Below are positions 1 to 64,000 of a stretch of 64,000 bases of DNA, in pieces. This DNA is from Natrinema thermotolerans DSM 11552 (GTDB taxonomy: Archaea; Halobacteriota; Halobacteria; Halobacteriales; Natrialbaceae), in NCBI GenBank assembly GCA_000337115.1, contig AOIR01000048.1, forward strand, positions 137,781 through 201,780. Direction: 5' to 3'. Position 1 is the first letter of the stretch, and each line of letters starts with the position of its first letter. The translations under genes and the position numbers were made by a program. Under the pieces are notes generated by a model, which had not been told where the DNA came from, made no database searches, and saw only the letters and a program-made list of their open reading frames with translations.

Positions 1-84
1 TATAGTAGCCACTGAAAGTCATTGCACACCTGATCGAACGACGGCGTTGCGATCAGTGTGTGAATCGTTTCAGCGGCTACTATA
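1..84. repeat. Interspersed palindromic repeat, copy 1
   Basis: The first 84 bases form an imperfect inverted repeat. TATAGTAGCC at 1-10 pairs with GGCTACTATA at 75-84, and the arms continue inward (CTGAAA against TTTCAG, then ACACCTGATCG against CGATCAGTGTG). A second copy of the same length lies at 32764-32846 in opposite orientation, so this is a dispersed family and not a local hairpin. It sits beyond the 3' end of the minus-strand gene at 115-522. There is no ORF inside. It resembles a MITE or another non-autonomous intergenic element; the mobiliser is not visible. The copy may extend one or two bases beyond the window edge. Confidence 0.8.
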
Positions 85-114
85 GCTCCCGTTCGGGAGT
101 ACTGGCTCGGGTCA

Positions 115-522
115 CTACCCGGTCGGCGGCGACGCCCGGTCGCGTTCCGGAACGCGGGTCAGCAACTGGGCCGTGTCGACGACGTTTCGCGTCTCGAGCA
201 ACAGTTCCGCCGCCTCCCGGACCGTAAACGCCGCCTCGAGGTCGACGCCGTGACACCGCGTATAACACTCGAGCCAGCGGTTCATCGCGGTCTCGAGGGC
301 GGCCAGTTCGGCCTCGGTGAACGGGACCGTGCGACCGCCGGTCCGGCCCTCGACGTAGAGCCAGACGGCCGGGCCCACGCCATCCCGAAGATAGGCGTCG
401 GCATCGCCGGGGGCCGGAGAGCGGTTCGACGCCGTCGGGGAACGGTCGTCCCCGTCGAGCGCCGCCCGCTCGCGCTCGGCCCGGCGTGCGAGCGCGGCGA
501 TCCGCGGTCCGTACCGGCTCAC
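115..522 (-). CDS. Conserved hypothetical protein downstream of the ETF operon
   Basis: 135-residue protein of unknown function. I placed the start at the GTG at 522 because it begins one base after the fixCX stop (524-526), which makes it the last gene of the ETF operon; a longer reading would run back into fixCX. The N-terminus is basic and helical (GPRIAALARRAERERAALDG). After a Ser/Pro-rich linker comes a compact C-terminal half with WLYVEGRTGG, WLECYTRCHG and a helical region rich in Leu and Glu. No membrane segment or metal-binding pattern is evident. Its place in the operon suggests a role linked to ETF electron transfer, but the sequence itself shows no function. Confidence 0.7.
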   Translation of the reverse strand: MSRYGPRIAALARRAERERAALDGDDRSPTASNRSPAPGDADAYLRDGVGPAVWLYVEGRTGGRTVPFTEAELAALETAMNRWLECYTRCHGVDLEAAFTVREAAELLLETRNVVDTAQLLTRVPERDRASPPTG

Positions 523-523
523 G

Positions 524-2197
524 TTACCCCTCCCTGTATTCGACGCCCTTGCCACCGCGGGGGTGTTCCCACTCCGTGTCGGCGACGACCGCACAGGTGC
601 CACACTCGACGCAGGGCTGGGTGTCGAGACTGACCAGCGTCTCCTCGGTGCCGTTGGTCTTGACCGCCTCCGAGCGGTAGCAGCCGCCGCCGAAGTCCTC
701 GGCGCTGACCGGACAGGCGGTGACCGCCGCGCCGCTGGCGTCGAGCGACTGATCCAACAACTCGATGTGTGGGTTGCCCACGTCGGTGTCGTAGGTCAGG
801 TCGCCGATGCGCTCCTCGAGCGTCGGCGGCTCGATTTCGCTCTCCCAGTGGATCGTCTTGCCGTGTTCCTCGGCGATCAGCGTCGGCAGGGAGACGTAGC
901 CGGTCTTCGTATCCGGCAACATCGACACCAGCAACGGCGAGTTGTACGCCCGCTCGAGCAGTCGGTCCGCGATCGGATTGCCGACCGCCAGCGAGCCAAG
1001 TGGCGACTCGAGGACGCGTTCGACGGCGCTGGTCACGGCCTCGCGCTCGCCGACGGTCCGGGCGAGGTCGTACCGGCGGGGCCGGAGCTTGGCCATCGTG
1101 CCGGAGTCCTCGAGCAGTTTGGTGTATCGCCGCCCGGCGGCAGCCGGGTCGGCGTTGCCCCGAGTAACGGCGAAGGCGTCGGCCGCGAGCGCGCCGGCGG
1201 TGACGGCGTGGTTCATCCCCTTGATGATCGGCCCCTGGGCCTGCATCTGGCCGGCGGCGTCGCCGACGAGGACGAGCCGGTCGCGGTACGGCTCCCGGTG
1301 GGCGGCCTTCTTCGAGTCGGGGACGAGTTTCGCCGCGTACTCGCGTTCGTCGTACTCGTTGCCGAACCAGCCGGCGAGCAGCGGATGCGTGAGCAACGCG
1401 TCGAGCAGTTCGTGCGGTTCGGCCTCCCGCTCGAGGAGGCTATCGAGGTGGAAGACGGTCCCGATCGAGAGCGAATCCTCGTTGGTATATAGGAAACCAC
1501 CGCCCCGGACGTCGTCGAAGAGATCGCCGGAGAACAGGTGGGCAGCGCCCTCGTCGGAACCGATATCGAAGCGGTCGTCGATCGCGTCGGGATCGACGTC
1601 GACGACGGCCTTGACCCCCTGGAACCACTCTTCGGGCTCCTCCCAGTCCATCAGTCCCGCCTCGCGGGCGAGTTCGGAGTTGACGCCGTCGGCCGCCACG
1701 ATCAGGTCGGCCGTGATCGGCTCGAGTTCGTCGCAGGTGACGCCGACGATCTCGCCGTCGTCTTCGAGCAGGCCGTTCACCCGAACGTTCGTCAGCACGC
1801 CGCCGCCCGTCTCGCTTGTCTTCTCGTGGACGCGGCGCTCGAGCCACGAGTCCATCTCCCGGCGGAGGACGGCGTCACACCAGTCGGTGTCGTGTTCGTG
1901 GAGGTCGGTCAGATCGTACGTTTTGACCTTGTTGCCGGCCACGTTGTGGATGTAGTAGTCCGTCACCGGCCGTTCGGTCGCTTCTTCGCGGAAGCCATCG
2001 AAGAGGTCCGCGAGCGTGTAGGGGGCGGACTCCTCGCCGTAAATCAGGCCGCCGGAGACGTTCTTCGAGCCCGCCTCGGTACCGCGCTCCAAGACGAGCG
2101 TCTCGACGCCGTGGTCGGCCAGCCGCGCCGCGGCCGCGGCCCCACCGGGGCCACAGCCGACGACGATCGCCTCGTAGTGTTCGTACTCGTCAGTCAT
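524..2197 (-). CDS. fixC: ETF:quinone oxidoreductase-like flavoprotein FixC fused to ferredoxin-like FixX
   Basis: 557-residue FAD protein that is expected to pass electrons from the ETF to the quinone pool at the membrane. The N-terminus has the dinucleotide-binding signature VVGCGPGGAAAAARLADHG, and residues to about 430 follow the geranylgeranyl-reductase/FixC flavoprotein pattern (VLVGDAAGQ for FAD). The last 60 or so residues match FixX: CVECGTC followed by W-E-HPRGGKGVEYREG, the usual FixX ending, so FixC and FixX are one polypeptide here. The third Cys of the usual CxxCxxC run is replaced after CGTC, but Cys residues in TACP and GGGCY remain as possible cluster ligands. I chose the ATG at 2197 because it overlaps the etfA stop (ATGACTGA). 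Confidence 0.9.
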   Translation of the reverse strand: MTDEYEHYEAIVVGCGPGGAAAAARLADHGVETLVLERGTEAGSKNVSGGLIYGEESAPYTLADLFDGFREEATERPVTDYYIHNVAGNKVKTYDLTDLHEHDTDWCDAVLRREMDSWLERRVHEKTSETGGGVLTNVRVNGLLEDDGEIVGVTCDELEPITADLIVAADGVNSELAREAGLMDWEEPEEWFQGVKAVVDVDPDAIDDRFDIGSDEGAAHLFSGDLFDDVRGGGFLYTNEDSLSIGTVFHLDSLLEREAEPHELLDALLTHPLLAGWFGNEYDEREYAAKLVPDSKKAAHREPYRDRLVLVGDAAGQMQAQGPIIKGMNHAVTAGALAADAFAVTRGNADPAAAGRRYTKLLEDSGTMAKLRPRRYDLARTVGEREAVTSAVERVLESPLGSLAVGNPIADRLLERAYNSPLLVSMLPDTKTGYVSLPTLIAEEHGKTIHWESEIEPPTLEERIGDLTYDTDVGNPHIELLDQSLDASGAAVTACPVSAEDFGGGCYRSEAVKTNGTEETLVSLDTQPCVECGTCAVVADTEWEHPRGGKGVEYREG

Positions 2198-3716
2198 CGT
2201 CCTCACCCCCGTCGGCGACGGCTTCGGCCTCGAGCGCCGTCTCACCGGCCTCGACGGCCTCGGTCAGGCGCGGCAGTACCTCGAAGAGGTCGCCTTCGAT
2301 GAAGTAGTCCGAGAAGTCCCGGATCCGGGCGTCGGTGTCGGTGTTGACGGCGACGATGGTGTCGGACTCGTCCATGCCGACCTTGTGCTGGACCGCACCA
2401 GAGACACCGGCCGCGATGTAGACGTCCGGCGCGACGACCTGGCCGGTTTCGCCGATCTGGCGTTCTTCCGTCGCGTAGCTCTCGACGTGGCCCTCGAACT
2501 CGTAGGAGGAAGTGACGATGCCCCGCGTGATGCCGAGTTCGGCGTCCGCGAAGGCGTCGACCAGCTCGAGGCCGAGTTCCATCCCGCGGGTCGGGTCGTC
2601 CGCGATCCCGCGCCCGAGACAGACCATCACGTCGTGGCCGGTGAGGTCGATCCCGGCCTCGAGTTGATCGTACTCGGTGATCTCGACGCGGAACCAGTCG
2701 TCGTCCAGTTCCATGTCGTGTTCGACGACGAGCCCGTCGCGGTCGTGATCGGGCTCCATGGGCTCGAAGCTGCCCGGAATGACCGAACAGCCTTGCGGAT
2801 GAAACTCCCGACCGGGGTTGTCGAGACAGAGGATCGTCGAGTACTCGAAGCCCGAGAAGTCCGGCCGCTTCATGTGCAGGACCTTCTCAAAGGTCTTCTT
2901 CACGCCCGGTTCGCCGGTCTTGACCGGGTTCGAGACCTCGTTCTCCTCGATGAAGAGGTCCGAACAGTCCGAGGCCAGCCCGGAGTCGAGTTCGGCCTGG
3001 ACCTTCGCCGAGAGGTCGCGGCCGTTGTTCGTCGCCGGGAACAGGATGTACCGGGGCTTGTCGTAGTCGCGCCAGTCGGTACTCTCGATCGAGCCCTCGC
3101 CGCGGGCCATGTGTGAGGCGATCTCGGTGTAGGGCTTGTGTAGGAACCGTTCCAACCTGTGGTCGTCGTGATAGACCGCCACGTCGGCCCCGTAGGCGAT
3201 CGACTCCTCGGCCAGTCCCTCGCAGTCCTCGCCCATCAGGAACGCGACGACCCGCTCCTCGTCACCGTACTCCTCGGCGAAGTCGTCCATCAGTTCGCGG
3301 GCCTTCCCCAGCATCTCCTTCGAGACCTCGAGCAACTCGCCGTTCTGGGTCTCACAGAACACCCACATGTCGGCGTAGTCGCCGTCCGCGAGCGCTCGGA
3401 CGTGTCGCTTGTCGCGGGTGGGGTGGGAGAGGCCGTCGTCTTCCTCGGCCTCGGGTTCGTCGGCATCCGTCTCTGCGTCGTCGGATTCGGCGTCCGACTC
3501 GTCTTCCGTCTCGGCGCCCGCCTCGACGCCGTCGCTCTCGGCTCCGATCGCCTCGAGCCGGCCGTGGACCGCGTCGCGGGCCGTGTCGCGATCCTGACCA
3601 GCCCGCTCGGCCTCGAGGATCGCCCGTAGCTCGTCCGCGTCGTCGACGGTCTCGAGTTCGTCGGTCAGTTCCGCTACCGTGTGGTCGTCCGGATCGATGG
3701 CCGGCATCTCAATCAC
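2190..3716 (-). CDS. etfA: Electron transfer flavoprotein, alpha subunit
   Basis: ETF alpha subunit (FixB type), 508 residues. The C-terminal FAD domain is clear: a conserved run near residues 375-460 includes LGRGIAD, GETGQVVAPDVYIAAGVSG and AVQHKVGM, where the FAD pyrophosphate and ribityl chain bind. Residues 1-105 form an Asp/Glu-rich extension absent from bacterial ETF alpha, so the protein is much longer than the usual 310-330 residues. The GTG at 3716 overlaps the etfB stop; an in-frame ATG four codons in (3707) is the alternative. It should form a heterodimer with EtfB and act between acyl-CoA or other dehydrogenases and FixCX. Confidence 0.93.
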   Translation of the reverse strand: MIEMPAIDPDDHTVAELTDELETVDDADELRAILEAERAGQDRDTARDAVHGRLEAIGAESDGVEAGAETEDESDAESDDAETDADEPEAEEDDGLSHPTRDKRHVRALADGDYADMWVFCETQNGELLEVSKEMLGKARELMDDFAEEYGDEERVVAFLMGEDCEGLAEESIAYGADVAVYHDDHRLERFLHKPYTEIASHMARGEGSIESTDWRDYDKPRYILFPATNNGRDLSAKVQAELDSGLASDCSDLFIEENEVSNPVKTGEPGVKKTFEKVLHMKRPDFSGFEYSTILCLDNPGREFHPQGCSVIPGSFEPMEPDHDRDGLVVEHDMELDDDWFRVEITEYDQLEAGIDLTGHDVMVCLGRGIADDPTRGMELGLELVDAFADAELGITRGIVTSSYEFEGHVESYATEERQIGETGQVVAPDVYIAAGVSGAVQHKVGMDESDTIVAVNTDTDARIRDFSDYFIEGDLFEVLPRLTEAVEAGETALEAEAVADGGEDDD

Positions 3717-4578
3717 CCGCCTCCGCGGCGTAGGGTTGGATCTCCTCGAGTACCTCGCCCATGCCGTCGCCGGCGTCGGGATCGAGCATCGTCGCCTCGC
3801 GCTCCGAGGGCGCTTTGGGGATCGGATCCACCGAGGAGACGATCGTCGGCGAGCCGTCGAGCCCGATGTAGTCGGGATCGAGGTTCAGGTCGGCGTGGTC
3901 CCACGTCGTCAGGTACTCCTCGTGGTCGGCGGCCCGCTCCTCGGTCTCGGCCCGGAGCCGCTTGCGGGTCAACCGCTGGGAGGCGGTTCGATACGTCGGC
4001 TCGAACTCGGGATCGGTGACGACGAAACACGGCAGGGGCGCTTCGACCGTCTCGATCTCGTCGACGTCGCCCTCGACGAGTCGCTTCGCGCGCAGGGTCC
4101 GCTCGTCGGGATCGATGTCGAGCGCGACGACGTGGGTGACGATCGGCCAGTCCATCGCCCAGCAGGTCTGTGGGCCGGTCTGGCCGGTCTCCCCGTCGGC
4201 CGTCTTGAACCCCGCGAAGACGATGTCGATGTCGGCGACTTCCTCCTGGTAGGTCTCGAGGCCGGCCGAGAGCGTGATCGCCGTCGCCCACGTGTCGGAG
4301 GCTGCAAGCTCACGGTCGGACAGCAGGTAGCTGTCGTCGGTGTAGACCGTCTCCATCGCCCCCTGCAGGACCTCGGCATACCCCGGCGGCCCCATGCTCA
4401 TCCCGCTGACGTGGCCGCCGTGGCGGATCTTCGTCTGGAGCGCGGCCTGCAGCGCGAACTCGTCGTTGGGGTTCATCACCGTCGGCGTCTTCCCCCGCTC
4501 TAAGTGGCCCTCCTCGTCGAACGAGACGGCCCCCTCGGAGAAGTCGGGGACGCCTTTCGTCAGTACGATCGATCGCAT
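3709..4578 (-). CDS. etfB: Electron transfer flavoprotein, beta subunit
   Basis: 289-residue ETF beta subunit (FixA type), first gene of the etfB-etfA-fixCX operon. The N-terminus MRSIVLTKGVPDF and the run MNPNDEFALQAAL are typical, as are VFAGFKTADGETGQTGP and GPPGYAEVL from the nucleotide-binding fold. I rejected longer readings upstream because the family starts at the MRSIVLTKGV strand. An AT-rich segment at about 4630-4645 (TTCTTAATACTG on the minus strand) is a possible promoter. EtfB supplies the AMP or second FAD site of the heterodimer. Whether this ETF bifurcates electrons cannot be told from the sequence. Confidence 0.93.
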   Translation of the reverse strand: MRSIVLTKGVPDFSEGAVSFDEEGHLERGKTPTVMNPNDEFALQAALQTKIRHGGHVSGMSMGPPGYAEVLQGAMETVYTDDSYLLSDRELAASDTWATAITLSAGLETYQEEVADIDIVFAGFKTADGETGQTGPQTCWAMDWPIVTHVVALDIDPDERTLRAKRLVEGDVDEIETVEAPLPCFVVTDPEFEPTYRTASQRLTRKRLRAETEERAADHEEYLTTWDHADLNLDPDYIGLDGSPTIVSSVDPIPKAPSEREATMLDPDAGDGMGEVLEEIQPYAAEAGD

Positions 4579-4790
4579 GAATACCCCCGTCGGTATATGA
4601 CCATTGTTGACATGGCTGTGGCCTTCTATCATAGTATCAGTATTAAGAATAGGGGTGAAAATCGCCGATAGAGAGCGCTGATCGGCGGGTCGGCGCTGTC
4701 GGCCGCCCGTCGAGACGCTCCGAGGTTCCGTCCGTAGCGTCCGCTCGAGCGGAGACAATCAGTACTGCGAGGAGCGATCGGCCGTCCGCT

Positions 4791-5648
4791 TCATTCGCGA
4801 TCGCGCTCGGTCGTCCGCATCGTGATCTCGCCGTCAGCGCGGATCGTCCCGTCGATTTCGGCGTCGGGGCCGAGTTCGAGGTCCGCACAGACGACGTCAC
4901 CGAGGACCCGCGCGTCGGCGGCGACGTCGACGTCGCCCTCGCGCGTGGTCACGTCGCCGTGGATGCGGGTCCCCTCGCCGACGGCGATGTCGCCGCGCGC
5001 ACGGAGGCTCCCGAAAATGTTGCAGTCCGCGCCGACGGCGATCCGTTCGGCACGGACGTTGCCGTGGAGTCGGCAGTCGTCGCCGATCGTCGCGGGCGTC
5101 GAGACGCGCCAAGCGTCGTCGCCGACGGTCGCGTTCCGGGGGATCACCAGCGGTTCGGCCTCGGAGTCGCCGTCGTCGTCCTCGACGAGTTCGGACACGA
5201 GCCGCTGGGCGGTGTCTTCCTCACCGATCAACAGCAAGTGCTTGAGATAGACGAACAGGAAGACGATCGTCGGCATCGGGTTCCGGATGACGATCCAGCC
5301 GTTGGCTTCGAACCCCTCGTCGATCTCGACGTCGTCGCCGATGTCGAGATCGCCGGCGACTTTGAGCCTGCCGCCGATATGAACGCGCTCGCCGACGTAG
5401 GCGTCCTCGCCGACCAGGACGTTCTCGGCGACGTCACACCACATGTCGAGTCGGCAGTCGCCGTCGGCCTCGATCGCGCCGCCGAACTCGGCGGACTCGC
5501 CGGCCAGCACGTTCCGGCCGCGCACGCCGAACCCGACGGTCGAGCGGGCCCCGACGAGGACGTCCCCGTCGGTAACGAGGTCGCGCTCTTGGGCTTCCGT
5601 CCCGTCGGGAACGACGAGTTCGTCGAGCGGGTCCCTGCTGAAGGCCAC
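4791..5648 (-). CDS. Bactofilin-like polymer-forming beta-helix protein
   Basis: 285-residue protein built from short repeated turns of the left-handed/bactofilin beta-helix type (VGEDAYVGERVHIGG, DLDIGDDVEIDEG, IFGSLRARGDIAVGEG, IHGDV). The repeats are broken near residues 125-150 by a hydrophobic segment (IVFLFVYLKHLLLIG) that could dip into the membrane or form a dimer contact, followed by an acidic linker. The GTG at 5648 is preferred because a TATA box (TTTATTAGGT, 5671-5680) lies about 27 nt upstream, giving a leaderless transcript. Bacterial bactofilins polymerise into scaffolds. A cytoskeletal or cell-envelope role is inference here, and a hexapeptide-acyltransferase-like origin is also possible. 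Confidence 0.75.
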   Translation of the reverse strand: MAFSRDPLDELVVPDGTEAQERDLVTDGDVLVGARSTVGFGVRGRNVLAGESAEFGGAIEADGDCRLDMWCDVAENVLVGEDAYVGERVHIGGRLKVAGDLDIGDDVEIDEGFEANGWIVIRNPMPTIVFLFVYLKHLLLIGEEDTAQRLVSELVEDDDGDSEAEPLVIPRNATVGDDAWRVSTPATIGDDCRLHGNVRAERIAVGADCNIFGSLRARGDIAVGEGTRIHGDVTTREGDVDVAADARVLGDVVCADLELGPDAEIDGTIRADGEITMRTTERDRE

Positions 5649-5670
5649 ACTCGGGCCCAAAGGGGGCACC

Positions 5671-5682
5671 ACCTAATAAACC
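5671..5682 (-). promoter_or_regulatory. TATA element for the bactofilin-like gene
   Basis: On the minus strand this reads GGTTTATTAGGT and is centred about 28 nt before the GTG at 5648. This is the spacing expected when transcription starts at the start codon. Confidence 0.6.
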
Positions 5683-5786
5683 TCGCGCGTCGTCAGTCGT
5701 CCGTCGGACGCCCGTCTGCCGGTCCCGGCGCTCGGCCGTCGCGACCAGTCGCCTCGCTTTTACACCCCCGCTGCGTACTCTCGGCC

Positions 5787-5984
5787 ATGACTACGCTCGC
5801 ATTCGACGACGAGGGCGTCGACGTCGTCTACGAAGGCACCGAGTTCCGTCTCGAGAAGGACCTGATCGAGGAAGCCACCGAGAAGTCCTACTACGACGTG
5901 ACCGACCACGAGGTGTTACAGATCGTCGCCGAACAGCCGAACCTGCAGGGTGAGCCACGACGCGTCGGTGACATTCTGGACTGA
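5787..5984 (+). CDS. Small conserved haloarchaeal protein (DUF5800-like)
   Basis: 65-residue acidic protein of unknown function. It is a compact strand-rich protein (FDDEGVDVVYEGTEFRLEK) followed by helix (KDLIEEATEK) and a second half ending GEPRRVGDILD. I believe it belongs to a haloarchaeal DUF (DUF5800), from memory. The ATG at 5787 lies about 27 nt after a TTTTACA element at 5757-5763, which fits a leaderless transcript. It is convergent with the DUF420 gene. No catalytic motif is visible. Confidence 0.75.
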   Translation: MTTLAFDDEGVDVVYEGTEFRLEKDLIEEATEKSYYDVTDHEVLQIVAEQPNLQGEPRRVGDILD

Positions 5985-5995
5985 ATCCGACCCGG

Positions 5996-6559
5996 TCAGT
6001 AGACCACGTGGAGTAACACGAAGACGACGATCCCCAGCGAGAACGAGACCAGCCACAGCGACGCCGCGACGCGGCCGATCCGGGCGTGGCTCGTCGCCGG
6101 GATCTCCGCGACCGGCCGCGAGGCCGCCAGCAGGAGGACGTAGTACAGCAGCGGGATACAAACGATCGCCAGCAGGATGTGAATCGCCAGCAGCGGCAGG
6201 TAGACGAACTGCTCGATCGTCGCCGGCCCCGGGAAGTCCGACGGTCCGCCCATCACCGTCAGTCGATAGAGATAGAGCGCGAGAAAGGCCACGAACAGTC
6301 CGAACGACGACAGCATCGCGACCCGATGCCGGCCGATCGCACCGCGGCGGATCGCCCGCCAGCCGACCGCGATCGTCCCGATCGCGACCGCACTGATCAC
6401 GGCGTTGACCGCCGGAATCACATCGATGACCCACTCCGGGGCGGCGGGCACGCTCGAGGCAGGGATCCGGCCGCCGGCGGCCGCGAAGACCACCGCTAGC
6501 GACACGACGCTCAACACGCCGGTGAGCAGGCGCACGCGCTCTCGAGGGACGTATTCCAT
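5996..6559 (-). CDS. DUF420 family membrane protein
   Basis: 187-residue integral membrane protein with five hydrophobic helices. The pattern agrees with the DUF420/YozB family: conserved His residues in helices (GRHRVAML, LAIHILLAI, LLHVVY) and loops such as MGGPSDFPGP. His residues of this type often coordinate haem or copper. A relative in staphylococci (CtaM) is needed for an aa3-type oxidase, as far as I recall, so a role in terminal oxidase assembly is possible. The start at MEYVPRERVR (6559) puts a basic patch before the first helix; the longer upstream reading adds an unlikely 22 residues. Confidence 0.8.
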   Translation of the reverse strand: MEYVPRERVRLLTGVLSVVSLAVVFAAAGGRIPASSVPAAPEWVIDVIPAVNAVISAVAIGTIAVGWRAIRRGAIGRHRVAMLSSFGLFVAFLALYLYRLTVMGGPSDFPGPATIEQFVYLPLLAIHILLAIVCIPLLYYVLLLAASRPVAEIPATSHARIGRVAASLWLVSFSLGIVVFVLLHVVY

Positions 6560-6824
6560 GTGCGATCGTTCGAGCGAAGCGGGAAAGCGGTTACCTTCCG
6601 CGACGGCCACGACGGCGTTTGACACCGAACCCGGTATCGAACGCTGTCATCGAGCCGAGTAGAACCGCTCATAGCGCTGTCGCCGCTGTCCTCGAGAACA
6701 CGTCACATCGGCTCCGTACTGCTGTCGCTCGTCGGTGTAGCGTCGGAAAGGATTATGCGTGGGTGATGTCCACGAAGGGAAATCACCTGCATCGGTTTGG
6801 GGTGGAGCTCAGCCACCTGTGCGA

Positions 6825-6909
<85 letters not shown>

Positions 6910-6945
6910 TCGCGGTCTCTGTCTGCACTCAATTGTATCCAGTGT

Positions 6946-6957
6946 GATTATAAAAGC
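6946..6957 (-). promoter_or_regulatory. TATA element for tRNA-Leu
   Basis: The minus strand reads CTTTTATAATCA, centred about 43 nt before the tRNA 5' end, so the primary transcript would carry a leader of some 15-20 nt for RNase P to remove. Confidence 0.6.
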
Positions 6958-7129
6958 CCTTTCCTTTGGATCGGCGACTGCGGCCGGATCACACGCGGAC
7001 GACGGTCCCGCGTGACAGGTTTGCGGACTACTCCCCGACCGAGACGCCACGGCCGCGAACACGTGCGGCAGTTCTCGTCGCGCCCCGCGAGACACAAAGG
7101 TTTCAACGCTCGAGCGAAATCTCAGATCG

Positions 7130-7858
7130 ATGCAGTCGGGACGAACACGTGCGCTCGCAGGTGCTGTCGTGGCCAGCGGCATGGTCGCAGCGGGTCTGCT
7201 CGTCTCGCCGTCGACGGCAATCGGGGCCGTCGACTCGCTCGCCGCCGATCCGCTTTCCTTCGGCCTCGTCGTCGCCGGGCTCTATCTCGTGCGGCCCCTG
7301 CTCGCGTGGCCGACCACGCCGCTCGCGGCCGTCGTCGGCTACGGGTACGGTGTCGCCGTCGGCGTTCCGGTCGCACTCGCAGGCGTCGTCGTCACCGTCC
7401 TGCCGATCTTTGTCGCCGTCGGCTGGCTCGCTGGCGACGAGTCGACCGAGGATGTCACCACGGCGTCGAACGGGTGGGACGAGGGCGGACTCCTCGAGCG
7501 CACCGGCGACGCCGTCGGTCGTTACTACGAGACCGCGGGTCCGCTTCGGGGCGTCGTCGCCTCGCGGCTGGCCCCGATCCCGTCGGACGTGGCGACGTGT
7601 GCCGCGGCGGTCAGCGACGTTTCGCTCCGGTGGTTCCTCGTCGGCACGGCGGTCGGCGAACTCCCATGGACGATCGCTGCGGTCGTCGTCGGGGCCTCCG
7701 CGGCGACGGCGACGGCGGGCGGGATCGGCGACGCCGGGCTAGCAGTTTCGCTGGCCGGCCTTCTCGCGGCCTGTCTCTTGCTCGCCGGGCCCGCCTACCG
7801 CACGCTCCGGTCGCGAGACCTGCTCCGAACGGGAAACGGCCAGTCGACGGACAACTGA
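7130..7858 (+). CDS. VTT/SNARE-associated (TVP38/DedA-like) membrane protein
   Basis: 242-residue integral membrane protein. The VTT-type core is visible in AAVVGYGYGVAVGVP early on and in the conserved segment RLAPIPSDVATCAAAVSDVS, with the Arg-x-x-Pro-x-P reentrant motif, followed by WFLVGTAVGELPWTIAAVVVG. Six to seven hydrophobic stretches are present. Relatives move lipids or flip undecaprenyl phosphate in bacteria; the substrate in haloarchaea is unknown. The gene stands alone, and its C-terminus ends in a short charged tail. A single ATG at 7130 fits the hydrophobic start. Confidence 0.8.
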   Translation: MQSGRTRALAGAVVASGMVAAGLLVSPSTAIGAVDSLAADPLSFGLVVAGLYLVRPLLAWPTTPLAAVVGYGYGVAVGVPVALAGVVVTVLPIFVAVGWLAGDESTEDVTTASNGWDEGGLLERTGDAVGRYYETAGPLRGVVASRLAPIPSDVATCAAAVSDVSLRWFLVGTAVGELPWTIAAVVVGASAATATAGGIGDAGLAVSLAGLLAACLLLAGPAYRTLRSRDLLRTGNGQSTDN

Positions 7859-7966
7859 ACGAACAGCCCACCGCTGCTCGTCGCTACTCGCTCTCGAGCA
7901 GCGACTCGCTCATCGCCGGGAGTTGCGTCTCGAGTCGGGCGTTCGGCTCGATATAACGAGAACGGC

Positions 7967-8140
7967 TCAGCGGAAGGGGTCGCTACAGTCGATGATGACC
8001 CCGTGTTGGGGGCAGACGTACTTGCAGTGGCGCTTGTACATCGGGGCTTCGCAGTGGGGACACCGCGGCGCGCCGGTACCGTCGCTCGAGGTCGCCGTCT
8101 CCCTACCACCGGCGGCGCCGTCCCCGGCGTCGGCAGTCAT
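7967..8140 (-). CDS. Small zinc-finger protein, 57 residues
   Basis: Short acidic protein with one predicted zinc site near the C-terminus. Residues 1-25 are Gly/Ala/Asp/Ser-rich and look disordered. CPHC at 27-30 is followed by HCKYVCPQHG at 38-47, giving candidate ligands C27, C30, C39, C43 and H46. It starts at the ATG at 8138-8140 and ends with TGA at 7967-7969. It belongs to the class of haloarchaeal zinc-finger microproteins, many of which affect growth or biofilm formation. It lies just downstream of nrdJ on the same strand, with a gap of about 110 bases. Confidence 0.75.
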   Translation of the reverse strand: MTADAGDGAAGGRETATSSDGTGAPRCPHCEAPMYKRHCKYVCPQHGVIIDCSDPFR

Positions 8141-8249
8141 ACGACGCCGTTCGCGCCGGCCGGTGCTAAGTGTGGTGTTTGCGGTGACGCTCCCGTCCGC
8201 TGTCCCGAAAAAACGACCGCGAAAACGGAACCGAACCCTCAGTTAGCGC

Positions 8250-11200
8250 TCAGCACTCGCTCCAGCCACAGGACTCGCAGGTCTTGCAGCCTTCGGAGAA
8301 GTACAGCGACATCGAACCGCAGTCGGGACACTCCGGCGACTCGCCGGCCTCGATGAGGTCCTGGGTCGTGTCGTCGTCGTCCGCGGACGCGGCGGCCGCC
8401 CCGCCGTCGGTCTTCGGCCCGTCGTAGACCTCGGCGTCGGCCGACTCCTCAAGGGTCTGCTGTTTCGGATACGGCTTGTCGATCTCACCCTCGAGGTACC
8501 GGCGCATCGCGGTGCCGATGGCGTCCGGAATGGACTGAATCTGTTCGCCCTTGTCCCAGGCGACTTTCGGCGACCGGGTCCCACAGAGTTCGTCGACGAT
8601 CTCCTCGGGGTCGACACCGGAGCGCAGCGAAGTCGAGATGACCTTCGCCAGCGCCTCGGTGAAGGAGTTGGTGAAGCCGCCCGAATGGCCGATGTTGGCG
8701 AACAGCTCGAACGGCTGGCCGGTCTCGGGATCCTCGTTGATCGTCACGTAGATCTTCCCGTAGCCGGTGTCGATGCGCTGGCTGACACCCTGCAGGGCGT
8801 CGGGCCGCTCGCGCTTCTCGGTGAAGTCGACCTGGACGGGCTCGCCGTCCTCGTCGAGGAGTCCGCCGACGTCCGCCTCGAGGACGTCCTGGACTTCCTC
8901 GCTCTCGAGGAACGCCGTTAGGCCGCCGAAGATCTCGTCGATCTGCTCGACGAGGGCCTGTGCGGCCTCGGTCTCGTCGGCGAAGTCGGCGTTGTCGGCG
9001 CGGGTGGTCAGCACCTGCTTGCTGCGGGTGCCGTCGCGGTAGTAGGTGACGCCCTTGCCGCCGTGTTCGTAGATGTACTCGAACACGTCCTTGGCGTCCT
9101 CGAGCGTGGAGTCGTTTGGCGCGTTGACCGTCTTCGAGATCGCGGAGTCGACACCTTCCTGACAGGCGACCTGGACGCCGGCGTGTTCCTTCGCCGAGAG
9201 ATCGCCGGTCGTGACGAACAGTTCGCCGATGGCGTCGGGCACCGTCGAGAGTCCCTCGACCCCGTCGAACTGGTTGGTGGCCATCTGCTCTTTGGCCTCT
9301 TCTTTGACCGCGTCGACGTCGATGTCGTTGTCCTCGAGAACGCGGAGGAAGTAATCGTCGAACTCGACCAACATCTCGTCGCCCTGGACGTCGTCGGAGA
9401 CGTTCTTGTAGTAGGCGACGTTGTAGATCGGCTCACAGCCGCCGGTGGTGTTGCCGACCATCGAGGTCGTGCCGGTCGGTGCGATGGTCGTCGTGTTGTG
9501 GTTCCGGATGGCGAAGCCGTCTTCCCAGTCGTCGGCGTCGAGGCCGGTCTGCTTCTCGAACCACTCGCGGTACTCGGTCGGGTTCGCGTACTTCGATTTG
9601 TTCCACTCGTCGAAGCTGCCCCGTTCTTCGGCGAGTTCGTGGGAGGTCCACTTCGAGGTGTGGTTAATGTGGCGCATCAGCTGGCGCGCGACCTCGTTAG
9701 AGGTTTCGCTGCCGTACTCCATGCCGAGCTGGATGTACAGCTGTGCCAGGCCCATGATGCCCAGGCCGATCTTGCGCATCTCCCGGACCTTCTGCTCGAT
9801 CTTCTCGACTGGGAAGTCGCTCATCGTGACGACGTTCTCGAGGAACCGGGTGCCCATCTCGATGCGGCGGTCGAACTCCTCGAAGTCGATCGCCTCCTCG
9901 AGGAAGGCATCGACGGCCTCGGCTCGCGACTCGTACTCGTCGCCGTGGTCGTCGTACCAGACGCGCCAGTCGGGGGCCTCCAGATCGGCGAGCGTCGAGA
10001 GGTTGATGTGCCCGAGGTTACAGGCCTCGTACTCCTCTAAGGGCTGCTCGCCGCAGGGGTTGGTCGCGAGGATGCGGTGGTCGGGGTGTTTCTCGACGTC
10101 GAAGGAGTGCTGTTTGTTGATCCGCTCGAGGTAGACGACGCCGGGTTCGCCGTTCTCGTGGGCACCCTCGACGATGTCGTCCCAGAGTTCTTCGGCCGGG
10201 ATCGACAGCTCTTCGCCGACCTCGACGTGGTCGCCGAGGCCGAACATCTCGTAGAGTTCCTTCGTCTCGGCCGTGGCGATGTGGGGTTCGCCCGTTCGGG
10301 GGTTGGTGAACGTGAACTCCTCGCCGTTCTTGACGGCGTCCATGAAGTCGTCGGTGATGCCGACGGAGATGTTGAAGTTCGAGAGGTGGCCCTCGACCGC
10401 GTTCCGGAGGTGCTTGGGGACCCGCCCGTCGTCGTCGATGAGTTCGCGGGCCTCCTCGAGGGCATCCTGGAAGGAGGTGTGCGTGTAGTCGTCGGGGTCG
10501 TTCAGCCGCAGCGTCTCGGCCAGCGAGACGTCCTTGTTCTTGGCGTGGATGAACTGGATGACGTCCGGGTGGGAGACGCGCATGACGCCCATCTGTGCGC
10601 CGCGGCGAGCGCCGCCCTGGGCGATCGTCTCGCACATCTGGTCGTACGTACGCATGAACGTGATCGGGCCACTGGCGATGCCGCCGGTCGAGCCGACCGC
10701 GTCGCCGTAGGGCCGGAGCCGCCAGAAGGCATAGCCCATCCCGCCGCCGCTCTGGAAGACCTGTGCGGCTTCCTTGGCGGTCTGGTGGATATCGTCGATG
10801 TCGTCCTCGGGGGAGTCGACGAAACACGCCGAGAGCTGCTGGAGTTCGTCACCGGCGTTCATCAGGGTCGGCGAGTTCGGCATGAAATCCAGGTTTTCCA
10901 TCATGCCCTGGAACTCGTCGGCGATGTCCTCGACGTGGTCGCGGATCTCGTCGGGGAGTTCGGGGACGACGGTGTCGTAGGCGAACTTGTTGACGTTGTA
11001 GATAGACAGCGTAGCTTCGGCATCGTCCTCGGCGGTGGTGCCCGCGCCGAACACGTCCGCGGCGAGTTCGTCCCGTCGCGGGTGGTCGGGCTTGAGCTGG
11101 TCGGGCGTAACCGTAATCTCAGTATCGCGGTTTTCGGCTTCGTAGACGGCCTCGGCCAGCGCGATGTTCTTGCCGACGCGGTCGAAGAGATCCTCCTGGG

Positions 11201-11354
11201 CCTCGATGAGGTTGCCGTCGGCGTTCTTGCGGAGATAGCGGGCCGGCAGAATGTCGTGATAGGCGTTGTCGGTCAACCGCTCCTCGAGGGTTTCCCCCTC
11301 GGTGCGCTTGATCGGGAGCGTCAACTCTTCCGCGGAGAGCTCGGCGTCGCTCAT
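8250..11354 (-). CDS. nrdJ: Adenosylcobalamin-dependent (class II) ribonucleotide reductase
   Basis: 1034-residue reductase that makes deoxyribonucleotides using adenosylcobalamin as radical source. The catalytic core contains PNSPTLMNAG and LSACFVDSP (first active-site Cys), the loop NPCGEQPLEEYEACNLGHIN with the radical-bearing Cys and catalytic Asn and Glu, and APTGTTSMVGNTTGGCEP. The C-terminal tail carries two CxxC pairs (CPDCG and CKTCESCGW) of the type that shuttles electrons to the active site. The last 150 or so residues before the tail match the NrdJ-specific region (GRSGG-like IGHSGGF). The size is in the range of large archaeal and bacterial NrdJ. It is monocistronic, with a leader of about 80 nt. 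Confidence 0.96.
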   Translation of the reverse strand: MSDAELSAEELTLPIKRTEGETLEERLTDNAYHDILPARYLRKNADGNLIEAQEDLFDRVGKNIALAEAVYEAENRDTEITVTPDQLKPDHPRRDELAADVFGAGTTAEDDAEATLSIYNVNKFAYDTVVPELPDEIRDHVEDIADEFQGMMENLDFMPNSPTLMNAGDELQQLSACFVDSPEDDIDDIHQTAKEAAQVFQSGGGMGYAFWRLRPYGDAVGSTGGIASGPITFMRTYDQMCETIAQGGARRGAQMGVMRVSHPDVIQFIHAKNKDVSLAETLRLNDPDDYTHTSFQDALEEARELIDDDGRVPKHLRNAVEGHLSNFNISVGITDDFMDAVKNGEEFTFTNPRTGEPHIATAETKELYEMFGLGDHVEVGEELSIPAEELWDDIVEGAHENGEPGVVYLERINKQHSFDVEKHPDHRILATNPCGEQPLEEYEACNLGHINLSTLADLEAPDWRVWYDDHGDEYESRAEAVDAFLEEAIDFEEFDRRIEMGTRFLENVVTMSDFPVEKIEQKVREMRKIGLGIMGLAQLYIQLGMEYGSETSNEVARQLMRHINHTSKWTSHELAEERGSFDEWNKSKYANPTEYREWFEKQTGLDADDWEDGFAIRNHNTTTIAPTGTTSMVGNTTGGCEPIYNVAYYKNVSDDVQGDEMLVEFDDYFLRVLEDNDIDVDAVKEEAKEQMATNQFDGVEGLSTVPDAIGELFVTTGDLSAKEHAGVQVACQEGVDSAISKTVNAPNDSTLEDAKDVFEYIYEHGGKGVTYYRDGTRSKQVLTTRADNADFADETEAAQALVEQIDEIFGGLTAFLESEEVQDVLEADVGGLLDEDGEPVQVDFTEKRERPDALQGVSQRIDTGYGKIYVTINEDPETGQPFELFANIGHSGGFTNSFTEALAKVISTSLRSGVDPEEIVDELCGTRSPKVAWDKGEQIQSIPDAIGTAMRRYLEGEIDKPYPKQQTLEESADAEVYDGPKTDGGAAAASADDDDTTQDLIEAGESPECPDCGSMSLYFSEGCKTCESCGWSEC

Positions 11355-11458
11355 GCGCGCGTCACCTCGTCGCTACCTCGCTGCAGTACGTCGATCGTGG
11401 CGTGGGTCCGGGTCCTGACTTGCATCATTCGTGACGAAGGTTCGGTATTCATCCATCC

Positions 11459-11471
11459 ATCATAAAACGTG
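11459..11471 (-). promoter_or_regulatory. TATA element for nrdJ
   Basis: The minus strand reads ACGTTTTATGATG, about 110 bases before the nrdJ ATG at 11354. Transcription from here would give a leader of roughly 80 nt. Confidence 0.45.
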
Positions 11472-11499
11472 GTGTTGTAGTCCTACCGTTCTTGTAGTA

Positions 11500-11517
11500 A
11501 TACAAATTAGGTTGTAT
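11500..11517. promoter_or_regulatory. Palindrome upstream of nrdJ promoter
   Basis: Perfect inverted repeat ATACAA-N6-TTGTAT. It lies about 30 bases upstream of the nrdJ TATA element, where activators or repressors usually bind. It is loosely like an NrdR box (half-sites rich in ACA/TGT), but it does not match the known 16-base form, so the regulator is unknown. Confidence 0.4.
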
Positions 11518-11793
11518 AGATGTCTCTGTCACCTTGTCGTGTTCGGTCAGCAGACGACCGGTGAAACGGCCGCTGCCGTGGTCGCTCGAACCTACGTGGC
11601 CGACCGTCTTAACCATTTTCAGACCGGACTGAAAGTGACTGTCTGCGACGTGATCACGGTTCCCTCCGGTGGTTTTCTCTTTCATGGCCTCACAGTCCGA
11701 CGCGCCGAACGATCGCTCGAGCGAGTCAGTCATCGGCGACTGGCAGTCACGACTTCCAGAAAGATTACGTCCCTCCAGTGCGGGGGGTCGTAC

Positions 11794-11985
11794 ATGATCG
11801 AAGCACTGACTTCGGGACCGACGATCCTCCTGGTCCTGGCGGCGCTTGCCGCATTCGCCGTCGCCGTCGTCGCGATCAAGATCGCAATCAAACTGGCCGT
11901 CCGTATCGGCATCGTCGCCGCCGTCGTGCTGGCGGCGCTGTACGCCACCGGCTTCACCGACCTGGGCTTCCTCCCGTTCTTCTGA
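11794..11985 (+). CDS. Small membrane protein, 63 residues
   Basis: Almost wholly hydrophobic small protein with two transmembrane stretches (about residues 10-30 and 33-55) separated by basic residues (IKIAIKLAVR). It ends with an aromatic tail (LGFLPFF). I see no known family. The ATG at 11794 begins right before the first hydrophobic helix; the longer reading upstream lacks sense. A weak AT element (AAAGATTACG) about 28 nt upstream is compatible with a leaderless message. It is convergent with trpG. Confidence 0.65.
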   Translation: MIEALTSGPTILLVLAALAAFAVAVVAIKIAIKLAVRIGIVAAVVLAALYATGFTDLGFLPFF

Positions 11986-12006
11986 GACGCCCCCTTTTCG
12001 CCGCCC

Positions 12007-12654
12007 TCACTCCTTCGCGAACGCGAGGAAGTTCTCGATCACGTCGTGCCCGACGGCCGTGAGGACGCTCTCGGGGTGGAACTGCACGCACTCGAGGGGG
12101 TATTCCGCGTGGCGCACGCCCATGACGAGCGTCTCCGAGCCGTGTTCCGCGGTCGCCGTCACGTCGAGACAGTCCGGCACGTCGGTCGCGACCAGCGAGT
12201 GGTACCTGCCCGCGCGGAATCCCTTCTCTAAGCCCGCAAAGACGCCCTCACCGTCGTGATCGACCGCGGAGGCTTTGCCGTGGATCGGCTCCGGCGCGCG
12301 GCCGACGCTGCCGCCGTACTCGTAGACGGCGGCCTCGAGGCCGAGACAGACCCCCAGGGTCGGTACCTCGGGGCTGATCTCCCGGAGAACGTTCATCGTG
12401 ATGCCGACGTCGCGGTCGTTCTTCGGATGCCCGGGGCCGGGGCTGATGACGATCGCGTCGGGGTCGACCGCGCGGACGTCCGCGAGCGACGCGGTGTTTT
12501 TCAGAACTGCGGTCTCGGTGCCGGCCTGCTGGCTGACGTACTCGACGAGGTTGTAGGTGAAAGAGTCGTAGTTGTCGACGAACAGCACCGTCAGCGGCTC
12601 CGTCTCGCTGTCGCGGCCCGCCGCGTCGCGGTCGTCCGCCGCCGTCGCGCTCAT
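12007..12654 (-). CDS. trpG: Anthranilate synthase component II (glutamine amidotransferase)
   Basis: 215-residue class I glutamine amidotransferase that supplies ammonia to TrpE for anthranilate synthesis. The domain starts with VLFVDNYDSFTYNLVEY; SPGPGHP forms the oxyanion region, the nucleophile lies in GVCLGLEA (family GVCLGHQ), and QFHPES carries the His and Glu of the triad. The first 20 or so residues are an acidic extension. The ATG at 12654 overlaps the trpE stop (ATGA), so trpG is the last gene of trpDFEG. Confidence 0.93.
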   Translation of the reverse strand: MSATAADDRDAAGRDSETEPLTVLFVDNYDSFTYNLVEYVSQQAGTETAVLKNTASLADVRAVDPDAIVISPGPGHPKNDRDVGITMNVLREISPEVPTLGVCLGLEAAVYEYGGSVGRAPEPIHGKASAVDHDGEGVFAGLEKGFRAGRYHSLVATDVPDCLDVTATAEHGSETLVMGVRHAEYPLECVQFHPESVLTAVGHDVIENFLAFAKE

Positions 12655-14333
12655 CGGCTCACCTCCGGCGTCGCGTCGGGTTCGCCGTCCGACGGCGGCT
12701 CCGCGGCGGGCAGTTCGATCGCCTCGAGGGCCGCGAGGACGCCGCCCATCTTCTGTTCGGTCTCCTCGTACTCGGCGGCGGGGTCGCTGTCGGCGACCAG
12801 TCCCGCGCCCGCCTGCACGGTGATTCGATCCCGCTCGTCCGCGGTTTCCACGGTCGCCGTCCGAATCACGATCGCGAAGTCCGCGTCGCCGGACCACGAG
12901 TAGTAGCCGACGCCGCCGCCGTAGAGCCCGCGGGGCTCGGACTCGAGGTCGTCGATGATCTCCATCGCGCGGACCTTCGGCGCGCCAGAGAGCGTCCCGG
13001 CGGGGAACGAGGCCCGCGTCGCGTCGAACGCGTCCGTGTCCGCGGCGAGCCGGCCGGTCACCGTCGACTCGATGTGCTGGACGTGGCTGTACTTGAGGAC
13101 GTTCATGAACTCGTCGACGCGGACCGAGCCCGGTTCCGAGACGCGGCGCACGTCGTTGCGCGCGAGGTCGACCAGCATCGTGTGTTCGGCGCGTTCCTTG
13201 CCGTCGGCCAGCATCTCCCCCGCGAGCCGGCGGTCCTCGACGGGGCTCGAGCCCCGGTCGCAGGTGCCGGCGATGGGGTTCGACATGACCTCGCGACCGC
13301 GCACCGAGAGCAGGGTCTCGGGACTGGCCCCGACGACGGTCAGATCGTCGTGGTCGAGCAGATACATGTACGGCGAGGGGTTGACCTCGCGCATCGCCTC
13401 GTAGAAGCCGAGCGGATCGATGTCACCGTAGAGTTCCCGCGTGCGGGAGATCACGCCCTGATAGATATCGCCGTCGAGGACGTGTTCCTTGGCCGCACGG
13501 ACGCTGTCCTCGTAGGCGGCTTTCGGCCCGGCGACCTCCTCGTCGCGGACGAAGCCGCCGGTCTCGGGCGGTTCGGCCGCACACAGCGTCGCCGCCACCT
13601 CGTCGGCCTCCGCGACGAGCGCGTCGTAGACCGCATCGGGATCGTCGTCGGCCTCGAGAACGGGCGTACAGACCAGCGAGATCGTCCCGTCGCGCTCGTC
13701 GAAGGTCAGGGTCTTCGTCGTCAGGAGGAACTGCGCGTCCGGGAACCGCGAATCGGGCCGGTCGTAGCCGACTTCCTCGAGCCAGAGGTCGTAGACGGCC
13801 TCGTAGGCCAGGAAGCCGACCAGCCCGCCCTCGAGATGCTGGCGGTCGTGATCGGGCACGTTCTCGAGGCGAACGTCGGGCATCGCGGCCCGGAGCGCGT
13901 CGACGGTGTCGCCCTCGGCGTCGGTGTCGATGGCAGCGAGCGGTGCCTCGTCGGTCAGGGCCTCCACGGTCGCCTCGCCGGATTCGACCGTCACGACGGC
14001 CTCGGGGTCGTAGCCGACGTAGGAGTAGCGCGCGTGGCGCTCGGCGTCGGCGGAACTCGGCCGGAACGCACCGTCGGGATCGCTCGAGGCGGTCTTCCCC
14101 GCGCTCTCGAGGAGGAAGGCGTAGGGTGAGCGTTCCCGGTCGCTCGCCTCGGAGCGGCCGGTGAGCGCGGCGTAGGCCGCGAGCGGCGTCGTCTCGCCCT
14201 CGAGGGTCGCGACGGTCCGGACGACTGCCGGTCGGTCGTCCCGGTCGGCACTCGAGCCGGCGTATTCACAGAACGCCTCCCGATCGAGATCGAACGAGAA
14301 CCGGTCGGTGGGGGTGGGTTTGGGATCGGGCAT
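12651..14333 (-). CDS. trpE: Anthranilate synthase component I
   Basis: 560-residue chorismate-binding subunit that converts chorismate and ammonia (from TrpG) to anthranilate, the first committed step to tryptophan. The C-terminal chorismate-binding domain has the expected blocks: NPSPYMYLLDH, GASPETLL, PIAGTCDRG, DLARNDVRRV and YYSWSGDADFAIVIRT. The N-terminal domain would carry the tryptophan feedback site. I chose the ATG at 14333; a GTG at 14342 overlapping the trpF stop is an alternative. It is translated right after trpF with almost no gap. Confidence 0.93.
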   Translation of the reverse strand: MPDPKPTPTDRFSFDLDREAFCEYAGSSADRDDRPAVVRTVATLEGETTPLAAYAALTGRSEASDRERSPYAFLLESAGKTASSDPDGAFRPSSADAERHARYSYVGYDPEAVVTVESGEATVEALTDEAPLAAIDTDAEGDTVDALRAAMPDVRLENVPDHDRQHLEGGLVGFLAYEAVYDLWLEEVGYDRPDSRFPDAQFLLTTKTLTFDERDGTISLVCTPVLEADDDPDAVYDALVAEADEVAATLCAAEPPETGGFVRDEEVAGPKAAYEDSVRAAKEHVLDGDIYQGVISRTRELYGDIDPLGFYEAMREVNPSPYMYLLDHDDLTVVGASPETLLSVRGREVMSNPIAGTCDRGSSPVEDRRLAGEMLADGKERAEHTMLVDLARNDVRRVSEPGSVRVDEFMNVLKYSHVQHIESTVTGRLAADTDAFDATRASFPAGTLSGAPKVRAMEIIDDLESEPRGLYGGGVGYYSWSGDADFAIVIRTATVETADERDRITVQAGAGLVADSDPAAEYEETEQKMGGVLAALEAIELPAAEPPSDGEPDATPEVSR

Positions 14334-14338
14334 GGGAG

Positions 14339-14995
14339 TCACGCGTCGGGCTCCGCCCGCTTGCGGGCGGTCTTGGCTCGGTCGACGAACGAGCGAACGG
14401 CCTCGTGGTCCTTGACCCCGCCACGCTCCTCGACGCCGCTGGCGACGTCGACGGCGAAGGGCGCGACGGTCCGGACCGCGTCGCCGACGTTCTCGGGGGT
14501 GAGCCCTCCGGCGAGGATCAGTGGCGACTCGAGGTCGGCCGTGGCGGTGTGGGTCCGGTCCCAGTCGTGGGTGCGGCCGGTCCCACCGCCGCCCTCGGCG
14601 CTGCCCGTGTCGACGAGCAGTCCGTCGACGATCTCGTCGTAGGTCTCGGCGGTCGCGGCGTCGTCGGCGTCGACCGCGAGCAGCAGTTCCGCCTCGAGGT
14701 TCGCGCGCAGGTACGCGAGGTCGCCGGGTCGAATGTCGCTGTGGATCTGGATCGCGTCGGGCTCGATCTCCTCGACCAGTTCGATCGCGTCCGCCGGCCC
14801 GTCGGGCATCGTCACGAGGACGCTCGTGACGAACGGCGGGGTCGCCGCCGCCAGCGCCGTCGCCCGCTCGATCGAGACCTCACGGGGCGTGTCGACCGAG
14901 ACGTCACAGATGATGCCGACGGCGTCCGCGCCCGCGTCGATCGCCGCCTCGAGGTCGGTCTCATCAGTCAGGCCGCAGATCTTGACCCGGGTCAT
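14339..14995 (-). CDS. trpF: Phosphoribosylanthranilate isomerase
   Basis: 218-residue TIM-barrel enzyme of the tryptophan pathway (Amadori rearrangement of phosphoribosylanthranilate to CdRP). The start MTRVKICGLTDETDLEAA is diagnostic, with the catalytic Cys in KICG. DAIQIHS, the LILAGGLTPENV phosphate loop and VDVASGVEERGGVKD at the C-terminus complete the family pattern. The ATG overlaps the trpD stop (14992-14995), so the two are translationally coupled. Confidence 0.93.
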   Translation of the reverse strand: MTRVKICGLTDETDLEAAIDAGADAVGIICDVSVDTPREVSIERATALAAATPPFVTSVLVTMPDGPADAIELVEEIEPDAIQIHSDIRPGDLAYLRANLEAELLLAVDADDAATAETYDEIVDGLLVDTGSAEGGGGTGRTHDWDRTHTATADLESPLILAGGLTPENVGDAVRTVAPFAVDVASGVEERGGVKDHEAVRSFVDRAKTARKRAEPDA

Positions 14996-16011
14996 CGGTC
15001 CCCGGTCGGCTGGGCCGTGACGCCGCGTAACTGGTCGAGTTTCTCGGCGGCCGCGCCCGACTCGATGGCCTCGCGGGCCGCGTCCGCGCCGGCCTCGAGC
15101 GAGTCGGTCTCGCCGGCGACGTAGATCGCCGCGCCCGCGTTCGCGAGGATGACGTCGCGTTTCGCGCCGGTCACGTCGCCCTCGACGATCCCACGCATGT
15201 CCGCGGCGTTTTCCTCGGGCGAGCCGCCCGAAATGTCCGCGATGTCGTGTTCAGCGAGGCCGAGATCGGCCGGCTCGAGGGTGTACTCCTCGACCGACTC
15301 GCCGTCGACCTCTGCGACTCGGGTCTCGCCGTGGATCCCGATCTCGTCGGTGCCCGCGCCGTGGACGACCAGCGCGCGCTCGACGTCCATTCGGGCGAGG
15401 GCGTCCGCGAGGACCGGAACGAGGTCGGGATCGTAGACGCCGACGACCTGTGCGTCCGCGCCTGCGGGGTTGGTCAGCGGCCCGAGGACGTTGAAGATCG
15501 TCCGCATCCCCAGTTCCTTGCGTGGACCGATGACGGCCTTCATCGCCGGGTGGAAGACCGGCGCGAGCATGAACCCGATACCGTCCTCCTCGATGGCTTC
15601 TTCGACGGCCGGGGGCTCGGCCTCGACGTCGACGCCGACTTCCTCCAGGACGTCCGCGCTGCCCGACGAGGAGGAGACGGAGTAGTTGCCGTGCTTGGCG
15701 ACCGGAACCCCGGCCCCGCCGGCGACGATCGCGCTCGTCGTCGAGACGTTGATCGTGTCGTAGTCGTCCCCGCCGGTGCCACAGGTATCGACCAGCGGCG
15801 CCCGGTCCGGCGAGATCGTTCGGGCCGCATCACGCATCCCCTCCGCGAAGCCGGCGATCTCGGCTTCGGTCTCGCCTTTCGCTCGCAGCGCAGCCAGCAG
15901 CGCGCCGATCTGTGCCTCCGTCGCGTCCTCGAAAACGGCCGTCGAGGCCGCTCGAGCGTCCGCTTGCGTGAGATCCTGCCCGTCCGTGACTCGTTCGACG
16001 TAGTCCTGCAT
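14992..16011 (-). CDS. trpD: Anthranilate phosphoribosyltransferase
   Basis: 339-residue transferase that joins anthranilate to PRPP, first gene of the trpDFEG operon. The PRPP-binding run DTCGTGGDDYDTINVST and KHGNYSVSSSSGSADVLE are typical of TrpD, as are GPLTNPAGADAQVVGVY and VVHGAGTDEIG. The ATG at 16011 follows a possible promoter with TTAA at about 16068 on the minus strand, so the message would have a short leader. Longer upstream readings run into this AT-rich segment and were rejected. Confidence 0.93.
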   Translation of the reverse strand: MQDYVERVTDGQDLTQADARAASTAVFEDATEAQIGALLAALRAKGETEAEIAGFAEGMRDAARTISPDRAPLVDTCGTGGDDYDTINVSTTSAIVAGGAGVPVAKHGNYSVSSSSGSADVLEEVGVDVEAEPPAVEEAIEEDGIGFMLAPVFHPAMKAVIGPRKELGMRTIFNVLGPLTNPAGADAQVVGVYDPDLVPVLADALARMDVERALVVHGAGTDEIGIHGETRVAEVDGESVEEYTLEPADLGLAEHDIADISGGSPEENAADMRGIVEGDVTGAKRDVILANAGAAIYVAGETDSLEAGADAAREAIESGAAAEKLDQLRGVTAQPTGDR

Positions 16012-16195
16012 AGTGAACACCAATGTACGTAGTTGTCTTGTAATGCTCAAATCAGTACATCGACTTAAGCGTGTCGCCCGGCCGCGTGCGGACGAGTCGC
16101 GTACGGCGGTCGATTCGAAACCTTCAATTAGTGTGCCCGGCAACGATTGAGTGCAGCGGACGTGGCGACGCAGGCCACGGACGAAGGTCGAACCA

Positions 16196-16270
16196 GGGTT
16201 GGTGGTCTAGTCTGGTTACGACACCTCCTTGACATGGAGGAGGCCGGCAGTTCAAATCTGCTCCAACCCA
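16196..16270 (+). tRNA. tRNA-Val(GAC)
   Basis: 75-nt tRNA. The acceptor arms GGGTTGG and CCAACCC pair fully, followed by discriminator A. The anticodon stem CCTCC/GGAGG encloses TTGACAT with anticodon GAC. The T arm is GGCAGTTCAAATCTGCT. No intron is seen. Its 3' half is the source of the degenerate copies just downstream. Confidence 0.95.
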
Positions 16271-16637
16271 TTTTTCGAGCGACAAATCGTGAGGAGCTGA
16301 GCGACGAGCGCGTCGCTCGAACGATTGGTACGGGCAGATTGAACGAAGCGAGCCGCAGCGCCCGAACGTAGTGAGGGCGACCGTCTCGACGTGGTTCAAA
16401 TCTGCTCTACCCCCACTTCTACGGCTCGAGCGCTGGTTGCGACCGAACTCGATATCGCGTCGAGGTAGTCGTCCGCGATTTCGACTGGCGGGACCCGCCG
16501 CTCGAGGCGTCGTTCTCGAGAAGCAGTTGATTTCGAAGAGCCGACGCGATCCGACCCCTAGACGGGCGATCCCGTCGGAAGTCCGCGTCTTCCGTCGGGC
16601 AGAATCGCCATCGAAGGCGTCGCTTTCGTCGCGGTGC
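16271..16637. repeat. Region with degenerate copies of the tRNA-Val 3' end
   Basis: A direct 14-base copy of the T arm and acceptor (GTTCAAATCTGCTC) lies at 16394-16407, matching 16250-16263 in the tRNA, and goes on as TACCCCCA, a near match to the tRNA end. An inverted, one-base-shorter copy (GCAGATTGAAC) lies at 16334-16344. Between them is a palindrome near 16296-16318 (GAGCGACGAGCGCGTCGCTC). Such duplicated tRNA ends mark past integrase activity (att scars) or repeated partial recombination. No integrase gene is present here. The rest of the stretch, to 16637, holds no gene that I can support. Confidence 0.6.
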
Positions 16638-17684
16638 TTACTCGCCGTCGTTCCAGGTCGCCGAGTTCCAGGTCGCCGAGGCGGTCACCCGACCGTCGCT
16701 GACGTCGACCGAACGCTCGTCCGCGGAGGCGCCGAGCGACTCCTCGAGCGCGCTCGCGTCCGCGTCGCCGAGAACGGCGGCGAACTCGCCGGAACCGCCG
16801 CCGTCGCCGTCGAACGACAGCGTGCTGACCCCGCCCTCGAGTCCCTCGAGTTCGGTGTATTCCACGTCCGAGAACATCCCGTCACCGCTAGTACCGCTGT
16901 CGCCGCTGGGGTTGGTCTCGAACTCGTCACCGTAGCCCCCGTATGCGACGGTACCATGACCGGCGGCCGAGAGGAACCACTCGACGTCCGCGACCGCTTC
17001 GGTCGCCCGTTCGGCGTCGCCCGCGGCGGCCTCGATCGGCGTCTTGACCGCGGCGACGGGATCGGCGATCTCGTTGCCGCTGACGAAGACGATCGCGCCC
17101 TCGCCGACGGCGATCGCGTCGGAACTCCCGTCGGCGGGGGTGAAGATGTCGTAATCGTCGATCCCATCAGTTCGCTCGTACTGCCTCGCGAACGCGGACT
17201 CGGGTTCGGCGGTGAGGATATCGGCCACTTCGTCGGTGTCGATATCGCCGGGCAGGACGACCGCCTGATTCGCCACGAGCGTCGCGTTGGCGCTCGACTC
17301 GAGCGATTCCACGTCCTCGGAGTCGGTCGCCTCGAGGACCCCGGTGAGCCCGTACGAACTGAGACCGAACCCGATGGCGAACCCCGCCGCGATCGTTCCG
17401 GCCATCGGCAGTCCCATCATCGGGTCGTTCTGATACGTCTCGTCCAGTTCGTCGTTCTGGCTCTCTTCGTCGCTTTCGGAGTCCTCGAAGTCCGACCAGT
17501 CGATGTAGATGAACCCGACCGCGCCCTCGTCATCGGTGGTGAGCCACTGCGCGTACGTCGGCGGGGAGTCCTCGCCGTCTCCGTTCCCGTTGCCGCTCTC
17601 GTCGCCGGAACCGAGACAGCCGGCGGCACCCGCTGCCATCGAAACACCCGTGAGCTTCAACACGTCACGGCGGTTTACAGTCAT
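16638..17684 (-). CDS. Tat-exported lipoprotein of unknown function
   Basis: 348-residue secreted lipoprotein. Residues 1-24 form a Tat signal with NRRDVLKLTG and a lipobox AAGC, so Cys23 is the likely lipidation site. A Gly/Asn/Asp-rich linker follows, then a large domain with alternating strands and helices (YAQWLTTDDEGAVGFIYIDW, ADILTAEPESAFARQYERTD). The phrase GFIYIDWSDF and the pattern of a substrate-binding-like or beta-propeller-like fold do not match any family that I know. It starts at the ATG at 17684, about 28 nt after a strong TATA element, so it is leaderless. It is divergent from the AEC transporter. Confidence 0.8.
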   Translation of the reverse strand: MTVNRRDVLKLTGVSMAAGAAGCLGSGDESGNGNGDGEDSPPTYAQWLTTDDEGAVGFIYIDWSDFEDSESDEESQNDELDETYQNDPMMGLPMAGTIAAGFAIGFGLSSYGLTGVLEATDSEDVESLESSANATLVANQAVVLPGDIDTDEVADILTAEPESAFARQYERTDGIDDYDIFTPADGSSDAIAVGEGAIVFVSGNEIADPVAAVKTPIEAAAGDAERATEAVADVEWFLSAAGHGTVAYGGYGDEFETNPSGDSGTSGDGMFSDVEYTELEGLEGGVSTLSFDGDGGGSGEFAAVLGDADASALEESLGASADERSVDVSDGRVTASATWNSATWNDGE

Positions 17685-17707
17685 GATCGTATACCAGTCC
17701 CGTTATC

Positions 17708-17718
17708 TATTATAAAAC
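17708..17718 (-). promoter_or_regulatory. TATA element for the lipoprotein gene
   Basis: The minus strand reads GTTTTATAATA, centred about 29 nt before the lipoprotein ATG. It lies in the divergent region shared with the transporter gene at 17771. Confidence 0.65.
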
Positions 17719-17770
17719 CCCGTTGAACCGGATCGAACGGTACAAACCACGGAACCGACTGGGACGGGGT

Positions 17771-18679
17771 ATGGAGGTCGTCGGTCGGCTGTTAGCACTG
17801 CTCGTCGTCCTGGTGGGCGGCGCGGGCATCCGAGCGATCGGCGTCCTCGACGACCGCCGGACCGCGCTGTTGAACGACCTCGCCTACTACGTCGCGCTCC
17901 CGGCACTGATTTTCGTTTCGACGTTCGATCGCTCGATCGCCGCGTTGCTCTCGCCGGCGCTGCTCGGCGGGCTCTTGCTCGTCGTCTTCGGAACCGCGGG
18001 GGTCGCCTGGGTCGTCCACTGGCATCGGGACTCGAGCGCGCGCCGGAGCGTCGCGATCGTGCAGTCGTATCACTCCAATCTGGGCTATCTGGGATTGCCG
18101 CTGGTCGCCGCGACGTTCGATCCGACGGTCACGGCGATCGCGAGCGTGGTACTCGGCGTCGTCTCACTGACTCAGGTCCCGCTGACGGTCGTCATCCTTT
18201 CGACACTCAACGCGGCCGGCGCGACGGTTACCGGCGAACTGCGGCGACTCGCGACGAACCCCGTCCTCGTGACGCTGCTTGCCGGATTGACGATCGGTTC
18301 GCTCGGGCTCGGGGTGCCGTCACCCGTCGCCGTCGGTCTCGACGCCGTCGGGTCGCTGGCGCTGCCCGTCGCGTTGCTCTGTGTTGGCGCATCGCTGGAC
18401 ATCGACCGGTCCTCGATCGACGCGGCCACGACCGCGGCCGTCGTCGCCTGCAAGGTCGTGGTGATGCCGGCCCTCGCGTGGCTCGTCTTCTCCGCGCTGG
18501 CCGTCGACACCGCGACGTTTATCGCCAGCGTCGTGATGCTCGGCACGCCGACGGCCGTCTCGACGTTCGTCTTCGCGAGCGAACTCGGCGGCGACCCGGA
18601 GTTCGCGTCGCTGAACGTCTTCGTCACGACGCTGTCCTCGATCGCGACGCTGTTCGTCCTCATTACACTGGTCGGCTGA
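17771..18679 (+). CDS. AEC family transporter
   Basis: 302-residue membrane protein of the auxin-efflux-carrier (AEC) superfamily, with about ten hydrophobic helices. The inverted-repeat halves show the family blocks: LNDLAYYVALPALIFVSTF in the first half and VMLGTPTAVSTFVFASELGG in the second, where Asn/Pro-containing helices cross. Bacterial relatives export or import organic anions such as malate. The substrate here is unknown. The ATG at 17771 places the first helix at residue 3; an upstream in-frame ATG (17723) would add an unlikely basic tail. Confidence 0.88.
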   Translation: MEVVGRLLALLVVLVGGAGIRAIGVLDDRRTALLNDLAYYVALPALIFVSTFDRSIAALLSPALLGGLLLVVFGTAGVAWVVHWHRDSSARRSVAIVQSYHSNLGYLGLPLVAATFDPTVTAIASVVLGVVSLTQVPLTVVILSTLNAAGATVTGELRRLATNPVLVTLLAGLTIGSLGLGVPSPVAVGLDAVGSLALPVALLCVGASLDIDRSSIDAATTAAVVACKVVVMPALAWLVFSALAVDTATFIASVVMLGTPTAVSTFVFASELGGDPEFASLNVFVTTLSSIATLFVLITLVG

Positions 18680-18726
18680 GTGACTGCGGGCGCTCCTTTG
18701 AGCAAGGATCACAAGCTGATGCCGCG

Positions 18727-19479
18727 TTACGGCGAAAAGAAGCGTTTGAGCCGCCCGAGCAGACCGGGGGTGTCGTCGGACGCGTCGTCGCTTCCGCCGC
18801 CGTTTCCGTCGCGATCGACCGAGCCGGCGAGTGGGCCGGCGTCGTCGGGCCAGTCGTCGTCCGCCGACCCCGACGCGGCCGTCGTCTCGAGGTCGTCCAT
18901 CGAGAGATCGACATCGTCGATCTCGGGGGTCGATTCGCGGCCTTCGCCGGCCTCGGCCGCGCGGACGTCCGCGCCGGTCACGTCACCCGCCTCGACGCGG
19001 GCCGCGAGGTCCTCGAGGTCAGCGTCGTCCGGGATCGAAGCGGCAGCGTCGTCGATCGACGTCGGCTCCGACTCAGTGGCGTCCGCGGACGTGCTGTCGC
19101 GACCCTCGCCCGCACTCGGCTCCGGGGTCGGTTCGGCGGCCGTGGAGTCGGCCGGAGCGGTGTCCGTTCGCGCCGACGACTGCTCGTCGTCGCCGTCGTC
19201 GGTCGCGGAATCGGTTGTCGGAACGTCGTCCTCGTCGAACGCAGCCGTCACGGACTCGCTGGTTGCCGTGTCGTCGGCCTCGTCGCTCGAGCCGGCGTTC
19301 CCATCGCTCGAGTCGGGATCCGACCGGGTCGAATCCAGCGACTCGAGGATGTCGTCGACGCTTTCCTCGGAGACGACCCGCTGGGGACCGCCGCCGGGCT
19401 CTAAGGCGTCATCCGAGTCGGCGTCGGCCGCGTCCGTCTCGTCGGCCGTGGAGGGACCGGATTGTCGCTCGTCGCTCAT
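18727..19479 (-). CDS. Acidic, mostly disordered protein
   Basis: 250-residue protein dominated by Asp, Ser, Glu, Thr and Ala. There is no membrane segment, no Cys and no recognisable fold. Short predicted helices occur around VSEESVDDILESLDS and DADLEDLAARVEAGDVTGADV, and the C-terminus is basic and hydrophobic (GLLGRLKRFFSP), which could dock to a membrane or partner. The ATG at 19479 (MSDERQ) is favoured because GGATTATG at about 19505 gives leaderless spacing. No function can be assigned. Confidence 0.65.
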   Translation of the reverse strand: MSDERQSGPSTADETDAADADSDDALEPGGGPQRVVSEESVDDILESLDSTRSDPDSSDGNAGSSDEADDTATSESVTAAFDEDDVPTTDSATDDGDDEQSSARTDTAPADSTAAEPTPEPSAGEGRDSTSADATESEPTSIDDAAASIPDDADLEDLAARVEAGDVTGADVRAAEAGEGRESTPEIDDVDLSMDDLETTAASGSADDDWPDDAGPLAGSVDRDGNGGGSDDASDDTPGLLGRLKRFFSP

Positions 19480-19569
19480 GGTGGTGGCTGTCGCTGCCGA
19501 CGACATAATCCTTCCCCTGTCGGTGGTCGAACGGCGGGTCCGTAGCTGTGTCCGGACGGCGGGGGCGAA

Positions 19570-20352
19570 TCACTCCGCGAGCGCCGGATTCGCCCGGACG
19601 ACGTTGAGGACGGCCCCGATCAGAATGATGATGCCCGCGAAGTAGAGCCAGGTAACAAACAGCAACACGGCACCGAGTGCCCCGTAGGCCTCGTACTGGG
19701 CGGCGTTGGCCGCGTACAGCTGGAACCCGAACTGGAGGATGGTCCACCCGACGGCGGCGAAGACCACGCCCGGCAGGATCTCGGCCACGTCGACGGGGAT
19801 CGGCGGCAGGACGTAGTAGATCGGCAGGAAGACGAGGATGAGCCCGGCAAGCAGGATGAGCCAGCCGAGGAAGTCGGCTAACGGCACGGTATCGGCGACG
19901 AGCCTGAGCGCTGCCCCGATCCCGATCATCAGCGCGATCGCGCCCGCGCCCGCGACGAGTACCGTCAGTCCGTCCACGAGCTGTCCGACGAGGCTCTCCT
20001 CGGTGACCTCGTCGTAGACCTTGTCGAACGCGAGGCTCAGCCCTCGAAAGACCTTGAGCGCACCCCAGGCGGCGACGACGAGCGCGACGACGGTCGCCTC
20101 GGCCCGTCCCGATTCGGTCGTCAGGGCTTCGGTGACGAGGTCTTCGCCCGACGCCGGGAGGAAGTCCCCGGCGACAGTGATCAGCCGCTCGGCGGCCGCC
20201 TCGCCGCCCAGCAGCGAGCCGACGACGAGTGCGAGCAGGACCAGCGGGATCAGCGACACGAACGCGTAGTAAGCGAAGCCGGCCGCGAGAAAGGTTAGAT
20301 CGCGGTCGCTCGCGGTCCGATAGATCGTCGTGACCGTCTCCGGAAGCTCCAT
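19570..20352 (-). CDS. YihY/UPF0761-type membrane protein
   Basis: 260-residue protein with six hydrophobic helices of the YihY (formerly RNase BN) family. The start LTFLAAGFAYYAFVSLIPLVLL and later GALKVFRGLSLAFDKVYD are characteristic; the last part includes GAVLLFVTWLYFAGIIILIGA. Despite old annotations, the family is not a nuclease, and its role at the membrane is unsettled. Its neighbours (acidic protein, CAP-domain protein) do not clarify it. Confidence 0.87.
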   Translation of the reverse strand: MELPETVTTIYRTASDRDLTFLAAGFAYYAFVSLIPLVLLALVVGSLLGGEAAAERLITVAGDFLPASGEDLVTEALTTESGRAEATVVALVVAAWGALKVFRGLSLAFDKVYDEVTEESLVGQLVDGLTVLVAGAGAIALMIGIGAALRLVADTVPLADFLGWLILLAGLILVFLPIYYVLPPIPVDVAEILPGVVFAAVGWTILQFGFQLYAANAAQYEAYGALGAVLLFVTWLYFAGIIILIGAVLNVVRANPALAE

Positions 20353-20461
20353 ACAGTTCGTACGACGGTCAGGACTATGAACGTGTAAATCGTTCGCAGT
20401 TCCTGTCGTCCGGTATCGGGGAGAGCGGCAGCCGCCGACCGACTCGTGCCCGTGGCGATGC

Positions 20462-21202
20462 TTACCACTCGCGACAGAAGTTCTGGCCGGCGTAGACTGC
20501 GCCGTCCTCGTCGATGTAGACGCCGACCCCCGCCCGATCCCACGTTGGCGTCTCGCCCTCCTCGAGGATCGCCCGCCGGTGATCGGTGGAGTTCATCCAC
20601 TGATCGACCAGACCGATCGCGAGGGCCTCGGCCGTTTCGTAGCGAACGACCCCGCCGGACGGTCGTTCGACGCGTCGATCGACCCAGGTCATGGCGATGT
20701 TCTCGCCGTAGGCCCGACAGTAGTCGTCGACGTCTCTGAAGCGGTCGTACGGCCCCTCGCCGTCGGGGTTCGTATGTGCGAAGTAGTCCCGCTGGCCCAT
20801 GTCGCGAGTGTGTGCGCGAGCCACCGACGCGGCAGTCCCGTCCCACTCGAGGGGCTCGAGGCCGTGTTCGGCCCGCCGCTCGTTGATCTCGGCGTGGACG
20901 AAGTCCTCGACGGTCGGCGAGGTGATCGTCTCGACGTCGGTTTCGTACCGGGTCGTACCCGGGTCGTCGGGATCCGTTACCGGCGGATTGCGTTCGCCGG
21001 CCGGCGGCGGCTCGGAACTGGGCGCGGGCCCCTCGCCGAGGCCGAGCCCGTCGGTCACCTGCGGGGCGAACACGGCGGTTCCGACAGCGAGGGAGACGAC
21101 GAGCGCGATCGCGACGAGGAGACTCAGGAGTCCCCGAAGCAGTGCCCGGTCGCACCGCCGGGCGCGGTCGTGTCCCGTTCCGTCGGACCGGCTTCCATCC
21201 AT
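20462..21202 (-). CDS. CAP/SCP-domain exported protein
   Basis: 246-residue protein with one N-terminal transmembrane or signal-anchor helix (about residues 23-45), a Pro/Glu-rich linker and a CAP domain from about residue 95. CAP signatures seen are HTRDMGQRDYFAHTNPDG (His/Glu cavity region), YGENIAMTW and WMNSTDHRRAIL. CAP proteins of prokaryotes are mostly extracellular and of unclear activity (sterol or lipid binding, or protease-like). The Cys pair in YCRA and NFCREW may form a disulfide outside the cell. Confidence 0.85.
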   Translation of the reverse strand: MDGSRSDGTGHDRARRCDRALLRGLLSLLVAIALVVSLAVGTAVFAPQVTDGLGLGEGPAPSSEPPPAGERNPPVTDPDDPGTTRYETDVETITSPTVEDFVHAEINERRAEHGLEPLEWDGTAASVARAHTRDMGQRDYFAHTNPDGEGPYDRFRDVDDYCRAYGENIAMTWVDRRVERPSGGVVRYETAEALAIGLVDQWMNSTDHRRAILEEGETPTWDRAGVGVYIDEDGAVYAGQNFCREW

Positions 21203-21274
21203 CGGATCGACCGTCGACTCGCCGGTACAAGAGCGTCGGGACGGACTACAGCGAGTGAGAGCGGTAGGGACCGA

Positions 21275-21601
21275 TTACGGGTCCGTGACCGCGACCCCGT
21301 CCGCCCCGTCGCCGAAGATCGTCTCGTGCATGCCGATCACGAGACCGGGGACGACCGCCATGAACAGGTGTTCCTCGAGCGGGATGCCGGCGACGTCGAT
21401 CCCAGTCCGGAGTTTGATATCGAAGACGCCGACGGCGAGGGTATACCGGTCCCAGACGTAGGCGATGGGGTACAGCGCGAGGATGGTCACGGCGGCCTTC
21501 CGAACGGCGTTTGCACGACGCAACAGGAGCGCGGCGACGATCCCCCAGACGAGTTCGGTCACGAGGTAGGTGTAGCGTCCGAAGACGCTGATGTCGAACA
21601 T
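21275..21601 (-). CDS. Single-domain lycopene cyclase-type membrane protein
   Basis: 108-residue membrane protein with three helices and the CarR/CrtYc-type lycopene cyclase motif PLEEHLFMAVVP. Full haloarchaeal CrtY carries two such domains; this one has a single domain, as in the heterodimeric cyclases of actinobacteria, but no partner is adjacent. Activity on lycopene is therefore uncertain; it may act as a homodimer or have another role. The ATG at 21601 lies 26 nt after the centre of a strong TATA box, so it is leaderless and the longer upstream reading is excluded. Confidence 0.8.
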   Translation of the reverse strand: MFDISVFGRYTYLVTELVWGIVAALLLRRANAVRKAAVTILALYPIAYVWDRYTLAVGVFDIKLRTGIDVAGIPLEEHLFMAVVPGLVIGMHETIFGDGADGVAVTDP

Positions 21602-21620
21602 CGACGGCCATTCAACGGCC

Positions 21621-21632
21621 AGTATAAAAACA
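21621..21632 (-). promoter_or_regulatory. TATA element for the lycopene cyclase-type gene
   Basis: The minus strand reads GTTTTTATACT, centred about 26 nt before the start codon at 21601; this defines a leaderless start. Confidence 0.65.
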
Positions 21633-21705
21633 CCCGGGCTGGATCCACCCGGATAAAACGGGCAGTATCTTAAATACCCCGGCGGCACTACGTTCACGTA
21701 GAAGG

Positions 21706-22863
21706 ATGAATATCGCTGATATCGCCACCACGGAGTTCATCGAAGTCGACGTCGGGACGCGAATGGGGAAAGTCCGGTCCATGTTCGAGGACGGCAACCC
21801 CAAGGGAATTATCGTCATGAACGACGGGGACTACGAGGGGGTCATCAGCGAGCGGGAGATCCTCCAGTCCCACGTCGAGGACGACGCCAAGGTGGCGGCA
21901 CTCACGAAGCCCAGTCGGAGTACGCCATCGCCCAAGGTCGACCGCCAGGAAGACGTCCGGGAGACCGCCCGCGTCCTCGTCGAGAGCAACGCGAAGGTCG
22001 CGCCGGTCTTCGAGAACGGCGAGCTGTGGGGGGTCATCACCGACGACGCGATCCTCGAGGCAGTACTGGAGAACCTCGACGCGCTGACCGTCGAGGACAT
22101 CTACACCGCCGACCCGGTCACGGTCACCGAGGACGACGGGATCGGCAAGGCGATCAATCTCCTGCGCGAACACGGCATCTCCCGCCTGCCCGTGATGAAC
22201 GAGAACGGCTTCCTCGCTGGGGTCGTCACGACCCACGACATCGCCGACTTCGTCATCCGGGAGAACCACACGACGACGACGGGCGATCGGGTCGGCGACT
22301 CCGATCGGTTGCTCGACGTGCCGGTCTACGACATCATGACCAGCCCCGTCGAGACGACCACGCTGGACACGACCGCGGAGGCGGCCGTCGAGCGGATGCT
22401 GGGCAACGACTACGCGGGGCTGATGGTCACGCCGGCCGACGACGACCGGGTCGTCATCGGCGTCATCACCAAGACCGACGTCCTGCGGGCGCTGACCTTC
22501 ACCGAGGAGGAACACATGGACGTCCAGATCACCAACATCTCGATGCTTGATACCATCACTCGAGAAGGGATCGTCGAGAACATCGAGGACGTCGTCGACA
22601 AGTACCAGGACATGCAGGTGATGCACGCCCACGTTCGATTCAAGGAACACCAAGAGCGACTCCGCGGCACGCCGCTCGTGCAGTCACAGATCCGACTGCG
22701 TACTAACAAGGGCCAAGTCGCCGGCACCGGTGAGGGCTACGGCTCGGAGAACGCCTTCCGCGTCGCGCTCGATAAACTCGAGCGCAACGTCCTCGAACTC
22801 AAGGGCGTCACCAGCGACGAGGAGTACCGCGGCCAGCTCCTGCGGAAACTCAACGAACTGTAG
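21706..22863 (+). CDS. Four-CBS-domain protein with an HPF/RaiA-like C-terminal domain
   Basis: 385-residue protein. Residues 1-262 hold four CBS motifs (two Bateman pairs), seen as DIATTEFIEVDVG, EDIYTADPVTV, YDIMTSPVETTTL and the GVI-T-D/E endings. Residues 271-366 look like the ribosome hibernation factor fold: strand DVQITNIS, helix TREGIVENIEDVVDKY, strands AHVRFKEH and QSQIRLRTNKGQVAGTGEG, then helix AFRVALDKLERNVLE, close to the HPF ending. CBS pairs bind adenine nucleotides, so the protein may gate ribosome binding by energy state. I recall CBS-containing ribosome dimerisation factors from Thermococcales. A TATA element (CTTAAATACC, 21669-21678) precedes the ATG by about 30 nt. Confidence 0.85.
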   Translation: MNIADIATTEFIEVDVGTRMGKVRSMFEDGNPKGIIVMNDGDYEGVISEREILQSHVEDDAKVAALTKPSRSTPSPKVDRQEDVRETARVLVESNAKVAPVFENGELWGVITDDAILEAVLENLDALTVEDIYTADPVTVTEDDGIGKAINLLREHGISRLPVMNENGFLAGVVTTHDIADFVIRENHTTTTGDRVGDSDRLLDVPVYDIMTSPVETTTLDTTAEAAVERMLGNDYAGLMVTPADDDRVVIGVITKTDVLRALTFTEEEHMDVQITNISMLDTITREGIVENIEDVVDKYQDMQVMHAHVRFKEHQERLRGTPLVQSQIRLRTNKGQVAGTGEGYGSENAFRVALDKLERNVLELKGVTSDEEYRGQLLRKLNEL

Positions 22864-22931
22864 CGTCGACGTCGACCCCGGGTTCGTTTTTCCAACTCCG
22901 GACTGGACACCGGCCCCCGGCCGGAGACGGC

Positions 22932-23639
22932 TCAGTGTCGGGCCGACTCCTCGCCGCCCTCGAGCCCCCGATCCGTAATCCGGAACTGAACCGACTCGCC
23001 GGCCGGCTTCGAGCGGTGTTTCTCCAGCGTCGCGCGTCGGTTCCCGCCCCGGAACCGCTCCAAGCGGACGACGGTCCCGGTCCAGTGTTCTAACGTGTTG
23101 CCGCCCAGCCCACGGGTCCGGTCCGAGTCCGGGTCCGAAAAGACCTGATTCGTCAGCACGACCGCGAGATCGTGTTTGCGCGCGAGCGAGAGCAGGTGGG
23201 TCACCTGTCGGGTGACGCTTCGCAGCGCTTCCCCCTCGTCGCCGTCGGCGGTCCGCTCGAGCCGGTAAAAGCCCGTCGCGCTATCGAGGACGATCAACTC
23301 GGCGCGCTCGGCGAACCCCTCGGCGTCGCGGACGGCCTCGGCCTGTTCCTCGAAATCGACGGCGTCTTCGATGACGATCCGCGAGGCGACGGCCTCGAGG
23401 TCTTCCCCGTCGACGCTTCCCTCGAGCAACTGCTGGAAGCGGTCGACCGAGACGCCTTCGGTATCGATGTAGACGACGGTCCCCCCGTCGACGGCCGTCT
23501 GGACGGCGGCAGACAGCGCGAGGTTCGTCTTCCCGGCCGCCGGCGGGCCGTACAACTGTGTGACGGTCCCGCGTTCGAACCCCCCGTCGAGCAACTCGTC
23601 GACCGGGCCACAGCCGGTCGGGATCGCCTCGTCGGTCAC
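22932..23639 (-). CDS. radB: RadB, RecA-family recombination protein
   Basis: 235-residue RecA/RadA paralogue. The Walker A site is YGPPAAGKTNLAL (residues 30-42) and Walker B is AELIVLDSATGFYRL; LTNQVFSD is the motif after it. It lacks the N-terminal HhH domain of RadA, which is the hallmark of RadB. RadB acts as a recombination mediator for RadA in haloarchaea. The GTG start at 23639 follows the family N-terminus (IPTGCGPVDELLDGGFE). It is divergent from the RNase H-like gene at 23815. Confidence 0.93.
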   Translation of the reverse strand: MTDEAIPTGCGPVDELLDGGFERGTVTQLYGPPAAGKTNLALSAAVQTAVDGGTVVYIDTEGVSVDRFQQLLEGSVDGEDLEAVASRIVIEDAVDFEEQAEAVRDAEGFAERAELIVLDSATGFYRLERTADGDEGEALRSVTRQVTHLLSLARKHDLAVVLTNQVFSDPDSDRTRGLGGNTLEHWTGTVVRLERFRGGNRRATLEKHRSKPAGESVQFRITDRGLEGGEESARH

Positions 23640-23814
23640 GGTTCGAGTTGACTGGGGACGCGCAAAAAGGCCCCGGAACGGCCGGGGCGGGACTTCGCCC
23701 CCGCCTCGCGGGCGATCGTGGCCCGATACTGTCGGCGCTCGCGACTCCGACCGCTCGTCTCGACGATGGAATCCGTTCGCGTACGTTTATCTCCGATGGG
23801 GGCGAAAGTCGCCC

Positions 23815-24606
23815 GTGATCGTCGTCGCTACGGCGGACTTCGAGGTGTACCACGGTGTCGTCAACGAACTTCGCGACCGCGGAACGACGTTTACGACCAT
23901 CGAACTCGATGAAGAGCTACCGGACCGGGCGGCCGTCGTCATCACCGACGGGGACAACGCCGACGCCTTCGCGAACGCGACGACCGTCGTCGCCGATCCA
24001 GACGACCCCCGGCGCGCGGTCGACCGGGCGCTGGCGGCCGTCCGCGGCGACGGCGGTCGGACGATCATCGGCGTCGATCCCGGTCGTAAACCCGGCATCG
24101 CCGTCCTCACCGGCGAGACGGTCGTCGCCGCCTTTCAGGTCCCGCTCTCCGACGCCGTCGACGTGATCGAACGCGAGGCCAGCGACGCGCCCTCGCCGGT
24201 CGTCCGGATCGGCGACGGCTCCCGCCTCGAGGGCGCGAAACTCGTCACCGACCTCGAGGATGTCCGGGTCGAACTCGTCGACGAGACGGGGACGACCCCC
24301 TATCTGGGCACTGGCTCGCGGGGGATGGGCGACGTACTGGCCGCGGTCAACATCGCTCGCCTCGAGGGAGAGGTCGTCGACGCCCGCGAGATCGAGCCGA
24401 CGGAAGGGGAGATTCAGGTCATCAAGGACCGCTCGCGCGAGCGAAGCGAACACAACCGGGCGATCGACGAGGCACTGGCCCGGCGGGTCGCCGCCGGCGA
24501 GTTGACGATCGACGAGGCGCTCGCGGAACACCGCAACGATGGAACTGGCTCGGAAACCGAGTCGCGCGAGACGGACGACACCGACGGCTCGGAGCCGTCG
24601 TCGTAG
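23815..24606 (+). CDS. RNase H/RuvC-like fold protein divergent from radB
   Basis: 263-residue protein of unknown function. From about residue 80 it has an RNase H-like pattern: strand TIIGVDPGRKPGIAVL (Asp88, as in RuvC and YqgF), VELVDETGTTPY (Glu157, like the DER-TT block of YqgF), and GDVLAAVNIARLEG (Asp173 in a helix). These positions match the acidic triad of resolvases and RNase H nucleases. The C-terminal 60 residues are charged and helical, then disordered. The GTG at 23815 is supported by TTTAT at 23786-23790, which gives leaderless spacing. The neighbour radB makes a DNA-recombination role plausible but unproven. Confidence 0.75.
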   Translation: MIVVATADFEVYHGVVNELRDRGTTFTTIELDEELPDRAAVVITDGDNADAFANATTVVADPDDPRRAVDRALAAVRGDGGRTIIGVDPGRKPGIAVLTGETVVAAFQVPLSDAVDVIEREASDAPSPVVRIGDGSRLEGAKLVTDLEDVRVELVDETGTTPYLGTGSRGMGDVLAAVNIARLEGEVVDAREIEPTEGEIQVIKDRSRERSEHNRAIDEALARRVAAGELTIDEALAEHRNDGTGSETESRETDDTDGSEPSS

Positions 24607-24682
24607 CGTCGGAAAACCGGACAAAAGAAACGGATACGTCGGTCACTGCGGTCGAAAACCGACCGTGTGACGGATCGATAGG

Positions 24683-26245
24683 TTACGCGCCGACCCAGGT
24701 GTTCGTCGAGGCGACCGACGTGAGCTGGACGTTCTCGTTCTCCTGCATGCTGATCTGTGAACTCCCGGCGCTGCCGCCGTCTTCGGCGACTGCGATGGAG
24801 CTGTGCTGTTCGTTCAGGTTCTGCTGCGTGATGATCTGTTGCTGGGCGATCGCGGCGCTTGCCTCCTGCTCGACGTCGTTCGTCTGCGTGGCGTTCCCGG
24901 CGTAGTCGTACGACGTGCCGGGGGCCATGCCCGCGTTCCCGTCGACCGTGACGGTCATACTCGAGGTCCGAGTGACGTCGTCGGAGACGTAGCCCGGGCT
25001 CGCGTAGACGTTGAGCGCGTCGGCATAGGCGACCTGTGCGTTGTAGTTCTGCTGGTAGGCGAGCTGGATCGCGGTGGCCTCACTGCCGTTCTCCGCGAGT
25101 GCCATCGCGGTGTTCTGGAAGTTGATGTTCTGTTGTTCGACTGCCTGTTCTTGGGCAATACCCGCGGTAGCGGTCTGTTCGGTGTCGTCGACGCCATCTA
25201 CCTTGTCCTTCTTGTCGGGCTTGTGTGCGTCAGTCGTGGTCGAGAGGACGTCGCCGTCGACATTGCCGGCGGTGGCGACGTTCATCCCGAGGGACGAGAC
25301 CATCAGGTTCGAGGCGGTTGCGCTACCGAACTGCTCGTTGAGGTTGCTCTGGTCGGTGAACTGAATCGCCGTGGCAGTGCTGTTTTCGCCGATCGCGATG
25401 GCAACCGCACCGCCCTGTTCGTTGACGTTCTGCTGGGCGACGTCTTGTGACTGATTGACGAGTGCTTCGGCACTCTGGCCGACACCGGGACCGTCGTCGC
25501 CGGATTTGTCCTTCGCGTGTCCGAACTCGCCGTCACCGAGGTAGACGTTCGAGGCGTTGGCCATGCCCTCCTGGAGGTTCTCGTTGCGCTGGTAGGACTG
25601 CTGGAGCGCGGTCGCCTCGCTGTCGTTCATCGCGTACGCGAACGCGGTACTCTGGTTGTTGTAGTTGACCTGACCGACCGTCTGGGACTGGGTCACGCCG
25701 GCGATGGCTTCCTGGGTGACCGTCTCGTCGTCGCCCTTCTCGTCTTTGATGCCCCAGCCGTCGAACTGCTGGTCGCCGCCGTTACCGATGATGATGTTGA
25801 CCTCGCCGACGTTTTCGAACTGCGTCTGTGCGGTTCGAACCTCGACGTTGCCGGCCGTTGCCTCACCGGTCTGGACGTTGTCGTTCTGCTGGTTGGCCTC
25901 CTGGACGGCCGTCGCCTGGCCGCCGTCGATCGAGACCGACACCGCCGATCCCTGTTCGTTGATGTTGACTTGATCGACGTCTTGGTGCTGGATGACTTCG
26001 GCGGCCGAGCTGCTCGTCCCGTCCGCGTGTTGCTCGACGTACTCCTCGAGGGACATGTCGCCGAGGTCAGCGCCGAAGACCAGATACAGCTCTTCGCCGT
26101 CCTCGAGCGTGTGTATCGTGTCACTATTCGCTGCGGCGTCCCCGCCTGCGGTAGCCGCCGGGACGGCCGCTACCATCGACAGGGCCACCATACAGGCCAT
26201 AAGAAAAGTCGTAGTTCGTGATCGTCTCGTCGTGTCGGTTGTCAT
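24683..26245 (-). CDS. Secreted Gln/Asn-repeat protein, curlin-like (fibre candidate)
   Basis: 520-residue exported protein with a signal peptide (hydrophobic core MACMVALSMVAAVPAATAG, cleavage near residue 33). Five imperfect repeats of about 55-60 residues lie at roughly 81-134, 178-236, 257-316, 357-415 and 460-518. Each reads A-x-A-x-(I/V)-x-Q-x-Q-x-V-x-Q-x-N-x-N-x-Q, a stretch of alternating Ala/Val, then ATA-x-Q and Q-x-N-x-N-x-Q and A-x-N. This alternation of Gln/Asn with small or hydrophobic residues is the pattern of curlin-type beta-solenoid amyloids. There are no Cys residues and no membrane anchor, so the product is probably released or assembled outside the cell. Linkers between repeats are acidic and vary in length. 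Function is inferred from pattern only. Confidence 0.8.
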   Translation of the reverse strand: MTTDTTRRSRTTTFLMACMVALSMVAAVPAATAGGDAAANSDTIHTLEDGEELYLVFGADLGDMSLEEYVEQHADGTSSSAAEVIQHQDVDQVNINEQGSAVSVSIDGGQATAVQEANQQNDNVQTGEATAGNVEVRTAQTQFENVGEVNIIIGNGGDQQFDGWGIKDEKGDDETVTQEAIAGVTQSQTVGQVNYNNQSTAFAYAMNDSEATALQQSYQRNENLQEGMANASNVYLGDGEFGHAKDKSGDDGPGVGQSAEALVNQSQDVAQQNVNEQGGAVAIAIGENSTATAIQFTDQSNLNEQFGSATASNLMVSSLGMNVATAGNVDGDVLSTTTDAHKPDKKDKVDGVDDTEQTATAGIAQEQAVEQQNINFQNTAMALAENGSEATAIQLAYQQNYNAQVAYADALNVYASPGYVSDDVTRTSSMTVTVDGNAGMAPGTSYDYAGNATQTNDVEQEASAAIAQQQIITQQNLNEQHSSIAVAEDGGSAGSSQISMQENENVQLTSVASTNTWVGA

Positions 26246-26697
26246 TGATCGTTTGATTTGAGTCGTGATTGTGGTTTCTTGCTAGGACTGTGCGTCGCAA
26301 ACCCTCCTATCCCGATTACAGACTTTGTTATCTGTATATTTCCGCGCCGAAGAAGGCTGATACCGGATTGAAGGGGAATGCTTACGCGGAATTCCCGGAA
26401 CGCGATCGTCAGAGCAATCGTCGGCGGTCGACCGATACCGAAGACCCGCTGTACCGGATCACAGCCCTCGGAACATCGTCTCTCCGAGATTCCCGTAACG
26501 ATGAGACGGTCACGAGTAATCGAATCGTAACTCGAGTAGCTGTTACGTAGCGGAAAGTCCGGATTAGAGCGGCCGAAATAGCGACATACCGGCCGTATAT
26601 CGATGTTTCTCTATAGAACCGACGGCTATCATCGCGGACTATCCGTTCCGTACGGACCCCGTACGCGCCCGTTGATTTCGAATCGCATGCTTACACC

Positions 26698-26743
26698 GAA
26701 ACGATCGATCAATCCGAGATAGGAACTGAAACGGTACGATCAA
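26698..26743. promoter_or_regulatory. Direct repeats upstream of the secreted-protein promoter
   Basis: Two near-identical 15-16-base units starting with GAAACG and ending in GATCAA, spaced 30 bases (three helical turns) apart, just upstream of the TATA-like box at 26773. A regulator could bind both on the same DNA face. Confidence 0.35.
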
Positions 26744-26772
26744 CCGTTGCTATGGATCGAAACCGTTCCCCC

Positions 26773-26782
26773 CCTTCATATG
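26773..26782 (+). promoter_or_regulatory. Shared promoter box CCTTCATATG, copy 1
   Basis: The same ten bases occur at 27754-27763, in each case about 150 bases before the start codon of one of the two small secreted proteins. TTCATATG is a plausible TATA element. Confidence 0.45.
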
Positions 26783-26803
26783 AATCTCCGATGTGGGCCT
26801 TAG

Positions 26804-26927
26804 TCGGGAGACACGCAGCGAGCGGGTGGCCACAGGCGATGAGCCGATAGCAGCCGGAGCCGACGAGCGGTAGCTATCGGTCGTACGGCGGCCCCGGGCG
26901 CGTTCGTGTCTCCTGGAACGATAGACA
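26804..26927 (+). ncRNA. Structured 5' leader of the small secreted protein gene
   Basis: GGAGACACG at 26807-26815 pairs perfectly with CGTGTCTCC at 26905-26913 and can extend to 12 pairs with wobbles. Inside it, CCGATAGC at 26844-26851 pairs with GCTATCGG at 26873-26880. The outer stem closes 14 bases before the ATG at 26928. A comparable but sequence-different outer stem occurs in the leader of the paralogue at 27920. It is proposed as a cis-acting leader, not a separate transcript. Confidence 0.45.
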
Positions 26928-27421
26928 TGACACGAAACACGATACTGACAGTCGCACTCGTCGCTAGTCTGCTGATGGTCGGTTTCGCTGGAACGGCAGC
27001 GGCAAGCGGCACGGCCGATACGGCAGGCGAGGCGGCCGGCCTCGGTGACGAAGACACCTCGACGGACGACAACCAAGTCGCGGCCGCAGCAGTGGTCCAA
27101 GACCAGACAGTGACGCAGCTTAACGACATCGACCAGAACGCGAGCCAGAACGTCGAGCAGAACGCGACTGGAATCGACATCGGCATCGGAATCGGTGACG
27201 ACGACACTGACTCAGACAATATCCCTGCCCTCGGGGACCAACTCGAGCAGCAAAACGCTAACGACAACAACGACGACGACGGATTCAACCTCGAGATCGG
27301 CACCACTGGCGACCAGACGGTGAACCAGAACATCAGTCAGAACGCTGATGCGTCTAACTCGAACGCGCAGGTCGGCACTGCGACCGCGACCAACTACGAC
27401 TTCGACGACTTCGAGTTCTGA
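26928..27421 (+). CDS. Small secreted Gln/Asn-rich protein A
   Basis: 164-residue exported protein. The signal peptide is MTRNTILTVALVASLLMVGF plus AGTAAA, with cleavage near residue 28. Two Gln/Asn modules follow: VVQDQTVTQLNDIDQNASQN with NATGIDIG, and near the C-terminus DQTVNQNISQNADASNSNAQ. They flank an acidic segment rich in Asp and Asn. The same two modules and the same signal peptide ending (VGFAGTAAA) occur in protein B at 27920, so the two genes are paralogues. It has no membrane anchor or Cys. It may be a minor or nucleating partner of the repeat protein at 24683-26245; that is inference. Confidence 0.75.
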
Positions 27422-27450
27422 TCGGTGCAGCGCTTCCCGATCAGCGACGG

Positions 27451-27459
27451 TTCTTTTTT
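27451..27459 (+). terminator. T-tract after protein A gene
   Basis: TTCTTTTTT follows the stop codon by about 30 bases; oligo-T runs terminate archaeal transcription. Confidence 0.5.
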
Positions 27460-27753
27460 GACTGCAGTACGGACACGATAGCCAACGGTCTCGTCCGGAC
27501 TGAGAAGTGTGAGCCGTCGGGAGCGGATTGTAGCAGTGGCATAGAACTCGATAGTGAGAACCTGATCGCGACAGCAGCGTTCGCAGGGACGGTCCCGAAT
27601 TCATACCGTTTTGTAATGCTGCCGTGCGCACTATGCCAAACTATTGACAGTAATCGGAGGACATGATATAAATGGGTGTGGAATTCTGTAATTTCAGATA
27701 ATATATGGTGCGATTCGATGTAGGATTCGAATAGCATCGCGAACAGTGGTTTG
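27460..27753. other. AT-rich spacer between protein A and protein B genes
   Basis: About 290 bases with AT-rich stretches such as GATATAAATGG and GATAATATATGG at about 27665-27712 that could be further promoter elements. No ORF with coding character is seen on either strand. Confidence 0.45.
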
Positions 27754-27763
27754 CCTTCATATG
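27754..27763 (+). promoter_or_regulatory. Shared promoter box CCTTCATATG, copy 2
   Basis: Identical to 26773-26782 and again followed two or three bases later by CTC. It lies 157 bases before the ATG of protein B. Confidence 0.45.
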
Positions 27764-27784
27764 GGCCTCTGTAGTGCGATTCGA

Positions 27785-27919
27785 CCGGATGGGGTGCCAC
27801 GACAACGCGGGTGGTGACCGAGACGCAGTCGGCACGCGATACAGTGTGCTGCGGCAGTCGATGTCCCATCGGAAGTCCCGCATGTGCGTGCGTACTCATC
27901 CGGACAACCAGCAATACAT
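27785..27919 (+). ncRNA. Structured 5' leader of the protein B gene
   Basis: CCGGATG at 27785-27791 pairs with CATCCGG at 27897-27903, closing a loop of about 105 nt, and ends 16 bases before the ATG. A local hairpin CGATG-TCC-CATCG lies inside. The layout mirrors the leader at 26804-26927 although the paired sequences differ. Confidence 0.4.
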
Positions 27920-28693
27920 ATGAAACGGACACTCACGGTACTGATGACCCTCGCCCTCATCGGGAGCATGGCCTTCGTCGGCTTCGCCGGAACGGCAGCT
28001 GCCGGCGGCAACCACCACGATGACGGCGACAGCAGCGACGACCGAACGTCGGCCGCGAGCGTGACTCAGTCCCAGAGCGTATCGCAGACGAACGTGATCG
28101 AACAGAACGCCAGCCAGTACGCCGATCAGGACGCAACCGGGGTCGACATTGATGAAATCCTGAACGGAGACGGTGATGACGGCGATGATAACGCTGACAA
28201 CGGAGGCAATGACGATGGCAGTGCCGCCCAAGCCGGTATCCAAACCGTCACATTCCAGAAATTCAATGGTCAGACCGAGTCGTACTATTGGAATGGTACT
28301 GGGTTTGACACAGAGAATAACAATCCCAGGTACACTCTCACCGCTCAGGACGAGTTTGATGACGATGGAAATCCGCTAGCAGCTGACTGGACCTACGATA
28401 ACCAGGGTCAGGGTCAGTCACCAGTATCCGCGACCGTGACCAATGCTGATGGGACGACGTGTACGGTCGATGTCGCGGGTCAGTCTTCTGGCCAAATCGA
28501 GGCATGCGATACGACCGACGACAACGGTGACAACGGTGACAACGGTGACGGCACCGACGGCATCGAAGGCTCCACCGGGAACCAGACCGTCAACCAGATA
28601 GTCGATCAAGACGCTGACGCGTCGAACTCGAACGCGCAGAACGCCGACGCGTCCGCCTCGGCCGGCGACATTCTCTCGGTCCTCCTCGGCTGA
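27920..28693 (+). CDS. Small secreted Gln/Asn-rich protein B
   Basis: 257-residue exported protein. The signal peptide starts MKRTLTVLMTLALIG and ends VGFAGTAAA. An N-terminal module SVSQTNVIEQNASQYADQD with DATGVDID and a C-terminal module NQTVNQIVDQDADASNSNAQ match those of protein A. Between them is an extra domain of about 100 residues (TVTFQKFNGQTESYYWNGTG through CTVDVAGQSSGQIEAC) with two Cys that could pair; its DNA is visibly less GC-rich than its surroundings, so it may have been acquired. Asp/Asn/Gly linkers flank it. The start is the ATG at 27920. Confidence 0.75.
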   Translation: MKRTLTVLMTLALIGSMAFVGFAGTAAAGGNHHDDGDSSDDRTSAASVTQSQSVSQTNVIEQNASQYADQDATGVDIDEILNGDGDDGDDNADNGGNDDGSAAQAGIQTVTFQKFNGQTESYYWNGTGFDTENNNPRYTLTAQDEFDDDGNPLAADWTYDNQGQGQSPVSATVTNADGTTCTVDVAGQSSGQIEACDTTDDNGDNGDNGDGTDGIEGSTGNQTVNQIVDQDADASNSNAQNADASASAGDILSVLLG

Positions 28694-28721
28694 GAGGGTC
28701 GCTTCGCAACTACTTCACACT

Positions 28722-28731
28722 CGATTTTTAT
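28722..28731 (+). terminator. T-rich terminator after protein B gene
   Basis: TTTTTA at about 28725-28730 follows the stop codon by some 30 bases. Confidence 0.4.
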
Positions 28732-28838
28732 CGGCGGGCCTGCCTCGAGCAGTTACAGTACCTTCGCGAGCCGACCGCGTGGTAACGGGTCGTTCTAACC
28801 ACTGCCTTGAGCAGGGCAGCCAAGTCGGCAGTACGCTG

Positions 28839-28861
28839 CGCTATCGCTCCGGCCGATAGCG
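28839..28861. terminator. Hairpin downstream of larC
   Basis: CGCTATCG and CGATAGCG form a perfect 8-base stem with a 7-base loop. It lies about 40 bases beyond the larC stop (minus strand) and between convergent genes, so it may help end transcription. Confidence 0.4.
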
Positions 28862-28901
28862 ATCGGTCGTTCTCGAGAGACGAGAGTGCCCGCGATTGGA
28901 G

Positions 28902-30251
28902 TCACTCGGCCGTTCGATCGACTCGAGCGGCTGCTTCCGCCCGCTCGACGACGGCTCGAACCGGGAGCGTCGTCTCTCGAGCCACCGCCGCCGCCTCGTC
29001 GTACTCCGCACTCACGTCGTAGACCTCGCCGTCGGCGTCGCTCGCGATCTTCACGCTGACCTCGTATGCCTCGCCGTCGATCTCGAGGGTCACCGTCTCG
29101 AACTCCCGCTCGGCGATCCATCGATGCGTAGCCCCCGCATCCCGAACGCCGAGCGTCCCGGTCTCCTCGGCCAGCGCTCGAGCGACCCGCTCTCGGTCCG
29201 CGGGCTTGCAGATGACCTTCACCAGATGCCCGGGCCGGGACTTCTTCATCGTTGCGGGGAGGATCGACACGTCTCGAGCGCCCGCGTCCGAGAGCGTCTC
29301 CTGCAGGCCACCCAGCACTTCCGGCGTCGCGTCGTCGAGATTCGTCTCGAGGACGGCGATATCGTCTTTCACCAGCGTCCCCTCGCCGGTCCCGACCAGC
29401 GTACGAAGCACGTTCGGATGCGGGTCGAGATCGTAGCCGCCCGCACCGTAGCCCGATGACTCGAGATCCAGCGCGGGCAGCGAATCGACGCCGTCGGCGA
29501 CGTGCGCCAGGATGGCCGCGCCGGTCGGCGTCAGGAGTTCGGCGTCGACGGGGCCGCCCCGCAGCGACCAGTCGGCCCGCTGGGCGAGTTCGACCACCGC
29601 CGGCGTAGGGACGGGGTACTCGCCGTGGCTCATCGCAACCGTCCCGCCGCCGGTCGCGAGCGGCGTCGTGACGACGCGATCGGGCTCGAGGTCGTGCAGC
29701 AGGGCCGCCGCGCCGACCACGTCCGCGATCGCGTCGTCGGCCCCGACCTCGTGGAAGTGGATCGACTCGAGGTCTGCGCCGTGGACGGCGGCCTCGGCCT
29801 CGCCGAGCAGTTCGAAGATCGCGAGCGCATCGCGCTCGACTGCCGGCTCGAGGGCCATTTCCCGAACGATCTCGCAGACCTCGCGGTAGCTGCGATGGGG
29901 GCCGTGGCCCTCTGCGGGGGTGTCGGAGTCGTCGCCTGCCGTCTCGTGTGTGTGCCCGCCCTCCGTGTCAGCCTGGTCGTGCGAATGGTCGTGGCCGTGG
30001 GAATGATCGTGATCGTGCGCACCGTCCGTGTCGGCGTGATCGTGGTCGTGTGCGCCATCGTCGTCGGGGAAGACGACGTCGGCCGTCGTGGCCGCGATCC
30101 CGGTCTTTTCGGTGTCGTCGATCCGGTAGGCCACCGGCAGCGCCTCGGTTACCGGCTCGAGGACGTCGGCGTCGGCACCGGCGTCTATGAGCGCGGCAAG
30201 GATCATATCGCCGCTGGCTCCCATCCGGCCGTCGAACGCGAGGACTCGCAT
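28902..30251 (-). CDS. larC: LarC, nickel-insertion protein for the nickel-pincer cofactor
   Basis: 449-residue LarC (DUF111 family), full-length with both LarC1 and LarC2 parts. The N-terminus MRVLAFDGRMGASGDMILAA is typical. A His/Asp-rich loop follows (HDHDHADTDGAHDHDHSHGH and more), likely binding nickel. HFHEVGADDAIADVVGAA and the LarC2 blocks VLETNLDDATPEVLGG and MKKSRPGHLVKVICKP complete the pattern. LarC cyclometallates the nicotinate-derived cofactor with Ni; larB and larE are not nearby. Start 30251 is leaderless relative to GCTTTTTGCG at about 30280. Confidence 0.92.
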   Translation of the reverse strand: MRVLAFDGRMGASGDMILAALIDAGADADVLEPVTEALPVAYRIDDTEKTGIAATTADVVFPDDDGAHDHDHADTDGAHDHDHSHGHDHSHDQADTEGGHTHETAGDDSDTPAEGHGPHRSYREVCEIVREMALEPAVERDALAIFELLGEAEAAVHGADLESIHFHEVGADDAIADVVGAAALLHDLEPDRVVTTPLATGGGTVAMSHGEYPVPTPAVVELAQRADWSLRGGPVDAELLTPTGAAILAHVADGVDSLPALDLESSGYGAGGYDLDPHPNVLRTLVGTGEGTLVKDDIAVLETNLDDATPEVLGGLQETLSDAGARDVSILPATMKKSRPGHLVKVICKPADRERVARALAEETGTLGVRDAGATHRWIAEREFETVTLEIDGEAYEVSVKIASDADGEVYDVSAEYDEAAAVARETTLPVRAVVERAEAAARVDRTAE

Positions 30252-30459
30252 GCCAGTTCTCGGCGCGGAAAACGCAAAAAGCCATCTCTCCTCGCTCGAG
30301 GGGCGGTATCGATAGGGCCAAAACCAACCGAGGCCGGTACATCTTTGTAACCGCCCGTCCGACGTGAGTATGGTAGCTACTAGCACAGGAAATGACTCAC
30401 CCTAGCAAAAAACCTATCCGCGCACGAATCGGAGTCAATCACATCGCCGTCCCCAAATC

Positions 30460-32691
30460 ATGAACGAAGTCCAACTGGAGGTTGCGAAGGCGTACCCGAA
30501 CGATTCGGGTCGTGGTATCGCCCGACTCGACCCGGACACGCTGTTGCATCTGAAGCTGAGTCCGGGCGACATCATCGAGATCGAGGGTACAGACACCACT
30601 GCCGCGAAGGTCTGGCGTGCCGACCGGCAGGACTGGAACACCGACACTGTCCGAATCGACGGCTTCACGCGCCAGAACGCCGACGTCGGTATCGGCGAGC
30701 GGGTGACGATCCGCAAGGCCGAGGCGACGAAAGCCGACAAGCTCGTCCTCGCGCCGCCGGAGGAGGCGTCGGTCCAGTTCGGCTCCGACGCCGCCGGCAT
30801 GGTGAAACGCCAGATCTTAAAGCGGCCGGTCGTCGGTCGCGACATCGTCCCGGTGATGTCCTCGACGAACCATCCGTTCATGCGGTCGCCGGGCCAGGCG
30901 ATCCCGCTGATCGCCGTCGAAACCGAGCCCGAGGGGGTGGTCCTCATCACCGAGGACACCGATGTCGAACTCCGCGAGGAGCCGATCTCGGGGTTCGAGA
31001 AGACCGGTGGCGGGATCACCTACGAGGACATCGGTGGCCTCCAAAACGAGATCCAGCGGGTCAGGGAGATGGTCGAACTCCCGATGAAACACCCGCAGAT
31101 CTTCAAGAAACTCGGCATCGAGCCGCCACAGGGGGTTCTCCTGCACGGCCCGCCGGGCACCGGGAAGACCCTCCTGGCCAAAGCGGTCGCCAACGAGACC
31201 TCCGCCAGTTTCTTCTCTATCGCCGGGCCGGAGATCATCTCGAAGTACTACGGCGAGTCCGAACAGCAACTCAGGGAGATCTTCGAGGACGCGACCGAGG
31301 AGTCTCCCTCGATCATCTTCATCGACGAACTCGACTCCATCGCTCCCAAACGGGAAGACGTCACCGGCGAGGTCGAGCGCCGCGTCGTCGCCCAGCTGCT
31401 GACGATGATGGACGGCCTCGAGTCCCGGGGCCAAGTCATCGTCATCGCGGCGACTAACCGCGTCGACAGCGTCGACCCCGCGCTCCGACGGCCGGGCCGG
31501 TTCGACCGCGAGATCGAGATCGGCGTCCCCGACGAGACGGGCCGCGAGGAGATCCTGCAGATTCACACCCGCGGGATGCCCCTCTCGGACGACGTCAGCC
31601 TCGGTCACCTGGCCGACGAGACCCACGGTTTCGTCGGGGCCGACATCGAGAGCCTGACCAAAGAGGCGGCGATGAAGGCACTGCGCCGGTACCTCCCCGA
31701 GATCGATCTCGACGAGGAGGACATCCCGCCGAGCCTGATCGACCGGATGATCGTCAAACGGGAGGACTTCCGCGGCGCCTTGAACGAGGTCGAACCCTCG
31801 GCGATGCGGGAAGTCCTCGTGGAGCTGCCGAAGATCTCCTGGGACGACGTCGGCGGCCTCCACGACGCCAAGGATCAGGTCCAGGAATCGGTCGAGTGGC
31901 CGCTCTCGAACCCCGAGCGGTTCGATCGGCTCGGCGTCGACCCGCCTGCCGGCGTCTTGCTGTACGGCCCGCCGGGCACCGGGAAGACGCTGATGGCGAA
32001 AGCCGTCGCCAACGAGACCAACGCCAACTTCATCTCGGTGCGTGGCCCGCAGCTGCTTTCGAAGTGGGTCGGTGAATCGGAGAAAGCCATCCGCCAGACC
32101 TTCCGCAAGGCCCGGCAGGTCTCGCCGACGGTCATCTTCTTCGACGAACTCGACGCGCTCGCGCCCGGACGGGGCGGTGAGACCGGCTCGAACGTCTCCG
32201 AGCGAGTCGTCAACCAGCTGCTGACCGAACTCGACGGGCTCGAGGACATGGGCGACGTGATGGTCATCGGCGCGACCAACCGCCCGGACATGATCGACCC
32301 CGCACTGCTGCGCTCGGGCCGCTTCGACCGGCTAGTCATGATCGGCCAGCCCGACGTCGACGGCCGCGAACGCATCCTCGAGATCCACACCCAGGACACG
32401 CCGCTGGCGGCCGACGTCACCCTGCGCGAGATCGCCGAGATCACGGACGGCTACGTCGGCAGCGACCTCGAGTCGATCGCCCGCGAGGCGGCCATCGAGG
32501 CGCTGCGCGAGGACGAGGAGGCAGACGTCGTCGAGATGCGACACTTCCGCCAGGCCATGGAGAACGTCCGCCCGACGATCACCGACGACATCCTCGACTA
32601 CTACGAGCGGATCGAAGAGGAGTTCCGCGGCGGTGGCGGCGGCGGTCCCGATCCGACGGGTCGTCGCGGCAGCCGGATCGGCTTCCAGTAA
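30460..32691 (+). CDS. cdc48: CdcH, Cdc48/p97-type AAA ATPase
   Basis: 743-residue two-ring AAA ATPase that unfolds or extracts substrates, often for the proteasome. The N-domain (about 1-180) is the double-psi barrel type ([17 protein letters not shown]). D1 has [34 protein letters not shown] and the arginine-finger region [15 protein letters not shown]2 repeats these as [34 protein letters not shown] and [13 protein letters not shown]. The C-terminus is Gly-rich. A second, diverged Cdc48 lies at 36972-39206. Confidence 0.95.
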
Positions 32692-32763
32692 CGCGAATCC
32701 CCCTTTTCGTCGCTGTTTCGCCGGTCGGATACCCACGGAACCGCGAGACGGCCGTTTGGTCGC

Positions 32764-32846
32764 TATCGTAACAACCGAAACGATTTACACACCGATCGCA
32801 CAGCCGTCGTGCGATCGGGTGCGCAATGACTTTCAGTGGCTACTAT
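32764..32846. repeat. Interspersed palindromic repeat, copy 2
   Basis: Same family as 1-84, in opposite orientation. The right arm CAATGACTTTCAGTGGCTAC is almost identical to the left arm of copy 1, and CGAAACGATTTACACACCGATCG on the left matches its other arm, with several changes at the outer left end. It lies between the convergent cdc48 and HerA-like genes. The last codons and stop of the HerA-like gene (CAT AGT AGC CAC TGA) lie inside the terminal repeat. Confidence 0.8.
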
Positions 32847-33909
32847 GGTCGGGACGAACGACCACGTCGCTCGCGGCCGGGCTCGCACCGCCGTGTGGCG
32901 TGTCCCGCTCTCGCACCCGCCCCGCGTGGACCGTCTCCGTTGCGTCGTCGATGACGAGGACCTCGCCGGGGGCCTCGGGCAGCCGATCGGCGTCGGCCAG
33001 CGAGCCGCCGACGTAGGTCGGCTGGGCGGCCTCGAGCGCCGCCAGATCGTCCCCGGCCGTAAGCCGGTGCGAGACGAGGATGTCCGACTGCGAGATCCCC
33101 ACCGCGGGGAGCGCGCTCGGACGCTGTGTGGCAGCCACGAGGCTGACGCCGGGCGCGCGGCCGCGGGTCAGGATCGTCTCGAGGGCGGGTGCGGCCACGC
33201 CGTCGAAGAAGGTGTGGGCCTCGTCGAGCAAGAGCCAGGGGAGCCGGTCGACCGCGGCGTCGACGCGGGCGCGGTACAGCGCTTCGGCGATCCCGCGACA
33301 GACGGCGTTCATCGGGGCGGCCGAGAGGCCGGAGACGTCGACGACCGTTATTTCGGGACCGGCGAGCGCTCGAGCGCCGAGCCCGTCGGCGTCGAAGACG
33401 TCCCACGAGTCGGCCAGCCGCAGGTGGTTCGTCGCGGCGCGTCGTGCGGCGCGTGCCGCGTCGGCCGATTCGACGTGCGTTCGCATGCCGTCGATCGTGG
33501 ATTCAGCCTGTGCGGCCCGCCAGAGGAGGCTTCCGGCGGCACTTTCCGGCGAGAGGCCGAGCAGCGTACACCACGACCTGGGGTCGAGCGACGCCGGCGC
33601 GACCGTCGGCTCCGCGACGACCGTCGCCGGAACCGGTTCGCCGTCCGCCGACGACGCGAGCGTTGCGAACGCTCCCATCGGATCGACAACGACTGGTGCG
33701 AGTCCATGCGCCCGTGCGAGCCCCTCCGCGATCACACCCATCGTATGTGACTTACCGTAGCCGCGCTTGCCGACGAGCGCGATCGCGTGGGGAGAGTCCA
33801 GATCGAGCGCGAGCGCTGCGCCGTCGCTTCCGTCGAGCGCCCGATAGACACCGAGCCGACAGCTGGGGCCGTCCTCGCGGTCGGCATCGCGACCGAGTAC
33901 GAAGCTCAC
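32833..33909 (-). CDS. HerA-like P-loop ATPase
   Basis: 358-residue ATPase of the HerA/VirB4-FtsK superfamily. Walker A is ALVGKRGYGKSHTMG (near residue 47) and Walker B is LPWLLLDEAHTFFDG; VAATQRPSALP and the final VIDDATETV strand fit the HerA fold. It lacks the long N-terminal HAS barrel of canonical HerA, and there is no NurA partner beside it. The GTG at 33909 follows TTCAAATACG by 27 nt, so it is leaderless. Likely roles are DNA pumping or export; these are inference. Its C-terminal tail and stop codon come from the palindromic repeat. Confidence 0.82.
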   Translation of the reverse strand: MSFVLGRDADREDGPSCRLGVYRALDGSDGAALALDLDSPHAIALVGKRGYGKSHTMGVIAEGLARAHGLAPVVVDPMGAFATLASSADGEPVPATVVAEPTVAPASLDPRSWCTLLGLSPESAAGSLLWRAAQAESTIDGMRTHVESADAARAARRAATNHLRLADSWDVFDADGLGARALAGPEITVVDVSGLSAAPMNAVCRGIAEALYRARVDAAVDRLPWLLLDEAHTFFDGVAAPALETILTRGRAPGVSLVAATQRPSALPAVGISQSDILVSHRLTAGDDLAALEAAQPTYVGGSLADADRLPEAPGEVLVIDDATETVHAGRVRERDTPHGGASPAASDVVVRPDHSSH

Positions 33910-33983
33910 GGCCCCGACTCCCGCGGCTTCGTATTTGAACCCGCGTCCCACCGTTTAAGACGGAAGCCGCGGCCAGCACGCCC

Positions 33984-34499
33984 ATGAGTTCGAACCGGAC
34001 TGAGTCCGATTCGAGGGACGGACCGCATCGATCACTGTCGTCGTTCGCTCGCGACGACCGCGCGATCGAGGGACTGCCGATCCGGCTGGTCATCGCGCTG
34101 GTCGTCGGGGTCGCGGCGCTCGCGATCATGCTGAACATGCTCGGCGGGATCGGTAGCGTCGGCGATACGGAAGTGACCGTGAAGATCGCCGACGACGATC
34201 AGGTGATCGAGGCGGACGCGACCGGAAGCGACGCGAAGGTAGACGTCTACGCGATCGACGAGAACGGGAACAACGTCTCGGACGCAACCATCGTCGCGAC
34301 CGCCGACTCGGCGCAACTCGACGGCGTCCTCGACAAACCGACCGGCGACGACAATCACGCACAGCTCGATTTCAGCGGTGACCAGAGCCTGCGGGCCGAT
34401 CAGGACATGGGGGCGATCCAGCTCGAGGTGATCCCGCCGTCGGACAGCAACTATATCGACGAGCAACCGAACCCGACCATCCGGGTCGTTTCCCGATGA
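33984..34499 (+). CDS. Single-pass membrane protein, first gene of a TrkA_C-type operon
   Basis: 171-residue protein with a cytoplasmic Ser/Arg-rich N-terminus, one hydrophobic helix (IRLVIALVVGVAALAIMLNM, about residues 34-53) and an extracellular domain of about 110 residues with strands (TVKIADDDQVIEADATGSDA). The block RAIEGLPIR before the helix resembles an archaeal prepilin peptidase site, so it may be a pilin-like protein; a simple anchor is the alternative. The 19-base gap to the next gene marks an operon. Confidence 0.7.
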   Translation: MSSNRTESDSRDGPHRSLSSFARDDRAIEGLPIRLVIALVVGVAALAIMLNMLGGIGSVGDTEVTVKIADDDQVIEADATGSDAKVDVYAIDENGNNVSDATIVATADSAQLDGVLDKPTGDDNHAQLDFSGDQSLRADQDMGAIQLEVIPPSDSNYIDEQPNPTIRVVSR

Positions 34500-34518
34500 T
34501 CGCCGGCCGCTACCACCG

Positions 34519-35766
34519 ATGATCGAAATTACGACGGAACTCGTCGTCGGTATCGCGTTCGGCTTCGTCGTCGGCGTCGGTCCCGCGATCGTCGTCGGTG
34601 CCCTCGCCGTCGTAACTGACTGCCGGGATCGCGAACTCCCGCTCCCGGCCGCCGTCGGTCTCGGCGTCTTCCTCGCCGGGTGCAACGGGTATTTCGTCGG
34701 CCTCCTCGAGGGAGGGGTCAGTCGAGCGCAGGTCCCCCGATTCGGGGCCGCGGCGCTCGTCATCGCCCTCCTTTCGGCGTCCGCGGCGAGTCAGGGCGAG
34801 CGCATCGCCGCGGAACTCCCGATCGGGGCCGATCGGCCGACTATCCGGAAGCGGTCGCTGTCGGCCGCAGCCATCGACGCAGTCGATGCCATGGGACAGG
34901 TTCGGATCCAGACGACCGGCGGTGTTCGCGATATCGACGGCTACCCGCCGCTGTCACCGGACATGCGGACGGCGATCGAAGCCGACGCGTGGCGACTGCC
35001 CGCGGGTCTTCCGCTTTCGGCCCTCGAGACCCGGCTAGCGACGCGGCTCCGAACCGAATACGACCTGACCGCCGTGTCGGTATCGATCGACGGCCGCGGC
35101 CGGGCGACCGTCGCCGCTGCACCGCCGACCGACGGCGTCGCGGCTGCGGTTCCGGACGGCTGGCGTGCGGTTTCGGTTTCCGCCCCCTTCCCGCCCGGAT
35201 TGGTGCCCGGGACGACCGTCGAGGTCGTCACTCGAGACGCGTCGACGACGGGAACCGTCCTGTCCGTCGACGGGTGTGCCCGCCCGGGGCGAGAGACGGG
35301 AGCCGACGATTCGACTGATGAGGACGAGACCGTTACCGTCGCCGTTCCCGCACCCGACGCCACGCCGCTCCTGGCCGCAGATCACGTTCGCATCGCCGTT
35401 CCCGCGACCGGTCACGACCCCGAGCGGGAGGCGCTGGCCCGCCTCGAGCGAGCGGACTACGCGGTCCGGCACGTCTCCGGGGGGACGATCGCATCGGCGC
35501 TCGAGGCGAGCAAGGGCGAGACTGACGATTTGATCCATCCCGTTGCGGCGAGTTCACCGGTCGATGTCGATGCGACCGAGACGACGGGAGCAAAGCCCGT
35601 TGCCGACCGGAACCGGTGGCAGCTCGATCCGGATCCGGAGACACTCGACGACCGGGAATCGGTGTTCGTTTCGGGGGAGAAAGTCACCCTCCAGCGTTAC
35701 ATCGACGACGATCGCGACTTGCGTCCACCGCCGCCCGTCGAGGCGGCGACGGGGGTGTCGCCATGA
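34519..35766 (+). CDS. Membrane protein with tandem soluble domains, TrkA_C-associated (paralogue 1)
   Basis: 415-residue protein. Three N-terminal hydrophobic helices (about 8-30, 40-62, 72-88) are followed by two or more soluble domains (GYPPLSPDMRTAIEADAWRL, LRTEYDLTAVSVSIDGRG, VSVSAPFPPGLVPGTTVEVV). The layout and many residues match the next gene, so the two arose by tandem duplication. The C-terminus here is long and acidic and lacks the clear TrkA_C ending of its partner. A function in potassium transport control is inferred from the partner. Confidence 0.72.
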   Translation: MIEITTELVVGIAFGFVVGVGPAIVVGALAVVTDCRDRELPLPAAVGLGVFLAGCNGYFVGLLEGGVSRAQVPRFGAAALVIALLSASAASQGERIAAELPIGADRPTIRKRSLSAAAIDAVDAMGQVRIQTTGGVRDIDGYPPLSPDMRTAIEADAWRLPAGLPLSALETRLATRLRTEYDLTAVSVSIDGRGRATVAAAPPTDGVAAAVPDGWRAVSVSAPFPPGLVPGTTVEVVTRDASTTGTVLSVDGCARPGRETGADDSTDEDETVTVAVPAPDATPLLAADHVRIAVPATGHDPEREALARLERADYAVRHVSGGTIASALEASKGETDDLIHPVAASSPVDVDATETTGAKPVADRNRWQLDPDPETLDDRESVFVSGEKVTLQRYIDDDRDLRPPPPVEAATGVSP

Positions 35767-36908
35767 GCATCCTCGCTCAGGCGGTCGTCACCGAGTGGAC
35801 CGAAACGGCGATGCGAACCGTCGTCGGGTTCGCGCTCCTGTCGGGGCTTGTCGCGACGGTCGTCGCGTTCGGCTACCGCGTCGCGAGCGCTCGAGCGCTC
35901 CCCGTTGGCGTGGGGCTGTTCGCGGGGCTCGGCGTCGTCGTCGGCTGGCTGAACGCAGTCGGGCTCGGTCGGTCGACGATACTCGATGGGACGCCGCTCG
36001 TTCACTACGCCACCGCCGCGTACTTCCTCGGGGCGATCGCCGCGAGCGCCCTCAGCGCCGAGGGCGGCCGGCGGGTGGGCGATCGGATCGCCCGCGATGT
36101 CTTCGACATCGAGCGACTTGGCGCGACCGGCGAGATCGCCGCACTCGTTCGGTCGGCGCGGCTCCCGTCGGTCGTCCGGCTGCCCGACCGGATCGACGAC
36201 GCGGCGGGCTACCCATCCGTCGAGCCGTCGATCAAACGCGATCTCGCCGGCAGCACGGTCCTGTTACCGCAGGTCGATACCCACTCGGCGCTTCGAACCC
36301 GACTCTCGAGCCGGCTCGAGCGCGATTACGATCTCGGCCACGTCTCGATCACGGTCGGGGCCAACGGGGCGATCGACCGGCTCGCGGTCGGGGGAACCCG
36401 GTCGGGGATCGCAGCGACCATCCCGCCGGGAACTGTCGCGGTGTCGGTCCGCGGCGAGCGGGCACCCGCCGTCGGCGCGGGCGACCCCGTCGAGGTCTGG
36501 ACGACCGCCGACGGCTCGAGTCGCCTCGTCGCGACCGGGCGGCTGTGGGCGACGGATGGCGACGCCGCGACCGTCGCCGTCGACGCCGACGCTGCCGACC
36601 GACTCGCTACCGAGCCCGACGCGCGGTATCGACTCGCGGCTCGGTCTGACCCCCCTGACGACGGTTTCCGGCTACTCGCCGCGCTCCGTGCGGCCGATGG
36701 GACGGTCAGGTCGGTCACCGTCGACGACGGCGGGTCGCTCGAGAACGTCTTCGTCGGGTGGGTTCCGGGGACCGTCCTCGCCGTGGTCCGCGACGGCGAG
36801 GTCCGTCCGTTCCCGGCGGACAACCTGACCCTCCGGGCCGGCGACGACCTCTCCGTCCTCGGTACCGTCGACGAACTGCGTTCGGTGGCCCCGGACGGAC
36901 GATCGTGA
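35763..36908 (+). CDS. Membrane protein with C-terminal TrkA_C-like domain (paralogue 2)
   Basis: 381-residue protein whose ATG overlaps the previous stop (ATGA). Three hydrophobic helices at the N-terminus, a middle region like its paralogue (GYPSVEPSIKRDLAGSTVLL, LERDYDLGHVSITVG), and a C-terminal block with VRPFPADNLTLRAGDDLSVL and GTVDELRSV, the ending of a TrkA_C (RCK_C) domain. Such domains sense ligands in K+ channels and transporters. No pore-forming subunit is encoded in the operon, so it may regulate a channel encoded elsewhere. Confidence 0.75.
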   Translation: MSILAQAVVTEWTETAMRTVVGFALLSGLVATVVAFGYRVASARALPVGVGLFAGLGVVVGWLNAVGLGRSTILDGTPLVHYATAAYFLGAIAASALSAEGGRRVGDRIARDVFDIERLGATGEIAALVRSARLPSVVRLPDRIDDAAGYPSVEPSIKRDLAGSTVLLPQVDTHSALRTRLSSRLERDYDLGHVSITVGANGAIDRLAVGGTRSGIAATIPPGTVAVSVRGERAPAVGAGDPVEVWTTADGSSRLVATGRLWATDGDAATVAVDADAADRLATEPDARYRLAARSDPPDDGFRLLAALRAADGTVRSVTVDDGGSLENVFVGWVPGTVLAVVRDGEVRPFPADNLTLRAGDDLSVLGTVDELRSVAPDGRS

Positions 36909-36971
36909 CGACACTGACCGAGCCGCCGACGCCGACGGGCCGGCCTCGGATCGCCGGCCCGTGACGCGACG

Positions 36972-39206
36972 CTAGGGCCGGTCGGTTGCGTCCCGCGCGG
37001 CCTCGAGGTGGCGGCGCTCGATTCGGACCTCCGAAGCCTTCTCGTTTGCCGTTTCCGGCCCGTACTCGCTCGCGACGTCGCGGATCGCTCGCATCGAGGC
37101 GTCCCTGACCAGCGCCTCGAGGTCGGCACCGGTGTACCCCTCGAGTTCGACCGCCAGGTCGTCGATGTCGACGTCGTCGGCGAGCGGCTTGCCCTCGGCG
37201 TGGACCGCGAGGATCTTTTTCCGAGCCTCGAGGTCCGGTTCGCCGACGAAGACGTGGGTATCGAGCCGGCCGGGTCGAAGCAGTGCCGGGTCGATCTGGT
37301 CTTTGCGGTTCGTTGCGGCCAGCACCACGAGGTTGGGGTTCTCCCGCATTCCATCGAGTTCGGTCAGCAGCTGTGAGACGACGCGTTCGGTGACCTCGTG
37401 GCCCTCGCCGCGGGCGGCGGTGATCGCGTCGATCTCGTCGAAGAAGACGATCGAGGGTGCCGACTGGCGAGCGCGCTCGAAGACCTCGCGGATCGCCTTC
37501 TCGCTCTCGCCGACGTAGCGGTCGACGATCTCGGGCCCGTCGACGCGGACGAAGTTGACGTCGGTCTCGCCCGCGAGCGCCCGGGCGAGCAACGTCTTGC
37601 CGGTTCCGGGCGGCCCGTACAGCAAGACGCCCGACGGCGGGTTCGTATTGGTCTCCTCGAAGAGTCGGTCGTAGGTCAGCGGCCACTCGACCGACTCTCG
37701 GAGTGTCTGTTTCGCCGCCTCAAGGCCGCCCACGTCGTCGAAGTCGGTGGTCGGCGACTCGGCGACGTACTCGCGCATCGCGGAGGGCTCGACCGACGCG
37801 AGCGCGGCGTCGAAGTGGGCCTTTCGCACCGTCGGGTTCCGGTTCCAGTCCTGTTTCTCGTCGGTATCGGTCGGCCGGTCGCGGATGGCGGCCATCGCGG
37901 CCTCGCTCGAGACGGCGTCCAGGTCTGCCCCGACGAAGCCGTGGGTCCGTCGCGCGATCGCGTCGACGTCGACGTCGTCCGCGAGTGGCATCCCGCGGGT
38001 ATGGACCTCGAGGATCTCCCGGCGGCCCTCCTCGTCGGGGACGCCGATCTGAATCTCGCGGTCGAAGCGACCGCCGCGCCGGAGTGCGGGATCGATCGTA
38101 TCGACGCGGTTGGTCGCGCCGATGACGATGACCTCGCCGCGGGCGTCGAGACCGTCCATCAGCGTCAGCAGTTGGCCGACGATCCGGTTTTCGGCGTCAC
38201 CCTCGCCGTCTCGAGCGCCCGCAATAGAATCGATTTCGTCGAAGAAAATTATCGTCGGTGCGTTCGCCTCGGCGGTTTCGAACACCTCTCGGAGCCGTTC
38301 CTCGCTCTCGCCTTTGTACTTCGACATGATCTCCGGCCCCGAGATCGTCTCGAAATTGGCGTCGACCTCGTTGGCAACTGCCCGTGCGATCAGGGTCTTC
38401 CCGGTGCCCGGCGGGCCGTACAGCAAAACGCCCGACGGCGGCTCGACGCCGAGACGACGGAACAGCTCCGGTTCCGACAGCGGGAGTTCGATCATCTCCC
38501 GGACCAGCTCGAGTTCCTCGTCCAAGCCGCCGATGTCCTCGTAGGTGACGCCCGAACTCGGCCCGGGTTCGTCGCGGTCGGTCGCGCCGTCGGACGGGAG
38601 GGACGCGGCCCCCTCGCTGCGGGTATCCGAACCGCCGCTGGCAGCGGTACCGGAGCCGGCGTCGCTCGAGCCGACAGCACCCGATCCCGCGCCGGCGTCG
38701 ACGATCCGGACCGTCGTCTCGTCGGTGATCCGCACGTCGCCGTTCGGATCGGTGTCGGTCACCCTGAACGGTTGCTGGTCGATCCCTTCGATCCGGATCT
38801 GTTCCCCGGCACGGACCGGCCGGTTCCGGAGTCGCTTCGTCGCGTCGGTTTCGGCGGCCCGCTGCTGGCGGTCGGAAAGTCCCGGCGGCGCGACGAGGGT
38901 CACGCGGTCGGCGTCGGTGATCGTCGACTTGTCCTTGGCCCGGACGGCGACCGTATCGCCGACGTGGACGCCCGCGTTCGCGCGCGTATCGCCGTCGATC
39001 TGGATCGCCGTCTCTGGGACGGACGCGTCGGCCGGCCACATCTTGGCGACCGTCGTCTCTGTGCCCTCGATCACGACGGTATCGCCGCTGAGAACTCCGA
39101 GCTGTCGCCGCGCCTGCTCGGGGATGCGCGCGACGCCCCGGCCGGCGTCGCCTTTCTCCGCGGCGCGAACCGACAGCGTCACGCCGTCCGCTTCCGACGA
39201 ACTCAT
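36972..39206 (-). CDS. Second Cdc48-type AAA ATPase
   Basis: 744-residue two-ring AAA ATPase. The N-domain (about 1-170) is followed by a Ser/Gly/Ala-rich linker of some 45 residues (170-215). D1 carries [20 protein letters not shown] and IIFFDEIDSIAG, D2 carries [20 protein letters not shown] and IVFFDEIDAITAAR. Compared with CdcH it has a longer linker and more divergent N-domain, so it is a paralogue, probably with different clients. The ATG at 39206 (MSSSEADGV) matches the family start. It is convergent with the TrkA_C-type operon. Confidence 0.92.
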   Translation of the reverse strand: MSSSEADGVTLSVRAAEKGDAGRGVARIPEQARRQLGVLSGDTVVIEGTETTVAKMWPADASVPETAIQIDGDTRANAGVHVGDTVAVRAKDKSTITDADRVTLVAPPGLSDRQQRAAETDATKRLRNRPVRAGEQIRIEGIDQQPFRVTDTDPNGDVRITDETTVRIVDAGAGSGAVGSSDAGSGTAASGGSDTRSEGAASLPSDGATDRDEPGPSSGVTYEDIGGLDEELELVREMIELPLSEPELFRRLGVEPPSGVLLYGPPGTGKTLIARAVANEVDANFETISGPEIMSKYKGESEERLREVFETAEANAPTIIFFDEIDSIAGARDGEGDAENRIVGQLLTLMDGLDARGEVIVIGATNRVDTIDPALRRGGRFDREIQIGVPDEEGRREILEVHTRGMPLADDVDVDAIARRTHGFVGADLDAVSSEAAMAAIRDRPTDTDEKQDWNRNPTVRKAHFDAALASVEPSAMREYVAESPTTDFDDVGGLEAAKQTLRESVEWPLTYDRLFEETNTNPPSGVLLYGPPGTGKTLLARALAGETDVNFVRVDGPEIVDRYVGESEKAIREVFERARQSAPSIVFFDEIDAITAARGEGHEVTERVVSQLLTELDGMRENPNLVVLAATNRKDQIDPALLRPGRLDTHVFVGEPDLEARKKILAVHAEGKPLADDVDIDDLAVELEGYTGADLEALVRDASMRAIRDVASEYGPETANEKASEVRIERRHLEAARDATDRP

Positions 39207-39258
39207 ACCCGTTCCTTTCGCGCCGGTGGCCTTGAGAATTGTCCCCTCGGAAGCGCCC

Positions 39259-39894
39259 TCACAGTGCGTTCTCGAGCAATCGATCGATCCCGCGACGGAG
39301 CCGTTCGGAGGCAGACGGTGCCGAGATACCCAGTCGATCGCCGACCTCCTCGGTGGAGGCCGCCCGCGGGACGGCGAAGTATCCCGCATCGCGGGCTTCG
39401 ACGAGGGCCTCGTACTGCTCGCGCGTGAGCCCGAACGGCGGCTCGTCGCTCGCCGACTCACGGGTGAGTCGCTCGAGTTTGAAGTCACTGCCCCGCTCGG
39501 TACAGAACGCCCGGTATTCTGCGAGTGCCTCCCGGTCGGGGAATCGGGCGCGTGCCCACCAGCCGTCGACGGTCACGATACCGCCCAGCGGCGTCGTCCC
39601 GAGTTCGACGTACTTTCGGTAGATCGGCAGCGGCGGGTTCCGGAGTCTGATCCGGTACATCGCATCCTCGTCCCCGCCTGCGTCGATCGTCTCGGCCATT
39701 TCGACCGTCGGATCGTCCGCAAGCGCCGCCGAAAACCGCTCCTCGTCGCCGATGACCCGACAGAGGACGACCGGCCGATCGGGATCGACGACGAGGATTC
39801 GGTCGATATAGAGCGTCACGTCCGGAACGGCCGCAACGGCGTCCGTCAGCGGCATATCCGGCGAGTTATGTTGGAACTCCGCGATGAGACCCAT
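39259..39894 (-). CDS. Bacterio-opsin-activator-type HTH regulator
   Basis: 211-residue transcription regulator of the haloarchaeal HTH_10/Bat type. The N-terminal half is a ligand- or partner-binding domain (MGLIAEFQHNSPDMPLTDAV is the usual start). The C-terminal HTH reads LTREQYEALVEARDAGYFAV, then ASTEEVGDRLGISAPSASER with the recognition helix. It starts at the ATG at 39894, 27 nt after a TATA element (leaderless). It is divergent from the R2lox-like gene and may regulate it. Confidence 0.88.
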   Translation of the reverse strand: MGLIAEFQHNSPDMPLTDAVAAVPDVTLYIDRILVVDPDRPVVLCRVIGDEERFSAALADDPTVEMAETIDAGGDEDAMYRIRLRNPPLPIYRKYVELGTTPLGGIVTVDGWWARARFPDREALAEYRAFCTERGSDFKLERLTRESASDEPPFGLTREQYEALVEARDAGYFAVPRAASTEEVGDRLGISAPSASERLRRGIDRLLENAL

Positions 39895-39915
39895 ACGTCG
39901 CGTTCGGCCCGATAG

Positions 39916-39926
39916 CACTTAAACAC
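39916..39926 (-). promoter_or_regulatory. TATA element for the HTH regulator
   Basis: The minus strand reads GTGTTTAAGTG, centred 27 nt before the start at 39894. It lies in the 86-base divergent region shared with the gene at 39981, which also contains an inverted pair CCCGAT/ATCGGG flanking the box. Confidence 0.55.
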
Positions 39927-39980
39927 CCTAATACATGAGATACAGCCTCATCGGGAACCGACGCATATGTTCGGGCACGC

Positions 39981-40880
39981 ATGAGCGCTGACGAGCCGGC
40001 AATGCAACTCGATACGGGAATTCGCTCGCACAACTACTACCGAAACGCGGTCGAGAAACACTGGGACCCCCACGAGGTCGATCTCGAGGCAGACCGCGAG
40101 GGAGCGGCCGAACTCTCCGAGCCGGCCTTCGAGGGGCTCAAGCAGTCGCTCGCGTTGTTCGGCGCTGGCGAAGAATCGGTGACCGAGGACCTCGCGCCGC
40201 TGGCCGTCGTCCTCGAGGACATCAACGACCAGATGTTCCTCACGACCCAGCTCTACGAGGAGTCGAAACACACGGACTTCTTCGACCGCTACTGGCGGGA
40301 AGTCATCCACGCCGAGGAGAAGCGCCGCGGGCAGGAGCTATCGTCGCCGACCGACGAGAAGTGGTACAACGAGCCGTACGACGAACTGTTCGAGCGCAAC
40401 GAGCGGGCGATGGCGCGGCTGCTCGAGGACGATACTCCCGAAAACCGTGCGCGTGCACACTGTCACTACCATCTGACGATCGAAGGAATCCTCGCCCAGA
40501 CCGGCTACTACGGCCTCACGCTTGCCTACGGCGAAAACGAGCCCGAACTTCCCGACCTACCGGGGCTGGTCGAGGGGCTCAAACTGGTCCGCAGCGACGA
40601 GGGTCGTCACGTCGGCTTCGGGATGGCCAAACTCAAGTCGCTCGTGGGCGACGGCGAGGTCGAGCCGGACCTCCTTCGGGAGACGGTCGACGAACTGGTG
40701 CCACTCGTCCAGGAGAGTTTGGCCGGTGACGGCGGTGCAAGCTCCGAGAGCGGCCCCGGCCCGAGCCCGTCCGAACTGGCCGATTACGCCTACACGAAAC
40801 ACGAACAGCGCATGCAACAGATCACCTCGGCCAGCGAGAAGATTCCCGACGTCGAGGAACTGACCGAACTCGAGAACTGA
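39981..40880 (+). CDS. R2-like ligand-binding oxidase (R2lox) homologue
   Basis: 299-residue ferritin-like protein related to the small subunit of class I ribonucleotide reductase. All six metal ligands seem present: Glu64 in GEESV, Glu94 and His97 in EESKH, a Glu in HYHLTIEGILAQTGY, and Glu and His in DEGRHVGFG. The GEESV/TGY pairing is as in R2lox, where Val and Tyr crosslink near a Mn/Fe centre and a fatty acid binds. The cell's own reductase here is class II (nrdJ), which argues against a true R2 subunit. Physiological substrate unknown. Confidence 0.82.
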   Translation: MSADEPAMQLDTGIRSHNYYRNAVEKHWDPHEVDLEADREGAAELSEPAFEGLKQSLALFGAGEESVTEDLAPLAVVLEDINDQMFLTTQLYEESKHTDFFDRYWREVIHAEEKRRGQELSSPTDEKWYNEPYDELFERNERAMARLLEDDTPENRARAHCHYHLTIEGILAQTGYYGLTLAYGENEPELPDLPGLVEGLKLVRSDEGRHVGFGMAKLKSLVGDGEVEPDLLRETVDELVPLVQESLAGDGGASSESGPGPSPSELADYAYTKHEQRMQQITSASEKIPDVEELTELEN

Positions 40881-40956
40881 CCATAGCGTCGCGGGTCAGT
40901 TCCCGGGCGATGGAACCGGAGCAACGCCTTTTGTCGTTCGCGTTCCAACGACTACC

Positions 40957-41091
40957 ATGGTCGTCCAGACCGAACGCGACGACGCCACCTGGTACGAGTA
41001 CGAGACCTGCGGGATGCTCTTCGACGAACAGGCGGACGCCGCCGACCACGAGAAACACTGCGACGACAGCGATCCGTCCTACATCCAGTAG
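40957..41091 (+). CDS. Small zinc-finger-type protein, 44 residues
   Basis: Short acidic protein with a Cys/His pattern: ETCGMLFDEQADAADHEKHC, so Cys18, His31, His34 and Cys35 could bind zinc (a C2H2-like spacing). Such haloarchaeal microproteins are common and mostly uncharacterised. The ATG at 40957 lies 28 nt after a TTTTGT element near 40929-40934, fitting a leaderless transcript. Confidence 0.7.
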   Translation: MVVQTERDDATWYEYETCGMLFDEQADAADHEKHCDDSDPSYIQ

Positions 41092-41092
41092 C

Positions 41093-41338
41093 TCACTCGA
41101 GTCGGTCGCGATGCTCGGCGGCGAGTTCCGCGGCCCGCTCGAGCGTGTGGGCTTCGGTCCAGCGGACGCGGTCACCGTCCCCGTAGGCCAGCGCGCTCTT
41201 GAGTTCGTCCCGGAGGACGCCGTGGTCGACCGCCAGTACTGTGCCCGACCCGTCGCCGAGTTCGTAGACGCCGGGACGGTCAGGTGCGGCCGCGACCGCG
41301 TCCCGGTCGAGGTCGCGCCAGGACTTCTGCAGCGGCAT
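41093..41338 (-). CDS. Small protein resembling a degenerate GIY-YIG domain
   Basis: 81-residue protein. RPGVYELGDGSGTVLAVDHG and VLRDELKSALAY line up with the GIY-YIG nuclease start (GVY...VLYVGK...LRDRL), but the second motif reads AVDH instead of YVG. The C-terminal helix (ERAAELAAEHRDRLE) is in the place of the metal-binding Glu helix. So it looks like a nuclease fold that has lost catalysis. It is coupled to the next upstream gene through TGATG and is probably co-transcribed with it. Confidence 0.65.
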   Translation of the reverse strand: MPLQKSWRDLDRDAVAAAPDRPGVYELGDGSGTVLAVDHGVLRDELKSALAYGDGDRVRWTEAHTLERAAELAAEHRDRLE

Positions 41339-41769
41339 CAGTCGGCCTCCTCGACGAGTTCGTAGGCGTGTTCGCTCATCTCGTCCTCGGCGAAGACGAA
41401 CACCCGCCCGTCGACGACCGAGGGGTCCGCCTCGACACGGATCGAGTAGGCCTCCGTGGCGACGGTTACGCCGGGGAACAGCTCTTCTTCGTCGTTGCGA
41501 TCGAGCATCACGCGGCCGACGCCGGTCGACTCGAGGATGTCGTCGTGGGTGTTGCGATCGTTGACGTAGGTCATGACGCCCTCGACGCCGTCGGGATCGG
41601 TCACGAGGACGTGGACCTCCTTGCCGGGCGGGGTCGTCACGGCATCCTCGACCGGTTCCGGCGGACCGTGGTAGAAGACCTCCCGACCGTCGTGGTACTC
41701 GACGACGACGCCGCCGTCGACGAGATCGACGCCGATCGTGCTGGGGGCGACGTTGTTGCGCGCGCTCAT
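41338..41769 (-). CDS. Conserved haloarchaeal protein (DUF5796-like)
   Basis: 143-residue acidic, strand-rich protein of unknown function. It starts MSARNNVAPSTIGVDLVDGG and contains VVVEYHDGREVFYHGPPEP, PGKEVHVLVTDPDGVEGVMT and a C-terminal EDEMSEHAYELVEEAD. I believe it matches haloarchaeal DUF5796, from memory. It has no membrane segment or Cys. The ATG at 41769 follows a TTTT-containing element (ACTCCTTTTCC) by 28 nt. Confidence 0.72.
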   Translation of the reverse strand: MSARNNVAPSTIGVDLVDGGVVVEYHDGREVFYHGPPEPVEDAVTTPPGKEVHVLVTDPDGVEGVMTYVNDRNTHDDILESTGVGRVMLDRNDEEELFPGVTVATEAYSIRVEADPSVVDGRVFVFAEDEMSEHAYELVEEAD

Positions 41770-41944
41770 AGGGGCTCGTTCGGTCGGATCGGGGAAAAGG
41801 AGTGCGTTCCGTTGCCCGCGTCGGTCCGGCCAAGACGTTCGCCCTCGAGGTGTCGGTACCCGCTCGAGAACCACCCCGCTCCCGCCTGGGTCGCGTAACC
41901 ACGAGACCGTCAGCCGTAAGTACACGCTTTGAGAGTGTTCGAGT

Positions 41945-42817
41945 ATGGACGGCCGTGCTGTCGCACCCGCAGCCGGGACGGTACTCAACGCACTCGCGAC
42001 CGGCACCGGATCGGCGTTCGCGATCGACCTCGAGACGACGGCCAGCGTCGAACTCACCCACGACGGCGACGTCGTCGGCGAGGTCGCCGGCCGGCCCGAG
42101 GCCGATACGACGCTCGTCGAACGCTGCGTCGAACTGACGGTCGCCGAGTACGCGGCCGCCGCGGGCCTGGACGAGTCCACCGTCGGCGCCCGCGTAACGA
42201 CCGAAAGCGACGTGCCGATGGCCTCCGGCCTGAAGAGTTCCAGCGCCGCCGCGAACGCGACGGTCCTCGCGACGCTCGACGCGCTCGAGGTCGCCGACGC
42301 GGTCGAACGGATCGAGGCCTGCCGGCTCGGCGTCCGGGCCGCCCGCGACGCCGGCGTCACCGTAACCGGTGCCTTCGACGACGCCAGCGCCAGCATGCTC
42401 GGCGGCGTGACGGTGACCGACAACACGGCCGACGCCCTGCTCGCCCGCGAGGAGATCGACTGGCACGCGCTCGTGTACACCCCGCCCGAACAGTCCTACA
42501 GCGCCGACGCCGACGTCTCGGCCTGCGAGCGCATCGCACCGATGGCCCGACTCGTCGAGGAACTCGCACTCGACGGCCGCTACGGCGAGGCCATGACTGT
42601 CAACGGCTTCGCGTTCGCCGCGGCCCTCGAGTTCCCGACCGGACCGATGCTCGACGCCCTCCCCGACGCCGCCGGCGTCTCCTTGTCCGGCACCGGTCCG
42701 AGCTACGTCGCCGTCGGGGAACGGGACGCGCTCGAGGCCGTACAGGAACGCTGGACCGACCGGGACGGACGGACGCGGCTACTGAAAACGCGAACCGACG
42801 GTACGCAACGACTATGA
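41945..42817 (+). CDS. aroK: Archaeal GHMP-type shikimate kinase
   Basis: 290-residue kinase that phosphorylates shikimate in the chorismate pathway. Archaea use a GHMP-family enzyme in place of the bacterial AroK. Seen here are the start GRAVAPAAGTVLNALATG, the ATP loop DVPMASGLKSSSAAANATVL (family GxxSSSA), FDDASASMLGG and the C-terminal VSLSGTGPSYVAVG. The stop overlaps the ATG of the next gene, chorismate mutase, so the two are coupled. Confidence 0.92.
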   Translation: MDGRAVAPAAGTVLNALATGTGSAFAIDLETTASVELTHDGDVVGEVAGRPEADTTLVERCVELTVAEYAAAAGLDESTVGARVTTESDVPMASGLKSSSAAANATVLATLDALEVADAVERIEACRLGVRAARDAGVTVTGAFDDASASMLGGVTVTDNTADALLAREEIDWHALVYTPPEQSYSADADVSACERIAPMARLVEELALDGRYGEAMTVNGFAFAAALEFPTGPMLDALPDAAGVSLSGTGPSYVAVGERDALEAVQERWTDRDGRTRLLKTRTDGTQRL

Positions 42818-43140
42818 CTCGAGAGCCAACCGACGACCCGACCGACGACGATGAGAACCGCACGCCCGACGAGATGAGCCTTGACGAACTCCGCGAGGAG
42901 ATCCGCTCGATCGACCAGGAGATCGTCGAGCTGATCGCCCAGCGGACCTACGTCGCGGACACGATCGCGGCGGTCAAAGACGAACAGGACCTGCCGACGA
43001 CCGACGAGTCACAGGAACAGCAGGTCATGGACCGAGCGGGGGACAACGCCGAACAGTTCGACGTCGATGCGAACCTCGTCAAGGCGATCTTTCGGTTGTT
43101 GATCGAACTGAACAAGGTCGAGCAACGCGAAAGCCGATAG
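42814..43140 (+). CDS. Chorismate mutase (AroQ type)
   Basis: 108-residue all-helical mutase that converts chorismate to prephenate for Phe and Tyr. Helix 1 reads SLDELREEIRSIDQEIVELI with the active-site Arg, followed by AQRTYVADTIAAVKDEQDLP (Arg and Lys), and the last helix has NLVKAIFRLLIELNKVEQRE. The first 28 residues are an acidic extension. The ATG at 42814 overlaps the aroK stop (ATGA). Confidence 0.92.
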   Translation: MTREPTDDPTDDDENRTPDEMSLDELREEIRSIDQEIVELIAQRTYVADTIAAVKDEQDLPTTDESQEQQVMDRAGDNAEQFDVDANLVKAIFRLLIELNKVEQRESR

Positions 43141-43641
43141 TTTTCGTCGTCCCTTCGTCCCGCGATCGTCCTGACGAGACGTATCCGGGTCACAGTCGGT
43201 CACCGGATCGACGACTCGATGTGGGGGTTGTCGTCAGGGGCTCGGCTCGGTCGCTCGAGGTGACCGTCGCAATCGAACCGTCACGTTGCCTCGAGTCCGC
43301 GCGAGACGATTATTAGAACTCCAAGTTCAGTATAACTATCTTACTACGTTGTCGTCGCCCACGTCGGTGGGAAATAATCTATTATCGGTACTTTCGTAGA
43401 CAGTGCATACATCACGGCCGTCACGCCGCTAACCCGCCTCCCTACTGCGGTAATATCGTATTTGCACCTGTCGTTCCGGCTATGTGTGAGACAGAAAGCT
43501 TATTACGGAGTTGCCTAAAGAACCGATTACCCCTACCCGGTGTGAGCCTACCCATCAGCCCGGCAGTACGGCACTGGGGTCGGCTCGCGCTCCAGGTGAA
43601 TCGCACGCTAACCAATTCGAAACACGATCATAACATAACAC
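43141..43641. other. Intergenic region upstream of the S-layer-type gene
   Basis: About 500 bases with several AT-rich stretches, as often seen before strongly expressed haloarchaeal surface-protein genes. The likely promoter is at 43497-43508. I see no gene. Confidence 0.55.
43497..43508 (+). promoter_or_regulatory. TATA element for the S-layer-type gene
   Basis: AAGCTTATTACG lies about 140 bases before the ATG at 43642 and would yield a leader of about 110 nt, like the long leaders of known haloarchaeal S-layer genes. Confidence 0.5.
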
Positions 43642-46080
43642 ATGACAAGCGAAACGACCTATCGCGAAAAGGGACGTGCAGTCGTCCTGGCCGCGCTTAT
43701 GGTGCTTTCTGTCGTCGCGATGTCCGCAGCGTTCGCGGGCGGTGCGGCAGCAGAGCAGCCGACAGCGGCAAATTACGATTCTGGCCCCGACATTACTGGC
43801 GGGGACATCGACGAAGTATGGATCGGCCAAGAACTCACTATTACGGATGTTACCGACGGCAATGGCAGTAATCACGATGGATTCGTCTCCATCGCAAAGG
43901 GCCCGGACACGTCCGACAACCCAGACACTGTCGAAACCCGTGAGGCAGACAATGGTAAAGTCACTCTCCAGACCAACGACCTGGAGGATGACAAAATCTA
44001 CCATATCCACGTTCACGGCGCAACCGGCTCGAACTACCACGGAGCTGCCTTCCGTGCACAGACTGAGAGCTTCGACGCTGAATTCTCACAGAGTACTGTC
44101 GGCCAGGCAGGGTCGGGCGTTACGCTCGACATCAGCTCGGACCGAACCGACCAGTACGTGAACATCACGTCTGACAGCCTCGATGCCTCTGAACTCGGCA
44201 ATGTCTTCACTGGCGCAAGCCAGCCCAGCGGCATCACCCACGGTGACGAGGACGTTCTCACCCTCGAAGTGTCCGATGGGGACAACCTCGCTACCTCCTT
44301 CAGCGATATCGACACGGGTGAGTACAACTTCCAGTTTAACGTGACTGACTCCGAGTCGTCGGCCACCGCGAACATCAACGTGACCGACACTCGAATCGAT
44401 TACGAGTTCGTCGACATTGAGACGACTCCACAGGGTGACATCGGGAACATCACCATCGACGTCTCCCAGGGAAGCAACGCCGTTGTCACCCTCGGTGACG
44501 CAGGAGATGGATACGACTCGTACATCGAACTCGAGAACATCCAGGAAGATGAGGTTGTCCTCGAGTACGACACCCACGACGCAACTGGTACGCCGTGGGA
44601 CGTCCACGGTGGCGACGATGTGGCTGAGATCAAGAGCCAGGATGTCAACACCGGCCTCAGCGGTGGCAACCCGCTCCCGGTGTACAACTGGGACCTGTCC
44701 ATCGGTAAGGACCTAGACACTCAGAGTGGGTACGATGTCACTGATGAACACGACCGTGGCCGTCTCGTCGTCGCCGAGCGAGCGGAGATCGGCGATGTCA
44801 CGACCCACACTGCACCGGCAGACGATGACCCCGTCACGGACTTCGAAGACGCGACCGTTACTGAAACCAGTGCGATCGCTAACGGGGACCACCTCCTCGT
44901 GAATGTCGAAGACTTCGGCGCAGAAGGTCTCGTTGAGGATGTCTCGGGCAGCAACGACCTCTCTGCGGCTCTCGCTGACGAAGGCGTCTATATCGAGATC
45001 ACCGAGCAGACCTCGGGTCCGATCAGTAGCCCGACGAACTGGAATTCGAGCGATACGAACCCTGGAGCGGGTCAGCTCGAACTCACCGGTGTCGCGCTTA
45101 GCGAGTATGACGGCGACCTCATGCTCGAAATCTCGAACGTTCATGGTCAGCTAGACAGCGACCAGACCTACGACTTCACGCTCAACGTTACGCAGGAGAG
45201 CGACTACGTCGACAAGGAGAGCGAAGAGTTCTCCAGTGAGTCGGAACTCACCATCAACAACCGTGAGGTCTCGTGGGACGATATTTCCTCGCTCCCAGCT
45301 TCTGAGGACGCGACCGCAACCGGTACGACCACGGTTGCACCCGGTACGGAACTCACCACCGAAGCCGACTCGCCGAGCAGTGAGGGCGGCTTCGTCCAAA
45401 TTGGTGACGCAACTGTCTCCGCAGGCGACAGTACCAACCAGTTCGCCGCTGAGTTCGATCTCAGCACCGAAACCCCTGGCGTCCTGTTTGACCTCTACGT
45501 CGAAGACCCCGAAAACTCGAATGTCAACGACGAGATCACCGATGCTGAACTCGTCGCAGACAACAGCACCGAACCCGAAGGGTTCGAGTACGATGTCTCT
45601 ACCAGCCCGTCCGAACCCGTCAAGGGTGACGACGTGACCGGTACGGTCTCCGTCGAGAACCCGGCCGAGGACACCATGTCCGAGAACGTCACGTTCACCT
45701 TCGACGGCACGACGAAGTTCGACGAGACCGTCGAACTCGAGGGCGGCGCCTCCGACACGATCGTCGACGGCGCAACCCTGCTCGAGAACGCCTCCGCTGG
45801 CGACTACGAGTGGGAACTGACTGCTGACGGCGAAGTCGTTGCCGACGGTACGCTGACCGTCGAAGACCCCGACAAGGGCGACGGCTCCGACGGTGACGAC
45901 GGCTCCGACGGTGACGACGGATCCGACGGTGACGACGGCTCCGACGGTGACGACGGCTCCGACGGTGACGACGGCGAAGATGGCGACGACTCCGATGACG
46001 GAACGCCCGGCTTCGGTGTCGGCGTCGCTCTCGTCGCACTCCTCGGCGCTGCCATGCTGGCGCTGCGCCGTCAGAACTAA
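43642..46080 (+). CDS. S-layer-type surface glycoprotein with PGF-CTERM anchor
   Basis: 812-residue secreted protein. The signal peptide is of the haloarchaeal surface-glycoprotein type (TYREKGRAVVLAALMVLSVV, cleavage near AAFAGGAAA). The body is made of strand-rich domains with many Asn-X-Ser/Thr sites for N-glycosylation. Near the C-terminus five GSDGDD units form an acidic stalk, and the end DGTPGFGVGVALVALLGAAM followed by LRRQN is a PGF-CTERM signal, normally removed by ArtA with lipid attachment. It is probably the main cell-wall protein, or one of a few. It has its own promoter and a hairpin/T-tract terminator. Confidence 0.88.
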   Translation: MTSETTYREKGRAVVLAALMVLSVVAMSAAFAGGAAAEQPTAANYDSGPDITGGDIDEVWIGQELTITDVTDGNGSNHDGFVSIAKGPDTSDNPDTVETREADNGKVTLQTNDLEDDKIYHIHVHGATGSNYHGAAFRAQTESFDAEFSQSTVGQAGSGVTLDISSDRTDQYVNITSDSLDASELGNVFTGASQPSGITHGDEDVLTLEVSDGDNLATSFSDIDTGEYNFQFNVTDSESSATANINVTDTRIDYEFVDIETTPQGDIGNITIDVSQGSNAVVTLGDAGDGYDSYIELENIQEDEVVLEYDTHDATGTPWDVHGGDDVAEIKSQDVNTGLSGGNPLPVYNWDLSIGKDLDTQSGYDVTDEHDRGRLVVAERAEIGDVTTHTAPADDDPVTDFEDATVTETSAIANGDHLLVNVEDFGAEGLVEDVSGSNDLSAALADEGVYIEITEQTSGPISSPTNWNSSDTNPGAGQLELTGVALSEYDGDLMLEISNVHGQLDSDQTYDFTLNVTQESDYVDKESEEFSSESELTINNREVSWDDISSLPASEDATATGTTTVAPGTELTTEADSPSSEGGFVQIGDATVSAGDSTNQFAAEFDLSTETPGVLFDLYVEDPENSNVNDEITDAELVADNSTEPEGFEYDVSTSPSEPVKGDDVTGTVSVENPAEDTMSENVTFTFDGTTKFDETVELEGGASDTIVDGATLLENASAGDYEWELTADGEVVADGTLTVEDPDKGDGSDGDDGSDGDDGSDGDDGSDGDDGSDGDDGEDGDDSDDGTPGFGVGVALVALLGAAMLALRRQN
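45883..45990 (+). repeat. Tandem 18-base repeats encoding GSDGDD
   Basis: Five near-identical units (GGCTCCGACGGTGACGAC) from 45883 to 45972, plus one degenerate unit to 45990. The third unit has one changed base (GGATCC). They encode the stalk of the S-layer-type glycoprotein and may vary in number between strains. Confidence 0.9.
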
Positions 46081-46091
46081 GCTGTAGAACC

Positions 46092-46130
46092 ACCGGATCA
46101 CTCCGGTTTCAATTTCCGCGGTTTTCTTTT
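46092..46130 (+). terminator. Hairpin and T-tract after the S-layer-type gene
   Basis: ACCGGA-TCAC-TCCGGT is a perfect stem at 46092-46107, followed by GGTTTTCTTTTATC about 15 bases later. Confidence 0.55.
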
Positions 46131-46549
46131 ATCGGACGCTACACCGACCAGCGACGGGTGTCGCGGGATCGAGTCGGACGACCGTCCAGTCAGTACTGAT
46201 CCGACCGATGGCATCGACCGCTCGACCTCGAGGCAGAGCCACACGTTGGTATCGCGGCGAAAGGAGCCGCTCGTCCGACGCCACGTCCGGGCTCGAGGTA
46301 CTATGCCGAACGCGTCGCTACTGTTCCGGAGCAGTTGCGTCGCGCTCACGACAGTGCAGGCCATCGCGGACCGGTGGCAGAAACGACGGTGCAAACGGAG
46401 AACGCGATGACGAACGGCCGATGGGCAGTGCATTCGAGGCGTGCCGACGGAGCCCGACCGCTGCTCGGCGTGGGATCGAACGCGTCGTCAAAAGAGGAGA
46501 GGAGGGGAAGAGCGACCGGGATGATCGTCACCGGGACCGACGCGACGGT
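46131..46549. other. Intergenic region before grx-trxB
   Basis: About 420 bases after the S-layer-type gene terminator and beyond the 3' end of the minus-strand reductase gene. I see no supported gene; ORFs on either strand have basic, compositionally shadow-like products. Confidence 0.5.
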
Positions 46550-47926
46550 TCAGTCGTCCGCGGCAGCGGGTTCGGCTTCCTCGGCCGTCGACTCGGCGCG
46601 CTCGAGGTCCTCCAGGTACTCGTCGGCGTCCAGAGCGGCCTTCGAGCCCATGCCGGCCGCGGTGACGGCCTGCTGGTAGTGGTAGTCGACGACGTCGCCG
46701 GCCCCGAAGATTCCGGGGACGTCGGTTTCGGTCTGGTCGCCGCCGTCGCCACCCTTCGTTTTCAGGTAGCCGTCGGCGTCGGTTTCGACGCCGGTGTTCT
46801 CGAGGTAGTCGGTGTTGGGGGTGTGGCCGATCGCGAAGAAGACTGCACCGACGTCGAAGTCGAACTCCTCGGTCTCGGGGTCGTCGAGGCGGTCGGTGGG
46901 GTGGCCCTGCTCGTTCTCGACGAGGGTGACGTGGTCGACGCCGTCCTCTTGGGAGCCGTGGATCTCGATCAGTTCGGTGTTTTTCATGATCTCGATCTCG
47001 CCCTCCTCGACTTTCTCCTGGACGCGATCGACCCAGTAGTCCTCCGCGCGGAACTCCTCGCGGCGGTGGGCGATGTAGACGGTGTCGGCGAACTTCGTGA
47101 GGAAGGTGGCTTCCTCCATGGCGGCGTCGCCGCCACCGACGACGAGCATGTCCTCGCCGCGGAAAAACGCGCCGTCACAGGTCGCACACGTCGAGAGACC
47201 GTAGCCCATGAGTTCGTCCTCGCCGGGGATGCCGAGCGTGCGGGCGCTGGCACCCGAGGCGGCGATGACGGCGTCGGCAGTGTAGACGTCGCCGTCTTTC
47301 ATCTCGACGCGGAAGGGACGTCTCGAGTCGTCACCAGAACGCGACGCGTTCTGGTTTGCAGTCGAGCTTTGCTCGACGCGCTCGACGGACTCGATGATGC
47401 CGTTTTTCAGGCTGGCCCCGAACTGTTTGGCCTGCTCTTTCATGTTGTTGACCAGTTCCGGGCCGCCGATGCCGTCGGGGAAGCCGGGGTAGTTGGCGAC
47501 GTCGGTAGTCAGGGTGAGCTGACCGCCGGGTTCGTCGCCTTCGATGACCAGTGGCTCGTTGTTCGAGCGGCCGGCGTAGATGGCGGCGGTGAGGCCGGCG
47601 ATGCCGGTGCCGGCGATGATGAGTTTGCGGTGTTCGACGATCTCATCGTCGTCGTCCTCGGCGATGCCCAGCTTTTCGTCGAGTTCGCCGGTCTCGTTCA
47701 GCGCGGAGGTGTCATCCCAGCCACCGATGAGTTCGTCGTCGATGAACACCTCGGGAGCGGTCTGGCGGCCGTCCGCACGCTCGACCATCTCCTCGAAGAG
47801 TTCGTCGTCGTCGGTGACGTTGTACGTCTCGTACTCGATGCCTTTGCTGTCGAAGAGATCTTTGGCCTTCTCGCAATACGGACAATCAGTCTTCGTATAA
47901 ATCTCGACGCGTGGCTGGTCGCTCAT
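46550..47926 (-). CDS. trxB: Glutaredoxin-thioredoxin reductase fusion
   Basis: 458-residue fusion. Residues 1-95 are a glutaredoxin with the CPYC active site (C15, C18) and TAPEVFIDDELIGG. From about residue 100 a thioredoxin-reductase-like flavoprotein follows: IIAGTGIAGLTAAIYAG (FAD), the redox pair CATC in TCATCDGAFF, GGGDAAMEEA (NADPH) and GIFGAGDV. Between FAD and NADPH domains an insertion (SSTANQNASRSGDDSRRP) is encoded by two tandem DNA palindromes. It probably keeps thiol pools reduced. It starts at the ATG at 47926; a TTTAGG element 28 nt upstream fits a leaderless transcript. Confidence 0.9.
   Translation of the reverse strand: MSDQPRVEIYTKTDCPYCEKAKDLFDSKGIEYETYNVTDDDELFEEMVERADGRQTAPEVFIDDELIGGWDDTSALNETGELDEKLGIAEDDDDEIVEHRKLIIAGTGIAGLTAAIYAGRSNNEPLVIEGDEPGGQLTLTTDVANYPGFPDGIGGPELVNNMKEQAKQFGASLKNGIIESVERVEQSSTANQNASRSGDDSRRPFRVEMKDGDVYTADAVIAASGASARTLGIPGEDELMGYGLSTCATCDGAFFRGEDMLVVGGGDAAMEEATFLTKFADTVYIAHRREEFRAEDYWVDRVQEKVEEGEIEIMKNTELIEIHGSQEDGVDHVTLVENEQGHPTDRLDDPETEEFDFDVGAVFFAIGHTPNTDYLENTGVETDADGYLKTKGGDGGDQTETDVPGIFGAGDVVDYHYQQAVTAAGMGSKAALDADEYLEDLERAESTAEEAEPAAADD
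47334..47377. repeat. Two tandem palindromes inside the reductase gene
   Basis: CCAGAACGCG-A-CGCGTTCTGG (47334-47354) and GTCGAGC-TTT-GCTCGAC (47361-47377) are perfect inverted repeats. They encode the low-complexity insertion in the reductase between conserved FAD and NADPH regions. Confidence 0.75.
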
Positions 47927-48198
47927 GTGTCACGGTTGGGGTAGAGCGCCTAAACCGCTTGCGTTCTCAGCAATCACTCCCCCGTACTGTGACGCGGGCA
48001 CCGTCGTCGAGGCCGTCACGAACGTCGCCCTACCGGCCCGTCGCGGTCGGTTCGAACTGCGAGCAGCGTCGCACGTCTCGCTGCAGCGGCGATCGCTCGA
48101 CGCACACGCTGAGACCACACCGGACGGTTCGACCGCACGCTGTCGACGGCCCATCGACCAGCCGATGCACTTACGGACGCAAGCGATGACGGTCGGAT

Positions 48199-48486
48199 AT
48201 GGCCGCCGATCTCGAGGAGAAGACGAACCGGTACGGAGAGTTGCTCGCGGAGGCGCTCGAGGAGGCGACGATCGCACCGCCTGAGGGGACACCGATGGCC
48301 GAGGCGGCCGCCGACTGCTACGAGATGGCGGCGTCGTATCTGGACGACGGCAACCATTTTCGGGAGCGGGACGACCTCGTCAACGCCCTGGCGTCGTTTT
48401 CGTACGGACACGCGTGGCTGGACGCGGGTGCCCGGGTCGGCCTGTTCGACGTCCCGAGGGAGGGGCATCTCTTCACCGTCGAGTAG
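48199..48486 (+). CDS. DUF357 family protein
   Basis: 95-residue helical protein. The pattern CYEMAASYLDDGNHFRERDD followed by LVNALASFSYGHAWLDAGAR is typical of archaeal DUF357 proteins, a three-helix bundle of unknown role that resembles the HEPN/TPR-like helical folds. No catalytic residues are evident. The ATG at 48199 lies 28-30 nt after ACTTACGG, so it is probably leaderless. Confidence 0.82.
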   Translation: MAADLEEKTNRYGELLAEALEEATIAPPEGTPMAEAAADCYEMAASYLDDGNHFRERDDLVNALASFSYGHAWLDAGARVGLFDVPREGHLFTVE

Positions 48487-48560
48487 CGACTCGGGTCGTC
48501 CGACGGCACTCGGTCCCAGGTGGAGAATCTCACACGATTAATCACTATGTAACCGGAACC

Positions 48561-48612
48561 TATATAATAGAAAATACGGCCAGTTTATAAAGTAGGCGAA
48601 AGGTTTATATGT
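48561..48612 (+). promoter_or_regulatory. Cluster of TATA-like boxes upstream of tfb
   Basis: Three strong AT-rich boxes: CCTATATAATAG at about 48559-48570, GTTTATAAAG at 48583-48592, and GGTTTATATG at 48602-48611. The last gives a leader of about 70 nt before the ATG at 48701. Several start sites are possible. Confidence 0.5.
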
Positions 48613-48700
48613 GTTTCGACCTTACCCTATGTTAGCCGAGGCGACCGGGTTTCTTCTGGTTACCCCACCCGGGAGCCCCGAGTAACCCACCCGATACACC

Positions 48701-49678
48701 ATGACAGATACGAGCATCCGAACCTATACGAACGAGCGAGAGGCGGAGACCGAGGACGAGACCGCGGTATCCGACGAGCAGGAACACTGCCCCGAGTGTG
48801 GCGGCCGACTGGTCTCGGACGACGAACACGCCGAGACGGTCTGTACGGACTGTGGCCTCGTGGTCGAGGAAGACGAGATCGACCGCGGCCCCGAATGGCG
48901 TGCGTTCGACGCCGCTGAGAAAGACGAGAAGTCCCGCGTCGGCGCGCCGACGACCAACATGATGCACGACCAGGGACTCTCGACCAACATCGGCTGGCAG
49001 GACAAGGACGCCTACGGCCGCTCGCTCTCGAGCCGCCAGCGCCAGAAGATGCAGCGCCTGCGCACCTGGAACGAACGGTTCCGTACCCGCGACTCCAAGG
49101 AGCGCAACCTCAAGCAGGCGCTGGGCGAGATCGACCGGATGGCCTCTGCCCTCGGTCTCCCCGAGAACGTCCGCGAGACTGCAAGCGTCATCTATCGACG
49201 CGCCCTCGAGGAGGACCTGCTGCCGGGCCGCTCGATCGAAGGCGTCGCCACGGCGTCGCTGTACGCCGCCGCCCGACAGGCCGGTACGCCCCGCAGTCTC
49301 GACGAGATTTCGGCGGTCAGCCGCGTCGAGAAGATGGAACTGACCCGCACGTACCGCTACATCATTCGGGAACTCGGCCTCGAGGTCAAGCCGGCCGACC
49401 CCGAACACTACGTGCCCCGCTTCGTCAGCGACCTCGACCTCTCGGACGAGACCGAGCGCATGGCGCGTGAACTGCTCGAGTCCGCGCGACAGGAGGGCGT
49501 CCACAGCGGCAAGTCCCCGGTCGGCCTCGCGGCCGCCTCGGTCTATGCCGCCGCCCTCTTGACCAACGAGAAGGTCACCCAGAACGAGGTTAGCGACGTC
49601 GCCAGTATCTCCGAGGTCACCATCCGCAACCGCTACAAGGAACTGCTCGAGGCCTCCGATACGGCCGCACCTGCGTAA
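48701..49678 (+). CDS. tfb: Transcription initiation factor IIB (TFB)
   Basis: 325-residue TFB that bridges TBP at the promoter and RNA polymerase. The N-terminal zinc ribbon is CPECGGRLVSDDEHAETVCT followed by DCG (C-x2-C and C-x2-C). The B-finger/linker is GPEWRAFDAAEKDEKSRVG. Two cyclin-like repeats follow (from about 125 and 220), with an HTH in the second (NEVSDVASISEVTIRNRYKE). Haloarchaea usually encode several TFB paralogues; which one this is cannot be told from the window. Confidence 0.95.
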   Translation: MTDTSIRTYTNEREAETEDETAVSDEQEHCPECGGRLVSDDEHAETVCTDCGLVVEEDEIDRGPEWRAFDAAEKDEKSRVGAPTTNMMHDQGLSTNIGWQDKDAYGRSLSSRQRQKMQRLRTWNERFRTRDSKERNLKQALGEIDRMASALGLPENVRETASVIYRRALEEDLLPGRSIEGVATASLYAAARQAGTPRSLDEISAVSRVEKMELTRTYRYIIRELGLEVKPADPEHYVPRFVSDLDLSDETERMARELLESARQEGVHSGKSPVGLAAASVYAAALLTNEKVTQNEVSDVASISEVTIRNRYKELLEASDTAAPA

Positions 49679-49779
49679 GCTTCCGACCGTCATCTGTCAG
49701 GTCGGCTCGGAGCGGGTGGTATTCTCGACCGTCCGAAACTGCGGCAACGTTTTTCTATCCCCCAGTGAAAGGGAGTCAC

Positions 49780-49959
49780 ATGGATACGACGACCGTCCAG
49801 TTACTGTGTCCCGAATGTACCAAAGACTGGCAGGTCTCCCCGGACGAACTCCCCGCAGCTGCGGAGATGTTCCACTGCCCGAACTGCCATGCCTCCCACC
49901 GGACCGCCGAGTTCATGCGGACGGATCGTGACCTCCAGACGCTGAAACAGCTCGGCTAG
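49780..49959 (+). CDS. Small zinc-ribbon-type protein, 59 residues
   Basis: Short protein with two CxxC pairs: LCPECTKDW and FHCPNCHASH, so a single zinc ribbon (C10, C13, C33, C36 in the 59-residue reading). The tail MRTDRDLQTLKQLG is helical and basic. The ATG at 49780 is chosen because a TTTTTCTATC element at 49750-49759 gives leaderless spacing; an in-frame ATG at 49765 would be too close to it. Function unknown; DNA, RNA or protein binding are possible. Confidence 0.75.
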   Translation: MDTTTVQLLCPECTKDWQVSPDELPAAAEMFHCPNCHASHRTAEFMRTDRDLQTLKQLG

Positions 49960-50211
49960 CAGTACGGTTTCTCCCGCCGTCGTTCTCCGAGTAGTCACCG
50001 TTTAACTCTCCGGAGCCAGCATCTCGGAACGTGGGGAGAAACGATCTATTACGGCGAGAAATAAACCTCTACCTCGATCCCGGCTTGTGATTACGCCGTT
50101 GTAGGTGATCCGTTCGAACCGTACCGGACGATGACAGGCCGTTCGATCGCCACGAGGCGCGTGTTAACGCAACTCAAGATAATAATATAACCCTGCAGTG
50201 GGTAGGACTGG

Positions 50212-50457
50212 ATGGTTATGAAGAAGCAGGAGCTCATTCACCTTCACGGCCTTCTCGCGGAGGTATCGAACCAGTGCGCCGAGTGGGACAACTGTCAGAT
50301 CGATCTCGAGAAATACGAAGCGAAAGGGATCCGACCGACATCCATCCACAAATCGAAGACCGACCACAAGGCCGCTGTTTTTGCACTCGCCGGGGGAATC
50401 ACGAAGAACATGCGTGAGGAAGGGGAGCAGGAAGCAGTCGCCGCTACTGCCGACTGA
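50212..50457 (+). CDS. UPF0058 family protein
   Basis: 81-residue protein of archaeal family UPF0058. The family start MKKQELIHLHGLLAEVSNQC is present, followed by SIHKSKTDHKAAVFALAGGI. The track of acidic residues and the small size are normal for haloarchaea. Two start codons are possible (50212 and 50218); the TATAAC element near 50185 fits the first. Its function is unknown. Confidence 0.85.
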   Translation: MVMKKQELIHLHGLLAEVSNQCAEWDNCQIDLEKYEAKGIRPTSIHKSKTDHKAAVFALAGGITKNMREEGEQEAVAATAD

Positions 50458-50586
50458 GTCACTCGTCGCATCCTCCGATCGTCACAACCGCTGCGGAGTC
50501 TCATCTCTCTCGGTTCGACGTTCTCCGACAACCGACTCGAGACGGACAACTATCGGACTATTCGCCGTCCGTGACCCCGAAAACGA

Positions 50587-51066
50587 CTACTCGACGAGAT
50601 CCTCGAACTCGGGGAGGATTTCCTCGTCGTCACTCTCGTCCTCGTCGACGTCGGTCGGCGACTCGACGGCTTCGTCGTCGGCCGACTCGGTCCCGGCCGA
50701 TTCGTCGTCCGTTTCGTCCTCGGCGTCTTCGTCTTCGATGATCTCGATTTGCGTGACCTCGAGCGGGATGTTCTCGAGGCGTTGGCCGATCTCCTTGCGC
50801 GCGATTCGGGAGGCGTGTTCCTCGCGCTCGACGTTGAAGACGGTCATCTCCAGTTCGAGCGCGACGAGTGCCTCGTCGGCCGCGATGAACGCGGGGGGCA
50901 GTTCCTCTCCGGACGGAGAGGTACGCTCGCCCATGTTGATCTCGACGTAGTTCAGGTCAGGGTTCAACATCTCGCCCGTCTTCGAGATGGCGATACGGAT
51001 CGCCTCGTCCGGTGTTTCGACGTCGAATACCGGCACGGCAGCTTCGACGACAACCCTGCAATTCAT
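50587..51066 (-). CDS. UPF0212 (DUF555) family protein
   Basis: 159-residue protein. The family block MNCRVVVEAAVPVFDVETPD and IRIAISKTGEMLNPDLNYVE are nearly invariant in archaea. A long acidic tail (from about residue 110) is typical of the halophilic versions. The role is unknown; conservation suggests a basic cellular function. Confidence 0.87.
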   Translation of the reverse strand: MNCRVVVEAAVPVFDVETPDEAIRIAISKTGEMLNPDLNYVEINMGERTSPSGEELPPAFIAADEALVALELEMTVFNVEREEHASRIARKEIGQRLENIPLEVTQIEIIEDEDAEDETDDESAGTESADDEAVESPTDVDEDESDDEEILPEFEDLVE

Positions 51067-51194
51067 ACCTAGACAATGTGTGGCCTACAGTAAGAAGGTT
51101 CGCCCGACCGAGGAGCGGCGGAAACACGTTGTTGCTCCGGGTCAGCCCGGTCGGTTCGAAAGGCAAAAGCCTGCCCTCGCGAAGGCCCCAACGA

Positions 51195-52076
51195 ATGGCG
51201 ACGGGCACGATCGAACTCGCGGAACTCGCTGGTGGACTCGATCTGTATCGGACGCTCGAGAGCGGACAGAGCTACCTCTGGCGACGCGAGGACGGCGAGA
51301 TGTATCACGGGGACCCCGCCCCCGGGGCGTGGTACTCGACGGTCGTCGACGGCGACGTGATCCGTGTTCGGTCTCGCGACGATCGCCTCGAGTGGGAATC
51401 GACGACCGACGCCGAGCCGACCGTCCGTCGACTTCTGTGTCTGGACGACGACCTCGAGGCGATCGTCGCGGCCGGACCGGACGACCCCCTGCTCCGGGAG
51501 GCCTACGAGGCTCACCGCGGACTGCGTCTGGTTCAGGATCCGCCCTTCGGCTGTCTGATCGCGTTCATCTGCTCGGCACAGATGCGGGTGAGTCGGATCC
51601 ACGGGATGGTCAGGGCGCTGGCTCGGGAGTACGGCAGTCCGATCGCCTTCGACGGCGAGACCTACCACGCGTTCCCGACGCCCGCGCAACTGGCGGCCGC
51701 GACCGAGGACGAACTCCGCGATCTCGGATTAGGGTATCGCGCCCCCTACGTCGTCCGGACCGCCGAGATGGTCGCCGACGGCGAGGCACATCCGGCCGCG
51801 GCACGGGACCTCGAGTACGAGGCTGCCCGGGAGTATCTGACGCAGTTCGTCGGTGTCGGTGAGAAGGTCGCCGACTGCGTTTTGTTGTTCTCGCTGGGCT
51901 TCGACGAGGCCGTCCCGCTCGATACGTGGATCAGATCGGCGATCGAGGAGTACTACCCCGACTGCGATCGCGGGTCTTACGCTGACACTTCTCGAGCGAT
52001 CCGGGAACGACTCGGCGGGGAGTACGCGGGGTACGCCCAGACCTATATCTTCCATCACCTGCGAACCGGTGAATAA
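51195..52076 (+). CDS. ogg: Ogg1-type 8-oxoguanine DNA glycosylase
   Basis: 293-residue HhH-GPD base-excision enzyme. The N-terminal domain (SGQSYLWRREDG) is that of Ogg1/AlkA. The HhH motif FVGVGEKVADCVLLFSLGFD holds the catalytic Lys (GVGEKVADC matches Ogg1 GVGTKVADC), and VPLDTWIRS contains the essential Asp. It removes oxidised guanine and cuts the strand. The ATG at 51195 lies about 30 nt after an AAAAG element. It is divergent from the UPF0212 gene. Confidence 0.9.
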   Translation: MATGTIELAELAGGLDLYRTLESGQSYLWRREDGEMYHGDPAPGAWYSTVVDGDVIRVRSRDDRLEWESTTDAEPTVRRLLCLDDDLEAIVAAGPDDPLLREAYEAHRGLRLVQDPPFGCLIAFICSAQMRVSRIHGMVRALAREYGSPIAFDGETYHAFPTPAQLAAATEDELRDLGLGYRAPYVVRTAEMVADGEAHPAAARDLEYEAAREYLTQFVGVGEKVADCVLLFSLGFDEAVPLDTWIRSAIEEYYPDCDRGSYADTSRAIRERLGGEYAGYAQTYIFHHLRTGE

Positions 52077-52165
52077 CGGGGCGTCCCACTGACCCGGCGA
52101 GTACTGGCTTGGTCCGCGCGACTAACGCACCAAATGTTTTGTGAGATGAGTGTCAATTGTTCAGT

Positions 52166-52483
52166 ATGGCCACCGACTCGGTCATCGGTCTCCTCGTGAC
52201 TGCAGGGTTCATCGGAGCGTTCGGTGTCCTCATCAAGTACTTCGGTGTAGTCGAGCTGATCGCGGGCTACGATCCGGAGCGGGTGACCGACGAGGAAGGG
52301 CTGGCGGACTTCATCGGCACCAATACGCTGTACGTGGCGTTGCTCGTTCTCCTCGTCGCCGCCGTCGAATACACCGATTCGTTCGGCGGGTCGGACGCGG
52401 TCTGGATCGCGTTCGCCGTCGGCGTCGTCGTACTTGCCGTCCGGATGATCGTCGGCGCTCGCCGCTACGAAGAGCCGCGGTAA
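52166..52483 (+). CDS. DUF3784-like small membrane protein
   Basis: 105-residue protein with three hydrophobic helices (about 8-30, 55-70, 78-97). Between the first two lies VELIAGYDPERVTDEEGLAD, a pattern like DUF3784 (AGY-(D/N)-x-(D/E)). It has no catalytic motif. I chose the ATG at 52166. Function unknown. Confidence 0.75.
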   Translation: MATDSVIGLLVTAGFIGAFGVLIKYFGVVELIAGYDPERVTDEEGLADFIGTNTLYVALLVLLVAAVEYTDSFGGSDAVWIAFAVGVVVLAVRMIVGARRYEEPR

Positions 52484-52573
52484 GCGCAGGCAGGCCGTTC
52501 GCCACATCGTCATCGCGTCACTCGCCGGCCGAACGGCCGCGGATTTTTGCCCGTCGCGCTCGAGTCCACGAAC

Positions 52574-52852
52574 ATGACCGACCGAACCCGCGCACACGTT
52601 TTCGTCTCCGGAACGGTACAGGGCGTCTACTACCGAGCGAACACCCGTGACACGGCCCGGGAGAACGGCGTCGACGGCTGGGTGAAAAACCTCGAGAACG
52701 GTCGCGTCGAGGCGGTCTTCGAGGGCCCCGATGACGCCGTCGAAGCGATGGTCGAGTGGTGTCACACGGGCAGTCCCGCCGCCGAGGTCGACGACGTCAC
52801 GGTCGAATACGAGGAGCCTCGAGACGAGGACGGGTTCGAGATCCGGTACTGA
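52574..52852 (+). CDS. acyP: Acylphosphatase
   Basis: 92-residue enzyme that hydrolyses acyl phosphates. The active-site loop is VSGTVQGVYYRANTRDTARE, with the catalytic Arg, and GWVKNLENGRVEAVFEGP holds the Asn that orients water. The size is normal. The ATG at 52574 lies just after a TTTTT element (about 30 nt), so a leaderless message is likely. Confidence 0.93.
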   Translation: MTDRTRAHVFVSGTVQGVYYRANTRDTARENGVDGWVKNLENGRVEAVFEGPDDAVEAMVEWCHTGSPAAEVDDVTVEYEEPRDEDGFEIRY

Positions 52853-52913
52853 ATCGTCGCTCGGAACGTTCGGTCGAGCGGTACCCCGTTTTCGCGGCCA
52901 CCTCGGTGCCGAT

Positions 52914-53072
52914 TCAGCGACGCAGCGTCCGGATAGCGACCGCGACGTACTCGATGAACGACACGGTCGGCGTTCCGGGCAGATGGATGTCGGGGTCCGG
53001 TTGTGCGAGCGGGGGGTCGTGAAATTCGTCGTCGGCGCTGTCGATCGGCTCGGTTGCTTCGAGCGTGTTCAT
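52914..53072 (-). CDS. Small protein of 52 residues
   Basis: Short acidic, Pro-rich protein (MNTLEATEPIDSADD, then PPLAQPDPDIHLPGTP) with a C-terminal hydrophobic-basic helix (TVSFIEYVAVAIRTLRR) that could sit on a membrane. I recognise no family. Support for the gene is promoter geometry: GCATAAGTAC, centred about 27 nt before the ATG at 53072, gives a leaderless start. It ends with TGA at 52914-52916. Confidence 0.6.
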   Translation of the reverse strand: MNTLEATEPIDSADDEFHDPPLAQPDPDIHLPGTPTVSFIEYVAVAIRTLRR

Positions 53073-53222
53073 GTGTTCGATACGGGTCGGGAGTACTTAT
53101 GCGTTCAGAGTTATCGGGACGAAATTAAGTCGAATAATCGTTATCGAGTCCGGGTCCCGCGGGCCGCGAGGGCACGTATCACGGACCGCGGGGGTGAGTA
53201 GACCGCTCGAGACGCCGTGGGT

Positions 53223-53801
53223 TCACTCGGCGTCGGACAAATGAGCCGCGAGCCACGGCGGTTTCTCGGTATACGCCCACTTGGCCCAGTCGGCCTTCTC
53301 GCCGGCGTAGTAGGCGCGGTAGGCCGCGACCGGATCGCCGGGTCGTTTGTACTCCTCGGGCATCGCCTGGGGGCGTGGTGTCGGCTCCGCGGACGAGAAC
53401 GCGATCGCGTCGACGTCGATGCGTTCGATGACCGTCCAGCTCGCGTGAGCCTCGTCCTTGTCGTAGCGTTCGACGAACTCCGCGTTGAGCGCCTCGGCGT
53501 GGTCGCGCAGCCGGAGCCAGTTGGCCCGCGATTCGGTTGCCCACCGCGTGACGGGGTGATCGACGTGAGTCGACCCGTAGAGGAACTCGGCCTCGTAGCC
53601 GTTCTCGCGGGCGGCAGTACACAGGACCTGGGCGGCCTCGAGTAGCAGCTTGTTGACGTGCTGGTCGCAGTGGTACCGCGCCGCGAGGCGAGGGTCCTCG
53701 TCGAGCCAGAAGACGTTCACGGACGGGCTGGGGTCCGCGTCGGTTTCAGGCTGCCGGTCGTCCGCAATCTTCACCAGTCGGCCGGTCGAATCAGTAGCCA
53801 T
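53223..53801 (-). CDS. Conserved hypothetical protein (phage/bacterial type)
   Basis: 192-residue soluble protein with a His/Cys-rich start of the core: VNVFWLDEDPRLAARYHCDQ then HVNKLLLEAAQVLCTAAREN, followed by THVDHPVTRWATESRANWLR. I recall similar hypothetical proteins in bacteria and phages; no activity is known to me. The core begins at Val28 (GTG at 53720), which could be the true start; the ATG at 53801 gives an extra N-terminal tail. The latter ATG and the nnr start share a CCATGG site on opposite strands. Confidence 0.7.
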   Translation of the reverse strand: MATDSTGRLVKIADDRQPETDADPSPSVNVFWLDEDPRLAARYHCDQHVNKLLLEAAQVLCTAARENGYEAEFLYGSTHVDHPVTRWATESRANWLRLRDHAEALNAEFVERYDKDEAHASWTVIERIDVDAIAFSSAEPTPRPQAMPEEYKRPGDPVAAYRAYYAGEKADWAKWAYTEKPPWLAAHLSDAE

Positions 53802-55227
53802 GGTTACAGGCGAACGGATGGCCGCCGTCGACGAGAACGCCGCGTCGCTTGGCGTCCCGCGAAAGCAGTTGATGGAGTCGAGCGGGGGCGCCGTCGCTCG
53901 CGCGGTCCGCGAGGTCGCGGAACCGGGTGCGAGCGTTACCATCGTCGCCGGACGTGGCAACAACGGTGGGGACGCGTTCGTCGCGGCCCGGTTTCTCGAT
54001 GAATACGACGTAACGACACTGTTGCTGGGCCGGGCCGAGCGGATCGGCACCGAGATCGCTCGCGAGAACTGGGCGGCCCTCCAGCGGGCCGACTACGAGA
54101 CACACGAGATCACGGACTCGAGCGGGATCAACCTCCCCGAGGCGGACGTGATCGTCGATGCGATGCTCGGGACGGGAATCAGCGGCGAGTTGCGGGAACC
54201 GGCCGCCACCGCGGCCGCGGCGATCAACGCCGCCGACGCGACGGTCGTCTCGGTCGACGTCCCCTCCGGGTTTGACGCCGACGGCGGCGACCACGCCGAC
54301 AACGGCGTCGAAGCCGATCGGGTCGTCACCTTCCACGACACGAAGCCGGGACTCGACGACCTCGAGGCGGCCGTCACGGTCGCGGACATCGGCATCCCGG
54401 CCGCCGCCGAGCGGTTCGTCGGCCCCGGTGACGTGGCCCTCGCGCGACCGGACGGTCGCGAAGGTCGACCCAACGTCATCGGCGGCGGTCCCTACACCGG
54501 CGCGCCGGCGCTGGCCGCACAGGCGGCCCTGCGGGCCGGCGCGGAACTGTCCTTCGTCGCCGCCCCCGATTCCGTCGCCGGCGAGATACAGGGCTACAGC
54601 GAGGACCTGATCGTCCAGCCCTACGACAGCGAGGTTCTGACGCCCGATGTGGCCGACGACCTGCTCGAGACGGCCGAGCGCTACGACAACGTCGTCGTCA
54701 TCGGCCCCGGCCTCGGGACCGCCGACGAGACCCTCGAGGCGACTCGTCAGTTCCTCTCGGCCTACACGGGCCGGGCGGTCGTCGACGCCGACGCGCTCGC
54801 GGTCGTCCCCGAGTTAGAGACCGACGCGACGCTGGTCTGTACGCCCAACCGGGGCGAACTGGCACGGATGGGCGGCCCGGACACCGACGATCTGGCGGCC
54901 GCGGCCGACGAGATCGAGGCGTTCGCGGCCGATCTGGGACACGTCGTCCTCGCGAAGGGTGCAAACGACGTGATCACCGACGGCGAGCGGACCCGGATCA
55001 GTCGCTCGGGCACCGTCGGCATGAAAGTCGGCGGCACCGGCGACACGCTCGCCGGGATCGTCGCGGCGCTGCTCGAGCATGCCGACCCGCTCGAGGCCGC
55101 CGCGGCGGGCGCTCAGGTTAACGGGCTCGCGGGCGAACGCCTCGCCGAGCGCGACGACTACGGCCTCCTCGCGTCGGAACTGGTCGGGGAACTCCCGGGG
55201 GTCCTCTGGGGTGGTGACGATGAGTGA
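53800..55227 (+). CDS. nnr: Bifunctional NAD(P)H-hydrate epimerase/dehydratase
   Basis: 475-residue repair enzyme for damaged NAD(P)H. The N-terminal YjeF-like epimerase has VAGRGNNGGDAFVAARFL and DAMLGTGISGELREP; the C-terminal ADP-dependent dehydratase has VIGPGLGT, VCTPNRGELARM and VGGTGDTLAGIVAALLEHAD (GxGD catalytic loop). The ATG at 53800 is the first sensible start; another Met lies six codons in. The stop overlaps the moaC ATG. Confidence 0.92.
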   Translation: MVTGERMAAVDENAASLGVPRKQLMESSGGAVARAVREVAEPGASVTIVAGRGNNGGDAFVAARFLDEYDVTTLLLGRAERIGTEIARENWAALQRADYETHEITDSSGINLPEADVIVDAMLGTGISGELREPAATAAAAINAADATVVSVDVPSGFDADGGDHADNGVEADRVVTFHDTKPGLDDLEAAVTVADIGIPAAAERFVGPGDVALARPDGREGRPNVIGGGPYTGAPALAAQAALRAGAELSFVAAPDSVAGEIQGYSEDLIVQPYDSEVLTPDVADDLLETAERYDNVVVIGPGLGTADETLEATRQFLSAYTGRAVVDADALAVVPELETDATLVCTPNRGELARMGGPDTDDLAAAADEIEAFAADLGHVVLAKGANDVITDGERTRISRSGTVGMKVGGTGDTLAGIVAALLEHADPLEAAAAGAQVNGLAGERLAERDDYGLLASELVGELPGVLWGGDDE

Positions 55228-55735
55228 CGACCGCTTGGCCGACAGTGCGGACGAAGGTAGCGCCGACGATCTCACGCATACCACCGAGGACGGGGACGTC
55301 CAGATGGTCGATGTCGGCGACAAGCCCGACAGCGAGCGCCGCGCGGTCGCAGCCGGCGAGATCCGCCTGCAGCCCGCGACGATCGAGGCGATCCGGGCCG
55401 ACGAGGTCGGCAAGGGCGACGTCCTCGCGACTGCCCGCGTCGGCGCGATCCAGGCCGTCAAACACACCTGGGAGACGATCCCGATGTGTCACCAGATCCC
55501 GATCACGAACGTCGATACCGAGTTCGCCCTCGACGAGGACCGGATCGAACTCCGGGTCACCGTCGAGACCACCGGCAAGACCGGCTGCGAGATGGAGGCC
55601 CTCGAGGGCGTGACGACCGGCCTGAACGTCGTCTGGGACATGGTCAAGGCCGTGGAAAAGGACGCGGACGGACAGTACCCCGACACCGGGATCGAGGACG
55701 TTCGAGTCCTCGAGAAGGAAAAGCGGCAGGCGTAG
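55220..55735 (+). CDS. moaC: MoaC, cyclic pyranopterin monophosphate synthase
   Basis: 171-residue enzyme of molybdenum cofactor synthesis. MVDVGDKPDSERRAVAAGEI is the start of the domain; AVKHTWETIPMCHQIPITNV and TGCEMEALEGVTTGLNVVWD hold the active-site His and Glu. MoaA would be the partner upstream in the pathway; it is not in the window. It has an acidic 25-residue extension and overlaps nnr by eight bases. Confidence 0.94.
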   Translation: MSDDRLADSADEGSADDLTHTTEDGDVQMVDVGDKPDSERRAVAAGEIRLQPATIEAIRADEVGKGDVLATARVGAIQAVKHTWETIPMCHQIPITNVDTEFALDEDRIELRVTVETTGKTGCEMEALEGVTTGLNVVWDMVKAVEKDADGQYPDTGIEDVRVLEKEKRQA

Positions 55736-55741
55736 TCACGG

Positions 55742-56767
55742 ATGACGCTCGAGACGCGACTCACTGACCTGCTCGGAATCGAGTACCCGATCGTCCAGGC
55801 ACCGATCGGCAGCGCGACCACACCGGAACTCGCGGCCGCCATCTCGAACGCCGGCGGGCTCGGTCACCTCGCGGTCACGTGGCGCGACCGCGAGGAAACG
55901 CGGCGAGCGATCCGCGAGACCCGCGGGCTGACCGACGACCCGTTCGCAGTCAACCTCGTGCTGGACGAAGCGACGACGGCCATCGACACCGCCGACCACC
56001 TCGAGGCCGTTCTCGATGCGGGCGCGCCGATCGTCACCCTCTCGTTCGGCGATACCGCTCCGTACGTCGATCGGATCCACGAGGCAGGCGCGGTCGTCAC
56101 CCGGACGGTCGGCAGCGCCGAGGCGGCCCGCGACGCCGTCGACGCCGGCGTCGATGCCGTCGTCACGCAGGGCCTCGAGGCCGGCGGTCACGTCCAGAGC
56201 GAGGTCGCGACGACGGCACTCGTGCCGCGGGTCGCGGACGCGGTCGGCGACGAGGTCCCGGTCGTCGCGGCCGGCGGGATCGCCGACGGCCGAGGGATCG
56301 CCGCCGCGCTCGCGCTCGGGGCCGACGGCGCGTGGCTCGGGACTCGATTCGTCGCGAGCGAGGAGGCGCGCGTTCACGACGAGTACCGGCGGCGGCTCCG
56401 CGAGAGCGACGAGACTGATACCGCCTATACGACGCTGTTCGACAAGGGCTGGCCGGGGACGCCGCATCGGGTCCTCGAGAACGAGACGCTCGAGCGCTGG
56501 CGCGAGGCCGGCGAACCGCCCGCCGGCGAGCGACCGGGCGAAGACGAGGTCGTCGCGCGGACCGACAGCGGTGACGGTGCCCCCATCGAACGCTACGACG
56601 AGGCGCTCGCGACGCCCGGCGTCGAGGGCGACGTCGAATCGATGGCGCTGTTTGCCGGCCAGAGCGTCGGATTGACGAACGACGTTCGTCCCGCAGGAGA
56701 GATCGTCGCGGAACTCGCCGCGGAAACGGCGGACGCGATTTCAGAACTCCCGGGGAGTGCAGACTGA
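55742..56767 (+). CDS. Nitronate monooxygenase-type FMN enzyme
   Basis: 341-residue TIM-barrel flavoenzyme of the NMO/2-nitropropane dioxygenase family. IEYPIVQAPIGSATTPELAA opens the barrel; VVTQGLEAGGHVQSEVATTA (the GxEAGGH motif with catalytic His), VAAGGIADGRGIAAALALGA and DGAWLGTRF bind FMN. The natural substrate (propionate 3-nitronate or another) cannot be told. It follows moaC by only six bases, so co-transcription is likely. Confidence 0.87.
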   Translation: MTLETRLTDLLGIEYPIVQAPIGSATTPELAAAISNAGGLGHLAVTWRDREETRRAIRETRGLTDDPFAVNLVLDEATTAIDTADHLEAVLDAGAPIVTLSFGDTAPYVDRIHEAGAVVTRTVGSAEAARDAVDAGVDAVVTQGLEAGGHVQSEVATTALVPRVADAVGDEVPVVAAGGIADGRGIAAALALGADGAWLGTRFVASEEARVHDEYRRRLRESDETDTAYTTLFDKGWPGTPHRVLENETLERWREAGEPPAGERPGEDEVVARTDSGDGAPIERYDEALATPGVEGDVESMALFAGQSVGLTNDVRPAGEIVAELAAETADAISELPGSAD

Positions 56768-56803
56768 GTCGCGTTCGAACGCAGAACGAAGCGACGACTG
56801 TCG

Positions 56804-57547
56804 TTACAGGTCCATCCCGCCGTTGACGTCGATCACTTCGCCGGTCACGTACGAGGAGTCCTTGCTGGCGAGGAATCGAACTACTGCGGCGATGTCTTCG
56901 ACCTCCGCCAGTCGCTCGAGGGGGATCCCCGCGATGATCCGGTCTAACACCTTGTCCGGGACGCTCTCGAGCATATCGGTAGCGGTAAAGCCCGGCGCGA
57001 CGCAGTTGGCCGTCGATCCCCCCTTCGCGAGTTCGAGGGCGATCGTCCGCGTGAAGCCGAACATCCCGCTTTTCGCGGCCGCGTAGTTTGCCTGGCCGTA
57101 GTTGCCCTGTTTGCCGACGACGCTCGAGATGTTGATCAATCGACCCTCCTCGGCGTTCCAGAGGTCGTCGTAAAACAGTTGGGTACAGTTGAACATGCCG
57201 CCCAGATTGACGTCCATCACGCGGTTCCACTCCTCGGGGGACATCTCGGTGAACTGTTTGTCGGCTGTGATGCCGGCGTTGTTCACGAGGACGTCCGCCG
57301 GGCCGAACGCCTCGTGGCAGACCTCGACCATGTTCTCGACCGCCGCACGGTCGGAGACGTCGGCCTGAGCCGCGACCGCCGAGCCGCCGGCCGATTCGAT
57401 GGCGTCGACTGCCTCGTAGGCCTCGCCCTCCGACGATCGGTAGTTGATGACGACGTTCGCTCCCTCCTCGCCGAGGTACTCGGCGATGCCGCGACCGATC
57501 CCCTTCGCCGAGCCCGTAATAACGCAGGTGCGACCATCCATGGACAT
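56804..57547 (-). CDS. phaB: Acetoacetyl-CoA reductase (PhaB)
   Basis: 247-residue short-chain dehydrogenase that makes (R)-3-hydroxyacyl-CoA for PHA. NADPH loop TGSAKGIGRGIAEYLGEEGA, NNAG, and the catalytic triad in ISSVVGKQGNYGQANYAAAK (Ser, Tyr, Lys). PhaB is distinguished from FabG by context: it is in the pha cluster. It has its own promoter (GTTATTTACC about 27 nt before the ATG at 57547), so it may be separate from phaRPEC. Confidence 0.88.
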   Translation of the reverse strand: MSMDGRTCVITGSAKGIGRGIAEYLGEEGANVVINYRSSEGEAYEAVDAIESAGGSAVAAQADVSDRAAVENMVEVCHEAFGPADVLVNNAGITADKQFTEMSPEEWNRVMDVNLGGMFNCTQLFYDDLWNAEEGRLINISSVVGKQGNYGQANYAAAKSGMFGFTRTIALELAKGGSTANCVAPGFTATDMLESVPDKVLDRIIAGIPLERLAEVEDIAAVVRFLASKDSSYVTGEVIDVNGGMDL

Positions 57548-57663
57548 AACTCACACATTCAACGTCCGATGGTAAATAACGACCTGTTAGCTATCAATAC
57601 AGTGAGTGCAAACGACCGGAGGGCGACCGGGGCGATCGGACCGCCCCATCGTCGACACCGGCC

Positions 57664-59241
57664 TCAGCGCTCTCGAGCCTGGTCGATCCAGTCTTCGACT
57701 CGAGTCGGCGAGATCCCGGTTTCGGCGGCGAGGTCGGCGGCATCGGCGTTGGCCAACTCCGCGAACGTCTCGATCCGGGCCTCGGCGAGCGCCGCTGCGT
57801 AGGCGTCGCCGATGCCCCGGAGATCGGTGAGATCGTCGGGTTCGGACGCGATCTCCGAGGCCGCGTCCTCGCCAGCGACCTCCTCGACGACGTCCTCGTC
57901 GACGGTCATCTCGCCCGGCTCGGCCGGTTCCGCCTGAACGTCCCCCTCGCCGCGATCGGCGATCTCCGCGTCCGAGCGATCCTGACCGTGGAACTCGCTC
58001 GTCTCGGCGTCGATATCCGTCCCCGACTCGACGTCGATGCCGCCGTCGGCGAGGTCGCTGGCACCCGATTCGTTGCCGGCGACGTCCTCGGCCAGCGCCG
58101 CGTCCGCGGCGTTGGGGTCGGTCGACCGATCCGAGGTACGTGACCCTTCATCCGTCCCGTTCGAGCGCGCCTCGAACCAGTCACAGACCTCCGGCCAGAG
58201 TTCCGCGTGGCTTCGCGAGGAGACGGACATGCCGATGTGGCCCGTCGCGAACTCGAGGATCTCGGTGTCGTCCGAGGCGATCTCGTCGTTGAACGGTTTG
58301 GAGGCCGCCGGCGGGATGAGGTGGTCGTACTCCGCGACGATCTGGAGGACGGGCATGTCGATGTTGGCCAGATCGACGTGTTCGCCGCCCAACCGGAGTT
58401 CGTTTGCGTAGAGCTTGTTCTCCTGATAGATGTCGTGGATGAACTCCTCGTAGGCCTCGCCGGCCACGTCGATCCCCTCCGCCAGCCAGCGCTCCATCCG
58501 GGCGAAGTTCTCGACGAAGTCCTCGTCTTCCATGTTGTCGTAAAACGTGACGTACTTGGTCACGTTGTTCTGGACCGGATCCATCAGGGCGAAGCCGACG
58601 TCCAAGAACTCGGCGGGAACGTTGTCGAACGTCGCCGTGACCGTCTCGGGGTCGTAGTAGTCCTCGCTGCCCCACAGCTCGAGGACGCCGCCGTCGCCGT
58701 CGAAGCAGAGCCCGGCGGCCATCAGCGCCAAGTTCTCGACTTTCTCGGGAGACAAGGAGGCGTACATGGCCGACATCGTCCCGCCCATGCAGTAGCCGAG
58801 GATGTTGATCGCGTCCAGTCCGGAGCGATCCCGAACCACGTCGACGCAGTTGTCGATATACCGGTTGACGTAGTCGTCGAGACCGAGCGTCCGATCCAGC
58901 TTGGAGGGTTCGCCCCAGTCGATCAGGTAGACGTCGAAGCCGGCCTCGAGCAGCGTCTGGACCACCGAACGGTCCGGCTGGAGATCGAGGATGTAGGGCT
59001 TGTTGATCAGCGCGTAGACGATGAGGATGGGGATGTCGTGTTGCTCCTCCGTCATCGGCTTGTAGTGGAGGAGTTCGAGCTTGTTCTCCTCGTAGACGAC
59101 CTCGCTGGGCGTTTGCCCGACCCCGACGTTCTCGACGGTTTCGGTCCGGTCGGGTGCGACGCTGCTTTTCTCGGCCAGGTCGGCGGTCGCCTCCCAGGCC
59201 TGCCGTTGCATGTTCAGGGCGGTTGCGAAGGGGTTCTTCAT
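57664..59241 (-). CDS. phaC: Class III PHA synthase subunit PhaC with C-terminal HhH domain
   Basis: 525-residue polymerase subunit. The lipase-like box GYCMGG has catalytic Cys151; Asp in AEYDHLIPP and His in [12 protein letters not shown] complete the triad. After about residue 370 comes a long acidic, disordered extension. The last 60 residues ([20 protein letters not shown] then [20 protein letters not shown]) read like a pair of helix-hairpin-helix motifs. Bacterial class III PhaC ends near 355. The ATG at 59241 overlaps the phaE stop, and PhaE is needed for activity. Confidence 0.92.
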
Positions 59242-59786
59242 TGCTCCTCTAGGTGGTCGAGAACGCGGTCGAGTTTCTGCTCGACGGCGTGCTGGCGGCG
59301 CTCGAGTTCGACGAGCCGATCCCCGACCTCGACGATGTCGTCCTCGGTCGCGAAGCCGAGCGTGTGCAGCGTCTCCTGAGCCGCCTCGTCGGCCTGCTGT
59401 TGCAGTTCGAGGACGTCGCCGACGGTCTCGCCGGTCATCTTGGCGAACGCGGTCGTCGACATCACGTCCTTGAACGCCTCGTTGGCCGTGTTGAGCCAGA
59501 TGTCACGGAACTCCTCGATGTCGACGTCCTCGCCCTCGAGCTGGTCGTTCATCCGATCGACCATCTGCTGGGAGGCGTTCATCCACGTCTCGTAGGCACG
59601 GGCATAGCCCTCGACGCCGTCGGAGAGTTCCTCGTCCTCGCTCAGTTCGCCGACGCTTTCGGACCAGCGCTCGACGAACTGGGCCTGCGCTTCCATGTTG
59701 TCCTCGAGTGCGTCGAGGAACTGCTCGTTCCACTGTTCGGCGAACGCGCTCCAGTCTCCTGCCTGGGGCTGGTGTTGGTCTGACAT
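59238..59786 (-). CDS. phaE: PHA synthase subunit PhaE
   Basis: 182-residue helical partner of PhaC. It is shorter than bacterial PhaE, as in other haloarchaea. The pattern [20 protein letters not shown], then [20 protein letters not shown], and a C-terminal coiled coil ([20 protein letters not shown]) fits. It stimulates the synthase on the granule. It ends in an ATGA overlap with phaC. Confidence 0.9.
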
Positions 59787-59830
59787 ATACGGAAATTGGG
59801 GATGGTGGGTGAAAAACGGGTGGGCCTAAT

Positions 59831-60316
59831 TCAGGCCGACGCGTCGAACTCGTCGGCGGCGGTCTCGACGTCCTCGGCGACCGCTTCGACGTTCTCCTCG
59901 ACCTGCTCGTGGGCCTCGAGGGCGGCGTCGAACGACGAGTCGACGACTTCGGAGTAGTTCGCGGCGAACTCCTCGTAGGCGAGTTCGGACTCCTCGAGGG
60001 CCTCGAGGACGGCCTCGAGCGACTGCGACTGGGCCTCGGTCGCGGAATCGAAGCTCTCGTCGACGAGATCGCGGAGGTCGTCGAACTCGGCGGCCTCTTC
60101 GGGCATCGACGCTTCGAGGGCGTCGAAATAGGCGTGGATCGCGCCCTTGGTCAGTTCGGCGTTGGACTCGGCCAGCGATCCCGACGTCTCGACGACGTCG
60201 GCGACGGCGCTGATCGAGGTCTGCTGGGCCTCGAGGGCCTCGTGGGCGAACGACTGGCTTTGTTCGAGTGCGGTGCGCTGTGCGTCGAAGACTGCGGTGA
60301 ATGGGTTCTGAGTCAT
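59831..60316 (-). CDS. phaP: PHA granule-associated phasin PhaP
   Basis: 161-residue all-helical amphipathic protein. It begins MTQNPFTAVFDAQRTALEQS and is rich in Ala, Glu and Ser with no Cys, as in haloarchaeal phasins. It coats PHA granules. It lies between phaR and phaE, and its ATG overlaps the phaR stop by four bases. Confidence 0.88.
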   Translation of the reverse strand: MTQNPFTAVFDAQRTALEQSQSFAHEALEAQQTSISAVADVVETSGSLAESNAELTKGAIHAYFDALEASMPEEAAEFDDLRDLVDESFDSATEAQSQSLEAVLEALEESELAYEEFAANYSEVVDSSFDAALEAHEQVEENVEAVAEDVETAADEFDASA

Positions 60317-60633
60317 GATTGATCCTCTCGGTTGCGTTTGACGGGGACGACGATCGTCTGGACGATATCGCCCTCCTCGATGTCGAGGGCGTCCCGTTCG
60401 GGTTCGGGAATGCTGATCCGACCGCCGCTTTGGACGCGGGCCTTGAACGTCGCCGTACCCATGTTCATCGGGCCAAAGGCCGACGTATCCTCGAGCGGGT
60501 TCGCCGAACTGGCCTGGAGCAACTGTTTCATCATCTCCTGCTGGGACTGGGCAACCTGCTCGCCCGCTTCCTGCATCTGCTCGGTAAACATGGCAGGCGG
60601 GAACCAGGGCGATCGGTCGGAGTCGTCCGTCAT
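60313..60633 (-). CDS. phaR: AbrB-type PHA regulator PhaR
   Basis: 106-residue protein, first gene of phaRPEC. The C-terminal half is a SpoVT/AbrB DNA-binding domain (ARVQSGGRISIPEPERDALD then IEEGDIVQTIVVPVKRN). The N-terminal half is helical with MQEAGEQVAQSQQEMMKQLL and may bind granules. PhaR of Haloferax mediterranei is a repressor and granule protein that controls phaRP. The ATG at 60633 follows a TATA element (GTCTTATGC) by about 27 nt; a palindrome just beyond is a likely operator. Confidence 0.88.
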   Translation of the reverse strand: MTDDSDRSPWFPPAMFTEQMQEAGEQVAQSQQEMMKQLLQASSANPLEDTSAFGPMNMGTATFKARVQSGGRISIPEPERDALDIEEGDIVQTIVVPVKRNREDQS

Positions 60634-60946
60634 CAACAGTCTCTTGGATCGCGGACAGCATAAGACTTTCCACTAGATACCATCTAGTACCAGCAGATGG
60701 TTTCAGGGGGTTCGAAGTGGGTCACTCCGGGCCATGTCGCCGACCCGTCCGGACGGTCCCCGTCTCGAGCGAGTCCCATCGGTGCCGACCGCTCGCCGAT
60801 CACGACCGTCATGGCGACGGGATGACCGGCGAATACGACCGAGTCGTAATCGAGTTTTACGGCGATTTGTGGCCAGTAACACGGGCTTGGATCGGCCGGA
60901 ATGCAGCCAAAGAAGTCATATACGTCCCTCGCTTAGCCGCTCGTAG
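60634..60946. other. Divergent region between phaR and phaJ
   Basis: About 310 bases. The phaR promoter and palindrome are at 60655-60688; a TATA element (GTCATATACG near 60914-60923) serves phaJ. A plus-strand ORF from 60822 reads across the phaJ promoter and is not supported. Confidence 0.55.
60655..60688. promoter_or_regulatory. phaR promoter with a perfect 17-base palindrome
   Basis: ACTAGAT-ACC-ATCTAGT at 60672-60688 is a perfect inverted repeat placed directly upstream of the BRE/TATA region (GGAAAGTCTTATGC on the minus strand). It is the best candidate operator for PhaR. Confidence 0.55.
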
Positions 60947-61585
60947 ATGTCACACGAGAACACTGGGGGTGAGAACTTCGCCGCCATGACCGACGCTTGG
61001 TCGGCGATGACGCGGGGGTTCCTCCGAACCGCGACCGCGGCCAACCGAGCGGCCGTCTCCGCGATGGTTCCCGCCGCCAACGGCGACCGCGATTCCGAGG
61101 GCGACAGGATCGTACCGCCGATCCCCTCCATCGAGTACTCCGACCTCGACTGGCAGTTCGATCGCACGGTCGATGACCCCGACGGCATCAGCGTCGGCGA
61201 CACCGTCACCTTCGAGAAGGCGCTGACCGACGAGGACGTCCGGGCCTTCGCCGCGGTCAGCGGCGACACGAACAGACTCCACCTCGACGAGGACTTCGCC
61301 GAAGAGACCCGCTTCGGCGAACGTATCGTCCACGGGACGCTCGTCTCCGGACTCATCAGTGCCGCCCTCGCTCGCCTCCCAGGACTCACGATCTATCTCT
61401 CACAGGACCTCGAGTTCAGCGGCCCCGTCGGCATCGGCGACCGCGTCGCCGCCCGCGTCGAGATCGTCGAGGCCCTCGGCAACGACCAGTACCGCCTCGA
61501 GACGGTCGTCCGCAACGAGGACGACGACGCGACCGTAATCGACGGCGAGGCCGTCGTACTGATCGACGACCTGCCCGCGGAGTAA
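60947..61585 (+). CDS. phaJ: (R)-specific enoyl-CoA hydratase PhaJ (MaoC type)
   Basis: 212-residue hot-dog-fold hydratase that supplies (R)-3-hydroxyacyl-CoA from beta-oxidation intermediates. The MaoC domain starts near residue 80: DVRAFAAVSGDTNRLHLDED (catalytic Asp/His region) and RIVHGTLVSGLISAALA. The first 70 residues are an extra N-terminal segment with MTDAWSAMTRGFLRTATAAN that might target granules. It is divergent from phaRPEC. Confidence 0.9.
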   Translation: MSHENTGGENFAAMTDAWSAMTRGFLRTATAANRAAVSAMVPAANGDRDSEGDRIVPPIPSIEYSDLDWQFDRTVDDPDGISVGDTVTFEKALTDEDVRAFAAVSGDTNRLHLDEDFAEETRFGERIVHGTLVSGLISAALARLPGLTIYLSQDLEFSGPVGIGDRVAARVEIVEALGNDQYRLETVVRNEDDDATVIDGEAVVLIDDLPAE

Positions 61586-61668
61586 CCCCTTTTGTCCGGC
61601 GTCGAGCCCCGCTATCGTCCGCGACGAGTTGCAACGTTGCTAAGTGGCTGCTCGCGGAACGAGCGCAT

Positions 61669-63063
61669 ATGACGCTGTTCGGAACCGCGGGGATTCGCGG
61701 TCCCGTCGATGAGGTAACGCCGTCGCTCGCGCTCGCCGTCGGCCAAGCCGCCGGCGAACCCGGGGCGACGTTCGTCGTCGGCCGCGACGGGCGAGAGACC
61801 GGCCCGGCGCTCGCGGCGGCGATGGAAGCCGGCCTCGAGAGCGCCGGGGCCGACGTCCGCCGTGTTGGACAGGTGCCGACGCCTGCACTGGCCTACGCCT
61901 CGCGCGGCCGACGGGGCGTGATGCTCACCGCCAGCCACAACCCGCCAGCGGACAACGGCATCAAGCTCTTCGCCGACGGCGTCGAGTACGACAGCGACGC
62001 CGAACGGGCCGTCGACGAGGCCGTCGCGGCCGACGATGGCCTCGCCCGCTGGGACGAGTGGGGCGACGGCGAACGCCTCGCCGTTCTCTCCGAGTACCGC
62101 GACGCGGTCACCGGCTACGTCCGGGAGCGGTTCGCCGATGCCGGTCCCGATGGCGACGCCGCGACTCCGCCGGACCCGCTCGAGGGACTGCGCATCGCCG
62201 TCGACTGCGGGAACGGCGTCGGCGCGCTCGCGACCCCACAGGTCCTCGAGCGACTCGGCGCGACGGTCGTCGCGGTCAACGCCTCCGTCGACGGCCACTT
62301 TCCCGGCCGGGGGAGCAAACCGACTCCGGAGACGCTCGCGGAGTTCTCGGCGTTCGTCGCGGACGGCGAGTTCGACCTCGGACTCGCTCACGACGGCGAC
62401 GCCGACCGGCTAGTCGTCCTCGACCCCGACGGCGAGGTGATCCACGAGGACACGGTCCTCGCAGTGGTTGCGGCACGCTACACGGCCGACAGCGACGCTG
62501 ACGATCCCATCGTCGTCACCACGCCCAACGCCTCCGCCCGCATCGACGAGCGGGTCCGCGCGGCCGGGGGCCGAGTCGAACGCGTCCGGTTGGGCGCGCT
62601 CCACGAGGGGATCGCGAGGGAGCGCGAGCGCGGCTCGGACGACACCGAAATCGCCTTCGCCGCCGAGCCCTGGAAGCACATCCACACCGCCTTCGGCGGC
62701 TGGATCGATGGCGTCGCAAGCGCGGCGGTCGTCGCCGCGCTCGTCGCCGCGGCCGGCGACACCGACCGGCTCCGGAAGCCGGTCACCGAACGCCCCTACC
62801 GAAAGGTCAGTCTCGACTGTCCCGACACGGCCAAAAGCGACGCCATGTCTGCCCTCGAGAGCGACCTGCCCGACGCGTTCCCCGAGGCCGCCGTCGACAC
62901 CGACTACGGCGTCCGCCTCGAGTTCGACGACGCCTCGTGGCTGCTGGTTCGCCCGAGCGGCACCGAACCCTACGTGCGCCTCTACGCGGAGAGCGAGTCG
63001 GTCGACGATCTCGTCGACGAGGCCAGCGGAGTCATTGAAGCGGCAATCGAGGACGTCCGGTAG
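61669..63063 (+). CDS. glmM: Phosphohexomutase of the GlmM type
   Basis: 464-residue alpha-D-phosphohexomutase. The start LFGTAGIRGPVDEVTPSLAL is typical; the catalytic phosphoserine is in LTASHNPPADNG, the metal loop is DGDADR, and the C-terminal domain has RPSGTEPYVRLYAE. Archaeal GlmM makes glucosamine 1-phosphate for UDP-sugars; phosphoglucomutase or phosphomannomutase activity is an alternative. A weak element TGCTAAGTGG lies 28 nt before the ATG at 61669. Confidence 0.87.
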   Translation: MTLFGTAGIRGPVDEVTPSLALAVGQAAGEPGATFVVGRDGRETGPALAAAMEAGLESAGADVRRVGQVPTPALAYASRGRRGVMLTASHNPPADNGIKLFADGVEYDSDAERAVDEAVAADDGLARWDEWGDGERLAVLSEYRDAVTGYVRERFADAGPDGDAATPPDPLEGLRIAVDCGNGVGALATPQVLERLGATVVAVNASVDGHFPGRGSKPTPETLAEFSAFVADGEFDLGLAHDGDADRLVVLDPDGEVIHEDTVLAVVAARYTADSDADDPIVVTTPNASARIDERVRAAGGRVERVRLGALHEGIARERERGSDDTEIAFAAEPWKHIHTAFGGWIDGVASAAVVAALVAAAGDTDRLRKPVTERPYRKVSLDCPDTAKSDAMSALESDLPDAFPEAAVDTDYGVRLEFDDASWLLVRPSGTEPYVRLYAESESVDDLVDEASGVIEAAIEDVR

Positions 63064-63126
63064 CGGTCGTCGACGACCGGCGTCGGAGCCGACATCCTTT
63101 GGTCCCCGCCGGTCGAATCGGTCTCC

Positions 63127-63516
63127 ATGAATGACTTGATCGCGGCCGCCCGCGACGCACAGGACCGGGCCCACGTCCCCTACTCCGAGTACCGCGTCGG
63201 TGCCGCCCTCGAGACGGCAGACGGCGAGGTCTTTACCGGCTGTAACCTCGAGAACGCCAACTACAGCAACAGCCTCCACGCCGAGGAGGTCGCGGTCGCC
63301 GAGGCGGTCAAGAACGGCCACCGCGAGTTCTCGCGGCTCGCGGTCAGTTCCGATCGGCGCGACGGCGTCACGCCCTGTGGAATGTGTCGCCAGACGCTGG
63401 CGGAGTTCTGCGACGACGACCTCGCCGTGATCTGTGACGAGGGCGGCGACGACGTGACCGAGTACACGCTGGGCGAACTGCTGCCGAACACGATCAGCGA
63501 AGAGACGCTCGAGTGA
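63127..63516 (+). CDS. cdd: Cytidine deaminase
   Basis: 129-residue zinc enzyme that converts cytidine to uridine. CNLENANYSNSLHAEEVAVA contains the active-site HAE, and PCGMCRQTLAEF the two Cys that bind zinc. The size matches the homotetrameric form. It follows glmM after about 60 bases with its own start. Confidence 0.93.
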   Translation: MNDLIAAARDAQDRAHVPYSEYRVGAALETADGEVFTGCNLENANYSNSLHAEEVAVAEAVKNGHREFSRLAVSSDRRDGVTPCGMCRQTLAEFCDDDLAVICDEGGDDVTEYTLGELLPNTISEETLE

Positions 63517-63594
63517 CGGGACAGACCACTGCCGCCGAACCCATTGTCGCGGCGCAGCGGCCGGTCGATCGATGCCGGCACTGAGACGGCCTCG

Positions 63595-64000
63595 TCAATG
63601 CTCGAGGTACTCCCGGAGGATCGTCCGGTGACACCGCTTTTTTTCGGTGTTTTCGTAACAGACCAGCGCCAGCGACTCGCCCGCTGCCAACCGCTCGGAG
63701 AGCGTTTCGATCTCCGCCCGCGCGCTGTCGTCGCTCTCGAGATGGTCCCGGTAGGCCTCGCCGAACCCGACCTGATCCCACGCGGCGTTGTGGGCACCCT
63801 CCTCGCAAAGCCCCTGTATCTTCATGTCCTCCTCGGCGTCGCGCATCGACTCGAGGAGCGGTTCCGGGGGCCCGAGTTCGGGCAGGTTCTCGTCGACGGC
63901 CGCGTGGAACCACGAGGTCGGCCGGCGGACGACGCCGACCCGGGTCGCGTCGGCCGGCAGCTCCGCCAGGTCGTGCTGGATCGCCGCGACATAGGTGTCC
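63595..64000 (-). CDS. DUF488 family protein, truncated by window edge
   Basis: C-terminal 134 residues of a gene whose start lies beyond base 64000. The reading frame is open to the window end (DTYVAAIQHDLAELPAD and on). The DUF488 signature is near the end: SLALVCYENTEKKRCHRTIL, preceded by GFGEAYRDHLES. The Cys/His in this motif are conserved, but the activity is not known. It is convergent with cdd. Confidence 0.8.
   Translation of the reverse strand, partial: DTYVAAIQHDLAELPADATRVGVVRRPTSWFHAAVDENLPELGPPEPLLESMRDAEEDMKIQGLCEEGAHNAAWDQVGFGEAYRDHLESDDSARAEIETLSERLAAGESLALVCYENTEKKRCHRTILREYLEH

Follow-up and report, generated by a model that had tools for sequence, protein, structure and literature searches.

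The three secreted proteins encoded between positions 24683 and 28693 of the window (the whole 64,000-nucleotide stretch of Natrinema thermotolerans DSM 11552 analysed here) may build a stacked Gln/Asn-ladder extracellular fibre or matrix system of the Natrialbaceae, in which two small proteins serve as one-repeat partner subunits of a large one. We infer polymerisation, heterotypic assembly and a role in the biofilm or matrix, and regard this proposal as evenly poised. In its full form, as a new, non-homologous haloarchaeal functional amyloid consisting of a five-repeat ladder protein and fast-evolving one-repeat partners (in a-b or permuted b-a order), with an old or transferred Firmicutes relative made without a signal peptide, it is put forward tentatively.

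Results

Organisation of the locus

As the earlier note had described, three exported proteins without anchors are encoded at one place, one on the minus and two on the plus strand. A Sec-like signal peptide was recognised by eye at the N-terminus of all three, and no anchor, Pfam domain or NCBIfam family was matched in any of them; the PGF-CTERM signal, a feature of ArtA-type surface proteins, is absent from the large protein of the window. The features of the locus are as follows.

24683..26245, minus strand: gene of the large secreted protein (520 aa); signal peptide, then an N-terminal YLVFGAD...SLEEY segment, then five Gln/Asn-ladder repeats of ~60 aa on acidic variable linkers
25838..26017, minus strand: repeat R1 of the large protein, aa 77-136
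25538..25717, minus strand: repeat R2, aa 177-236
25298..25480, minus strand: repeat R3, aa 256-316
25001..25180, minus strand: repeat R4, aa 356-415
24692..24871, minus strand: repeat R5, aa 459-518
26296..26332, minus strand: conserved block upstream of the large gene, GATAACAAAGTC..., in part kept across genera
26775..26795, plus strand: upstream element of partner 1, TTCATATGAATCTCCGATGTG, ~150 nt 5' of the ATG
26927..27421, plus strand: small secreted partner 1 (164 aa); one repeat, its halves split by an acidic insert
27086..27136, plus strand: half-unit a of partner 1, AAVVQDQTVTQLNDIDQ
27323..27394, plus strand: half-unit b of partner 1, NQNISQNADASNSNAQVGTATATN
27756..27776, plus strand: upstream element of partner 2, TTCATATGGGCCTCTGTAGTG, the same element as at partner 1
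27920..28693, plus strand: small secreted partner 2 (257 aa); two halves with an insert of ~160 aa containing two Cys between them
28055..28105, plus strand: half-unit a of partner 2, ASVTQSQSVSQTNVIEQ
28592..28663, plus strand: half-unit b of partner 2, NQIVDQDADASNSNAQNADASASA

The start of partner 2 at 27920 is the likely ATG; the listed open reading frame begins earlier, at a GTG. Its insert (28106-28591) is partly common to other Natrinema.

The immediate neighbours of the locus encode RadB, CBS-domain, LarC and CDC48 proteins. No csgG/E/F-type secretion gene is found among them (the earlier note likewise saw no CsgG-like pore), and no FapA/D/E/F gene was seen among the annotated neighbours. 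No dedicated assembly or secretion gene was seen nearby, the neighbours shared between genomes resembling housekeeping genes, and Rfam gave no match in the 22-31 kb part of the window.

The spacer between the divergent genes measures ~620-700 bp and contains two parts kept across genera, the block close to the large gene and the element, which precedes the small gene by ~150 nt. The TTCATATG element is present ahead of each small gene in the window; a search pattern derived from these two sites themselves gave only these two matches in the 3.9-Mb genome at up to 2 mismatches. Related elements, again with a long stretch (~150 nt) to the ATG, precede small genes in other genera. A scan for sigma-70 promoters and terminators, a method ill-suited to archaea, stayed at chance level.

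Repeat architecture and conservation of the large protein

A profile search found exactly five repeats of ~60 residues in the genome, all of them in the 520-aa protein. Each is formed by two copies of Q-x3-Q-x-N-x-N-x-Q, with the half-units 27-28 residues apart, and the protein contains 10 QxNxNxQ motifs versus 0.02 in shuffled sequence. Gln and Asn account for 27% of the repeats and for only 8% of the linkers, which are 22% acidic. The alternation of Gln/Asn previously noticed in all three proteins stands for the large one, in which 38 Gln/Asn pairs at i,i+2 are present versus 17.2 expected (z=6.2). For the two small proteins of the window, however, the bare i,i+2 test is non-significant (z about 1.0 and 0.5) and the pattern is real only against the repeat profile; profile and reversed-sequence controls were therefore used for them, as described below.

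Across 40 homologues, with identities down to 30%, Q88, Q115, Q119, N121, N123 and Q125 are among the invariant columns, as are their counterparts in the other repeats. All invariant residues, which are these Gln/Asn together with Ala, lie on a single face of the alternating pattern. Conservation of at least 95% is reached by 49 of the 95 Gln/Asn columns versus 34 of the 425 others (Fisher p=1e-20). Entropy strictly alternates along the repeat, conserved positions falling at even offsets from -8 to +12 and, after a phase shift at +13/+14, at odd offsets 15-19 and 23-47, while the opposite face is free to vary. Such a strict alternation marks beta-strands that bury one face, here composed of Gln, Asn and Ala. 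Furthermore, in a tree of the repeats R1-R5 mostly cluster by position across Natrialbaceae, Haladaptataceae and Halalkalicoccaceae (modest support, 60 columns), suggesting that the five-repeat order is old or ancestral.

Structure models

AF2 models computed with 40 sequences show all-beta repeat cores with pLDDT up to 96 and disordered linkers (pTM 0.56). A model of the R2+R3 pair gave the same strand pattern twice, with a pTM of 0.41 and most residues at pLDDT <70. Foldseek returned no significant match in the PDB (best E 0.06, TM 0.12); the insignificant list consists mostly of beta-solenoids, with FapC first and listed twice, followed by SufB/D and ice-binding solenoids. We thus consider, with moderate confidence and on the basis of these models, that the repeats are predicted to be all-beta and solenoid-like. 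On the question of a beta-solenoid, raised by the earlier note, the models are beta-rich and lean to solenoids, and no structure match is significant. Among the outcomes which that note had named as contrary to its reading, neither a confident globular fold nor a known enzyme or adhesin family was found, and the co-occurrence of the genes is kept. Matches of the family profiles to PDB sequences were of chance quality and FapC was not returned. In a viral structure library the top matches were giant-virus lipid membrane proteins (best E 5e-4, TM 0.25), which were rejected because of poor superposition (rmsd 12-24).

The Q-N-N-Q motif is palindromic and is compatible with a parallel solenoid and with an antiparallel hairpin. 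In the latter case the repeats would be long antiparallel beta-hairpins, that is, polar-zipper sheets building a sheet or coat nearer to the archaeal sheath amyloid than to a solenoid. DSSP analysis of the models gives two long strands with a short strand and a tight turn (DGG/NGS) between them, and Q-N-N-Q would pair symmetrically in a hairpin. Antiparallel sheets are also known from the SH sheath proteins, whose core in the sheath hoops is made of two six-stranded antiparallel sheets (PMC10593813, PMC11576556). However, the half-units lie in register 27-28 residues apart, the Foldseek matches are mostly solenoids and no homology to PDB entries is detected; we regard the hairpin as a distinctly improbable arrangement, and the solenoid-like stack is retained below.

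The small partner proteins

Among 76 loci with enough flank, at least one small Gln/Asn protein with a signal peptide lies upstream and divergent of the large gene in 52, the other three classes of orientation counting 4, 2 and 1; the genes thus do occur together in other genomes, as the earlier note had asked. Many of the small proteins match the repeat profile directly, down to E about 1e-16. By hhalign, the small-protein family P0002 aligns to the repeat profile with 93% probability (E=2.5e-7), the gap falling at the acidic insert, and across 125 genomes 29 of the 31 matches to the P0002 profile lie no more than about 4 kb from the large gene. Both repeat halves are present in 76/91 small proteins versus 0/91 shuffled ones, a generous control since the small open reading frames were picked for QxN content; the stricter reversed-sequence control gives 49% versus 1.5%. 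The view of the small genes as paralogous partners is therefore upheld, by the same repeat halves and by their conserved divergent position.

Of the small proteins (L031-L122), 40 have the half-units in the order a-b and 36 in the order b-a, apparently through circular permutation within one family. If the solenoid unit were shifted, the b-a order could be accommodated. The small proteins diverge fast, and their length and copy number vary. Secreted peptides of no relation to the repeat, such as halocin-like ones or decoys, would also show these features if they evolved fast and lay nearby by chance. Such an origin is already disfavoured, and in our judgement very improbable, given the profile homology to the repeat, the two half-units, which are found together more often than in shuffled or reversed sequences, and the conserved divergent position.

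Distribution and forms of the family

The large gene is present in 99 of the 125 Natrialbaceae genomes and in 26 of 29 genera. Across a sample of the class it is found in 88/394 genomes, nearly all from the family of the host; the remaining few come from three other families, and a fourth gave weak matches. Named hosts include Natrinema, Natronorubrum, Natrialba, Halobiforma, Haladaptatus, Halalkalicoccus and Halocatena. Public records label the homologues as hypothetical or PGF-CTERM proteins, and the large-protein family has no Pfam or NCBIfam name. Certain copies of the large gene are plasmid-borne; in Natronorubrum bangense (L074, L075) the gene occurs on the chromosome and on a plasmid, with matching length and scores and with small partners beside each copy.

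The large protein exists in three forms. It is free in the window, some homologues are anchored by PGF-CTERM, and others combine a Tat-like signal with a charged tail. PGF-CTERM scores above cut-off (TIGR04126) in the homologues L047, L051, L053 and L105, and the Tat-like form was assigned from sequence and sub-threshold matches. Paralogues of the large protein with Tat-like signals and Lys/Asp-rich tails (L054, L056, L057, L107-L109, L111, L115 and L117) mostly occur without small partner genes.

The anchored homologues count in favour of our proposal and also bear on its main rival, in which the large protein is a mono- or oligomeric beta-solenoid of the surface or matrix (an adhesin or S-layer-associated protein) that never polymerises, its ends being bound or capped by the small proteins. 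Anchoring by PGF-CTERM in several homologues is expected of cell-wall proteins, solenoid adhesins and ice-binding proteins are among the Foldseek matches, none of which is significant, and the fixed order of five repeats suggests a defined particle. Nevertheless, members of the window type carry no anchor, and a Gln/Asn ladder together with partners that share the repeat is, by analogy, a hallmark of the end-to-end stackers FapC/FapB and CsgA/CsgB. We consider a non-polymerising protein unlikely, though a serious contender.

Discussion

We propose that the signal peptide would export the large protein, whose five imperfect repeats may form the rungs of a beta-solenoid (cross-beta) stack with in-register Gln/Asn and Ala ladders filling the core, and whose acidic linkers would loop outward and provide solubility in high salt. 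Much as in FapC, an amyloid-like fibre or matrix could then grow outside the cell, either by end-to-end stacking of subunits or by one subunit templating the next. The products of the divergent genes, each carrying one repeat's worth of ladder split by a variable insert, may enter the stack as minor subunits, acting as nucleator, cap or side-decoration; the large protein would be the putative major subunit, as in the earlier note. Four results count against this proposal: no solved fibre is significantly matched in structure, the model of the repeat pair scores low, no assembly or secretion gene is seen close to the locus, and the Tat-type paralogues mostly occur without small partners.

The system is like FapC or curli in design and is not curli by the features tested. 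It shares with CsgA/CsgB the alternating Gln/Asn ladder repeats, secretion and the logic of major and minor paralogues, whereas curli are characterised by the QxGxxN motif, PF07012 and CsgEFG-type genes nearby. The curlin comparison made in the earlier note has to be changed. The motif differs, QxGxxN occurring once in the large protein versus 0.39 expected, which is near chance (CsgA has 5); PF07012 has no match in the genome itself even at E<=1 and none over cut-off in relatives; and homology to CsgA/CsgB received an hhalign probability of 0.1.

FapC consists of three imperfect repeats with flexible linkers and a conserved Asn/Gln network (PMC12392863). With FapC/FapB of Pseudomonas the window system has in common few long imperfect repeats, variable flexible linkers and a conserved Asn/Gln network (PMC12392863, PMC12822426), as well as a paralogous minor subunit with the same repeat; FapC is also the top, insignificant, Foldseek match. 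The two differ in that the window protein has five ~60-aa repeats with QxxxQxNxNxQ twice in each, and FapC three of ~38 aa; furthermore, the window partners are a single split repeat and the host is an archaeon without an outer membrane. The architecture, with few long imperfect repeats and variable linkers, is best read as closer to FapC than to curli and as probably non-homologous to FapC. The SH/MspA sheath amyloid of Methanospirillum and Methanothrix is likewise a secreted archaeal amyloid-like beta protein; the portions of its description available to us contain no Gln/Asn-ladder repeat, and by that description it is set apart (PMC10593813, PMC11576556).

Biofilms of Haloferax bind Congo red and ThT, and the protein responsible has not been established (PMC4180959); our literature search found no paper that joins haloarchaea with functional amyloid. 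The family is a good, testable candidate for a haloarchaeal biofilm amyloid, with dye binding seen in Haloferax and the hosts named here belonging to other genera, and it offers a concrete, widespread gene set for deletion and purification. If our proposal is right, the solution of a Gln/Asn-ladder fibre would have arisen again without an outer membrane and in molar salt, with a link to a bacterial relative.

Such relatives were found in Firmicutes, in one MAG of Thermincola and one of Clostridiaceae. Both contain three genes in tandem that share the Gln/Asn-ladder repeat of the large protein (E to 1e-34), at L121:8028-10340 and L122:7956-10224, with no evident signal peptide. They are rare, being present in 3/391 genomes in the class of the Clostridiaceae MAG and in 1/10 in that of the Thermincola MAG. 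The tandem genes of Thermincola adjoin genes for a YheC/D ATP-grasp protein and a PGA_cap protein, neighbours that hint at a spore or cell-surface role.
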